Shown here piece after piece: positions 1-45,805 of a stretch of DNA of 45,805 nucleotides (position 1 is its first letter; every line of letters starts with the position of its first letter). The DNA is from Pseudomonadota bacterium. Lineage in GTDB: Bacteria > Desulfobacterota > Desulfobulbia > Desulfobulbales > Desulfocapsaceae. The stretch covers positions 1-45,805 of the forward strand of contig DAOVAI010000003.1 in NCBI GenBank assembly GCA_030671085.1, in the 5' to 3' direction. Made by a program: the position numbers and the translations under genes. The notes beneath the pieces were generated by a model. That model ran no database searches. It worked only from the letters and a program-made list of their open reading frames with translations, and was not told the DNA's origin.

Positions 1-579
1 AATGCAGAAGAAATAATTCTAGCATCCGCTTCACCTCGGCGGCGTGCCTATTTTGAAGATCTTGGTCTTTCCTTTCGTGTGTTGCCGGCCAATATTGAGG
101 AGAAAATTTATCCAGGTGAATCATCGCTTGCCTATATACAGCGACTGGCAAAGGAAAAGGCCAGGGCTGTAGGGCAAGATAATGCTGAGGCCTGGGTTGT
201 TGCAGCCGATACTGTAGTCTGTTGTGAAGGCATGGTCTTGGAAAAGCCTGAGGACAAGCGCAGGGCACTGGCAATGCTTATGCGACTATCCGGATCCGAC
301 CATTTGGTACAGACTGCGCTTTGTCTGCTCAATAAAAGCCTGTCTGTCTGCGAGGTCTGTACGGTAACAACCTGTGTCTCTTTTTGGGATTTCAGCGAGG
401 AGACGGCATGGGCCTATGTGCAAAGCGGAGAGCCACTTGATAAGGCAGGAAGTTATGGTATCCAGGGAAAGGGCGCTTTTCTTGTGCGGAAGATCCAGGG
501 GTCCTATTCAAATGTCGTTGGATTGCCTCTCTGTGAGTTCCTGGAAATGCTGACTCGTCATGAACTGATCACTTCCTGA
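1..579 (+). CDS. maf: Maf family nucleotide pyrophosphatase, 5'-truncated by window edge
   Basis: Frame 1 is open from base 1 (NAEEIILASASPRRRAYFEDLGLSFRVLPANIEE...); Maf signature ASASPRR and AADTVV...LEKP. Confidence 0.93.
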   Translation, partial: NAEEIILASASPRRRAYFEDLGLSFRVLPANIEEKIYPGESSLAYIQRLAKEKARAVGQDNAEAWVVAADTVVCCEGMVLEKPEDKRRALAMLMRLSGSDHLVQTALCLLNKSLSVCEVCTVTTCVSFWDFSEETAWAYVQSGEPLDKAGSYGIQGKGAFLVRKIQGSYSNVVGLPLCEFLEMLTRHELITS

Positions 580-737
580 AAGAACCCCCTTCCTTTTTTA
601 TAGCTCCTGTGCAGGGCTGTTTGCACCTGATTTTGAGGTGGCTTTCTTGACTTTTGTGGTGATTGAGGGTAGCTAAATAACATAGGGAAAAATTTCATGT
701 TTTCATTCTCTTCTCCAGCTTGAAGAAGGCAGAGAGT

Positions 738-3700
738 ATGAATATTATTATCAAATTCCCTCCTCCTGTGAATGGACAAGTACTATCACTATGTGATAAT
801 TTGGTGTGTTTTATGACAAATGGCGAAAGGCAACGGGAAAGTCTGGAAACCTTGAAGTTGATGAACGCAGCGGCTACCGCCCTCCGTCTTTATCCTGAGC
901 AGTCTGTCAAGGTAACAGGTGCCGCTGAAAAGGGTTATCAGGGAATAAAGGCTTTTTTGCGAAAACACGAGTTGTTACGTTTTTCTCTGCAGGATGGATC
1001 TCACATGTTGTGTGGAGAGCCTGTTGACAAACGAACAGAGGAGCATCTTCAGCTTTTGACATTGAGTGAGCAGTTACGAAAAATGGAACTCCCTGAGCTG
1101 GTCCTGAGAAAAGGATTTGATAGAAAAACCTTCAAGGAGATCCTTTCTATCTTCTCTGCAACCCCTGAACAGATACAAAAGGCCGGAGGCAGCAGGAAAT
1201 TTATTGAGCATCTCGGGTTGAGTGAGAACTTTCCGGAGCAGTTTGTCGTTTCCAGGGAGGATGGGGAAGAGAAAAAACGAAAGGAGAAAGTCGAGCGGGT
1301 TTTGCAGGAGTTATCCCAGGGTGGTGTGCGCCGGGAGTATATTCTCTATCTGCTGGGCATGAAAAAAGGAGAAGCGGTAGAGAGAGAGTTGCAGCATATT
1401 TTTCAAACTCCTGAGAAAACCGTTCATGTTATTGCTGCTGCAACCTATTCACTGCTTCAACTCCTGCAGAAGGATCATGTCATTGTCGTTTCTCCTGTTT
1501 TTTCGCTGATGGTGGAGAAGATTGGCTCTTTCCTGGAAGAGAAACAGTATGCAGACATTGCTGCTAAAGCTGCTGCCCTGCTTGGACCTCACCTGGATGA
1601 GGCCTCTGCGCTCATGTTTGTTTGTCAGGAGTTTCCTGCTCCCTTTGGTGAGTTTTTCTATAATGCACAGGTCAAGGTTATCGACAGCGTGATAATGAAA
1701 AACCTGCTCAGCTGGATGCAGGAGCAGCAGGAAAAAGGAGGGGAGGGGAATGAGAAGCTGATCCCGCAGTTGAAGGCGCTCTACCATGGCTATACGCGGC
1801 TCATGGCAACTCCCCGCTGTAAGCAGTTTCAGGCCGTAGAGGCAACGCAGAAAATTTTGGAGAAAACTGAGCAGGGCAGGAGAGGGAAAAGGGTCCACGC
1901 CAGCATCACAGCCCTGGCCAAGGGGGAAATGGAGAGCCTTCGAAATGATGAGGTTCGGCTCAACCTCCCTGCCACCATTGAACAACTTCTGGCCAATGAG
2001 AAAGAATCCCTGGCTGCATCCATTATCCAGAAAATGGTAACCGGCCTGAAGGAGAAGGATAATACACTTCGTCCTTTTCTTGGTCAGTGCATTGGTGGTG
2101 TGGCCGCAAAGCTTGCGGATCTCGCGCGTTGGGGCTGGCTGGAAAAACTTACTCCGGTCTGCCTGGCCTGGATTCGTGAGGCGGATATTGCTGATCGGAG
2201 TTATGAAAGCTATGTCGTTGCCCTGCAGGCGATGATGAGTCATGCCTGGAAAACTGAAAATAATGCATTGGCTGAAGACATTTTGAATGTGTTTTTTCAT
2301 ATTCGTTCAGGAAGTCTGGATAAATCGGAGGCCATACGAACCCTTGTCGGACATGTCCAGGATAAGAATGTTGACCGGGCGGTTTTACAGTCCTATCTGG
2401 AAAGGTGTTTCGTTAAACCCGTTGATGAGATGATCTGCAGGAAGATTTCCATGCAGGGACCTGTTGCTGCCAGGTTTATGCTGGATACCTTGCTCGCCTC
2501 AGAGAGTCGTGGTGAGCGTATCAGATTGCTGAAGATGCTCAGCGGAATGGGAAAACAACTTCCTCCCCTTCTCCTGGAGGGTCTTGCCAAGCCCATGCCG
2601 TGGTTTGGTGTACGGAATTTTATCAGGCTGCTGGCTGAAACAGGATCTGAAAAAGATGCAGAAGCTGTCCTTGAATTTATCGCCCACGAAGATCTGCGCG
2701 TAGGGCAGGAGGCCCTGGACTGCATTGTGAGAATCGGGGGTGCGTCCACCCAACAATACCTTCTTCAGGTTCTTCCCACTGCCAGTGTACATTTTAAGAC
2801 GCATGTGGTGAGAAGTCTGCGGCGGGTGGCTGATGATGATGTTGTGGCCCCACTGGTTGAGCTGCTTGGGGAGTGCCGACTCTATAAAGGTCCTCAGAAA
2901 AAAACGCTGGTTGTAGAAATCTGTAACACACTCGGTGCTGGCGGGTCTGTGAGTGCTCTCACCGCACTTCAGGAGATCATTGACAGTCGAGACAGACAAC
3001 TGGGAAAGGAGAGTGTTGGTGCTGCTGAACAGGCCATAGCCCTGATCCAGGAGAGGAGCAGGATGGAGCAGGTGCAGGATCCGGAAATCCTGGATGATGA
3101 AGAGCAGAGCAGGGAAAGCAGGGGCGCTGTCAGTCACCCTGCTGGAGAATACGAGTGCATTACCTCCTATCCCGAGGAAAAACAGGTGGCTGCCTATCTC
3201 CGGGAGGATGACAAAGAGGCGGCAAAGCGAGTGCTTGTTGAGCTTATCGAAAAAACAGCAGGGCTCAGGCAGTTTGACAGTGCTGAGGCCCTGCGTCTGC
3301 GACTCATTGATATCGATTCCATGGCCTTGTCGGATATTATCAAGGCGGCAGAATGCATAGAAGAGGCCAAGAGCGCCTCCATTGACCAGGACCATATCAT
3401 TATCTGGTCGGATCTCTATGATCTGTTGAGCACTGAAGAGGTCAATACCCTTTATCATGCCCTCCACCACGAAGATTATCCATCTGATACTTCCATTGTG
3501 AAACAGGGCGATACGCAGTGGCGTCTCTTTTTTGTCAATAAGGGAAGGGTGAAACTTTTTTATCAGGAAAAAGAGCATGAGACCTTGGTCAAGACCCTGG
3601 GGCCGGGGCAGATTTTCGGGGGAAGTTCATTCTTTGATGACTCGGTCTGGACCCTCAATGCCACAACCATGGGGGCAGTTGAACTCTCCAGCCTCTCCAT

Positions 3701-4178
3701 GGAGAATATGGAAAAATGGGGGGAGGCGTATCCGGCTCTTGAGCCTAAGCTCCAGGATTTCTGTATGCGTTCTGATCAGGTGAGTGATTTTTTCATCACC
3801 TCCGGGGCTGATCGACGGGAGGCTCAACGTCATGCACTCTCGGGCTCTGTTGCCCTTGTGGTACTGGACGATCAGGGCAAGCCCACTGAAAACACATTGC
3901 GGGGTGAGGGGAGCGACATCTCTACGGGAGGGGTCGCCTTTTACTCCAGAATTTCACAGAGAAAAGATGCTCATATGTTACTGGGTCGTCGTGTCGAGGT
4001 TTCCTTTGCAGGAACAAGGCAGGATGATCTGAAGATCGCTGTTTTAGGCGTTGTAGTAGCTGTCTGTAGGCATCATTCTGCAGATATGGGGCGTTCAGTT
4101 CATATCTGTTTCGATCACCCCCTGGAGCAAGAGACATTGCAGTCCCTTGTTGATCAGGCTGATTTTCTCAGAACCTGA
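738..4178 (+). CDS. Large HEAT-like repeat protein with cyclic-nucleotide-binding-like domain and C-terminal PilZ-like domain
   Basis: ORF track starts at TTG 720; ATG at 738 is more likely. Helical repeats in the middle, cNMP-like region (IVKQGDTQWRLFFVNKGRVKLFY...LGPGQIFGGSSFFDD), then PilZ-like tail (DISTGGVAFYS...GRRVEVSF). Confidence 0.75.
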   Translation: MNIIIKFPPPVNGQVLSLCDNLVCFMTNGERQRESLETLKLMNAAATALRLYPEQSVKVTGAAEKGYQGIKAFLRKHELLRFSLQDGSHMLCGEPVDKRTEEHLQLLTLSEQLRKMELPELVLRKGFDRKTFKEILSIFSATPEQIQKAGGSRKFIEHLGLSENFPEQFVVSREDGEEKKRKEKVERVLQELSQGGVRREYILYLLGMKKGEAVERELQHIFQTPEKTVHVIAAATYSLLQLLQKDHVIVVSPVFSLMVEKIGSFLEEKQYADIAAKAAALLGPHLDEASALMFVCQEFPAPFGEFFYNAQVKVIDSVIMKNLLSWMQEQQEKGGEGNEKLIPQLKALYHGYTRLMATPRCKQFQAVEATQKILEKTEQGRRGKRVHASITALAKGEMESLRNDEVRLNLPATIEQLLANEKESLAASIIQKMVTGLKEKDNTLRPFLGQCIGGVAAKLADLARWGWLEKLTPVCLAWIREADIADRSYESYVVALQAMMSHAWKTENNALAEDILNVFFHIRSGSLDKSEAIRTLVGHVQDKNVDRAVLQSYLERCFVKPVDEMICRKISMQGPVAARFMLDTLLASESRGERIRLLKMLSGMGKQLPPLLLEGLAKPMPWFGVRNFIRLLAETGSEKDAEAVLEFIAHEDLRVGQEALDCIVRIGGASTQQYLLQVLPTASVHFKTHVVRSLRRVADDDVVAPLVELLGECRLYKGPQKKTLVVEICNTLGAGGSVSALTALQEIIDSRDRQLGKESVGAAEQAIALIQERSRMEQVQDPEILDDEEQSRESRGAVSHPAGEYECITSYPEEKQVAAYLREDDKEAAKRVLVELIEKTAGLRQFDSAEALRLRLIDIDSMALSDIIKAAECIEEAKSASIDQDHIIIWSDLYDLLSTEEVNTLYHALHHEDYPSDTSIVKQGDTQWRLFFVNKGRVKLFYQEKEHETLVKTLGPGQIFGGSSFFDDSVWTLNATTMGAVELSSLSMENMEKWGEAYPALEPKLQDFCMRSDQVSDFFITSGADRREAQRHALSGSVALVVLDDQGKPTENTLRGEGSDISTGGVAFYSRISQRKDAHMLLGRRVEVSFAGTRQDDLKIAVLGVVVAVCRHHSADMGRSVHICFDHPLEQETLQSLVDQADFLRT

Positions 4179-4216
4179 TACGCATCAAATACATTTTACC
4201 AGAGACTAAAAAAAAC

Positions 4217-5995
4217 ATGGATCAGAATGAAGCAATAGCGAGTCTCTACCTGCGTAATCTTTCCAATCCGCAAGTTGAAAAGAACTACCTCACTGCTGAT
4301 TGCCCTTTTTGCCGAGACAAAGGGTTCGAAGCCCATGGACGGTTTGTCGTCTTTCTCAAGAAAGACGGTTTTTTTCATGGCTATTTCCGTTGCCTGAATC
4401 GTTGTGTCCCCGGTGGATTTCCCCTCTGGTTTGCCAAGTTGTCAGGGCTGGATCCGGCGCAGGTGCCTGGGTATGATCCAGACCGGGAGCCCTTACTGAA
4501 AAAGACCGATTATCCCGTCACAAATCTGAACCAGGAAATAAAGTCCTACCAGGAGAGCCTGACCAGCGGCCTGCTGGCTCGGTTCCAGGAAGCCGGAGTG
4601 GGAGAAGATCTCCTGGCTGAACAGCTTGTCGGATTTAATGGTCGTTATCTGGTCTATCCCTATATTCAGGAGGATGGCAACTCTTATGCAGCCCGATGTG
4701 TTTTTCCGGGACGGAAGGAGGATTTTTTCTGGCACGGCGATGAACAGCTTTTTGGAGAGAGGTCTCGGATTTTCAATGTCCAGGATATCGGATATTGCGA
4801 AAATGGAAGCCTGTTCCTCTGTGAGGGAGAAGACAACCTTCTCGTTCTGAAACAACTGGGTTTTCCAGGTGTTGCCGTGCCGAATTGCCAGAATCTGGAA
4901 AATATTAATCCTGAGCAGTTTGCCTTTATCAAGACCCTTTTTCTTGTCACTGAAAACAGTGGCGAGTCCGAGGTCAGTATGCGCAAGGTTGCCTCGCGCA
5001 TCGGCTACAAGGTCCGTCCTTTCAGGTGGCCTGTAGGACTGCCGAAAAATTATTCACTTTGGCAGTTGGCAAAGGACAAGGGTAAGAATTTTCGTGTTGC
5101 TGTTTCATCCATGATCAAGGCCTCCAAGGCCTTTTCCCCCTTTGCCACCCCTGCAAGAGAACATGATCATTTTTTTGAGCAGCTTTCCATGGAAGCAGGG
5201 ACGTCCTATGCGGCCCTTAAAACAGGGTTTCCTCTGATGGATAAAGCCTTGGACGGTGTTCATGGAATTAACATAATTGGTGGTGCTCCTAAATCAGGAA
5301 AGTCTACTTTCCTGATTCAGGTGGCAACAGAGATGGCCCTGCGGAAAATCCCGGTACTCTATTATGATTTTGAAAATGGCAGGCAGAAGATCTATCAGCG
5401 TACCCTTTGCCGTCTCAGTAAATTGTCAACAGAGGCAATACTGAAAGAGGAGCTGGGGGAAGAAGAAAAGCAATACAGGGATGCCTGCGGACGGTTTAAA
5501 GAGATGCTCACCTTTTTCCGGGTGATCACTGACAGGCAGGTGACGCCTGAAATCATGCGCAGGCATATCGATTTTATTCGTCATGAGACCAACTGTGACT
5601 ATACCGTTGTTGTGATAGACAGCCTGCATAAGTTACCCTTTAAGGATTTTTCCGAGCGCAGGACAGGGATTGATGCCTGGCTCAGGGAGATGGAATCCAT
5701 CCGTGATGAACTGAACGTCTCTTTTCTTGTCATTTCAGAGCTTTCTCGAGGGGTTGGCGGCAGCTATGAGGAGACTCCGCATCTGGGGGTCTTTAAAGCT
5801 TCGGGAGATATTGAATACAGTGCTGACAATGCCATGGTGCTTTTTCCCGACTGGGACCCCTTGGCTTCTTCTTCCATGCAGAGAAGGAAAAACAAACTCT
5901 GGCTGGTAGCCAGTCGTGAGCACAGTCCCGGCTTGGTTGCAGACTATGAGGTGGATTATCCGTACTGGGGTTTTGTGGAACGGGAAACAGAGTGA
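4217..5995 (+). CDS. Twinkle/T7 gp4-like primase-helicase: Zn-finger, Toprim-like region, RecA/DnaB-like ATPase
   Basis: CPFC...CLNRC zinc-finger-like; LFLCEGEDNLLVLKQLG Toprim-like; Walker A GGAPKSGKST; Walker B-like YTVVVIDSLHKLP. Confidence 0.75.
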   Translation: MDQNEAIASLYLRNLSNPQVEKNYLTADCPFCRDKGFEAHGRFVVFLKKDGFFHGYFRCLNRCVPGGFPLWFAKLSGLDPAQVPGYDPDREPLLKKTDYPVTNLNQEIKSYQESLTSGLLARFQEAGVGEDLLAEQLVGFNGRYLVYPYIQEDGNSYAARCVFPGRKEDFFWHGDEQLFGERSRIFNVQDIGYCENGSLFLCEGEDNLLVLKQLGFPGVAVPNCQNLENINPEQFAFIKTLFLVTENSGESEVSMRKVASRIGYKVRPFRWPVGLPKNYSLWQLAKDKGKNFRVAVSSMIKASKAFSPFATPAREHDHFFEQLSMEAGTSYAALKTGFPLMDKALDGVHGINIIGGAPKSGKSTFLIQVATEMALRKIPVLYYDFENGRQKIYQRTLCRLSKLSTEAILKEELGEEEKQYRDACGRFKEMLTFFRVITDRQVTPEIMRRHIDFIRHETNCDYTVVVIDSLHKLPFKDFSERRTGIDAWLREMESIRDELNVSFLVISELSRGVGGSYEETPHLGVFKASGDIEYSADNAMVLFPDWDPLASSSMQRRKNKLWLVASREHSPGLVADYEVDYPYWGFVERETE

Positions 5996-6103
5996 GAAAA
6001 GGTATGCTTTGTCAAAGAAAAGGAGCAGTCATTGCGGCAACGCCCCTTTTTTTGTGAAAATTATAGGTTGGATATCCTGAGTTAAGAAAGAGTCTGGCTG
6101 TAT

Positions 6104-7429
6104 TTAACTCATCTTGTCAAGTTCCTTTTGCCACAGAGCAAGTGCGGCAAGGGATATTTCCTTTCGCTTTTCTCCACGTAGTTTTTTGGGAACTTTTTTT
6201 TCCCAGGCAGGGAAGAGGCCGAAGTTGACATTGGAGGGTTGGAAACAGGCTGGATCTGTCTTGGTGAGATGGGTGATCAGGGCACCAAGAGCGGTTTCCG
6301 GTGGTGGTACGACCACTGCTTTTCCCTGAATGCTGCGGGCAGCATTTAATCCTGCCAGAAGTCCCATGGCAGTAGATTCCACATACCCTTCCACACCTGA
6401 AAGCTGGCCGGCCAGGTAGATTGCGGGAGCTTTTTTCAGTTGCAGGCTCGGCTCCAGCAGTTCTGGGGCGCAGATAAAGGTATTTCGGTGAATGGAGCCG
6501 AGGCGGACAAAGTCCACGTGCTCCATGCCCGGAATCATCCTGAAAATTCGTTTCTGTTCCGGGTAGGTGAGCTTGGTCTGAAAGCCCACCAGGTTCAGGA
6601 ATGTTCCCTCCTTGTTTTCCTTCCTCAATTGAACCGCTGCATAGGGGTCTTGCCCGGTACGGGGATTTCGCAATCCCACAGGTTTCATCGGCCCGTAGCG
6701 CAGGGTATCGTCTCCCCGGGCAAGCATTACTTCTATGGGCAGGCAGCCTTCAAAATATTTTTCATCCTCAAAGGATTTCAGGGGAACGGTTTTTGCCTCA
6801 GCAAGAGCATGGATAAAGGCCAGATACTGTTCCTTATCCATGGGACAGTTCAGGTAATCACCAGGGCCGTCCTCCCAGCGCGATTTGGAATAGATGATCT
6901 CCATGTCCAGCGATTCTTTAGAGACGATGGGCGCAATGGCATCGTAAAAGGCCAGACGTTCACGACCGGTGATTTCCGCTAAAGTGTCGGCCATGGCCTC
7001 CGAGGTGAGGGGGCCGGTGGCCAGAATGATAGGGACGTCTGATTTGGCGTCCAGTTCTTTCTGTTCTTCGTGAATCACTTCTATGAGTGGGTGATTTTCG
7101 ATCACCTCTGTGACTTTGGCTGCAAATTGTTCCCGGTCAACGGCCAGTGCCTGACCGGCAGGGACCGCAGTTTCGTCGGCAATCTTGATGAGAAGAGAGC
7201 CCAGGCGACGCATCTCTTCCTTGAGCAGTCCAACAGCTGAGGTGACAGCATTCGAGCGCAGGGAGTTGCTGCAGACCAGCTCGGCCAGGAGGGGTAACTC
7301 ATGGGCCGGGCTGAATTTTTGAGGTTTCATCTCATAGAGGCGTACTGAACATCCCTGCTGTACGGCCTGCCATGCAGCCTCACAGCCTGCCAGGCCGCCG
7401 CCGATAATATGAACTATTTGTGTTGTCAT
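6104..7429 (-). CDS. trmFO: Methylenetetrahydrofolate-tRNA-(uracil-5-)-methyltransferase
   Basis: N-terminal [16 protein letters not shown] and [30 protein letters not shown] motif characteristic of TrmFO. Confidence 0.95.
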
Positions 7430-7633
7430 AGTGTAATTTGGGTTGATTAGGGGTTTCGTAACTTAGAAAGAGTTTTCTGCGTTATTTCTGCCCGAAAATT
7501 ATTCCGTCAAGGTACTTATCCTGACTATTTTGAGTTTTCGTTTGTCGGGGTCAGGCTGTAGACTGTCAGGGGAGCTGTTCAAGGTGATTGGCTGTTTAAC
7601 CTGATAGACTAACGGCCTGATCAACCTGAACTG

Positions 7634-8182
7634 TTACGGCTTTACAATGGAGACAGGAAGTTTACGTCGTCCCCATTGCAGCGCCTCTGCGTGGGAGTCA
7701 AAGTAGAGATCAATCCTGTTTGGGCCTTTGATGGCCCCTCCTCTATCCTCGACCACTCCCCAGCCATAGCCGGGGATATACATTCTGGTACCAAATGAAT
7801 AGTACTTGGTGTCTGCAGCAATGGTGCCGTCTTTGGGGAGGAAATACCAGGGAAAAAAGATCAAGCGACCTGGGATTTTCCATGGCTGCTGTATGGAATT
7901 CACTGAAAAGAAACCTTCCTGGGGCTCTCTTGGGTAAGAGCCGCTGGCGGTTTGACCGGTGTAATCGCGTCCTGCTCCTTTGCCTGCACTCACATACCGA
8001 TTCCAGAAATCCAGTTTCAGGTAGGCCCAGCTGCCCCGCTCCCAGCTGCAGCACTTGGAACAGCCGCAGTAGGCAGTGGTCTCCATCATCCGGCTGACAG
8101 GTTTTTTGGTACAGCCGCCCAGGAAGAGGAAGAGGAAGATGAGAATACAGCAGAGTGTTTTTTTCTTCATTCGTAATGTCAT
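7634..8182 (-). CDS. 3D (Asp-Asp-Asp) domain lipoprotein
   Basis: Lipobox-like FLFLGGCTKK; TTAYCGCSKCC and YIPGYGWGVVEDRGGAIKGPNRIDLYFDSHAEALQWGRR typical of 3D domains. Confidence 0.8.
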   Translation of the reverse strand: MTLRMKKKTLCCILIFLFLFLGGCTKKPVSRMMETTAYCGCSKCCSWERGSWAYLKLDFWNRYVSAGKGAGRDYTGQTASGSYPREPQEGFFSVNSIQQPWKIPGRLIFFPWYFLPKDGTIAADTKYYSFGTRMYIPGYGWGVVEDRGGAIKGPNRIDLYFDSHAEALQWGRRKLPVSIVKP

Positions 8183-8224
8183 AATCCCATGATGGACATC
8201 TTTTAAAATGGCTCCCGGCCTTTC

Positions 8225-10114
8225 TCAGGTACGATGAAACCATTTTTTGATATCAGTGTCAGAAAAAACCTTCAGTACCGGCCTGCCATGGGGGCAGTGA
8301 GAGAAGAGGTCCGCCCTGGCCATTTTATCAAGGAGCGCCTCAATCTCTTCCGGTGCCAAGGCATCTCCTGCCTTGACTGCGGCCTTGCAGGCCATGGAAG
8401 CAAGGACGTCTTCCAGCATGGACCCTCTTCTGCTGCCTGTATTAGAGCTGCCGAACTGTTCCAGGATGTCGAGAAAGAGTTCGACTGGAGAGCTGTGCCC
8501 GCCAAGGGCTGGAACTGCCGAGATGACATAGGAACTGCCCCCGAATTCCCGTATGGTAAAGCCCATTTTATCTATTTCATCGCCATACTGCTCAACTTTT
8601 TGGATATCGGCAACTGAGAGTTCCACGGTCTCAGGGAAGAGCAGGGTTTGGCGGGCAATAGCATTACGCAGGAATTGCTGTTTCAGCTCTTCAAAGAGTA
8701 AGCGTTCGTGGGCGGCATGCTGGTCTATTACAAGCAGATCATCCCCGGACTGACAAAAGATATAGAGATTGGCAAATTGACCGATGACCTGGAGCCCATG
8801 TCTCTTGTTCTCGGGACCATTAAAAACAGGTTGCGGTCTGCTTGGCTCTTTTGCAGCTTCTGCCCTGGTCACAGGTGGTGGTTCTGCGGTGACCAGAGGT
8901 GCGGGTTGTGAAAAAACAGGTGATGACAGGCTTGTCTCCTGTTGCTGATTTCTTTCGCCCGGTGGTGGCGGGTAAGGGGCCACCTCTTCACCCTTTGCAT
9001 GGGGTGATGAAATCTCATGGGAAAGCCTGTCTTCCCTTGACCTGGGGAGCTGTTTGTCCGTTTCAGGAACACCATGGCCGACAGGAACAGAGCTGGGAAA
9101 GAAGGAATTTTTCAGGGTTTGCTGGTATCCGTGGATGGCCTGCTGGATGGCCTGAACAATGAGCTGATGGATGTCACGGCTGCGTCGGAAACGGACTTCC
9201 TGCTTGGTGGGGTGCACATTGACATCCACCTCAGCAGGACTCAACCGCAGATGGACGAGGCCTGCGGGATTCTTCCCCTTCATCAGGAAACCGCGCAGCC
9301 CCTCAGCCACCCCATGGGTCAGCATTCGGTCTTTCACAGAACGGCCATTGACCAGGATCCTGATGCGTGCTGATCCCTGGATGGACTGCTCAGGCGGCAC
9401 CAGGTAACCACTGATTTGAGGAAGGGATTCACCAGGTTCAGAGTGCTTGACCTCTATGAAATCACCCGGGTAGTGCATGATGGCAGCCAAACGGTGGGCC
9501 AGGCTGTGACCAGAATCCAGGTGCAGCGTTTCTCTGCCGTCAATACGCAGGATAAAAGTGACCTCAGCTGCGGCCAGGCCATAACTTTTGACCACCTCGT
9601 CGATGTGTCCCAGCTCCGTACGATGGGTGCGAAGAAATTTCCTGCGTGCAGGTGTGTTGCCAAAGAGGTTACGGATCTCCATGATGGTGCCGCGGGAGCA
9701 GCCTGTCTCATGGATTTTTGTGAGTTTACCATAGTTGAGGATGGCCGTTGTGCCAAGTTCAGCAGATTGCTGCCTGGAGGTGATGGTCATCCGTGAAACC
9801 GAGGCGATGGAGGGAATGGCCTCGCCGCGAAATCCCAGGGAGTTGATTGCCTCCAGATCCTGATCTGCGGAGATTTTTGAAGTCCCGTGCCGCTCCAGAC
9901 AGAGGAGGACATCATCCTCATCCATGCCCTCGCCATTGTCGATGACCCGGATCAGCCTGGTGCCTCCCCCTTCAATCTCGATCTCTATTCTGTCGGCACC
10001 GGCGTCCAGGCTGTTTTCAATAAGCTCTTTGACTACAGATGCAGGGCGTTCCACCACTTCTCCTGCGGCAATACGATTGGCAAGTTGTTCGGGGAGTACA
10101 CGGATTTTGGACAT
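8225..10114 (-). CDS. mutL: DNA mismatch repair protein MutL
   Basis: IRVLPEQLANRIAAGEVVERPASVVKELIENSLDAGA; GFRGEAIPSIASVSR; C-terminal MutL dimerisation domain (IGQFANLYIFCQ...DQHAAHERLLFE). Confidence 0.97.
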   Translation of the reverse strand: MSKIRVLPEQLANRIAAGEVVERPASVVKELIENSLDAGADRIEIEIEGGGTRLIRVIDNGEGMDEDDVLLCLERHGTSKISADQDLEAINSLGFRGEAIPSIASVSRMTITSRQQSAELGTTAILNYGKLTKIHETGCSRGTIMEIRNLFGNTPARRKFLRTHRTELGHIDEVVKSYGLAAAEVTFILRIDGRETLHLDSGHSLAHRLAAIMHYPGDFIEVKHSEPGESLPQISGYLVPPEQSIQGSARIRILVNGRSVKDRMLTHGVAEGLRGFLMKGKNPAGLVHLRLSPAEVDVNVHPTKQEVRFRRSRDIHQLIVQAIQQAIHGYQQTLKNSFFPSSVPVGHGVPETDKQLPRSREDRLSHEISSPHAKGEEVAPYPPPPGERNQQQETSLSSPVFSQPAPLVTAEPPPVTRAEAAKEPSRPQPVFNGPENKRHGLQVIGQFANLYIFCQSGDDLLVIDQHAAHERLLFEELKQQFLRNAIARQTLLFPETVELSVADIQKVEQYGDEIDKMGFTIREFGGSSYVISAVPALGGHSSPVELFLDILEQFGSSNTGSRRGSMLEDVLASMACKAAVKAGDALAPEEIEALLDKMARADLFSHCPHGRPVLKVFSDTDIKKWFHRT

Positions 10115-10334
10115 GAGCTGAGCTGTTGAATGGAGTTACACCCCTTATTGGGGGATTAAATAGAGTCTGGATTGTAAAAAATCCAGTTTACCTGGGTCAA
10201 GGCTTCATGGTAAGATATATTACTTTGGTAGCACATTTCTAAACGAACACTAACTATACCAGCTTTTATACGCTTCGCTTAGTTTTTTTGCAATTGTTCA
10301 GCGGCAATTGTTTTCTTGTCTGAAAGGAAAAAGA

Positions 10335-12419
10335 ATGACTGATCCTCTAAAAAGAAAGCTTGTGCCCATAGAAGATCTGCAGGACATACGGGGGGTGAAA
10401 CTCCCTGCACGGCTTAAGTTTGTGCAGTTGGTGGTAACCGGTCCTCCGGGAGCCGGGAAGACGTATTATATTAACAAGGTGCATGGCTGGCCTAATGAAG
10501 GCTATGTGGACCTGACCCGCAAAGGATGGTGGAAAGACCAGACACTCACCTATCGTCCCCGGGAAATCCATCTGGGATTTCCCTTCAAAGGTTTTGATGA
10601 GGCCTTAACCGTTTTTGACAAGGAGTGGCTGGAGGCAGAAGAGCCGCTCTATCTTGAGCTGAAAAGAATTCAGATTCCACCGGCCAGCAATTCTATTTTT
10701 CAGACAAACTGGAGAAAGCGCTATATCTTCGAATTCCTCCTACCTGATCCTAAAAAAATTTTCAAACGGCGTCAGGAGAGGCATAAGGAAGGGTATTTTC
10801 CAGTGGATAAGAATCTGACCCTGGATATGGTCGTTCGTCAGTCAGACATCTATCGGGAAGTGGCCTTCTATATGCACAAGGCACAGATGCAGGTCTATGT
10901 CCGGGAGGGCCTGAGTAAGCCTCCCATGCGCATTGCAGAGAAAAATGATGTGAATGTCCCTGAGTGGGCTACCGCCGGCTCTGATTTCAGGCCGGACCTG
11001 ACAACTTTTTTTGGTTGGAAGTGGTTAATCTTTCGTGAGGATCCCATTGAGTGGTTTACTGTCACAGATCAATTACAGATCCTGAAAAATGAATGCCGTC
11101 TTCCCCATGACGGGAAGACATTTGAGATGGTTATTGGCGAGCAGAAGCTTGTTTTTCGTCCTGAAATCCCCCTTGGCGTCAAGAAAAAAAATATCAAGAA
11201 AAACTGGCTGGTGGGCACCTCCAAGTCCTGCTCCGACGACACTATTCAGGCCTTTGCCAGGATTAGGGTCGGGGAAACTGTGCTCATAGGCCGGGATAAT
11301 CAGCAATATGATGAGATCTTTCATTTCTCAAAATCTGTGGCCAGAAGGCATTTGACTGTTACCAATATTAAAGGGGACCTGAAACTCACCCCTTTAAGTG
11401 ATACAGCAACAGCGATTCAGATTGTTCGCAGTGGCGATCAGGATGTCCGGGAACGAATCGGCACCAATCGCTATAATGCAATTCTTGCCATTCGTGAAAT
11501 TTACGGGGGAGCTCTCACCATGCTGCCTCCTGATGAGGCCTTGTCCACCATCAAAGAGGTGAATGAAGCTCTCGCCCACCAGCCATACCGGGAAAAAACC
11601 GACACCGGTGATCCTGGAGCCCTGCTGGAACCTCCCGAGGAATTGAAGCTCCTTATTGTTGGAGACCTCCATGCCCAGGTAGACAATCTCCTGAGAATAT
11701 TAAATGAACAATGTCTGCTGGCCCACCTGGCTGCAAACAGGGCCTGTCTGGTCATACTTGGAGATGCAGTCCATTCTGAGATCCCCAAAGAGATGGAAGA
11801 TATGGACAGCTCCATTTTGATGATGGATCTGATATTCAAGATGAAGTCTCATTTTCCTGAAAATTTTTTCTATCTCCTGGGGAACCATGACTGTTTTGAG
11901 GCGGGAATCAGTAAGAATGGTATTTCCCAGGGTCTTCTCATGCGAAAACGTCTCCGGGAACTGCGTGGTGACGATTACGTGGCAGAGATGCAGACCTTTT
12001 ACGATCTTTTGCCCATGGTTCTCCGGACTGATTCATGCCTGGCCTGTCATGCTGCCCCTCCACGCAAGGCCATTACCCGGGAAAAAGTGGTCAACCTTCG
12101 CAGCTATCCAAAAATTTGTAATGAAATTTTGACGAACAGGTTAAAACGTTCCCATTATCTTGCAGGCTATGATAAAAGAGATGTAAAACAGTTTCGTAAA
12201 AGTTTACAGCTTCCAAAACGGACACCGTTTGTGGTTGGCCACACACCCCTTGATCCATTTAAAAGTTATTGGAAAAATGCTGGCAATATTAAAGGGCATC
12301 ATATTATATACAGCGGCCATCCGGATGGGCCGAGTCTCTTTTTGCAGATCAGGAAGAAGATGATTCCCTTGAGTTACCCGGCAGAGCCCCTGTTGAAAAT
12401 TATAAATGAAGTGAAATGA
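10335..12419 (+). CDS. P-loop kinase-like + FHA-like + calcineurin-like metallophosphoesterase fusion
   Basis: TTG start in track at 10308; ATG 10335 is preceded by AAAGGAAAAAGA. Walker A TGPPGAGKTYY; FHA-like IGRDNQQ...SVARRHLTVTN; metallophosphoesterase motifs IVGDLHAQ, LGDAVHS, LGNHDC. Confidence 0.7.
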   Translation: MTDPLKRKLVPIEDLQDIRGVKLPARLKFVQLVVTGPPGAGKTYYINKVHGWPNEGYVDLTRKGWWKDQTLTYRPREIHLGFPFKGFDEALTVFDKEWLEAEEPLYLELKRIQIPPASNSIFQTNWRKRYIFEFLLPDPKKIFKRRQERHKEGYFPVDKNLTLDMVVRQSDIYREVAFYMHKAQMQVYVREGLSKPPMRIAEKNDVNVPEWATAGSDFRPDLTTFFGWKWLIFREDPIEWFTVTDQLQILKNECRLPHDGKTFEMVIGEQKLVFRPEIPLGVKKKNIKKNWLVGTSKSCSDDTIQAFARIRVGETVLIGRDNQQYDEIFHFSKSVARRHLTVTNIKGDLKLTPLSDTATAIQIVRSGDQDVRERIGTNRYNAILAIREIYGGALTMLPPDEALSTIKEVNEALAHQPYREKTDTGDPGALLEPPEELKLLIVGDLHAQVDNLLRILNEQCLLAHLAANRACLVILGDAVHSEIPKEMEDMDSSILMMDLIFKMKSHFPENFFYLLGNHDCFEAGISKNGISQGLLMRKRLRELRGDDYVAEMQTFYDLLPMVLRTDSCLACHAAPPRKAITREKVVNLRSYPKICNEILTNRLKRSHYLAGYDKRDVKQFRKSLQLPKRTPFVVGHTPLDPFKSYWKNAGNIKGHHIIYSGHPDGPSLFLQIRKKMIPLSYPAEPLLKIINEVK

Positions 12420-12434
12420 AGCTTCGTGTTAGTT

Positions 12435-12577
12435 AGTATCTGTCCATAAATGGCCTTTTTCTCCTAACTCTTCGTTGCTCTCAAAATTTAATCCTCGGAA
12501 TATCATATATATGCCTGCGGTTAAATTCATCGAGCGCCTCGATTTAGAAGAAAAAATCTCATTTATGGACAGATACT
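12435..12577. repeat. 143-bp palindrome-ended intergenic element, copy 1
   Basis: Ends AGTATCTGTCCATAAATG / CATTTATGGACAGATACT are exact reverse complements; near-identical 143-bp copy at 27142-27284. Confidence 0.9.
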
Positions 12578-12603
12578 GACTCACCTTACCAGGAGAAAGA
12601 AAT

Positions 12604-13290
12604 ATGGTACTAAAGTCAACAAACCCTTTGGCAGGGTTACTGCGAAAATCACCATTTAAGCCGATTCAGATACATATGCGGACGGTATTCTCCTGTGTTA
12701 TGCTGCTGCCGGCTTTATTTGACGCAGTCTATAGAAAGGATAGGGAGGGGCTGATCGATATAGCAAAACAGATCGATAAACTCGAGACCGAGGCGGACAA
12801 GATAAAGTCTAGGTTTCGTCACCATATGCCTAAAACCTTGCTTCTCCCTGTTGATAGAAAAGACCTCCTCAGTCTGATCAATGAGCAGGATGCCATCTCC
12901 GATGGTGTGGAAAAGATCAGCCAGATTTTAACCAGTCGTGACATGATTGTCCCGGATGCCATCAAAGATGGGTTTGATGAACTCCTTGAAGGGACAATGG
13001 AGATTTCCAGCCAGGCAATGACAATGATTGAGGAGCTTGATGAGTTAGTGCACGTCGGGTTCAGCGGTAAAGAGCATGAAAGAGTCGAGAAGATGATCGC
13101 AGGAGTGAGAAGGGGCGAACATCATATCGATAAAATTCTGCGCAAACTAAACCGGACGCTTTTTACCGTTGAGAGTGATCTGGATCCAGTGTCTGTCGTG
13201 TTCTGGTATAAGATCATCGAAGAGGTCGGCAATATCTCTGATCGTGAAGAGAATATGGCCGATCGTCTGGTGTTGTTCCTGTCAAAATAA
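12604..13290 (+). CDS. DUF47/PhoU-like phosphate transport regulator
   Basis: TIGR00153/DUF47-type sequence; immediately upstream of a PiT transporter. Confidence 0.88.
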   Translation: MVLKSTNPLAGLLRKSPFKPIQIHMRTVFSCVMLLPALFDAVYRKDREGLIDIAKQIDKLETEADKIKSRFRHHMPKTLLLPVDRKDLLSLINEQDAISDGVEKISQILTSRDMIVPDAIKDGFDELLEGTMEISSQAMTMIEELDELVHVGFSGKEHERVEKMIAGVRRGEHHIDKILRKLNRTLFTVESDLDPVSVVFWYKIIEEVGNISDREENMADRLVLFLSK

Positions 13291-13311
13291 AAAGAGAGCT
13301 AGAGAGAAAAA

Positions 13312-14577
13312 ATGGAAGTTATTGCTGCATATGGAACAATCTTGATTGTTATGGCCGTGGTCTTCGGTCTCTTTATGACTTGGGGAGTTGGAGCCAATGA
13401 CTTGGCAAATGCCATGGGAACCTCGGTGGGGGCCGGTGCTGTGACGGTCAAGCAGGCCATTGGTATTGCAATTGTTTTTGAATTCACCGGTGCTGTTTTG
13501 GCAGGCGGCAATGTCACCAAAACAATTCGCAAGGGGATTATTGATCCCACAGCTATTGTCGCAACACCTGAAATTTTGGTCTATGGTATGCTTGCGGCAC
13601 TGCTTGCGGCAGCTGTCTGGCTGATGATTGCTTCCACTAGAGGGTGGCCTGTATCCACAACCCACTCTATTGTCGGTGCATTGATTGGTTTTGCCATTGT
13701 CGGCATAGGACCGGATGCCGTGAACTGGGGGAAGATCGGTAAGATCGTTGCCAGTTGGGTCATCTCTCCAATGATTGGTGGTACCATTGCCTTTCTTCTG
13801 GTGATGTCCACCCGAAAGCTGATCTTCAACACTGATAATCCATTGAAGAGTGCGAAGAAATATGCCCCTTTCTATATTTTTCTCGTAGGCTTTGTGATCT
13901 CTCTGGTCACCCTGTTTAAGGGATTGAAGCATCTCCATATTGAGCTCACGGGCCCGCAGAGTTTTGGCCTGGCTATTATGATCGGTCTCTGTGTCAGTGG
14001 AGTCGGCTGGCTCTTTATTAGAAGAATCAAAGAAGACGTGGAGGCGGACCGGGATTTCCATTTTGCCAGTGTGGAAAAGGTCTTTACCCCCATGATGCTC
14101 TTTACCGCCTGTGCAATGGCCTTTGCCCATGGGTCCAATGATGTTGCCAATGGTATTGGGCCGCTGGCTGCAGTCATCAGTATTGTCACCTCCGGCGGTG
14201 AGGTGATGCAGGAGTCTGAAATGCCTGTCTGGATACTGGTGGTCGGTGGTACGGGGATCATCCTTGGTCTGGTAACCCTGGGGTACAAGGTCATGCTCAC
14301 CGTAGGCACCAAGATTACAGAACTCACTCCCTCACGCGGCTTTTGTGCAGAGCTCGCCGCCGCCAGTACGGTTGTCCTGGCCTCACGTACCGGTCTGCCT
14401 GTCTCCACAACCCATATCCTGGTGGGCGCAGTCCTGGGTGTCGGCCTGGCCCGCGGCATAGGGGCCCTTGACCTGCGGGTGGTCCTGAACATTATTATCT
14501 CCTGGATTGTCACCCTGCCGGCAGGTGCAATCCTGGCAATGGTCTTTTTCTTCTTCTTGAAGGGCGTGTTCGGCTGA
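13312..14577 (+). CDS. Inorganic phosphate transporter, PiT family
   Basis: Duplicated PiT motifs GANDLANAMGTSVGAGAVTVKQA and GSNDVANGIGPLAAV; multiple TM segments. Confidence 0.95.
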   Translation: MEVIAAYGTILIVMAVVFGLFMTWGVGANDLANAMGTSVGAGAVTVKQAIGIAIVFEFTGAVLAGGNVTKTIRKGIIDPTAIVATPEILVYGMLAALLAAAVWLMIASTRGWPVSTTHSIVGALIGFAIVGIGPDAVNWGKIGKIVASWVISPMIGGTIAFLLVMSTRKLIFNTDNPLKSAKKYAPFYIFLVGFVISLVTLFKGLKHLHIELTGPQSFGLAIMIGLCVSGVGWLFIRRIKEDVEADRDFHFASVEKVFTPMMLFTACAMAFAHGSNDVANGIGPLAAVISIVTSGGEVMQESEMPVWILVVGGTGIILGLVTLGYKVMLTVGTKITELTPSRGFCAELAAASTVVLASRTGLPVSTTHILVGAVLGVGLARGIGALDLRVVLNIIISWIVTLPAGAILAMVFFFFLKGVFG

Positions 14578-14596
14578 GAAAAGAGATAAGTTTTCT

Positions 14597-14640
14597 TCAC
14601 CACAGAGGACACAGAGAACACAGAGGAAGCGCTTGTTTTT
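14597..14640. repeat. Degenerate short tandem repeat (CACAGAGGA/CACAGAGAA)
   Basis: ttcaccacagaggacacagagaacacagagg between the PiT gene and the RAYT unit. Confidence 0.75.
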
Positions 14641-14656
14641 CTCTGTGCTCTTAGCT

Positions 14657-14681
14657 CGTAACACCGCTCTGCGGTGTTACG
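14657..14681. repeat. REP-like hairpin (large), upstream of RAYT
   Basis: CGTAACACCGC TCT GCGGTGTTACG: perfect 11-bp arms. Confidence 0.92.
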
Positions 14682-14688
14682 CATCCTA

Positions 14689-14703
14689 TGGCGCTCTGCG
14701 CCA
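14689..14703. repeat. REP-like hairpin (small), upstream of RAYT
   Basis: TGGCGC TCT GCGCCA: perfect 6-bp arms. Confidence 0.88.
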
Positions 14704-14715
14704 GGAATTAGAGCA

Positions 14716-15249
14716 ATGTCACGCAGCCGTTATCAATTTGCCGAGCCGGATCGACCACACTTCCTGACCTGTACCGTAGTAGAATGGTTACCCGTCTTCA
14801 CCCGGCAAGAAGCTGTCCAGATCCTGTTTGACTCATGGCACTATTTACAAACCAACCAAGGACTACAACTCTATGGCTTTGTGGTTCTTGAAAATCATCT
14901 GCACGTTGTCGCTCAAACTGAAAACCTGGCTGTAACCTGGGCCAACTTTAAGTCCTACACGGCACGCAGGATTATCGAGCTGCTTAAAGCCCATCACGCC
15001 GAAGAACTTTTGCAGCGGATGCGGTTTGCTCGCAAGGCAAAGCGTAATGATCGGGAGCATCAGTTTTGGCAGGAAAACTCACATCCTCAGGTGATTGAAG
15101 GAGAGACAATGCTGCGACAGAAATTAGACTATATCCATCAAAACCCGGTTAAGCGTGGCTATGTCGATGAGACTGAGCAGTGGCGGTGGTCGAGTGCACG
15201 AAATTATGGTGGTAGGAAAGGTTTGGTTGAGGTGTTTACTGCTTGGTAA
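14716..15249 (+). CDS. REP-associated tyrosine transposase (RAYT, IS200/Y1-like)
   Basis: MSRSRYQFAEPDRPHFLTCTVVEWLPVF; HLHVVAQ (HUH-like pair); DYIHQNPVKRGYVDETEQWRWSSARNY is typical of Y1_Tnp/RAYT; ORF track begins upstream within the small hairpin. Confidence 0.92.
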   Translation: MSRSRYQFAEPDRPHFLTCTVVEWLPVFTRQEAVQILFDSWHYLQTNQGLQLYGFVVLENHLHVVAQTENLAVTWANFKSYTARRIIELLKAHHAEELLQRMRFARKAKRNDREHQFWQENSHPQVIEGETMLRQKLDYIHQNPVKRGYVDETEQWRWSSARNYGGRKGLVEVFTAW

Positions 15250-15259
15250 AGGAGATCGC

Positions 15260-15305
15260 GGCGCAGAGCGCCTTGAGATGCGTCACACCGCAGAGCGGTG
15301 CGACG
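15260..15305. repeat. REP-like small + large hairpin pair in inverted orientation, downstream of RAYT
   Basis: GGCGC AGA GCGCC (15260-15272) then CGTCACACCGC AGA GCGGTGCGACG (15281-15305, one mismatch). Confidence 0.88.
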
Positions 15306-15324
15306 AGGAACTCGCAACTAACTT

Positions 15325-15369
15325 GTACCACCGCTCTGCGGTGGTACATATCCCGAGGCGCTTTGCGCC
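15325..15369. repeat. REP-like large + small hairpin pair in direct orientation, downstream of RAYT
   Basis: GTACCACCGC TCT GCGGTGGTAC (15325-15347) then GGCGC TTT GCGCC (15357-15369). Confidence 0.9.
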
Positions 15370-15451
15370 AAGACAGAGAATTAAGTTATGTCAAGCAGTC
15401 CTTATCTTTCCACCAGACAGGCTCAACCGCATTGCAGTGTATCTTTTCACC

Positions 15452-15482
15452 CTGACCTCTGTACTCTGAACTCTGCCTTCTG
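15452..15482. repeat. Degenerate tandem octamer-like repeat next to the PBP start codon
   Basis: tgacctctgtactctgaactctgccttctga. Confidence 0.6.
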
Positions 15483-15487
15483 ATACA

Positions 15488-17338
15488 GTGCCTCCATCTA
15501 AAAAAAAATCTCCAGCTCGTACCCCGCCTAAGCGAAAACGGGTATACAAAAAACCGCTCAATGAAAAGCATATCATCGGTTTTCTTTTTGCGATCAGTCT
15601 TGTCCTGACTCTGTTCCTTGGGGGCCTGCTGACAAGTCTGGCTCTGCTCAAGATACCGGATATCCGAACTATTGCCGAGTACCAGCCTGTACAGGCATCG
15701 GAAATCCTTGATCGTCACGGCATGGTCATTGAGCGGATCTATATAGAAAATCGCACGGTTATTCCACTCTCCCATATGCCGTCCTACCTTCCTCAGGCCT
15801 TTGTTGCAGCTGAAGACAGTCGCTTCTACGATCATCCTGGACTCGATTTCTGGTCGGTTTTTCGTGCGGCGATCAATAACATGAAAAGTGGGCGACGCGG
15901 TCAGGGAGGATCAACCATTACCCAGCAAGTGGCTCGTTCCCTCCTCCTTACTCCGGAAAAGACCTATCTCCGCAAGTTCAAGGAGGCGATTTTGGCCTGG
16001 CGGATTGATACCCTCTTGAGCAAGGATGAAATCCTTCATATCTATCTGAACCAGATCTATCTCGGTGACGGGGCCCATGGAGTGGAGGCGGCTGCCCAGA
16101 CCTATTTCGGAAAACATGCAAGAGAGCTGAGCCTTGGAGAGGCTGCAGTGCTTGCCGGTCTTCCCCAGGCGCCCAGCCGTTACGCGCCCAATCATAATTT
16201 GCAGGCAGCGCGCAAGAGGCAGCGTTATGTCCTGAACCGGATGGCAGCAGACGGCTATGTGAGTTCGGACCAGGCCCGCAGAGCCTTTGAACCTCCCCTT
16301 GCCCTCACCGGCGGAAGCAGGGAGTCACGGGGAGTGAACGGCTATTTTATCCAACTGGTGAGAAAACAGGCGGAAAAAATATTGGGCATTTCCCTCAACC
16401 GGGCTGGTGTCCGAATCATCACTACCATGGATTCCGGGCAGCAGAAGCAGGCTGCAGCCGCACTTCGCCACGGGGTAAAGACCTTTTTTCCGGGAAAGAA
16501 AGAGGTACAGGGAGCCATCGTCTCTATTGATGCCTGTAGCGGCAGGGTCAGGGCCCTGACAGGCGGACTTGATTTTAATAGGAGTGCCTTTGACCGTTCA
16601 ACTCAGGCCAGACGTTCAGCGGGTTCACTGTTTAAGCCGCTGCTCTATGCCGCTGCCTTTGAAAAAGGTTTGAGCCCTCAGTCTACCCTGATCGATTCCC
16701 CTCTCTCTATTCGTGGCGGCAACGGCAAGATGTGGAATCCAAAAAACTTTTCCGGGAGATATTATGGAGAGACAAGCCTTCGTGAGGCATTGGTTCGTTC
16801 CCGTAACATTATTGCCATCAAACTTCTGCAGAAAGTGGGAATCAAGAGAGTACAAAAGCTGGCTGAGAAGTTTGGCATTCGGCCTCCCATCACTTCTGAT
16901 CTTTCTCTGGCTCTAGGGGCCACCGGAGTATCTCTTCTGGAGATCACAGCTGCCTACTCACCCTTTGTCTGCCAGGGAAAATATGCCGCTCCAATCCTGA
17001 TTACCGGTATTGCCAGGAACGATGGTGAAAAGATCTATCGTGCGAAGCCGGTTGAAAGACAGGTGCTCAGTCGTTCTGTTGCAGGTGACATGAAGGGGCT
17101 CTTAACAGAGGTGATTGGAGAGGGCACTGGGAAAAGGGCTGCAGGGCTTCCGGCACCTACAGGAGGCAAGACTGGGACCACCAATGAAAACAGAGATGCC
17201 TGGTTTGTCGGATTTACCGGACAACGTCTTGGCGGGGTGTGGCTCGGCCATGATGACAATGCAAGTCTTGGCAGAGGCAAAAACGGCGGGGGAGTGGCAG
17301 CACCGATCTGGCGTGATTTTATGAGTGGCAATAATTGA
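15488..17338 (+). CDS. Class A penicillin-binding protein (transglycosylase/transpeptidase, PBP1A family)
   Basis: VAAEDSRFYDHPGLD, GGSTITQQVARSL (GT51); RSAGSLFKPLLY (SxxK), SRN, KTGTT transpeptidase motifs; GTG start. Confidence 0.95.
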   Translation: MPPSKKKSPARTPPKRKRVYKKPLNEKHIIGFLFAISLVLTLFLGGLLTSLALLKIPDIRTIAEYQPVQASEILDRHGMVIERIYIENRTVIPLSHMPSYLPQAFVAAEDSRFYDHPGLDFWSVFRAAINNMKSGRRGQGGSTITQQVARSLLLTPEKTYLRKFKEAILAWRIDTLLSKDEILHIYLNQIYLGDGAHGVEAAAQTYFGKHARELSLGEAAVLAGLPQAPSRYAPNHNLQAARKRQRYVLNRMAADGYVSSDQARRAFEPPLALTGGSRESRGVNGYFIQLVRKQAEKILGISLNRAGVRIITTMDSGQQKQAAAALRHGVKTFFPGKKEVQGAIVSIDACSGRVRALTGGLDFNRSAFDRSTQARRSAGSLFKPLLYAAAFEKGLSPQSTLIDSPLSIRGGNGKMWNPKNFSGRYYGETSLREALVRSRNIIAIKLLQKVGIKRVQKLAEKFGIRPPITSDLSLALGATGVSLLEITAAYSPFVCQGKYAAPILITGIARNDGEKIYRAKPVERQVLSRSVAGDMKGLLTEVIGEGTGKRAAGLPAPTGGKTGTTNENRDAWFVGFTGQRLGGVWLGHDDNASLGRGKNGGGVAAPIWRDFMSGNN

Positions 17339-17423
17339 TAGTGGAGAGTTGAGAGTGGATAATGAAGGTCTGATTCCAACAATATGGTTATGAAATTACA
17401 GCAAATATATGATGCCATGAGTT

Positions 17424-17954
17424 ATGGACTATAAGGAAATCATCAGCAGCTGTTATTGCGGCGATGGATCTGCAAAACTGGAAAAGGCACTCAGACTTGC
17501 TCAGGAGTATGGCAGCGAGCTGTCAAGGCAGCCCAAGATCAACTTCCAGATTGAAGAAGTACGAGCAGCAGCCTTGTCACTTGACGCGCATATGACAGCA
17601 ATGGAGATGGGTAAGACCTGTTCGCACTGTGCTGCAACTCCAGGGGGAGGCTGCTGCAGTGCATATATGGGGCATGAGAACAACGATGTGCTGCAGCTGC
17701 TCATGAATATCCTTGCAGGAGTAAAGGTGCAGCTGGTTCGAAACGATGGGGTGGAATGCTGTTTTCTCGCGGAGAAAGGGTGTCTCCTGCTCTTTAAACC
17801 GATCTTCTGTCTCAATTACCTCTGTCCACGCATCCAAAAAGAGTCAGGTGCAGAGGAGTTGAGGCTCCTTGAGCAAAAAACCGCGGCCCTCCTGGGAGCC
17901 CAGTCGGATCTTGAGCAGTTGCTCATTCGTTTTCTGCAACAGCAAACGTTCTGA
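17424..17954 (+). CDS. Cys-rich hypothetical protein
   Basis: 176-aa ORF with clustered cysteines (CSHC, GGGCCS, ECCFL...GCLL, FCLNYLC). Confidence 0.65.
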   Translation: MDYKEIISSCYCGDGSAKLEKALRLAQEYGSELSRQPKINFQIEEVRAAALSLDAHMTAMEMGKTCSHCAATPGGGCCSAYMGHENNDVLQLLMNILAGVKVQLVRNDGVECCFLAEKGCLLLFKPIFCLNYLCPRIQKESGAEELRLLEQKTAALLGAQSDLEQLLIRFLQQQTF

Positions 17955-17992
17955 TGATGAGGGACTGATGAGTGCTGACAGTTTGAAGAATG

Positions 17993-18034
17993 TAAAAAGC
18001 CCCTGCAGGAACTTTCCTGCAGGGGCTTTTTTTT
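17993..18034. terminator. Bidirectional intrinsic terminator between convergent genes
   Basis: aaaaAGCCCCTGCAGGA actt TCCTGCAGGGGCTtttttttt: 13-bp stem, A/T tracts on both sides. Confidence 0.93.
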
Positions 18035-18065
18035 GAGCTGTAACCTTTATGGTGCCGGAGAACCT

Positions 18066-20429
18066 TTAAAAAGGTTTCAGGGTCCAGATACCGCAAGGAC
18101 AGGTATCGACACAGAAGCCGCAGGCAATACATTTCTTATCATCCGAGACATACTCGTAGGATGCACCTAGGCCGGATTCATAGCCGTTGATGTGGGTGTA
18201 TTCCAGTTCCCGACGGGTGATGGCCCCTTCCGGGCAGATGGTCTCACAGAGATGACAGTCACGGCAGGAGGCGCAGGACAGGCAGCGACCTGCTGAGTTT
18301 TCCTGGGAGTGCTCATGCTCAATCTCCGGGGTGTAATGAGTAATGGTAAGTGCCTTTTGGGTGATAACTGCTTTTGTAAAAGGTTTCCACTCCTCACCCT
18401 TGATTTGAGAGACGATGTACTCTGCTGCAGTCTTCCCGGCGCCCAGGGCATTGGTGGCAAGACCAGGTTTCTCCACATCACCAATAGCCAGAACCTTGGC
18501 ATCAGTTGTCAGGTGCGCCTCATCCGTCTTCAGCCAGGCAGCACCACCCACGGTGACCGTTTCCACAGAGTCAGGCAGGAATTTCAGCTTGGGTACGTCA
18601 CCGATGGAGATGATCACGGTCTGGGCCGGGATGACCTCACCGGTATCCATGACCAGTCCTTCCGGGGTGACCTCTTTGGTCATGACCGGCCAGCGGAACT
18701 GGGCACCAAGTGCCTCGGCAGCCTCTTTTTCTTTACCAAAGGCCAGAGGTTTCTGGATATCCACCAGGGTGACCTTTTCGGCACCCAGTCGGTAGGCCTC
18801 ACAGGCCACGTCACAGCCGACATTTCCGGCACCGATGATGACAACTTCCTTGCCCACCTTGTCAGGAGTCGCACTCTTGGCTCTTTTCAGGAAGTCAAGG
18901 GCGGGAATAACTGCTTCATGTCCGGGGAAGGGAATCTTGCGCGGCTCATGGGTACCCACCGCCACAATGACATAATCAAATTCATCTTTGAGCTTGGCAA
19001 AGGTCTCTTTGTCCATGTCCACGCCCAGGTTGGTATGGATATTAGGGGTCTCCAGGAAACGTGTTACCTCCTGGTCCCAGATGGCCTGGGATAACCGTTC
19101 CCAGGGGATAACCTGGGCCAGCTTGCCGCCGATAAATTCGTCTTTTTCAAAGATGTGGGCTTCGACACCTGCCAGGGCCAGCTGCCAGGCAGCATTCATA
19201 CCTGCAGGGCCACCACCTATGATGGCTACTTTTTTGCCAAGGGACGGGGCAACAGTTGGGGCCTTGGCATCGCCTACAGCACGACCGAGGACCTGGACCT
19301 CAATGGCATCATCAACTTCCTGGCGGGAACAGTTTGCCATACAGAGGTTGGGGCAGACCGCTCCACAGACAGAAGCGGGAAGGGGAGAGTAGCGAAGCAG
19401 CATCTCGTAGGCTTCATCAATCCGTCCTTCTCGAATCAGCCATAGCCGGTCCACAGTGGGGATATGTACCGGGCAGTAATAGGTACAGGGTGCTGCTGCC
19501 TCCCGGTTGGCCCAGAAGGGTTTCTTGCGTCGCATGTCGCCCGTTGGCACTGCACCAATGGCACTGCGGTCAAGGCCGGGAGCAAGGTCACGCAGGGGAT
19601 CGCCTCCGCCAAAGGCCTGGTTCCAGTGTTTGTTGCGGAACTCAGCCATGGGCATGGGGCCGGAGAACATCAGTGCGCGTTCCTGTGGAGAAACAGCGTT
19701 CAATACCTGCCATTCATCACGAAGCAGAAGTGTGTCTTGAAGATCCTCACGAGAAATCTTGCCAAGGTAGACCGGCATATTCTCTACCAGCCACTGCCAC
19801 TGTTCATCCGTTGGTGCTGCTAAGCGAGAGTTTGTTCTCGAGTAGGAGTCATCGGTCTTGCCGCGGTAAAAGATGGTTCCGCCGACCATTCCGACGCAGG
19901 GTCGATAGCCAAGGACATTGCCCATGTTTTTGCCATCGACGCCGCAGACAACAGCAACACCGCCGCAGTTAAATTCGGCAAAGGAATCACCTGTGGAACC
20001 AAGGACCCAGAGTTCTGGTTTCTCATAGTCTGGATTCCATTTGGTCATGGTCAGTCCACGGGCACCGATGGAACCCTTGATGTAGACTTTACCATTGGCC
20101 ATGGCATTGCAGACACCATTGGTGGCATCACCTAAAACGGTGATTTCTGCGCCGATGTTGAGATAACCAACATCGTCAGAGGCTGCACCTGTACAGGTGA
20201 TAACCGTTCCAGGCATACCCATGCAACCAAGACGCTGTCCGGTAGGGCCTGAGACCTCAATGGAAAGTCCATCTGCATGCTGCAGGCGAATACCAAGGTT
20301 ATGCTGCCCCATGGATTCGATTTGCAGCACATTGCTCGTTTCGGCAGCTGCCTGAACCATGGCTTCAAAGTCCATGGAATTGATTCTGCGGCCATTTTCA
20401 TCCAGGCCTTTTACAACAGTCGCACTCAC
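18066..20429 (-). CDS. Glutamate synthase: GXGXG domain fused to GltD-like FAD/NAD(P) oxidoreductase and 4Fe-4S domain
   Basis: N-term GXGXG-like beta-helix region (GYLNIGAEITVLGDATNGVCNAMANGKVYIKGSIGARG); KKVAIIGGGPAGMNAAWQLALAG; C-term CLSCASCRDCHLCETICP and KKCIACGFCVDTCPCG. Confidence 0.88.
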   Translation of the reverse strand: MSATVVKGLDENGRRINSMDFEAMVQAAAETSNVLQIESMGQHNLGIRLQHADGLSIEVSGPTGQRLGCMGMPGTVITCTGAASDDVGYLNIGAEITVLGDATNGVCNAMANGKVYIKGSIGARGLTMTKWNPDYEKPELWVLGSTGDSFAEFNCGGVAVVCGVDGKNMGNVLGYRPCVGMVGGTIFYRGKTDDSYSRTNSRLAAPTDEQWQWLVENMPVYLGKISREDLQDTLLLRDEWQVLNAVSPQERALMFSGPMPMAEFRNKHWNQAFGGGDPLRDLAPGLDRSAIGAVPTGDMRRKKPFWANREAAAPCTYYCPVHIPTVDRLWLIREGRIDEAYEMLLRYSPLPASVCGAVCPNLCMANCSRQEVDDAIEVQVLGRAVGDAKAPTVAPSLGKKVAIIGGGPAGMNAAWQLALAGVEAHIFEKDEFIGGKLAQVIPWERLSQAIWDQEVTRFLETPNIHTNLGVDMDKETFAKLKDEFDYVIVAVGTHEPRKIPFPGHEAVIPALDFLKRAKSATPDKVGKEVVIIGAGNVGCDVACEAYRLGAEKVTLVDIQKPLAFGKEKEAAEALGAQFRWPVMTKEVTPEGLVMDTGEVIPAQTVIISIGDVPKLKFLPDSVETVTVGGAAWLKTDEAHLTTDAKVLAIGDVEKPGLATNALGAGKTAAEYIVSQIKGEEWKPFTKAVITQKALTITHYTPEIEHEHSQENSAGRCLSCASCRDCHLCETICPEGAITRRELEYTHINGYESGLGASYEYVSDDKKCIACGFCVDTCPCGIWTLKPF

Positions 20430-20504
20430 AGAAAACTCCTTATAAAAGAAAGTTTACGTTTTAAGAGATCAGGCTTCAGAAGAGAAAATAGAGGTTGTTT
20501 TTCT

Positions 20505-20533
20505 GAAAACTGAAAACTGAAAACTGAAAACTA
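20505..20533. repeat. Tandem heptamer (CTGAAAA x4)
   Basis: ttctgaaaactgaaaactgaaaactgaaaactaac between two glutamate synthase genes. Confidence 0.9.
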
Positions 20534-22171
20534 ACAAACATATTTAATATTCAATCTATCGGCGGCATCCTTATCGCCAATACCAAGCGCATCAGACATA
20601 CCAACCGGCAGGGACTGAGATCGTCCAAGCGGGGCCATGACCTTTTTCATCTCGGTACGAATGGACATGAAGACCTCTGCCACACGCTCCGCAACCACGT
20701 CAGGATCAAGGCGTCGATACAGTTTGGGATTCTGGCTGGTGATACCCTTAGGACAGATACCCACGTTGCAGACATTACAGCGGTTCTTCTCGTTACCCAG
20801 ACAACCGGCCACAGACTGCATGATGTATTTGCCGATGTGGACACCGGATGCACCAAGCATGATAAGTGCCAGGCCGTTCTGGGTAACGTTGCCGTTTTTG
20901 CCGATTCCGCCTGCCGCAAAGATTGGAATCTCGTTTTGCTTGCCTTGAGCCACCAGATCCAGATAACATTCGCGTACATTGGAGGCAATGGGGTGGCCTG
21001 TTGCATCCATGGATACGTTGTAGGCTGCACCTGTTCCGCCATCAATACCGTCGATCAGCAAACCGCCGGCGTAAGGATTACGCACCAGGTTGTTGAGCAC
21101 TGATTTGGCACTGGTTGAGGCAGAGATCTTGGGATAGATCGGAACCTTGTGACCAAAGGCAGTGGACAGGGTCTGCATCATCTTCATCACCGACTCCTCA
21201 ATGGAATACAGAGTCTGATGAACAGGAGGTGATGGAAGGTCAACGCCCTCAGGGACACCGCGCAGACGGGCGATCAACTTGGATACCTTGAACCACATCA
21301 GCAGTCCGCCATCTCCTGGTTTTGCCCCCTGACCATATTTGATTTCAATGGCTGCAGGATCACACTGCATATCAGGGATGGCGCGGATGATCTCATCCCA
21401 GCCAAAATAACCGGACGCAATCTGGAGTACAATGTACTTCAGATATGGGCTTTTCAGGACCCATGGCGGACATCCGCCTTCACCGGTACACATGACCACT
21501 GGAATGCCCAGGACCTCATTACAGTAGGCAACACCCTGCAGCAGTCCCAGCCACATGTTGGGGGAGAGCGCGCCAAAGGACATGGAGCCGATGACAAAGG
21601 GGAAGATCTCCCTGGTGGGCGGAATCCAGCCGCCTTCACGGGTGCGTTTCAGAAACTCTGCCGGGTCAAGGGTACGGCCAAGGGTGGTGGTCACATTGAA
21701 CTCGTGGCGTCCTGCATCGAGCGCCGGATCAGTGAGCATGGAGATGCGGTTGAACATGATCCGGTCAAGCAGGGTGGGACCGACCTCGTTGCGGCGGCCG
21801 CCTCGCTTCATGGGCTCACCCTTCCGATTATTGAAGAAGAGTGTCCTGTTCTCATTGGTGTTGGGAACGGGCATGATCGCCTCGTTGGGACAGACCATGG
21901 AGCACATGGAACAGCCGATACAGGCGTTGGCCATGTTCGTTTTCTGGCGGATACCGACAAAGGTACGGTATTCGTTGCCGCGTTTCTTTTTGAGGACGTC
22001 GAGTTTCGGCATCCTCTGGCGTCTATAGGCGAGGTAGATGGCCTCTTTGGGGCAGACTGCGGTACAGTGGCCGCAGAGGGTACATCTGTCTTCGCGGTGC
22101 TGGATTATCCAGGGCAGGTCGGTGTAGCTTAAGCTGCCTGGCCCAACGGATACGGATCGTGCTGAGACCAT
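20531..22171 (-). CDS. Glutamate synthase central/FMN domain with N-terminal ferredoxin domain
   Basis: CTLCGHCTAVCPKEAIY, CIGCSMCSMVCPNEAI; PFVIGSMSFGALSPNMWLGL; DGIDGGTGAAYNVSMDATGHPI; CNVGICPKGITSQNP. Confidence 0.93.
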   Translation of the reverse strand: MVSARSVSVGPGSLSYTDLPWIIQHREDRCTLCGHCTAVCPKEAIYLAYRRQRMPKLDVLKKKRGNEYRTFVGIRQKTNMANACIGCSMCSMVCPNEAIMPVPNTNENRTLFFNNRKGEPMKRGGRRNEVGPTLLDRIMFNRISMLTDPALDAGRHEFNVTTTLGRTLDPAEFLKRTREGGWIPPTREIFPFVIGSMSFGALSPNMWLGLLQGVAYCNEVLGIPVVMCTGEGGCPPWVLKSPYLKYIVLQIASGYFGWDEIIRAIPDMQCDPAAIEIKYGQGAKPGDGGLLMWFKVSKLIARLRGVPEGVDLPSPPVHQTLYSIEESVMKMMQTLSTAFGHKVPIYPKISASTSAKSVLNNLVRNPYAGGLLIDGIDGGTGAAYNVSMDATGHPIASNVRECYLDLVAQGKQNEIPIFAAGGIGKNGNVTQNGLALIMLGASGVHIGKYIMQSVAGCLGNEKNRCNVCNVGICPKGITSQNPKLYRRLDPDVVAERVAEVFMSIRTEMKKVMAPLGRSQSLPVGMSDALGIGDKDAADRLNIKYVC

Positions 22172-23271
22172 ATTGTCAGTTCCTTTCGTTCTGGGGGTAC
22201 AATGATTGTGTGTTCACGCATGGGTTGGAAGTCGAGTGATGGATCACGGTCAGGGATCATGGCATCCACTCCGCACATCTCTGAGGCAATTGCCCAGGCA
22301 CCTGGACGACCGCCCACCGTAGCAGGGCGTAATTTTTTCTGATCCATGACCAGCATACAGGTTTCATCAGGCAAGGTGCCGATGACTGCGTTGGGGCCGT
22401 CAATGATCAGACGGCGACAGGAATCGCGCAGGCCGGTAAGAAATTCTCCCTGTGGATGATTGGCCAGCTCTTCGCCCCGGAGCGGGGTGATGATATGTTT
22501 ATAGGCCTGCAGGGGCAGTTTTAGTTGTTTCAGGGTGTAATGGAGAATATGGGTAAATGTCTCCGAGTCACTCTGGTAGCCGGTGTACCCTGGGAAATGC
22601 TTGCCCAGCAGCCAGTCGCGGATGGGAACAAATGCGGTGTTCTCACCATTGGTCATGGTGGCTATACCTTGAATAAAGAAGGGGTGACAGGCATAGAGAT
22701 TAATTCCGTAGTTGGTGTTCTGTCTGCCTTGAGCCATACACACCCGGGATTTGATCCGGTTGTCGGAGAGGCTGAGCGCGTCACCAATTTCAAGGGGCCA
22801 ACCCACTTCCTTGATGGTGGCCACATCAGGCCAGAAGGAAAAGGCGGTGAGGTCGTTTCCATGCTCTTCGCCATCTTTGCGCAGGGCCAGACGGGTGAGC
22901 ATCAGTTCAGTCTCGATTTCATCCTTGGATTTTGCGACCAGAGATGCAGGCATCTTGTAGGCGCGCAGGAAGTAACGGTATCGATCTGTTGCTTCTATGA
23001 GAGCTGAGTTAGTTTCAAACTCATGGTCATACTTGAGTTCGAATCCACGTTTTTCCATAAAGCTGTTCAGGCGGTGCCAGGACTCTTCAGTGTGGGCTAT
23101 ACCTGAGAGTATGGGGTATTTCGAGTCATATTTGAAATCCTCGAAATGAAGACCGCGCAAGAGAAGTCCCAGGCCGGAGCCATCGTACCCTTCCTGCATA
23201 GCCTCCATGCCCTGAAGCACTTCATACGGAGAGAAGGCCTCACTGGCTGTTTTCAGGGCTAAACGACACAT
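22129..23271 (-). CDS. Glutamate synthase glutamine amidotransferase (class II) subunit
   Basis: Starts M-C-R (N-terminal nucleophile Cys); CHPFFIQGIATMTNGENTAFVPIRDWL; adjacent to the other GOGAT subunits. Confidence 0.85.
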   Translation of the reverse strand: MCRLALKTASEAFSPYEVLQGMEAMQEGYDGSGLGLLLRGLHFEDFKYDSKYPILSGIAHTEESWHRLNSFMEKRGFELKYDHEFETNSALIEATDRYRYFLRAYKMPASLVAKSKDEIETELMLTRLALRKDGEEHGNDLTAFSFWPDVATIKEVGWPLEIGDALSLSDNRIKSRVCMAQGRQNTNYGINLYACHPFFIQGIATMTNGENTAFVPIRDWLLGKHFPGYTGYQSDSETFTHILHYTLKQLKLPLQAYKHIITPLRGEELANHPQGEFLTGLRDSCRRLIIDGPNAVIGTLPDETCMLVMDQKKLRPATVGGRPGAWAIASEMCGVDAMIPDRDPSLDFQPMREHTIIVPPERKELTIWSQHDPYPLGQAA

Positions 23272-23794
23272 GCATTACTCCTGATAGGTTAAAAGTGAAC
23301 TGCCTGCTTAGAGGCAGTGGATACTGTCTGCCGATGTGAAACACGGCAAGGTAGTTTTTGTATGTTTCTTTTCTTTTGTCCTGCTTTCTTGAAAAAGAAT
23401 GAAAAGAAATTGAGCAAACCAAAATGCTTACAACGAAACGCTGACCTTGTCAAGATGAAAGGATCAAGGGTAATGGGTAACAATTCGTCAGACCTGTTGA
23501 TATGATTATTAAAGGCTCTTTTGCTGAGGATAGAAAAGGGTGAACAGTTCTTTCAGTTCCCCCTGACGGCTTGCAGCGGCACCAAATAATACCAATGGTC
23601 GGGGGAGTGGCCTTGGCAGATGTTTCGAGGCACCTTGTAGAAAAGGCGAAGAAATCTTTTTTCTTGATAAATACCTTTTTTGCTGGGTACCATTATTATG
23701 CAACCAGGCAAAGGCTTCGTAAGTGAGAATTTTGCCACGATCCTGTGAAAGGGTGATCGGCTCACCAACAACTTAACAAGAGAAGAAAAAGAAT

Positions 23795-24085
23795 ATGAGG
23801 CTGTCTATTTTGTTTGTCCCGCTGTTTTTTTTCACCGCCCCTGCTTTTGCAGAGTCTGTGCCTCTCTCTGGCTGCCTTGAACTTCTCCAGGCTCGCTGCC
23901 AGAAATGTCATTATCTCAGTCGTGTCTGTCAGAAGGTGGGCGAAAAATCGGAACGGCGCTGGGCTGCCACCCTGAAGCGGATGGTCAAGCGGCGTGGGGC
24001 AACGCTTAGTGGGGAGGAGCAGGAATTTCTCCGGGATTGTCTGGTGACTCCCGACCCTGCCATCAAGCAGGAGTGTGGAAAGTAG
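23795..24085 (+). CDS. Small secreted protein with one c-type heme motif
   Basis: Signal peptide MRLSILFVPLFFFTAPAFAES; single CQKCH (CxxCH) motif. Confidence 0.7.
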   Translation: MRLSILFVPLFFFTAPAFAESVPLSGCLELLQARCQKCHYLSRVCQKVGEKSERRWAATLKRMVKRRGATLSGEEQEFLRDCLVTPDPAIKQECGK

Positions 24086-24272
24086 GCCTTTGTTTTTTCT
24101 GTCCTTTTATTAAGCTGTAGTCGATTCACTCAAAGAAAGAGCGATGTTAGCGGACCATTTATACAATACGTCGACCCACGTGTTGCCCTCAGTCAAGAGA
24201 TGTCATATCGTATAGGCTATCAGTACAACGAGTCTGTTCATCACACCATGGATTTTTCCAAGGGAGGTCGTA

Positions 24273-25343
24273 ATGGAAACTGATATTCTTTTTTCCCCGT
24301 TAACCATCAAGAAGCACACCTTCCCCAACCGGTTGGGGGTAGCTCCCATGACCCGGATGTCCGGTGGGGCTGACAGTATCCCCCGGCGTGATGTCCTCGA
24401 TTTTCTGGTACGTCGTGCCGAGCGGGGTGCCGGCCTGGTCTATACCGAGGCCATTGTGACCGATTATGAGAGTGCACAAGGGTATCCGGGCCAGGCGCGG
24501 ATGACTAGTCAGCCGCAGATCGATACCTGGCGTAGAGTGGTAGAGAGTATTCACGGTCATGGTGCCAAGGCGATCATGCAGATGTTTCACTGCGGCCGCA
24601 TGGCTTGGCCCGAGGTGAATCCGGCGCACCGTGTCATTGCTCCATCCCGTGTGGCCCCGGTCCAGGACAATCCGTTGACCGGCAATCCCTATCCGCTTCC
24701 TGAAGAGATGAGCCATTTTGATATCGATCATGTCATCCAGGGTTTTGTTGAAACAGCACGGGGGGGAGTAGCTGCAGGCTTTGACGGTATAGAGATCCAC
24801 GGAGCCCATGGCTACCTGATCAGTCAGTTTCTTTCCTCCTATTCCAATAAGCGTAATGATGAATATGGCGGTTCGGAAGAAGGCCGCTTTTATTTTGCCC
24901 GAGAGATTATCAGGGCAGTGCGTCGGGTGGTGCCTGAGGATCGGCTGCTGCTGTTTCGCATCTCCAACTGGGGAGTGGCTGATATGGAGGTGTCACTGTT
25001 TGCTTCTCAGCAGGAGTGGCAGGCGATGATCGGTCTGTTGGATCAGGAGGAGCTTGACGCTCTCTCGGTATCCACCTACTGCTTCAGTGATTCTGCCTTT
25101 GACAGCGGGCAGACCATGGCCCAACTGACTCGTGCAGTTACCACGCTCCCCATTCTGATCTGCGGCCAGGTCCATGATCGTGCCACGGCAGAGGCTGCCC
25201 TAGAGGGTGCGGATATTGTGCTCAGTGGGAAATCCATACTGCTTGATCCCGACTGGGTGGAAGGGGTACGGGGCGGGAAACCACTTTCTTGTTACTCTTC
25301 AGAGGAGGCCAACGTGGCCTATACAGAGGAACCCCTGCCCTGA
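24273..25343 (+). CDS. NADH:flavin oxidoreductase (Old Yellow Enzyme family)
   Basis: NRLGVAPMTRMSG; QMFHCGRMAWPEVNP; GFDGIEIHGAHGYLISQFLSSYSNKRNDEYGGS. Confidence 0.95.
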   Translation: METDILFSPLTIKKHTFPNRLGVAPMTRMSGGADSIPRRDVLDFLVRRAERGAGLVYTEAIVTDYESAQGYPGQARMTSQPQIDTWRRVVESIHGHGAKAIMQMFHCGRMAWPEVNPAHRVIAPSRVAPVQDNPLTGNPYPLPEEMSHFDIDHVIQGFVETARGGVAAGFDGIEIHGAHGYLISQFLSSYSNKRNDEYGGSEEGRFYFAREIIRAVRRVVPEDRLLLFRISNWGVADMEVSLFASQQEWQAMIGLLDQEELDALSVSTYCFSDSAFDSGQTMAQLTRAVTTLPILICGQVHDRATAEAALEGADIVLSGKSILLDPDWVEGVRGGKPLSCYSSEEANVAYTEEPLP

Positions 25344-25382
25344 AGACCGGTTTCCGGCTGTTGCCCCTGTTAATGACCCCGA

Positions 25383-25670
25383 TCAGCAGCAGCCGGACAT
25401 GATCTTGCGGCCCACGAAGCCATTGATCCAGTTGGCAATGATTTCTGCGGCGCAGCCCACGCCCGGGTTGACACTGATGGCCTGTACCGGGCAGTTTTTT
25501 GCACAGGCGCCGCACTCCATGCATGCATCCTGATCCTCTATTTCTGCCTTTCGTTCTGCAACACCAAAGATACGGTGCGGACAGACGGTGACACAGTTGC
25601 CGCAACCGATACAGGTCTCTTGATCCAGGCTGAGGGTTGCGACCTTGTCGATATAGCGAAAGTTCTGCAT
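25383..25670 (-). CDS. hgcB: Mercury-methylation ferredoxin HgcB
   Basis: Two 4Fe-4S motifs (CIGCGNCVTVCPH, CMECGACAKNCP), NPGVGCAAEII and vicinal C-terminal Cys (SGCC); ATG 25670 preceded by AGGAAT; directly downstream of hgcA. Confidence 0.93.
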   Translation of the reverse strand: MQNFRYIDKVATLSLDQETCIGCGNCVTVCPHRIFGVAERKAEIEDQDACMECGACAKNCPVQAISVNPGVGCAAEIIANWINGFVGRKIMSGCC

Positions 25671-25681
25671 CGTGATTCCTT

Positions 25682-26884
25682 TTATGGCTGACTGATGAAG
25701 GGGACGGCTACCCACAGCAGCAGGCCAATGACTGTCGCTGCAACTTGAATTGGAATACCGCGGCGCATCTCATGTTCTACTCCAGTGGGTGAGGTAAAGG
25801 GGGTGGAACCGGTAAAGTTCATGGCCAGGTAGGAACTGACTGCCGTGATCCAGAGGAGCAGGGCCAGACCCTCAGGAGTGGTGATCTGTCCAGAAAAGAT
25901 TCCCCAGCAGGCAATGCCGCCAGCCAGGCCGGGCAACAAGCCCTTGACCCAGAACTGACGACCGGGCAACCAGGGAAGGATGAGCGGCAGCAAAATTGTC
26001 CCGCAGCCGATACCCACCAGGGTTCCACTGAGGAGATGGAGACCTCGCGTCCAGGCAGCGCTTGCCGAAAAAATAGTGGGGCCGATTCCTGAGAGAAGAA
26101 CTCCAGCAAGGAATAAAATGACCAGTGGTTGCAGGAGAAAGTAGAGCTCCACCGGGATCAGTTCTGCCCGCTCCTTGAGGGTGAAGGTCACGGAACGCAT
26201 GGCCTCGTCAGCCTGGTTGTTGTTGCGGAGAAAGGTAGGCAGGTCACTGGTTCGTACCGGCCCGAATTGGACCTTGAAGCCGCAGCCTTTTGTCACTTCC
26301 AGGGCAGCGACACCGGTGGCGCCGAGCTGCGGCAGGATCAGGGTTCGATGGCTGACCAGTTCCTGCAGCTGGCTTTGCTGCACGCTATGGATGATTTCTT
26401 CGGTGGAAAAGGTCCCCTTGCCGGCAGCGCACCAGACATTCACCCCTCTGGTATCGGCCACCAGCAGCCAGGCATCAATGGTATCCAGCTGAAAACGCAG
26501 AGCATCAAAGGAGAGCTTGTAGTTGGCGGTTACCAGCAACGGTGATTCCGGGCCAGGTCTGCCCACTGCATACAGGCCTGGAGTTAGCTTGTAATTATTG
26601 CGGGTCGGCCCGACTCTGGTCAAAATCGTTCCCAGCCTGTCACGTGCTGACGGCCTGGAGGCCACCTGCGGTATTGGCCCTGCCGGGGTTTGAAGGAAAT
26701 CGGTGACAAAGGGATGGATGGTATAGCCGGCTCGTTCATGAACCCCGACCCGGGGTTCCGGTTTCGGGCCTCAGCATGGGGTGTCATCTATTGGTGAAGA
26801 GAGGGCCTGATTGCAGGCACAGGGTTGCTGCTGCAGCGTGTGCAGGCCAGGTGGCTGCTTCGTGTCATCTGTTGTGGATTTCAT
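25682..26884 (-). CDS. hgcA: Mercury-methylation corrinoid protein HgcA, extended N-terminally through an in-frame TGA (proposed Sec38)
   Basis: HgcA cap-helix motif GVNVWCAAGKGTF; C-terminal TM bundle. ORF track starts at GTG 26665, but in-frame upstream translation MKSTTDDTKQPPGLHTLQQQPCACNQALSSPIDDTPC-TGA-GPKPEPRVGVHERAGYTIHPFVTDFLQTPAGPIPQV continues to ATG 26884; no other stop and no ATG/GTG/TTG between the TGA and 26665. Confidence 0.88.
26740..26758 (-). promoter_or_regulatory. Candidate bacterial SECIS hairpin
   Basis: Minus strand: UGA (26773-26771) + 12 nt + GAACCCC GGGUC GGGGUUC; perfect 7-bp stem, 5-nt loop containing GGUC. Confidence 0.75.
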
Positions 26885-27069
26885 AGTCAGATGTAAAGTT
26901 TGCTGGATCAATTATGGTGTTCACTCATGAATTGAGAGGAGACACCATTGACTTTTGCAACGTTGCAGCCGGGTCCCTGGCTGTCATGGTGGCAGATCTT
27001 GGTGTAGATTTCTGTTACCATCTCTTTATCCCCATTGTCAAGACAAGGAGCGGTTGTACTGGTGGGCAT

Positions 27070-27100
27070 AAAAAAAAGGAGGACCGTGTATGGTCCTCCC
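27070..27100 (-). terminator. Intrinsic terminator downstream of the tatA genes (minus strand)
   Basis: Minus strand: GGGAGGACC ATACAC GGTCCTCC TTTTTTTT; 8-bp stem followed by T-tract. Confidence 0.88.
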
Positions 27101-27141
27101 TGAAGTTGCTCAAGAAGCGTGTGTGGCCGAGGTGTTTATTT

Positions 27142-27284
27142 AGTGCCTGTCCAGAAATGGCTATTTTTCCCTAACTCTTCGTTGCTCTCAAAATTTAATC
27201 CTCGGAATATCAATTATATGCCTGCGGTTAAATTCCTCGATCGCCTCGATTTAGAAAAAACTATCTCATTTCTGGGCAGGCACT
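27142..27284. repeat. 143-bp palindrome-ended intergenic element, copy 2
   Basis: Ends AGTGCCTGTCCAGAAATG / CATTTCTGGGCAGGCACT; core identical or near-identical to copy 1. Confidence 0.9.
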
Positions 27285-27528
27285 ATTTAAGAATCTTACC
27301 GATATTTTTTACGGCATCGACTTTATCTTTCACGGCCGAAACCTCTTTTACACCAGGGACATCATCGAGGATATTTTTTCCACCCTCTTCAATGTCGCTT
27401 ATGCCGTTTTTAAAGGAGGAGATGGCCTTACCCAGGCCGGATCCCAGCTCAGGGAGCTTTTTCCCGCCAAAAACAAGCACGGCAATGCCCAGGATAACGA
27501 TCAGTTCCGGGGTTCCAAGTCCAAACAT
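27283..27528 (-). CDS. tatA: Twin-arginine translocase TatA/E family subunit
   Basis: MFGLGTPELIVILGIAVLVFGGKKLPELGSGLGKAISSFK. Confidence 0.95.
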   Translation of the reverse strand: MFGLGTPELIVILGIAVLVFGGKKLPELGSGLGKAISSFKNGISDIEEGGKNILDDVPGVKEVSAVKDKVDAVKNIGKILK

Positions 27529-27571
27529 GGTTTCCTCCAGTTATTAGGGGCAGTGGGTCTGGGCTGTCAGC

Positions 27572-27763
27572 TCAGGCCTGCGAATCGCCTTTGGTGTCGT
27601 CGTCTATTTTCTTTGATTCTTCTTCTTCTTTTTTGGTGGCGTCTTTGAAGTTCCTGATGCCTTTGCCGATCCCGGATCCAATTTCCGGAAGTTTGCCGGC
27701 GCCAAAAATGATAACGATAATGACCAGAATAACAATCAATTCCGGCATGCCAAGTCCAAACAT
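27572..27763 (-). CDS. tatA: Twin-arginine translocase TatA/E family subunit (second copy)
   Basis: [42 protein letters not shown]. Confidence 0.95.
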
Positions 27764-27895
27764 AATAATTCCTCTATATCGAGTGGCGGTTTAAGAAATC
27801 TGTTGCTCAAATCCTGTCACGTGCCTTGGGCGGCAAACTTTAACAGGAAAACACTCCTTCAAACGTTCTAAATGTAGAGCAGTTAGGGCAGAATG

Positions 27896-29224
27896 TCAAT
27901 CCTTTCCATATATGGAGATGCGTTGCCCCATCTGCCGCATCTGTGTCAGAATCGTATCTTCATCAAGGGTGAGCAGCCTGCGATTCTCCATGATTACAGA
28001 GCCGCCTATGACCGAATGCACCACATCCGCACCGCGGGCTGCATACACCAAGTGTGATGGGATGTTGTAGAGGGGCGTGAGGTGGGGCTGGTTCATGTCC
28101 AGGACGATCAGGTCTGCTTTTTTTCCAACTTCAAGGGAGCCGATCTGCCCACCTGCACTAAGGGTTTCGGCCCCGCCCAGGGTGGCCGCATGCAGAGTCT
28201 GCTCCGCATTCATGACTGTGGGATCCATACGTGCGACCTTGTGAATCTTGGCCACTGTATTCATCTCGCCAAACATATCTACGTCATTGTTAGAGGCAGA
28301 CCCATCGGTTCCGATGCCCACCTTGACCCCGGCCTGCAGCATCTTCACCACCGGGGCTGTTCCAGAGGCAAGTTTCATGTTTGACTCCTGACAGTGGGAA
28401 ACGCTGACCCCGCGCTGGGCCAGAAGTTGGATCTCTTTCTCATCGACCATGACGCAGTGGGCCGCCAGCGTCTTGTCGGTGAGCAGTCCCAGATGGTCCA
28501 GGTGTTGCACCGGGCTGCAGCCGTATCGTTCCCTGCAGGTATCCATCTCTGTCTGATTCTCCGAGAGGTGAATCACATAGAGACTGTTGTTGTCCCGGGC
28601 AACATTACCCAGCCGCGAAAGAAGATCTGGCGAGCAGGTATACACTGCATGCGGGTCAACGGTGATGGAGATGAGTGGATGGTCCTTGTAAAGAGCAAAC
28701 AACTCATTGAGGTACTTGAATCCATTTTCCAGTTCACCGTAACAGGGAGAGGGAAAATCGTAAAGCACTTCCCCGATCCAGGCCCGCATACCCGATCTTT
28801 CTGTGGCCCTGGCCACTTCCTTGGAAAAGAGGTACATGTCACAGAAGCTGGTGGTCCCGGATTTGATCATCTCGGCCAGGGAGAGCAGGGTGGATTGATA
28901 GACCATTTCCGGGGTCAGCTTGGTTTCCACCGGGAAGATATGCTCCTCGAGCCAGGTCATGAGCGGCAGGTCATCGGCCAGGCCCCGGAAGCAGGACATG
29001 GCCGCATGGGTGTGGGTGTTGACGAGGCCCGGCATGATCAGACCGTAATCGGTATGGATGTGCTTGGCAGGGGAAAAGTCAGCAAGGATCTGCTCTTTGG
29101 TGCCGATTGCTGTGATGGTGTCGCCTGTTATCGCTGCTGCAGCGTCTTGGATAAGGCTTTTTTGTCTGGCATCTGGGAGGAGATAACTGCCGGAGATGAT
29201 AAGGTCTGTTGGTTGTTTTGGCAT
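27896..29224 (-). CDS. mtaD: 5-methylthioadenosine/S-adenosylhomocysteine deaminase family amidohydrolase
   Basis: PGLVNTHTHAAMSCFRGLADDLPLMTWLEEHIFP; VGIGTDGSASNNDVDMFGEM; ATG 29224 chosen over the upstream track start. Confidence 0.88.
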   Translation of the reverse strand: MPKQPTDLIISGSYLLPDARQKSLIQDAAAAITGDTITAIGTKEQILADFSPAKHIHTDYGLIMPGLVNTHTHAAMSCFRGLADDLPLMTWLEEHIFPVETKLTPEMVYQSTLLSLAEMIKSGTTSFCDMYLFSKEVARATERSGMRAWIGEVLYDFPSPCYGELENGFKYLNELFALYKDHPLISITVDPHAVYTCSPDLLSRLGNVARDNNSLYVIHLSENQTEMDTCRERYGCSPVQHLDHLGLLTDKTLAAHCVMVDEKEIQLLAQRGVSVSHCQESNMKLASGTAPVVKMLQAGVKVGIGTDGSASNNDVDMFGEMNTVAKIHKVARMDPTVMNAEQTLHAATLGGAETLSAGGQIGSLEVGKKADLIVLDMNQPHLTPLYNIPSHLVYAARGADVVHSVIGGSVIMENRRLLTLDEDTILTQMRQMGQRISIYGKD

Positions 29225-29263
29225 GATGAAATCAACAAAAAGGAAAAAAGAAAAGCAACTATC

Positions 29264-29345
29264 AAATATTGAACACGGAATGTCGAATGACGAAGTTTTT
29301 AACTTCTGCGGTTCAAAATTCCGTGTTCGATATTCGACATTCGTT
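29264..29345. repeat. Intergenic nested-hairpin repeat (GAACACGGAATGTCGAA...TTCCGTGTTCGATATTCGACATTCG)
   Basis: Imperfect outer palindrome TATTGAACACGGAAT/ATTCCGTGTTCGATA; inner GAAGTT TTT AACTTC; partial copy at about 35138-35178. Confidence 0.8.
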
Positions 29346-29348
29346 TTT

Positions 29349-30185
29349 TTATGAAATCCGGCCTGCAATCTCCACTATCAATCGTTCCAGCTTCGGTTGC
29401 ATACCCTCTGCCGTGGCAATAATATCTTCCAGGATTATGGGCTGAAAGTTGTCAGGGTCATTGACATTGGAGACAACTGACAGTCCAAGGACATCCATGC
29501 CTGCGTGCTTGGCCACTATGACTTCAGGAACCGAGGACATGCCCACACCATCGGCCCCGCAGTCACGCAGCCACCTGGTCTCTGCCGGTGTCTCCAGGCT
29601 GGGACCAGGGATGCAGACGTAGACCCCGCTGATCACATTTTTGATCCTGCAATGGCTGGCACTGTCCAGTGCGATTTTAATCAGTTCCGGGTGATACGGG
29701 GTGGAAAAATCAGGGAAACGGGGGCCCCAGCTGTCCACATTGGGACCGCGCAGGGGATTTTCCCCCAGGAAGTTGAGATGATCCCGCAGGACCATGATGG
29801 AGCCGGGAAGAAAAAGCGGGTTGAGTCCGCCAGCTGCATTGGTCAAAAGAAGTGTCTTTGCACCGAGCAGGGAGAGGACCCTGATGGGAAAGGCGACCTC
29901 TTTGCTGGAATACCCCTCGTAATAGTGAAATCGCCCTTGCAGGACAGCGATTTTTTTTCCGGAGAGGCGGCCAAGGATCAAATTGCCGCTGTGACTGTCC
30001 ACCGTGGACCGGGGGAAATGGGGGATCTCTGAATAGGGCAGGCTCAGCTCACTCTCGATCCTGTCAGCAAAACCGCCCAGGCCGGTCCCCAGCTGGATGA
30101 CCAGATCCGGGGAAAAGGGGAAGACATCTTCCAGAAAGGCCACGCATTCTTCCACCCGCCTTTGGTAGTCCCCTGGGTTTTCCAT
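29349..30185 (-). CDS. Purine nucleoside phosphorylase
   Basis: IQLGTGLGGFADRIE; VLQGRFHYYEGY; LLLTNAAGGLNP; VCIPGPSLETPAETRWLRDCGADGVGMSSVPE. Confidence 0.93.
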   Translation of the reverse strand: MENPGDYQRRVEECVAFLEDVFPFSPDLVIQLGTGLGGFADRIESELSLPYSEIPHFPRSTVDSHSGNLILGRLSGKKIAVLQGRFHYYEGYSSKEVAFPIRVLSLLGAKTLLLTNAAGGLNPLFLPGSIMVLRDHLNFLGENPLRGPNVDSWGPRFPDFSTPYHPELIKIALDSASHCRIKNVISGVYVCIPGPSLETPAETRWLRDCGADGVGMSSVPEVIVAKHAGMDVLGLSVVSNVNDPDNFQPIILEDIIATAEGMQPKLERLIVEIAGRIS

Positions 30186-30192
30186 ATGGATT

Positions 30193-31590
30193 TTATTTGT
30201 GCAGTGCGTGCTTTTTGACAAAGTCCTGGATCTGGTTCCTGTCTGCATCCATCAGTTCACAGCGGGATTCTTTGTCCAGGATCTGGACAATGGAGGCGGG
30301 AAGCTCAAGGGGCTTGCCAATGGCCTCTTCCACTGTCTCACCGAATTTTGCCGGATGGGCAGTAGCGAGACAGCAGATGGGGATTCCCTTTTTCTGGTGC
30401 TGAAGGGCGCAATAGACACCGACTGCAGTGTGCGGATCCAATATGTATCCGTACTTCCGGTAAAAATCACCTATGGTTGCCTGTACATCCTCTTCGGAGG
30501 CAGCTATAGCAGTAAAATCTCTCTGGATCTGATCCTGAAAATCGGTGAGGTCGAGTTTTCCGGTTTCCGCAAACTGGGTCATGGCCTGTCGTGTCCGATC
30601 CGGTTCTTCATCAAGGAGATAGTAGAGATAGCGTTCAAAGTTGGAGGCCGACTGGATGTCCATGGAGGGGCTCGACGTAGCCACCACCTGGCTCAGGGAA
30701 TAGTCTCCATCATTGACCATCCGGGTGAGGATATCATTGGCGTTGGTAGCCAGCAGCAGTTTGCGAATAGTTCCTTCCGGGAGCATCCGCTTGGCGATAT
30801 AGCCGGCAAAGATATCTCCGAAGTTACCGGTGGGTACGGAAAAATCCGTGGTCTTCTCGTTTTCGTGACTGTTGATATGGAGACAGCTGTAGACGTAATA
30901 GACCACCTGGGCAAGTACCCGGGCCCAGTTGATGGAATTGATGGCACCTAAGTGTTGTTCTTCTTTGAAGTCCAGGTCGTTGAAGATTGCTTTGACAATG
31001 GCCTGACCGTCGTCAAAGGTTCCCTTGATGGCAATGTTGTAGACATTATCATCTGTCACCGTGGTCATCTGTTTTTCCTGGACCTTGCTGACCCGCTGGT
31101 GAGGATGAAGAATGAAGATCTTGATCCGTTCCTTGCCGCGCACTCCATAGATGGCGGCACTGCCGGTGTCCCCGGAGGTGGCTCCGAGGATATTCATGAC
31201 CGAGTCATTTTTTTCCAGCAGATATTCAAAGAGGTTGCCCAGGAACTGCAGGGCTATATCCTTGAAGGCCAGGGTGGGACCGTGAAAAAGCTCCATGATA
31301 TGGAGGGAGCCTTGATGGCACAGAGGGATAACCTTTTCCGTGTCAAAGCTGGCATAGGAACGGTCGATCAGGTCTCGAAGATCGGATTCGGGAATGTCGT
31401 CGATGAAGCGGGACATGATTTCAAAGGCCAGTTCCTGGTAGGAGAGATTCTTCCAGCTGGCAAATGTCTGGCTGCCAATCCGGGGAATGGCCCTGGGGAG
31501 AAGGAGCCCGCCGTCATCGGCCAGGCCCATCATCACTGCTTCGGTAAAGGGGACGGGATCGATCCCGCCTCGTGTGCTTATATATTGCAT
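30193..31590 (-). CDS. thrC: Threonine synthase
   Basis: MQYISTRGG; FHGPTLAFKDIALQFLGN; ATSGDTGSAA. Confidence 0.96.
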   Translation of the reverse strand: MQYISTRGGIDPVPFTEAVMMGLADDGGLLLPRAIPRIGSQTFASWKNLSYQELAFEIMSRFIDDIPESDLRDLIDRSYASFDTEKVIPLCHQGSLHIMELFHGPTLAFKDIALQFLGNLFEYLLEKNDSVMNILGATSGDTGSAAIYGVRGKERIKIFILHPHQRVSKVQEKQMTTVTDDNVYNIAIKGTFDDGQAIVKAIFNDLDFKEEQHLGAINSINWARVLAQVVYYVYSCLHINSHENEKTTDFSVPTGNFGDIFAGYIAKRMLPEGTIRKLLLATNANDILTRMVNDGDYSLSQVVATSSPSMDIQSASNFERYLYYLLDEEPDRTRQAMTQFAETGKLDLTDFQDQIQRDFTAIAASEEDVQATIGDFYRKYGYILDPHTAVGVYCALQHQKKGIPICCLATAHPAKFGETVEEAIGKPLELPASIVQILDKESRCELMDADRNQIQDFVKKHALHK

Positions 31591-31592
31591 AG

Positions 31593-31982
31593 TTAGGTGA
31601 TGTTTTTTAGATCTTCTATTTCTATCCTTGGTGCGTTGTGCCAGAGGCCTTCCAAATCGTAGAAAGATCTCTGCTCATGATAGAAAATATGAACTACTAC
31701 ATCGTCAAAGTCAAGAAGAACCCACATGCCTTCCTTGATTCCCTCTGCCTTGGCAGCACTTATCCGTTTGGAGCGCATTGCTGCCTCCAGGGCCTCGGCA
31801 AGTCCCTGCACATGACGGGTGGAGCGTCCGCTCATGATGATAAAATAATCGGCAAATGAGGCGATACCCCTGACATCAAGAATGACCATGTCTTCGGCCT
31901 TGGTGTCAATGGCTGCTTGTGCGCAGATCTCTACCCGTTCAATGCCGCTTTTGTCCTGTATCTCTTTTTTGAGCTGTTTCAT
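31593..31982 (-). CDS. rsfS: Ribosomal silencing factor RsfS
   Basis: KAEDMVILDVRGIASFADYFIIMSGRSTRHVQGLAEAL; WVLLDFDDVVVHIFYHEQRSFYDLEGLWHNAPRI. Confidence 0.95.
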   Translation of the reverse strand: MKQLKKEIQDKSGIERVEICAQAAIDTKAEDMVILDVRGIASFADYFIIMSGRSTRHVQGLAEALEAAMRSKRISAAKAEGIKEGMWVLLDFDDVVVHIFYHEQRSFYDLEGLWHNAPRIEIEDLKNIT

Positions 31983-32005
31983 AGTTGATAGGGTGCCGGA
32001 GGCAC

Positions 32006-34477
32006 TTAACTGTTTTTTCCTTTTGCTTTGTTTTCCCGTTTTTTTCGCGGGGGAAATTCAAAGCTGATTTTTCCTGTCTGGTTCAGAAGAAGAAAGGCAT
32101 CAAAAGGTCTCTTCTTTTTGGAGATAAATCCGGTGATTAGCTCTGTCTTTCCCTCTGCCAGCAGTTGGTTGATATGTTGGGAGGTGATGGCCCGGGAGAG
32201 AATGACCTTACTGATTTGTAACCCCTTTTTCTTGTCGCCGTCAAGCATGGAGCCAGACATATAGGCGGCAGGCGTTTCAAAAACAGGAGTGTTATCCACC
32301 GGAGACAGCCCCAGAGGTTCGGTTTTTTTGATGGCCTCAATGTCTAAGTCGTCGATGGAGTCGGCAAAAAGAAAATCCACCTTGTTGTTCTTCAGGCGGA
32401 CAGAGGCGGTAAAGGGTTTTCCCCGTTTACTCCTGAAGTCACTAAACGGCCCCAGGGTCTCTCCTTGAATGAGACTGATGATTTCATCCTGACTCATTAT
32501 CCTGCCGCCCAGGATCTTACGCAGGCTGATCTTCTCATCTTCTGAGACAAAGGCAGTGGGGGTCTCATAAAAACGTATACTGTCAACAGGGCTGAAAGGA
32601 GCTTCCTTCTGGGTGGGCGCCTGTTCAAAATTGCGTATCTGGCTGATGATATGTCTGGTCAGTTCACGGATCTCATCCATGAACTGTTCACGGGTAAGCT
32701 TGCCGTGCAGGATCTGGTTGAGCTTGAATTCCCACTCGCCTGTCATCTGGGGTGAGGCCAGGACATCAATCTTTAGGGCCTCGAGCAGAGCAAGCAACTC
32801 AAAGGCCTTGCCGGTGGGAGTCAGTTCCTTGCCCTCCCGCACAATATATTTTTCCTTGAGCAGTTTCTCGATGATGGCGGCCCGGGTGGCTGGTGTTCCC
32901 AGGCCTCGCTCTTTCATGGCCTCGGCAAGTTCTTCATCGTCCACGAATTTGCCGGAGTTTTCCATGGCAGAGAGCAGGGTTGCCTCGTTAAAACGCGGTG
33001 GAGGCTTGGTTGCTGATTTTTCTTTTGCCACTTCCCGGCAGTGCACATCAGACCCTTTGGGGACAGGAGTGAGTAATTTGTCTGCTTCCTGCGCGTTGTT
33101 TCCCTGGTAAATGACCTTCCAGCCTGGATCAGTCTGGATTTTGCCTTCGGTGAGAAACGTCTCGTCGCTTACCAGAGAGAGTCGTTTGGTGTTGAGATAT
33201 CTGGCAGGAGGAAAGAAGACGGCCAAAAACCGTTGCACCACCATGGTGTATATCTTCTGCTCCGGCTCACTGAGAGAGGCGGGCAGTTTGTCGGTGGGGA
33301 TAATGGCGTGATGGTCTGATATCTTTTTGTTGTCAAAGTTCCGTTTGTCTTTTTTGATGTATCCCTGTTCCAGCGCGGTGCGTGCATGAGCGCCCAGCTG
33401 CCATCCCTGCTGCTGCTTCACAGTATTCTTCACGATCTTCAGGTAATCTTCAGGCAGATGGCGGCTGTCGGTTCTTGGGTAGGTCAGGACCTTATGACGT
33501 TCATACAGGGCCTGAGCCAGCCCCAAGGTGTTCTTGGCAGAGAAGCCAAAACGGTTGTTGGCCTCCCGCTGCAGAGAGGTGAGGTCATAGAGCTGGGGGG
33601 AGCGCTGGCTCGACTTTTTGCTGGTTTCAGAGACGAGCGCCGGCTTGCCGGTACACTTTTCAACCAGATCATCACCATTCTTCTCATCCCATATTCTATC
33701 GGCGCGACCATGCTCATTTTGTGGATCTTTTTTCCATTCCGGATCGATCCACTTGCCAATGTAGCTGTTGTTGTCAAAGGTAAAGGTTGCCTGCAGGGTA
33801 AAAAAGTCACGCGGTTTAAAGGCGAGACGTACCTGTTCCCGTTTGACGAGCATGGAGAGGGTGGGGGTCTGTACCCTGCCGCAGGAGGTAAGGAAAAATC
33901 CACCCTTCCTGGAGTTGAATCCGGTAAGGGCACGGGTGGCATTGAGACCAATGAGCCAGTCGGACTCCGAGCGACAGAGAGCCGCATCTTCTAAGAGCTG
34001 CATCTCATCATTTTCGCGCAGGTGGGCAAATCCTTCCTTGATGGCATCTTTGGTCATGGACTGCAGCCACAGTCGTTTGAAACTCTTTTTGGCAACAGAA
34101 CTGTTCCACACATAGCGCAGGATATATTTGAAGATCAGCTCGCCTTCACGGCCTGCATCACAGGCATTGATCACTTCCCTGACATCTTTGCGGCGGATGA
34201 GCTTCTGCAGGGCGTTCAGCTGTCCCTTGGTGTTGGAGAGTCCTTTTAAGGGGAACTCTTCCGGGATGATGGGCAGGTTCTCCAGTGTCCAGCTCTTATA
34301 TTTAGGATCCATCTCCTCAGGATACTGGATGGCCACCAGATGTCCTATGGCGTAGGAGACAATGTAGCGGTCACTTTCAAAATGCGTCTTGGTTTTGCTG
34401 AATTTACCGGGCAGGGCCTTTGTCAGGTCGGCTGCCACACTGGGCTTTTCCGCAATAATGAGGGTTTTGCTTGTCAT
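32006..34477 (-). CDS. topB: DNA topoisomerase III
   Basis: TLIIAEKPSVAADLTKAL; INACDAGREGELIFKYI; LTYPRTDSRHLPEDY active-site region. Confidence 0.95.
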   Translation of the reverse strand: MTSKTLIIAEKPSVAADLTKALPGKFSKTKTHFESDRYIVSYAIGHLVAIQYPEEMDPKYKSWTLENLPIIPEEFPLKGLSNTKGQLNALQKLIRRKDVREVINACDAGREGELIFKYILRYVWNSSVAKKSFKRLWLQSMTKDAIKEGFAHLRENDEMQLLEDAALCRSESDWLIGLNATRALTGFNSRKGGFFLTSCGRVQTPTLSMLVKREQVRLAFKPRDFFTLQATFTFDNNSYIGKWIDPEWKKDPQNEHGRADRIWDEKNGDDLVEKCTGKPALVSETSKKSSQRSPQLYDLTSLQREANNRFGFSAKNTLGLAQALYERHKVLTYPRTDSRHLPEDYLKIVKNTVKQQQGWQLGAHARTALEQGYIKKDKRNFDNKKISDHHAIIPTDKLPASLSEPEQKIYTMVVQRFLAVFFPPARYLNTKRLSLVSDETFLTEGKIQTDPGWKVIYQGNNAQEADKLLTPVPKGSDVHCREVAKEKSATKPPPRFNEATLLSAMENSGKFVDDEELAEAMKERGLGTPATRAAIIEKLLKEKYIVREGKELTPTGKAFELLALLEALKIDVLASPQMTGEWEFKLNQILHGKLTREQFMDEIRELTRHIISQIRNFEQAPTQKEAPFSPVDSIRFYETPTAFVSEDEKISLRKILGGRIMSQDEIISLIQGETLGPFSDFRSKRGKPFTASVRLKNNKVDFLFADSIDDLDIEAIKKTEPLGLSPVDNTPVFETPAAYMSGSMLDGDKKKGLQISKVILSRAITSQHINQLLAEGKTELITGFISKKKRPFDAFLLLNQTGKISFEFPPRKKRENKAKGKNS

Positions 34478-34478
34478 C

Positions 34479-35078
34479 TTATCCTGTAATGGTTTGGGCA
34501 AAATTCAACAGCGACTCATGCCAGAGTTCGGGTTGTTCCAGGTAACAGGGGTGCTTGGCCCCTGCAAAAACTATGAGTTTGGAACCGGAGATTGACGCAT
34601 GGAGGAGAGCAGCGTTGGCCGGATCAGAGATCTGATCGTTTTCGCCCCATAGAATAAGGGTGGAGGACGGCAGTTCAGCAAGGCGATCCCTGTTTTCGTC
34701 GATCCCGACGGAACCGATGAGAACCAGGCCGGACACTCTCTCAGGATGGTCAAGACTATATTCCAGGCTGATCTTTCCACCCATGGAAGGGCCGACCACA
34801 ATGGCCTTATTTATGTTCGCTGAGTTCATCACTCCATTGATGACTTTTTCAGGTGTCAGTGGGGCCTCAGCGCTCTTGCCAAAGCCTGGCAGATCCAGAG
34901 CAACCGCGAAAAAACCCGCATCTGCCAGTTTCTCGAGCGTTCCCAGTTCCTTCCACGTCTCTGCCTGAAAGGCCTTTCCGTGCAGCAACAGGATGGGAGG
35001 TCGGGAAGTGTCTCCAGCCTGCAGGGTATTGATGCTGTGACCGTCTATCTCGACAATTTTCTTTTGAATGGTTTGCAT
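34479..35078 (-). CDS. Alpha/beta hydrolase
   Basis: ILLLHGKAF; VVGPSMGGKISLEY nucleophile elbow (GPSMGG); LILWGENDQIS; HPCYLEQPE. Confidence 0.9.
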   Translation of the reverse strand: MQTIQKKIVEIDGHSINTLQAGDTSRPPILLLHGKAFQAETWKELGTLEKLADAGFFAVALDLPGFGKSAEAPLTPEKVINGVMNSANINKAIVVGPSMGGKISLEYSLDHPERVSGLVLIGSVGIDENRDRLAELPSSTLILWGENDQISDPANAALLHASISGSKLIVFAGAKHPCYLEQPELWHESLLNFAQTITG

Positions 35079-35137
35079 AATTACTCAATAGGCAAAGACT
35101 GTTTGCAGGAGGGAGGGTCGAGTTTTGAAGGTTTTTT

Positions 35138-35178
35138 ACTTCTGCAGTTCGACATTCCCTGTTCGATATTCGACATTT
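35138..35178. repeat. Partial copy of the TTCGATATTCGACATT repeat
   Basis: acttctgcagttcgacattccctgttcgatattcgacatt, closely matching 29301-29340. Confidence 0.75.
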
Positions 35179-35582
35179 TCCATAGCAGGGAGAAGAAAAT
35201 TGTTTTTTTGGGGGTGATTCCCCCCCACTCCCGGCAAAGTTCCAGATGTTCTATTAGTCCCTTTCCGGTTTGTCAATCGCTAATTGTGCTCTTTTTTTTT
35301 TATTGACGGAAAAAAGCGGTGGTGTGTTCTCTTTTTAACTCCCTGGATTTTTGTAATTATTGCTGCAGGAGGGAGGCGAGGAAAAAATGTTTACAACAAT
35401 TCGAGATGGTGCGCTGGGAAAATCTCTTTCTTGGTCATAGTCTTTCCAGAAAATCCGGGAGCATCGTAATTGGTGGGAACAGGTTGCTTTAGGTGGCGGC
35501 ATACTATAAGTAACTAAGTAACCTGTTGTTCCAGTGTGTATTCATGAGAGGCGGGATTAGGCAGACTTTTGTAATCCCTTTC

Positions 35583-35613
35583 TTGACAGGCAACTGTTTC
35601 TGTGGTTTATTGT
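35583..35613 (+). promoter_or_regulatory. Sigma70-like promoter for tRNA-Gly
   Basis: TTGACA (35583-35588) and TATTGT (35608-35613), about 20 nt upstream of the tRNA. Confidence 0.5.
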
Positions 35614-35633
35614 TAAATTGGCACGGGATACAG

Positions 35634-35708
35634 GCGGGTGTAGCTCAGTGGTAGAGTACAAGCTTCCCAAGCTTGGTGTCGCGAGTTCAAATCTCGTCGC
35701 CCGCTCCA
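35634..35708 (+). tRNA. tRNA-Gly(CCC), CCA encoded
   Basis: GCGGGTG/CGCCCGC acceptor; anticodon arm CAAGC TTCCCAA GCTTG; T arm GAGTTCAAATCTC; terminal CCA. Confidence 0.96.
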
Positions 35709-35772
35709 GTGTTGATGGGTTCAGTTCCCCCTGTCAATGCCATACCACAACCCTGCGGGGGAGGTGGCTTTG

Positions 35773-35798
35773 AAAGTGGGCTCTGCCCGCTTTTTTTT
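35773..35798 (+). terminator. Intrinsic terminator between tRNA-Gly and rimP
   Basis: AAAGTGGGC TCT GCCCGCTTTTTTTT. Confidence 0.8.
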
Positions 35799-35841
35799 AT
35801 GCCTGTTTCCAGGAGACAGGAATAATGAGTATGGGGAGTCC

Positions 35842-36297
35842 ATGAGTGATTTTGTGACAGAAAGGATTCGTGATTTTGTGGAAAGCCTTCTCCCTTCCAT
35901 GGGGCTGGAGTTGGTGGAAATACAGTATCGCCAGGAAAACCAGGGCTGGGTGCTGCGCCTGTTTATTGACGGGCCGGAGGGCGTTACCATAGACCACTGT
36001 ACCAAGGTGAGCCGGGAAATGAGTGATTTTCTGGATGTTGAGGATCTGATCAATCATGCCTACAGCCTGGAGGTTTCATCCCCAGGTCTTGAGCGTCCAT
36101 TACGTAATAAGGCTGATTTTCAACGCTTTGCTGGGAAAAAGGCTCGGATTAAGTTGCGGGACGTCGTTGCAGAACAGAAGGTGTTCATTGGATTGATAGG
36201 TGCCTCGGATGACGAGGGAATCGAGTTGCTTTTGGAAGACGGAACAAAGAGACGTTTTCTCATGGAGCAGATACGGAAGGCCAGGCTGAGTCTGTAA
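35842..36297 (+). CDS. rimP: Ribosome maturation factor RimP
   Basis: MGLELVEIQYRQENQGWVLRLFIDGPEGVTIDHCTKVSREMSDFLD; SSPGLERPL; directly upstream of nusA. Confidence 0.95.
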   Translation: MSDFVTERIRDFVESLLPSMGLELVEIQYRQENQGWVLRLFIDGPEGVTIDHCTKVSREMSDFLDVEDLINHAYSLEVSSPGLERPLRNKADFQRFAGKKARIKLRDVVAEQKVFIGLIGASDDEGIELLLEDGTKRRFLMEQIRKARLSL

Positions 36298-36391
36298 AAG
36301 GTAATCCTGGTTGCGAACAGAATATATTATATAGATAAACCAAAAATGGTCTTAACCTCTTTCTCAGGAGTGAGGACTGTTTTTATGGGGA

Positions 36392-37894
36392 ATGAGCATG
36401 CTATCGGATTTAAAACGCATCATCGATCAGATCTGCAGGGATCGTGGTTTTGATAAAAAGCTTCTGATTGAGGCCATTGAAGAGGCAGTACAGTCGGCAG
36501 CCCAAAAGAAGCTCGGTTCCAGGCGGGAGATCGAGGTGCGCTATAACGAAGAGTTCGGTGAGGTCGAGGTCTTTCAGTTTCGCACCGTGGTTGAGGAAGT
36601 GAAAGACGAACAGACTGAGATTGGAGTTGTTGAAGCGAAACTTCTCGACCCCGAGGTACAGCTCGAAGATGAGCTTGGCGAGAAAATGGAAAACATCGAG
36701 GAGCTTGGGCGTATTGCTGCCCAGTCCGCCAAGCAGGTCATCATCCATAAGATGAAGGATGCTGAGCGCGAAGTTATCTACGAGATGTTCAAAGATCGTA
36801 AAGGCGAGATTGTCGGCGGCATTGTCCAGCGTTTTGAACGAGGGAATATGATTGTCAACCTTGGCCGCACTGATGCCATTTTGCCTAAGGATCAGCAGAT
36901 CCCCAAACGTTCTTTTAAACAGGGGGATCGAATCAGGGCTTACCTCCTTGATGTCCGCCAGAACAGCAGGGATTCGCAGATTCTCCTGTCACGCACCAAT
37001 GATGATTTCCTGGCCAAACTTTTTACCATGGAAGTTCCGGAGATCGCAGAAGGGATCGTCAAAATCATGGGAGTCAGCCGCGAACCCGGATTCAGGGCCA
37101 AGATAGCCGTAAGCTCAATCGAGACCGATGTCGATCCGGTGGGAGCCTGTGTCGGCATGAAAGGATCCCGGGTGCAAAATGTTGTTCAGGAACTTCAGGG
37201 GGAACGCATTGATATTGTTCCCTGGAGTCCTGATCCTGCAAAATATGTGTATAATGCCCTGGCGCCTGCCCATGTATCAATGGTTATGGTCGATGAAGAA
37301 GAGCATTCTCTTTTTGTTGTTGTGCCCAATGATCAGCTCTCATTGGCCATTGGTCGTCAGGGACAAAATGTTCGTCTGGCCTCAAGGCTTCTTGGCTGGC
37401 GTATTGACGTGAAGAGTGAGCAGCGATATGCTAATCTGGAGGATCCCGCTTATCAGGCACTTCTGAGCATCAAAGGAGTGGAAGAGGCCCTGGCCGATCA
37501 GTTTTTAGCCCGTGGTTTTTTCTCCATTGAAAAACTGGCGGCAGCCACTGTCGAGGAATTGACTGTCATTCGGGCCATTGATGATGAGCAGGCCGAGTAT
37601 CTGATTGAAACGGCCAAGACGATGGTGGCAGAAGGTGTGGGGATAACAGAAACTGATGCTGCCCTGGAGACAGATGAGAGTGTCCGGGACGAAGAGATAA
37701 GTGATGAAAACCAGGATGTTGCAGAAGGTGTGGAAACTGCAGATGACACTGATGCTGTCCCGGAGACAGATGAAAGCCTCCAGGACGAAGAAGTAAGTAA
37801 CGAGACCCCGGAGATCGAAGAAGAGGTTGAGAGTAGCGAAGTCGATTCTGCCCCCGAAGAGGAACAATCCGAAGGGGATGAACAAACCAAGTAA
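36392..37894 (+). CDS. nusA: Transcription termination/antitermination factor NusA with acidic C-terminal tail
   Basis: NusA N-term, S1 and KH domains (VGACVGMKGSRVQNVVQELQGERIDIV; AIGRQGQNVRLASRL). Confidence 0.97.
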   Translation: MSMLSDLKRIIDQICRDRGFDKKLLIEAIEEAVQSAAQKKLGSRREIEVRYNEEFGEVEVFQFRTVVEEVKDEQTEIGVVEAKLLDPEVQLEDELGEKMENIEELGRIAAQSAKQVIIHKMKDAEREVIYEMFKDRKGEIVGGIVQRFERGNMIVNLGRTDAILPKDQQIPKRSFKQGDRIRAYLLDVRQNSRDSQILLSRTNDDFLAKLFTMEVPEIAEGIVKIMGVSREPGFRAKIAVSSIETDVDPVGACVGMKGSRVQNVVQELQGERIDIVPWSPDPAKYVYNALAPAHVSMVMVDEEEHSLFVVVPNDQLSLAIGRQGQNVRLASRLLGWRIDVKSEQRYANLEDPAYQALLSIKGVEEALADQFLARGFFSIEKLAAATVEELTVIRAIDDEQAEYLIETAKTMVAEGVGITETDAALETDESVRDEEISDENQDVAEGVETADDTDAVPETDESLQDEEVSNETPEIEEEVESSEVDSAPEEEQSEGDEQTK

Positions 37895-38111
37895 GAATAG
37901 GCCGGTTCGGACCTGTGTTATCTGTCGCAGGCAGTTTGATAAGTGTGTGTTGCAGCGATTTGTCTGGGAATGCAAGACAGAGACATTGGTAGCGGACAGG
38001 ACACAGGTCATGCCAGGAAGAGGGGCCTACTGTTGCTTTGAAAAAGCGTGCAGTCAGCGTTTTCTGACCCGAAAATGGGGATGGAAAAGGGCCTTTCGCC
38101 TGAAAAAATAG
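37878..38111 (+). CDS. YlxR/DUF448 family protein
   Basis: RPVRTCVICRRQFDK...PGRGAYCCFEKAC; between nusA and infB; overlaps nusA stop. Confidence 0.93.
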   Translation: MNKPSKNRPVRTCVICRRQFDKCVLQRFVWECKTETLVADRTQVMPGRGAYCCFEKACSQRFLTRKWGWKRAFRLKK

Positions 38112-38185
38112 AATTTGCGTAATTTGTTTTTTATAAACGAAAACGGGAATACAACACTGTAGAGCAGGACAGACAGGAGTAGGGA

Positions 38186-40831
38186 ATGAGCAGGGTGAGG
38201 ATTTATGAACTGGCCAAAGAGGCCGGTATGGCTAGTAAGGTTTTGGCCGATAAACTGATTGAGCAGGGGTATGACATCAAGGGTCATAGTTCAACGGTTG
38301 ATGAAGAAACGGCTGACAAGATCCGTTCCACAGTATTGCAGAGTTCCGAGTCTGAACTGGTAGAAAAAAGAATTGATGCCGAAGTCGGAGGGACTACGGT
38401 GATTCGTCGGCGAGCCACCACCATCATTCGTCGTCGCCCGAAGCAGGTTCCTGAAGAGGAAGTTCAAGAGGAACAGGAGAGTGTAGAAGAGGTGCAGGCT
38501 GCTGCGGAGCCGGTTGCAAAACTGGAGGAGAAGGTCGAAGAGGTTGCGGTTGAAGAGCAACCTGTCCCGCAAGAGGTCGAAGCAGAAGCTGAAGAGGTGG
38601 AGCAGAAGGAAGAAGCTGCTGCAAAAATAGAAAAAGAAAAGGCACCTGTTCAGGCAAAACCTGCCCGCAAGGGAATTGCGAAGGTTATTGGAACCATTGA
38701 GATTCCAAAGGAAGAGCCCAGGCGTGCTCCGGTGCGTAAAAAGAGTGGTCGTCCACCTGCCGGCAGACCAGCAAGCCAGTTCAGGGCTCCCAGTGCAGGC
38801 GGAGCACCAGCTGCAGAAGAGCCAGGCCGAGGGAAAAAGAAAGGAAAACGTCCCGCCCAGGCAGAAGCTGATTCTCAGAAAAAGGCAGGCAAGGGCGGTT
38901 GGAAAAGTGGAAAAAAAGACCGCAAGAATATGCGGGTAACCCGTTTTGGCGATGATTACGATCGTTTTCCCAAGCGGGGAAAAAAGGGCAGAGGAAAGGC
39001 CAAGAAAGTTACCCAGCCTGCGGCTGAGATGAAGGCCATCAAGAAACGGATCAAGGTTGCTGAGACCATCAGTGTTGGTGATCTGGCCCATCGAATGAGA
39101 GTGAAGGGCAATGAAATTATAGCCAAGCTCATGGGACTAGGCATCATGGCCACCCTGAATCAGGCACTGGATGTGGATACAGCCACGCTGGTAGCTGCCG
39201 ACTTTGGGTATGAGGTGGAGCAGGGCTTTACCGAAGAGATAGGAGTTCAGGAGCTCATCAAGAAGGAAGAAGGTGGAGAAGCCGTGTCAAGACCGCCTGT
39301 TGTAACTGTTATGGGCCATGTTGACCACGGAAAGACCTCCATCCTTGATGCCATTCGTAAGACAGATGTGGCAGAAGGAGAGGCCGGAGGGATTACCCAG
39401 CATATCGGTGCGTACCATGTCAGTTCCAGCGCCGGTGATGTGACCTTTGTCGATACTCCTGGTCATGCTGCTTTTACCGAGATGCGCTCTCGTGGTGCCC
39501 AGATTACCGATCTTATTATTTTGGTAGTGGCGGCTGATGATGGAGTCATGGATCAGACCCGTGAGGCCATTCACCATGCCCAGGCTGCAGAGGTACCAAT
39601 TATTGTAGCAGTGAACAAGATTGACAAGGATAATGCGGATCCGGAACGGGTGAAAAGAGAGCTGGCAGAGCTGGATCTGGCCCCTGAGGAATGGGGTGGA
39701 CAGACAATTTATTGCGAGATGTCAGCTAAGCAAAATATCGGTATCGATAAGCTCCTGGAGAATATTGAACTCATGGCCGAGATGATGGAACTGAAGGCCG
39801 ATCCTGAGCGAAAGGCCCGGGGACGAGTCGTTGAGGCCAAGCTTGATAAGGGGCGTGGTGCAGTGGCCACTATCCTGGTTCAGGAAGGAACGCTGAGGAC
39901 AGGCGATCACTTTGTTGTCGGTCAGTTCAGCGGAAAGGTCAGGGCCTTGCTCAATGACAAGAATAAGCCGATCAAAAGTGCAAAACCCTCTATTCCCGTT
40001 GAGGTACAAGGCTTGACTGGCGTTCCCTCAGCCGGTGACGAGTTCATCGTGGTTACCGATGAGAAGATGGCCAAAAGCGTGTCCCAGGCACGGGCATTGA
40101 AGTCCCGTGAGAGTGAACTTGCAGCAAATACCAAAGTTTCTCTTGATAAACTCTTTGAACAGATGAGCGAGGGAGAGGCGCAGGAGCTGCGGATTGTACT
40201 GAGAGCCGATGTTCAGGGTACTCTGGAGGCCTTTGGCAAGGCAGCGGAAAAACTCTCCACCGATGAGGTGAAGGTACGGATTCTCCATGAAGGGACCGGG
40301 ACTATTACCGATTCTGATATCCTCCTTGCTTCAGCATCTGATGCCATTATTATCGGTTTTAATGTTCGTCCTTCGACCAAGGTCAAAGAGCTGGCAACGA
40401 AGGAACATGTAGATGTTCGTTCCTACGATGTTATCTACCATGCCCTTGATGATATCAGAAAGGCCATGGTTGGTATGCTTGAGCCCACCTTTGAAGAGGA
40501 AGTGATCGGCAGTGCCGAGGTTCGGGATATCTTCCGCGCACCCAAGGTCGGGACCATTGCCGGTTGTTCTATTGTCGACGGCAAGATATTGCGCAATTCT
40601 TCAGCGCGTGTTCTTCGGGAGGGTGTTGTGGTATACACCGGCAAGATAGGCTCTCTCAGGCGTTTTAAAGATGATGTCAAAGAGGTCCTGTCCGGCTATG
40701 AATGCGGTATTACCATTGAGAATTTTAATGATATAAAAGTAGGCGACACCTTGGAAGCCTTTGTCATGAACGAGGTGGAGGCAACTCTTGGTGCCACCCG
40801 ACAGGAAAAGGAATCAGGGGGCGACGAGTAG
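38186..40831 (+). CDS. infB: Translation initiation factor IF-2
   Basis: [43 protein letters not shown]. Confidence 0.98.
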
Positions 40832-40837
40832 GACTGT

Positions 40838-41251
40838 ATGTGGGATCCAAAAGAGACTATTGAGTCCGTCGGCCTTGGTAAACAAGACCGAAAACGGTCT
40901 ACACGGGTGGCAGATGCCATCCGGATAGAACTGTCCGTCCTTTTTCTGCAGAAGGTGCGGGATCAAAAGTTGAGTGATGTGACGGTCTCAGGCGTTACGG
41001 TAACGGATGATCTGAAAAGCGCCCGCATCATGTATACGGTTCCCGGCAGCGAAAAACAGCGTAAAAAAGTTGCTGAGGCACTGAAGCGGGCAACCGGTTT
41101 TGTGAGGAGTCATCTGGCCCATGTGCTGAACATGCGCTACACCCCTTCACTGAAATTCATCTATGATGAAAAAGCAGAGAAGGTGGAAGAGATGGAGCGA
41201 CTTTTTCAGGAAATTGCCACTGAGAGGAACAAGAATGAAGGAGATTCCTGA
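40838..41251 (+). CDS. rbfA: Ribosome-binding factor A
   Basis: [23 protein letters not shown]...[24 protein letters not shown]; infB-rbfA synteny. Confidence 0.96.
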
Positions 41252-42227
41252 GCAGATCCTCGAGATTGTGAACAAGGCCACTCATGTTGTCCTGGTTACC
41301 CATGTCCACCCTGATGGTGATGCCCTGGGATCTCTGCTGGGCCTGGCCGACATCCTGGAGGGGCATGGCAAAAAGGTCTTCCGTTATCTTGAGGAGCCTG
41401 TCTCTCATCTTTATGATTTTCTTCCGGACTGTGATCTTGCCGAGACCGATCTTGCAGCCCTGGAGAGATTTGCCGAGGAAGCTGATGAGGGAAAGGCCAT
41501 AACCATCTCACTGGATTGTGGCGATTGTGACCGTCTGGGACAGGCAAAGCGGGAGTTGCTTGCTATTTCCCCCTTTGTTGTCATCGATCACCATTATGGT
41601 CACCGAAGCTTTGGTGATCATCTCTGGCTCGACAGCGAGCGTTCATCCACTGGTGAAATGGTTTATGAACTGGCTCAGATAATGGGTGCTGAGGTCTCTC
41701 AACAGGCCGCATTTTCTCTGTATGTCGCCATTTCTACGGATACCGGCTCCTTTCGCTATGAAAATACCAGCCCCAGGACCCTGAGGATAGCTGCAGACCT
41801 TGTGGAATCCGGCGTCCGTCCGGCTGAGGTGGCTGATAAGGTCTATGATAATTATACCATAGAGCGTCTGCGTTTAATGGAAATGGTCCTTGCCACTCTG
41901 CAGGTTTCTGCAGCAGGACAGATCGGGCTGATTCATGTAAGTGCTGAGATGTTTGCGCGCAGCGGGGCCACTAGCGATGATATTGATGGCTTTGTGAACT
42001 ATCCCCGGGCGCTGCGTTCGGTACGGGTGGCGGTCTTTCTCAAAGAAAACAAAAAGGGGATTATTTCCGTGAGCCTGCGGGCAAAGGGTGACTGTGATGT
42101 GGCTGAAGTGGCGGCAGACTTTGGCGGCGGCGGTCATCGGAATGCTGCTGGATTTCGCTTTGTTGACAGGAGCATGGAAGATGTACAGAAAGAGGTCCTT
42201 GAGGCCTTGGAAAAAGCCCTGGCCTGA
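41235..42227 (+). CDS. nrnA: DHH/DHHA1 phosphoesterase, NrnA-like
   Basis: [42 protein letters not shown]. Confidence 0.92.
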
Positions 42228-42269
42228 GTCACCACTCTTTTCTGTCTCTTTACGACGCCATCTTTTGTT

Positions 42270-43010
42270 ATGGATACTAATTTCGAGGCCGGTACTTTTC
42301 TGATCGATAAACCGGAAGGAGCAAGTTCCTTTTATATGGTTCGTCAGGTGAGACGGGTTCTGGGTATGAAAAAAGTTGGTCATGCCGGTACGTTGGATCC
42401 CTTTGCCACTGGTCTGCTGGTTATTTGTGCCGGGCGTCCGGCCACCAAGATGATCGGTGAGATCATGGAAGGGGAAAAGGAATATCTGGCCACCCTGCGT
42501 TTGGGAGTCGAGACCACCACTCTGGATCCGGAAGGAGAAGTGACCAACGAGCGACCGGTCGGCCTGCTGGCCAAAGAAAAGATTGAGGCCTGTCTGCAGG
42601 GGTTTCGTGGTGAATTGGATCAGGTCCCTCCTATCTATTCTGCCTTGAAACATAAGGGGAAGCCGCTTTATCACTATGCCCGCAAGGGGATTGAGATTGT
42701 GAAACCGCCACGCAGGATCGTAATCCATACCCTGGAGCGGACAGAGCAGGAGCAGGAAGTGAGCGACGACTCGCCTTTTCTTACTATCAGGGTCGTTTGC
42801 ACCAAGGGAACCTATATCCGTACCTTAGGTGCAGACATCGGCAAGGCCTTGGGCTGTGGTGCCTATCTCACGGCCCTGCGTCGTACTCGGAGCGGCTGTT
42901 TCCATGTCAGGGACTCTATCCGAGGGGAAGAACTGCAGGAACCTGATGCACGGAAAAGGCTGATGGAAGGGCTCTTATCCGTGTCCGATGTACGTAATCT
43001 GTTGCAATAA
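42270..43010 (+). CDS. truB: tRNA pseudouridine(55) synthase
   Basis: LIDKPEGASSF; GHAGTLDPFATGLLVICAGRPATKM; CTKGTYIRTLGADIG. Confidence 0.97.
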   Translation: MDTNFEAGTFLIDKPEGASSFYMVRQVRRVLGMKKVGHAGTLDPFATGLLVICAGRPATKMIGEIMEGEKEYLATLRLGVETTTLDPEGEVTNERPVGLLAKEKIEACLQGFRGELDQVPPIYSALKHKGKPLYHYARKGIEIVKPPRRIVIHTLERTEQEQEVSDDSPFLTIRVVCTKGTYIRTLGADIGKALGCGAYLTALRRTRSGCFHVRDSIRGEELQEPDARKRLMEGLLSVSDVRNLLQ

Positions 43011-43228
43011 TAGTACGACGTGGTAAGTGTAACAATTAAATAAATGTTTTAAGTCTAGGCGGACTGGAACGGAAAGCCTGGGCTCTTTGCAGTTCCCCCC
43101 CTTGCGGGGTGAAAGCACCTTAAGGAATTTTTTTATTGAAAAAGCAAAAAAAACTCGAGTACTAATGCCCCTGCCACCGGGTATATAATAATAAAAAAAG
43201 TTTTTCATATAAGAAACGGAGGTTTGTC

Positions 43229-43498
43229 TTGGCACAATCAGCAGTTAAAAAAAGTGAGATTATCGAGAAGTTTAAGGTTCACCCCAGCGATACTGGATCT
43301 TCAGAAGTGCAGGTCGCTCTAATTACTGATAGAATTCAGTATCTGACCGAACATTTTAAGACCCACAAGAAAGATCATCATTCCCGTCAGGGATTGTTGA
43401 AGCTAGTTGGACAGAGAAGAAGCCTTCTCGATTATCTGCAGAAAAAAGATATCAATAAGTACCGCGAGCTGATCAAGGCTCTGGGTATCAGAAAGTAA
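43229..43498 (+). CDS. rpsO: 30S ribosomal protein S15
   Basis: [56 protein letters not shown] start with ACGGAGGT upstream. Confidence 0.97.
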
Positions 43499-43741
43499 TT
43501 CTTTTCGAGAGATGGTGTCTCATTTCTCTCCAGGGTACTTTGATGCTTGTTGCTCAATGTACCCCTCTATTATACGCTTTAAGAATTCAGGGCTAAGCAT
43601 CAGCGCATAAGGCGCAGGATGCAAGTTAAAACATTCAGGTGTATTGTTGCCAGAGTATGCAGCGATACGCCTGTTTTGACTTTGGGCAGATCCATTGGTC
43701 TTGAATCGGTAACCATGCTGCACAGGGCAGCTGGAGAAACT

Positions 43742-45805
43742 ATGTATAAAAAAGTTGAAGTTGAAATCGGCGGAAAAACCATTTCCGTAGAAACTGGAAA
43801 AATCGCCAAACAGGCAGACGGATCAGTTGTCATGCAGTATGGCGAAACCGTTGTTCTGGTCACTGCTGTGGCCGGCAAGGAAAATAAACCTGAATTGGGC
43901 TTTTTGCCTCTGACCATTGAATACCAGGAACGAATGGCAGCAGTCGGACGTATTCCTGGAAACTATTTCCGCCGTGAAATCGGACGTCCAAGTGATCAGG
44001 AAGTACTCACCTGTCGTATCATTGATCGTCCCCTGCGTCCCCTGTTCCCGGATGGATATTTTTCCGAGACCCAGGTCATTGCTACAGTCCTTTCTGCCGA
44101 TCAGCAGAACGATCCCGACATCCTTGCTCTTAACGGTGCCTCATGTGCCCTGAGCATCTCTGAAATTCCTTTTAACGGTCCCATTGCCGGAGCCCGAGTC
44201 GGTCATATTGACGGAGAGTATGTCCTCAATCCCACCAAGTCGGAACTGGAAGATTCCAGGATGGACATCATTGTCGCCTGTACCCGTAATGCCGTGGTTA
44301 TGGTGGAAGGTATGGTCGATGCCATGAGTGAAGATGAGGTGCTGAACGGTATCTTTTTTGCCCATGAGCAGGTGCAGCCGATGATCGATATGCAAATTGA
44401 TCTGCAGAAATCTAATGGTCAGGAAAAACGCGCCGTTGAAGTTCCTCAAGTTGACGAAGAGCTGCAGGCCAAGGTCCAGGAGATCGCTGCCAAGGGTATG
44501 GCAGAGGTGACCGGTACAGCCGATAAGATGGCACGTGGACGTTGTTATGATGCATTGAAGAAAGCAGTTAGAGCAGAACTTGATCCCGAAGGAGAACGCT
44601 CCAGGGAGATTGGAAACTTGCTCTCGGGTTACAAGAAAAAGGTCATGCGTGCCAAGATCGTTGATGAGCAGACCCGTCTCGACGGCCGTGCCTTGAATCA
44701 AGTCCGACCCATCGATTGCGAGGTGACCTATCTTCCCCGCACCCATGGTTCTGCCCTTTTTACCCGTGGTGAGACCCAGTCACTGGTCACAGCAACACTT
44801 GGCAGTGAGCGGGATCAGCAGCGGCTTGAGACCTTGCAGGGAGAAGAGTATAAACGCTTCATGCTCCACTATAATTTTCCACCATACTGTGTAGGTGAGG
44901 CGCGTTTTCTGCGCGGCCCTTCCAGGCGGGATATCGGACATGGTACCCTTGCCATGCGTGGACTCTCTGCTGTGCTGCCCAGTGCCGAAGATTTTCCCTA
45001 TTCCATCCGCGTGGTCTCTGACATCACGGAGTCAAACGGCTCCTCTTCCATGGCAACGGTCTGCGGCGGCAGTATGGCCATGATGGATGCCGGTGTGCCT
45101 ATCAAGGAGCCGGTCTCAGGTATTGCCATGGGACTGATCAAGGATGGAGAAAAGGTTGTTATTCTCTCCGATATCCTGGGTGATGAGGATCATCTGGGCG
45201 ACATGGACTTCAAGGTCGTTGGTACCGAGACGGGGATCACTTCTCTGCAGATGGATATCAAGATCGAAGGGGTTGATCGGGACATCATGGGACAGGCCTT
45301 GAACCAGGCTAAAGAGGGACGTATCCATATCCTTGGTGAGATGGCCAAGGGTATCACCTCCTCGAGAGAAGAGGTAGCCGAGCATGCTCCCAAGTATTTC
45401 AGTCACAAGATCAGCCAGGATAAGATTCGTGATATCATTGGCCCTGGCGGGAAGATCATCAAGGAGCTGGCTGCCACCTACGATGCCAGTATTGACGTGG
45501 ATGATTCCGGCCTGGTGAAGATGTTTGCCAAAGATGGTACCAAGGCTGCAGCCCTTCTTGAAAGGGTTCAGGAGATAACCGCTGAGGCTGAAGTAGGCAA
45601 GGTGTATAAGGGGATAGTCAAGACCATCAAAGATTTTGGTGCCTTTGTCGAGATCCTGCCTGGAACCGACGGTCTGGTTCATATCTCTGAGCTGGATAAC
45701 AAGCGAGTCGAGAAGGTGACTGATATTCTCAAGGAAGGGGATGAGATTGAGGTCAAGGTCCTTGAGGTGGATTCTCGCGGACGTATTCGCCTGAGTCGCA
45801 AGGCC
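43742..45805 (+). CDS. pnp: Polyribonucleotide nucleotidyltransferase, 3'-truncated by window edge
   Basis: [43 protein letters not shown] and S1 domains at the end ([44 protein letters not shown]); absent from the ORF track because no stop occurs before the edge. Confidence 0.97.

Follow-up and report, generated by a model that had tools for sequence, protein, structure and literature searches.

The closest described relatives of the locus analysed here are the RAYT (TnpAREP) transposases and the REP hairpins that accompany them. The biochemical work in the literature covered, including PMC8266576, concerns only group 2 and group 3 RAYTs, all of them with single GTAG-tagged hairpins. In the E. 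coli REPtron, a group 2 TnpAREP (PDB 4er8) is flanked by inverted REP pairs and further REPs (REP/BIME) are dispersed, each REP being one bulged hairpin after an essential GTAG, and both the E. coli and the Stenotrophomonas TnpAREP cut at C|T (PMC8266576). The group 3 REPtrons of Stenotrophomonas and Marinomonas have perfect short stems with loops of 3-4 nt whose bases matter, and cleavage of their single GTAG hairpin at CT or CA has been shown (PMC8266576). According to the main text of PMC6006769, the members of subclass 2.6 (RAYT group 5) have a median length of 179 amino acids and carry the motifs NH[LIV]H, WQ, YIH[QN]NP and SS; their genes, mostly from Bacteroidetes, are without GTAG and have in their flanks what the paper calls "atypical secondary structures", recognised by eye.

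The locus described here, part of a window of 45,805 nucleotides (the whole stretch of DNA that was analysed), contains a domesticated transposase gene and is a genuine REPtron whose REP is bipartite; this form of the known bacterial repeat system, with two hairpins per repeat, has received little study. It resembles the E. coli REPtron in the HuH/Y1 fold, in the inverted repeat pairs flanking the gene and in the dispersal of the repeats, but here each repeat has two unbulged hairpins and no GTAG. Perfect short stems with loops of 3-4 nt are shared with group 3, the loops being mostly TCT or TCC here, whereas the repeat is a module without GTAG for which cleavage is a candidate activity. Compared with subclass 2.6 as the main text of PMC6006769 presents it, the locus is alike in motifs, in protein length (177 amino acids against the median of 179), in atypical flanking structures with copies elsewhere and in having no GTAG, but the published set is mostly from Bacteroidetes, whereas this protein and its nearest relatives come mainly from Proteobacteria and Desulfobulbaceae. 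The two-hairpin unit is not described in the main text of that paper, and part of the bipartite structure may already be drawn in its listing of atypical structures.

Other repeat systems are related in part. REPINs and BIMEs likewise consist of inverted pairs that can fold into one long hairpin, each half of which is here a two-hairpin module. The CGTC-tagged repeats are palindromic as well, and TIRYTs are RAYT-like genes between inverted repeats (PMC3733652), but the former, which have been described as lacking a transposase, are marked by a CGTC tag that is constant and unpaired, and the C-terminal HTH extension of the latter is not expected in the 177 amino acids encoded here. No such CGTC tag was found in the modules; after the CT at their foot come bases that vary and are paired. 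The IS200/IS605 elements (IS608, ISDra2) are similar in fold and, by inference, in their ssDNA hairpin substrates; they differ from this locus, which is single copy, has a Y---NP motif and carries inverted flanking modules. Judging by title, the publications retrieved by searching the literature for the motif letters have nothing to do with bacterial repeats.

The RAYT gene and its three modules

The initial annotation had seen a Y1-type gene, read as a RAYT transposase, surrounded by hairpin modules. The gene is a RAYT/TnpAREP, a HuH/Y1 nuclease by family and predicted fold, and its limits could be set (Table 1). Its product scores 99.9 bits (E 1.1e-28) with the NCBIfam model of REP-associated tyrosine transposases (NF047646, cut-off 80 bits) and does not reach the threshold of Pfam PF01797 (Y1_Tnp). 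The structure model, built from 50 aligned relatives with a mean pLDDT of 87, has as its top match 4er8, TnpAREP with a REP hairpin (E 2.2e-7), followed by the ISDra2 and IS608 transposases; H61, H63 and Y139 are unchanged in the alignment of the 50 relatives. The protein carries NHLH, WQ, YIHQNP and SS, with Y139-IHQNP as its Y---NP motif. By the motif table and length given in PMC6006769, rather than by its authors' profiles or tree, it fits subclass 2.6 (RAYT group 5), with a HuH-Tyr spacing of 76-78 against the median of 82 stated there.

Neither the Y---Q motif nor the multi-copy state of IS200/IS605 elements was found at the RAYT locus, the gene having a single close copy, itself, in this genome. 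The distribution of the RAYT is patchy, with a match at E 1e-10 in 5 of 93 genomes of the family and a relative at 50% identity or more in only 3 of the other 92. Four further Y1 transposase genes are present in this genome (G000:C247:83-415, C5:1862-2185, C5:5732-6067 and C18:10407-10637), two of them with an in-frame TGA, and the model search detected no module near any of the four.

Table 1. Features of the RAYT locus, with positions counted in the window.
Feature	Position	Strand	Description	Basis
Module 1	14653..14708	+	large hairpin 14657-14681, spacer, small hairpin 14690-14702	75.2 bits, fold
CT dinucleotide	14655..14656	+	directly 5' of the large stem of module 1	invariant in 26 aligned modules of ACCGC type
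RAYT/TnpAREP gene	14716..15249	+	177 aa; HuH H61-L-H63; candidate catalytic Y139	
Module 2, inverted	15254..15309	-	small hairpin 15260-15272, large hairpin 15281-15305	72.7 bits, fold
Module 3, direct	15320..15375	+	large hairpin 15324-15348, small hairpin 15357-15369	68.3 bits, fold
Probable remnant of a second RAYT gene (5' end)	15378..15464	+	after module 3	local alignment to gene start

All three proposed modules, one upstream of the gene, one inverted downstream and one direct downstream, were confirmed. In each of them a large hairpin, with a stem of 11 bp and a TCT loop, is separated by roughly 8 nt from a small hairpin whose stem has 5 bp and whose loop is TCT or TTT. As single-stranded DNA each module folds into its two hairpins, with energies between -18 and -21 kcal/mol and z between -4.1 and -7.0, and modules 3 and 2 together fold as one long hairpin (-40.7 kcal/mol). 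The cores that the initial annotation had described as shared exceed chance: the large core ACCGCTCTGCGGT has three exact copies in the window and no others even at 2 mismatches, a laxer setting at which 0.7 matches are expected and 4 of 100 shuffles reach three, and the small core GGCGCTYTGCGCC also has three copies, with 0.16 expected at 1 mismatch and none of 100 shuffles reaching three. Covariation of the outer arms, claimed at the same time, holds: compensatory changes at four large-stem pairs, with alignment columns 10/29 occurring in four pair types, support the large stem. A small correction is that the arms at 15281-15305 are imperfect (CGTCACACC vs GGTGCGACG).

The GT[AG]G foot is absent from the modules, and CT precedes the stem in all 26 that were aligned. 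Counted more widely, CT stands directly before the large stem in 28 of 28 modules of ACCGC type, and the foot of CACGC-type modules is AT (71) or CT (9). This dinucleotide may be a cut site, may act as a guide or may do neither. Shortly before module 1, the window holds a CACAGAGGACACAGAGAACACAGAGG sequence with an imperfect inverted partner (14602-14651), resembling another repeat. Matches to microRNA families of Rfam were rejected as chance, their scores being far under the gathering cut-offs.

Module types among related RAYTs

Eighty RAYT loci were fetched. A module of this kind was detected at 59 of the 61 flanks examined, a set to which the window and three members of the same family belong. 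Once reversed readings had been dropped, there were 113 modules in 57 loci plus the three of the window. The loci are partly redundant, since L015 and L067 are apparently one contig and several from Thiocapsa are nearly identical. Most loci have the order large-small upstream and its mirror image downstream, in sequences that differ between loci. L018, a RAYT that belongs to the same family but is less closely related, is flanked instead by canonical GTAG hairpins (1419-1447 and 2121-2149).

The tips of the large and small stems are ACCGC/GGCGC in the clade of the window and CACGC/GACGC in most loci, with rarer types in L017 (CATGC with CCTGC or GATGC) and L103 (CAGGC/GAGGC). Bases 2 and 3 from the loop are the same in the large and small stems of all 113 modules. 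The agreement at stem position 3 has a permutation P of 2e-4, a value that rests on little because only two loci vary there, and that at position 4 (P 0.0014) reflects clades. The exception at position 1 is L096, where the loop-closing bases of the large and small tips differ (CACGT beside GACGC, CACGC beside GACGT), which looks like a mixture of two module types.

Module tip type follows the RAYT tree: the ACCGC tip type corresponds to a single RAYT clade with 99% support, and the five tip types require four changes on the tree, the minimum. Residues at positions 8, 110, 133 and 158 of the RAYT distinguish the clades. The ACCGC clade mixes Chromatiales and Desulfobulbaceae, which suggests that the gene and its modules moved together by horizontal transfer.

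Dispersed modules and the history of the site

A genome-wide search for the module had been proposed as a check, and it was carried out on the contigs of this genome, which is 81% complete, with a covariance model of the module and with pattern searches. The module is dispersed in the genome: the covariance model finds nine full copies on five contigs, three at the RAYT and six on four other contigs. C68 and C212 have one copy each, and C148 and C250 each have an isolated inverted pair. The scores of seven of the nine are by construction, because these seven helped to build the model; the C250 pair was not among them. The copies are few for a REP family, which speaks against a REPtron. Hairpin repeats of one kind both flank the gene and are scattered through the genome, as described for RAYTs. 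The inverted pairs on C148 and C250, as well as the long hairpin of modules 2 and 3, have the form of REPINs or BIMEs.

Modules are also present in some congeners, among them G023, a 78%-complete genome with about 10 hits in which no close RAYT was found, and the same covariance-model search of several other relatives detected none. By exact pattern, each of seven relatives' genomes contains 2 to 24 two-hairpin modules, with none in the reversed control. Relatives carry cognate modules both at their RAYTs and dispersed. The reading of the initial annotation would have failed had the module occurred nowhere else; with six further modules in the genome and the cognate modules of relatives, it is supported.

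Several dispersed copies lie within larger elements. A palindromic element ending TAAGTGGATARCCC is common to G000:C250 839-1025 (L157), where its outer arms are 43 nt long and imperfect, and to G000:C68 near 7843-7960 (L152). In Methylotuvimicrobium buryatense 5G (L164-L183), many two-hairpin pairs lie, MITE-like, between GTAATTATTCA and CTGAATAGTTAC ends, which we take to be perhaps of IS66 type; in L169, an 8-nt direct repeat, ATTGAATT, was read by eye outside both ends of the pair-carrying element. Module pairs of G023 and G024 (L146, L140, L153, L158), genomes without a detected close RAYT, lie within a different palindrome with ATGAATTGATACTYG-type ends. The copies on C148 and C212 show no outer ends of these kinds, nor do several Methylotuvimicrobium copies (L177-L179). 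Neither of two empty-site comparisons gave a clean empty/filled pair: the gene at the V-ATPase junction is absent from congeners, and the signal with L177 was swamped by other repeats.

At the RAYT locus itself, the pit-pbp gap measures 910 nt against 3-325 nt in 16 congeners. The segment after module 3 aligns to the RAYT gene start with a score of 46, against a shuffle mean of 25.6 (largest 47; P about 0.004), and is probably a relic of a second RAYT start, with moderate support. The three nearest congeners match module 3 together with this relic (P about 0.002 for L114 and L115, 0.016 for L116), a match that could partly reflect the hairpins alone, and their own relics are not significant against the RAYT gene start itself. 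These data suggest, moderately, that an older RAYT, since decayed, was once at the site and that module 3 belongs to this second copy. Three points go beyond the initial annotation: the two hairpins form a single bipartite unit, the REPs have no GTAG tag such as the studied RAYTs use, and the third module probably belongs to the decayed copy.

A probable REPtron with bipartite REPs and its alternatives

We consider it highly probable that the locus is a REPtron in which a single-copy subclass 2.6/group 5 RAYT is associated with cognate bipartite, GTAG-free REPs, which it would bind, cleave and spread. The comparisons show the family of the protein and its predicted fold, the structure of the modules and their dispersal, the conserved layout of the loci and the match of module type with RAYT clade. 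In the most probable mechanism, the RAYT would bind a module in its folded single-stranded form, which becomes accessible during replication, and would recognise the tip and loop that its two hairpins share. Y139 would cut beside the module, possibly at the CT or AT that immediately precedes the large stem. The RAYT would then join the module DNA to new sites, the unit that spreads often being an inverted pair, large-small/small-large, in the same arrangement that brackets the gene. Tentatively, and with less than even confidence, a single RAYT may have to recognise both hairpins in succession by their common tip, perhaps with one hairpin per dimer protomer, and module and enzyme may co-evolve through this tip; if true, the shared tip and loop are the target code, in place of GTAG, for a bipartite REP class. 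With a widespread family whose putative substrate has two hairpins and no GTAG, target choice without a tag becomes testable, about 60 natural enzyme-substrate pairs with changed tips being available for swap experiments, and a search model is gained for a repeat class missed by GTAG-based searches.

The modules could instead be mainly passengers of other mobile elements (MITE-like palindromes mobilised by DDE transposases), with a RAYT that acts only locally or is domesticated for another task, a reading that we regard as rather unlikely. The common outer sequence of the C68 and C250 copies, the many Methylotuvimicrobium pairs within like ends, one with a direct repeat outside, and the G023/G024 pairs inside palindromes all speak for it, and since some dispersed copies lie in such elements, part of the spread may have a cause other than the RAYT; some copies may be carried by other transposases. 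However, the C148, C212 and L177-L179 copies are without such outer ends, different outer elements with the same kind of pair equally fit repeated insertion of pairs into palindromes, and a passenger origin leaves the match of module type with RAYT clade unexplained. As the pairs either insert into palindromes or ride with them, the dispersal is an observation from which we infer the action of the RAYT.

That gene and flanking modules form a complete IS200/IS605-like insertion sequence moving as one unit would agree with the mirrored order of the modules at nearly all loci, the enlarged pit-pbp gap, the likeness of the fold to IS608 and ISDra2 TnpA and the horizontal transfer suggested by the mixed clade. 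It is nevertheless improbable, given the one copy in the genome and the scarcity of close relatives in the family. The flanking modules are inverted, unlike the ends of IS608. The tyrosine motif is Y---NP (class 2) and not the Y---Q of IS200, as given in the main text of PMC6006769.

Least probable, at a very small chance, is that the hairpins are terminators or leader structures for neighbouring genes, unrelated to a transposase substrate. Module 1 does end 13 nt before the RAYT start codon, and an effect on translation is possible because an RNA fold pairs the AGGA ahead of that start, but the terminator reading was rejected, as a terminator-like T run is missing, and the same modules are dispersed, often inverted, and stand beside RAYTs in unrelated contexts. 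In the RNA fold of 14682-14716, the partner of the AGGA is the spacer of module 1, and the module might damp the translation of its own transposase.
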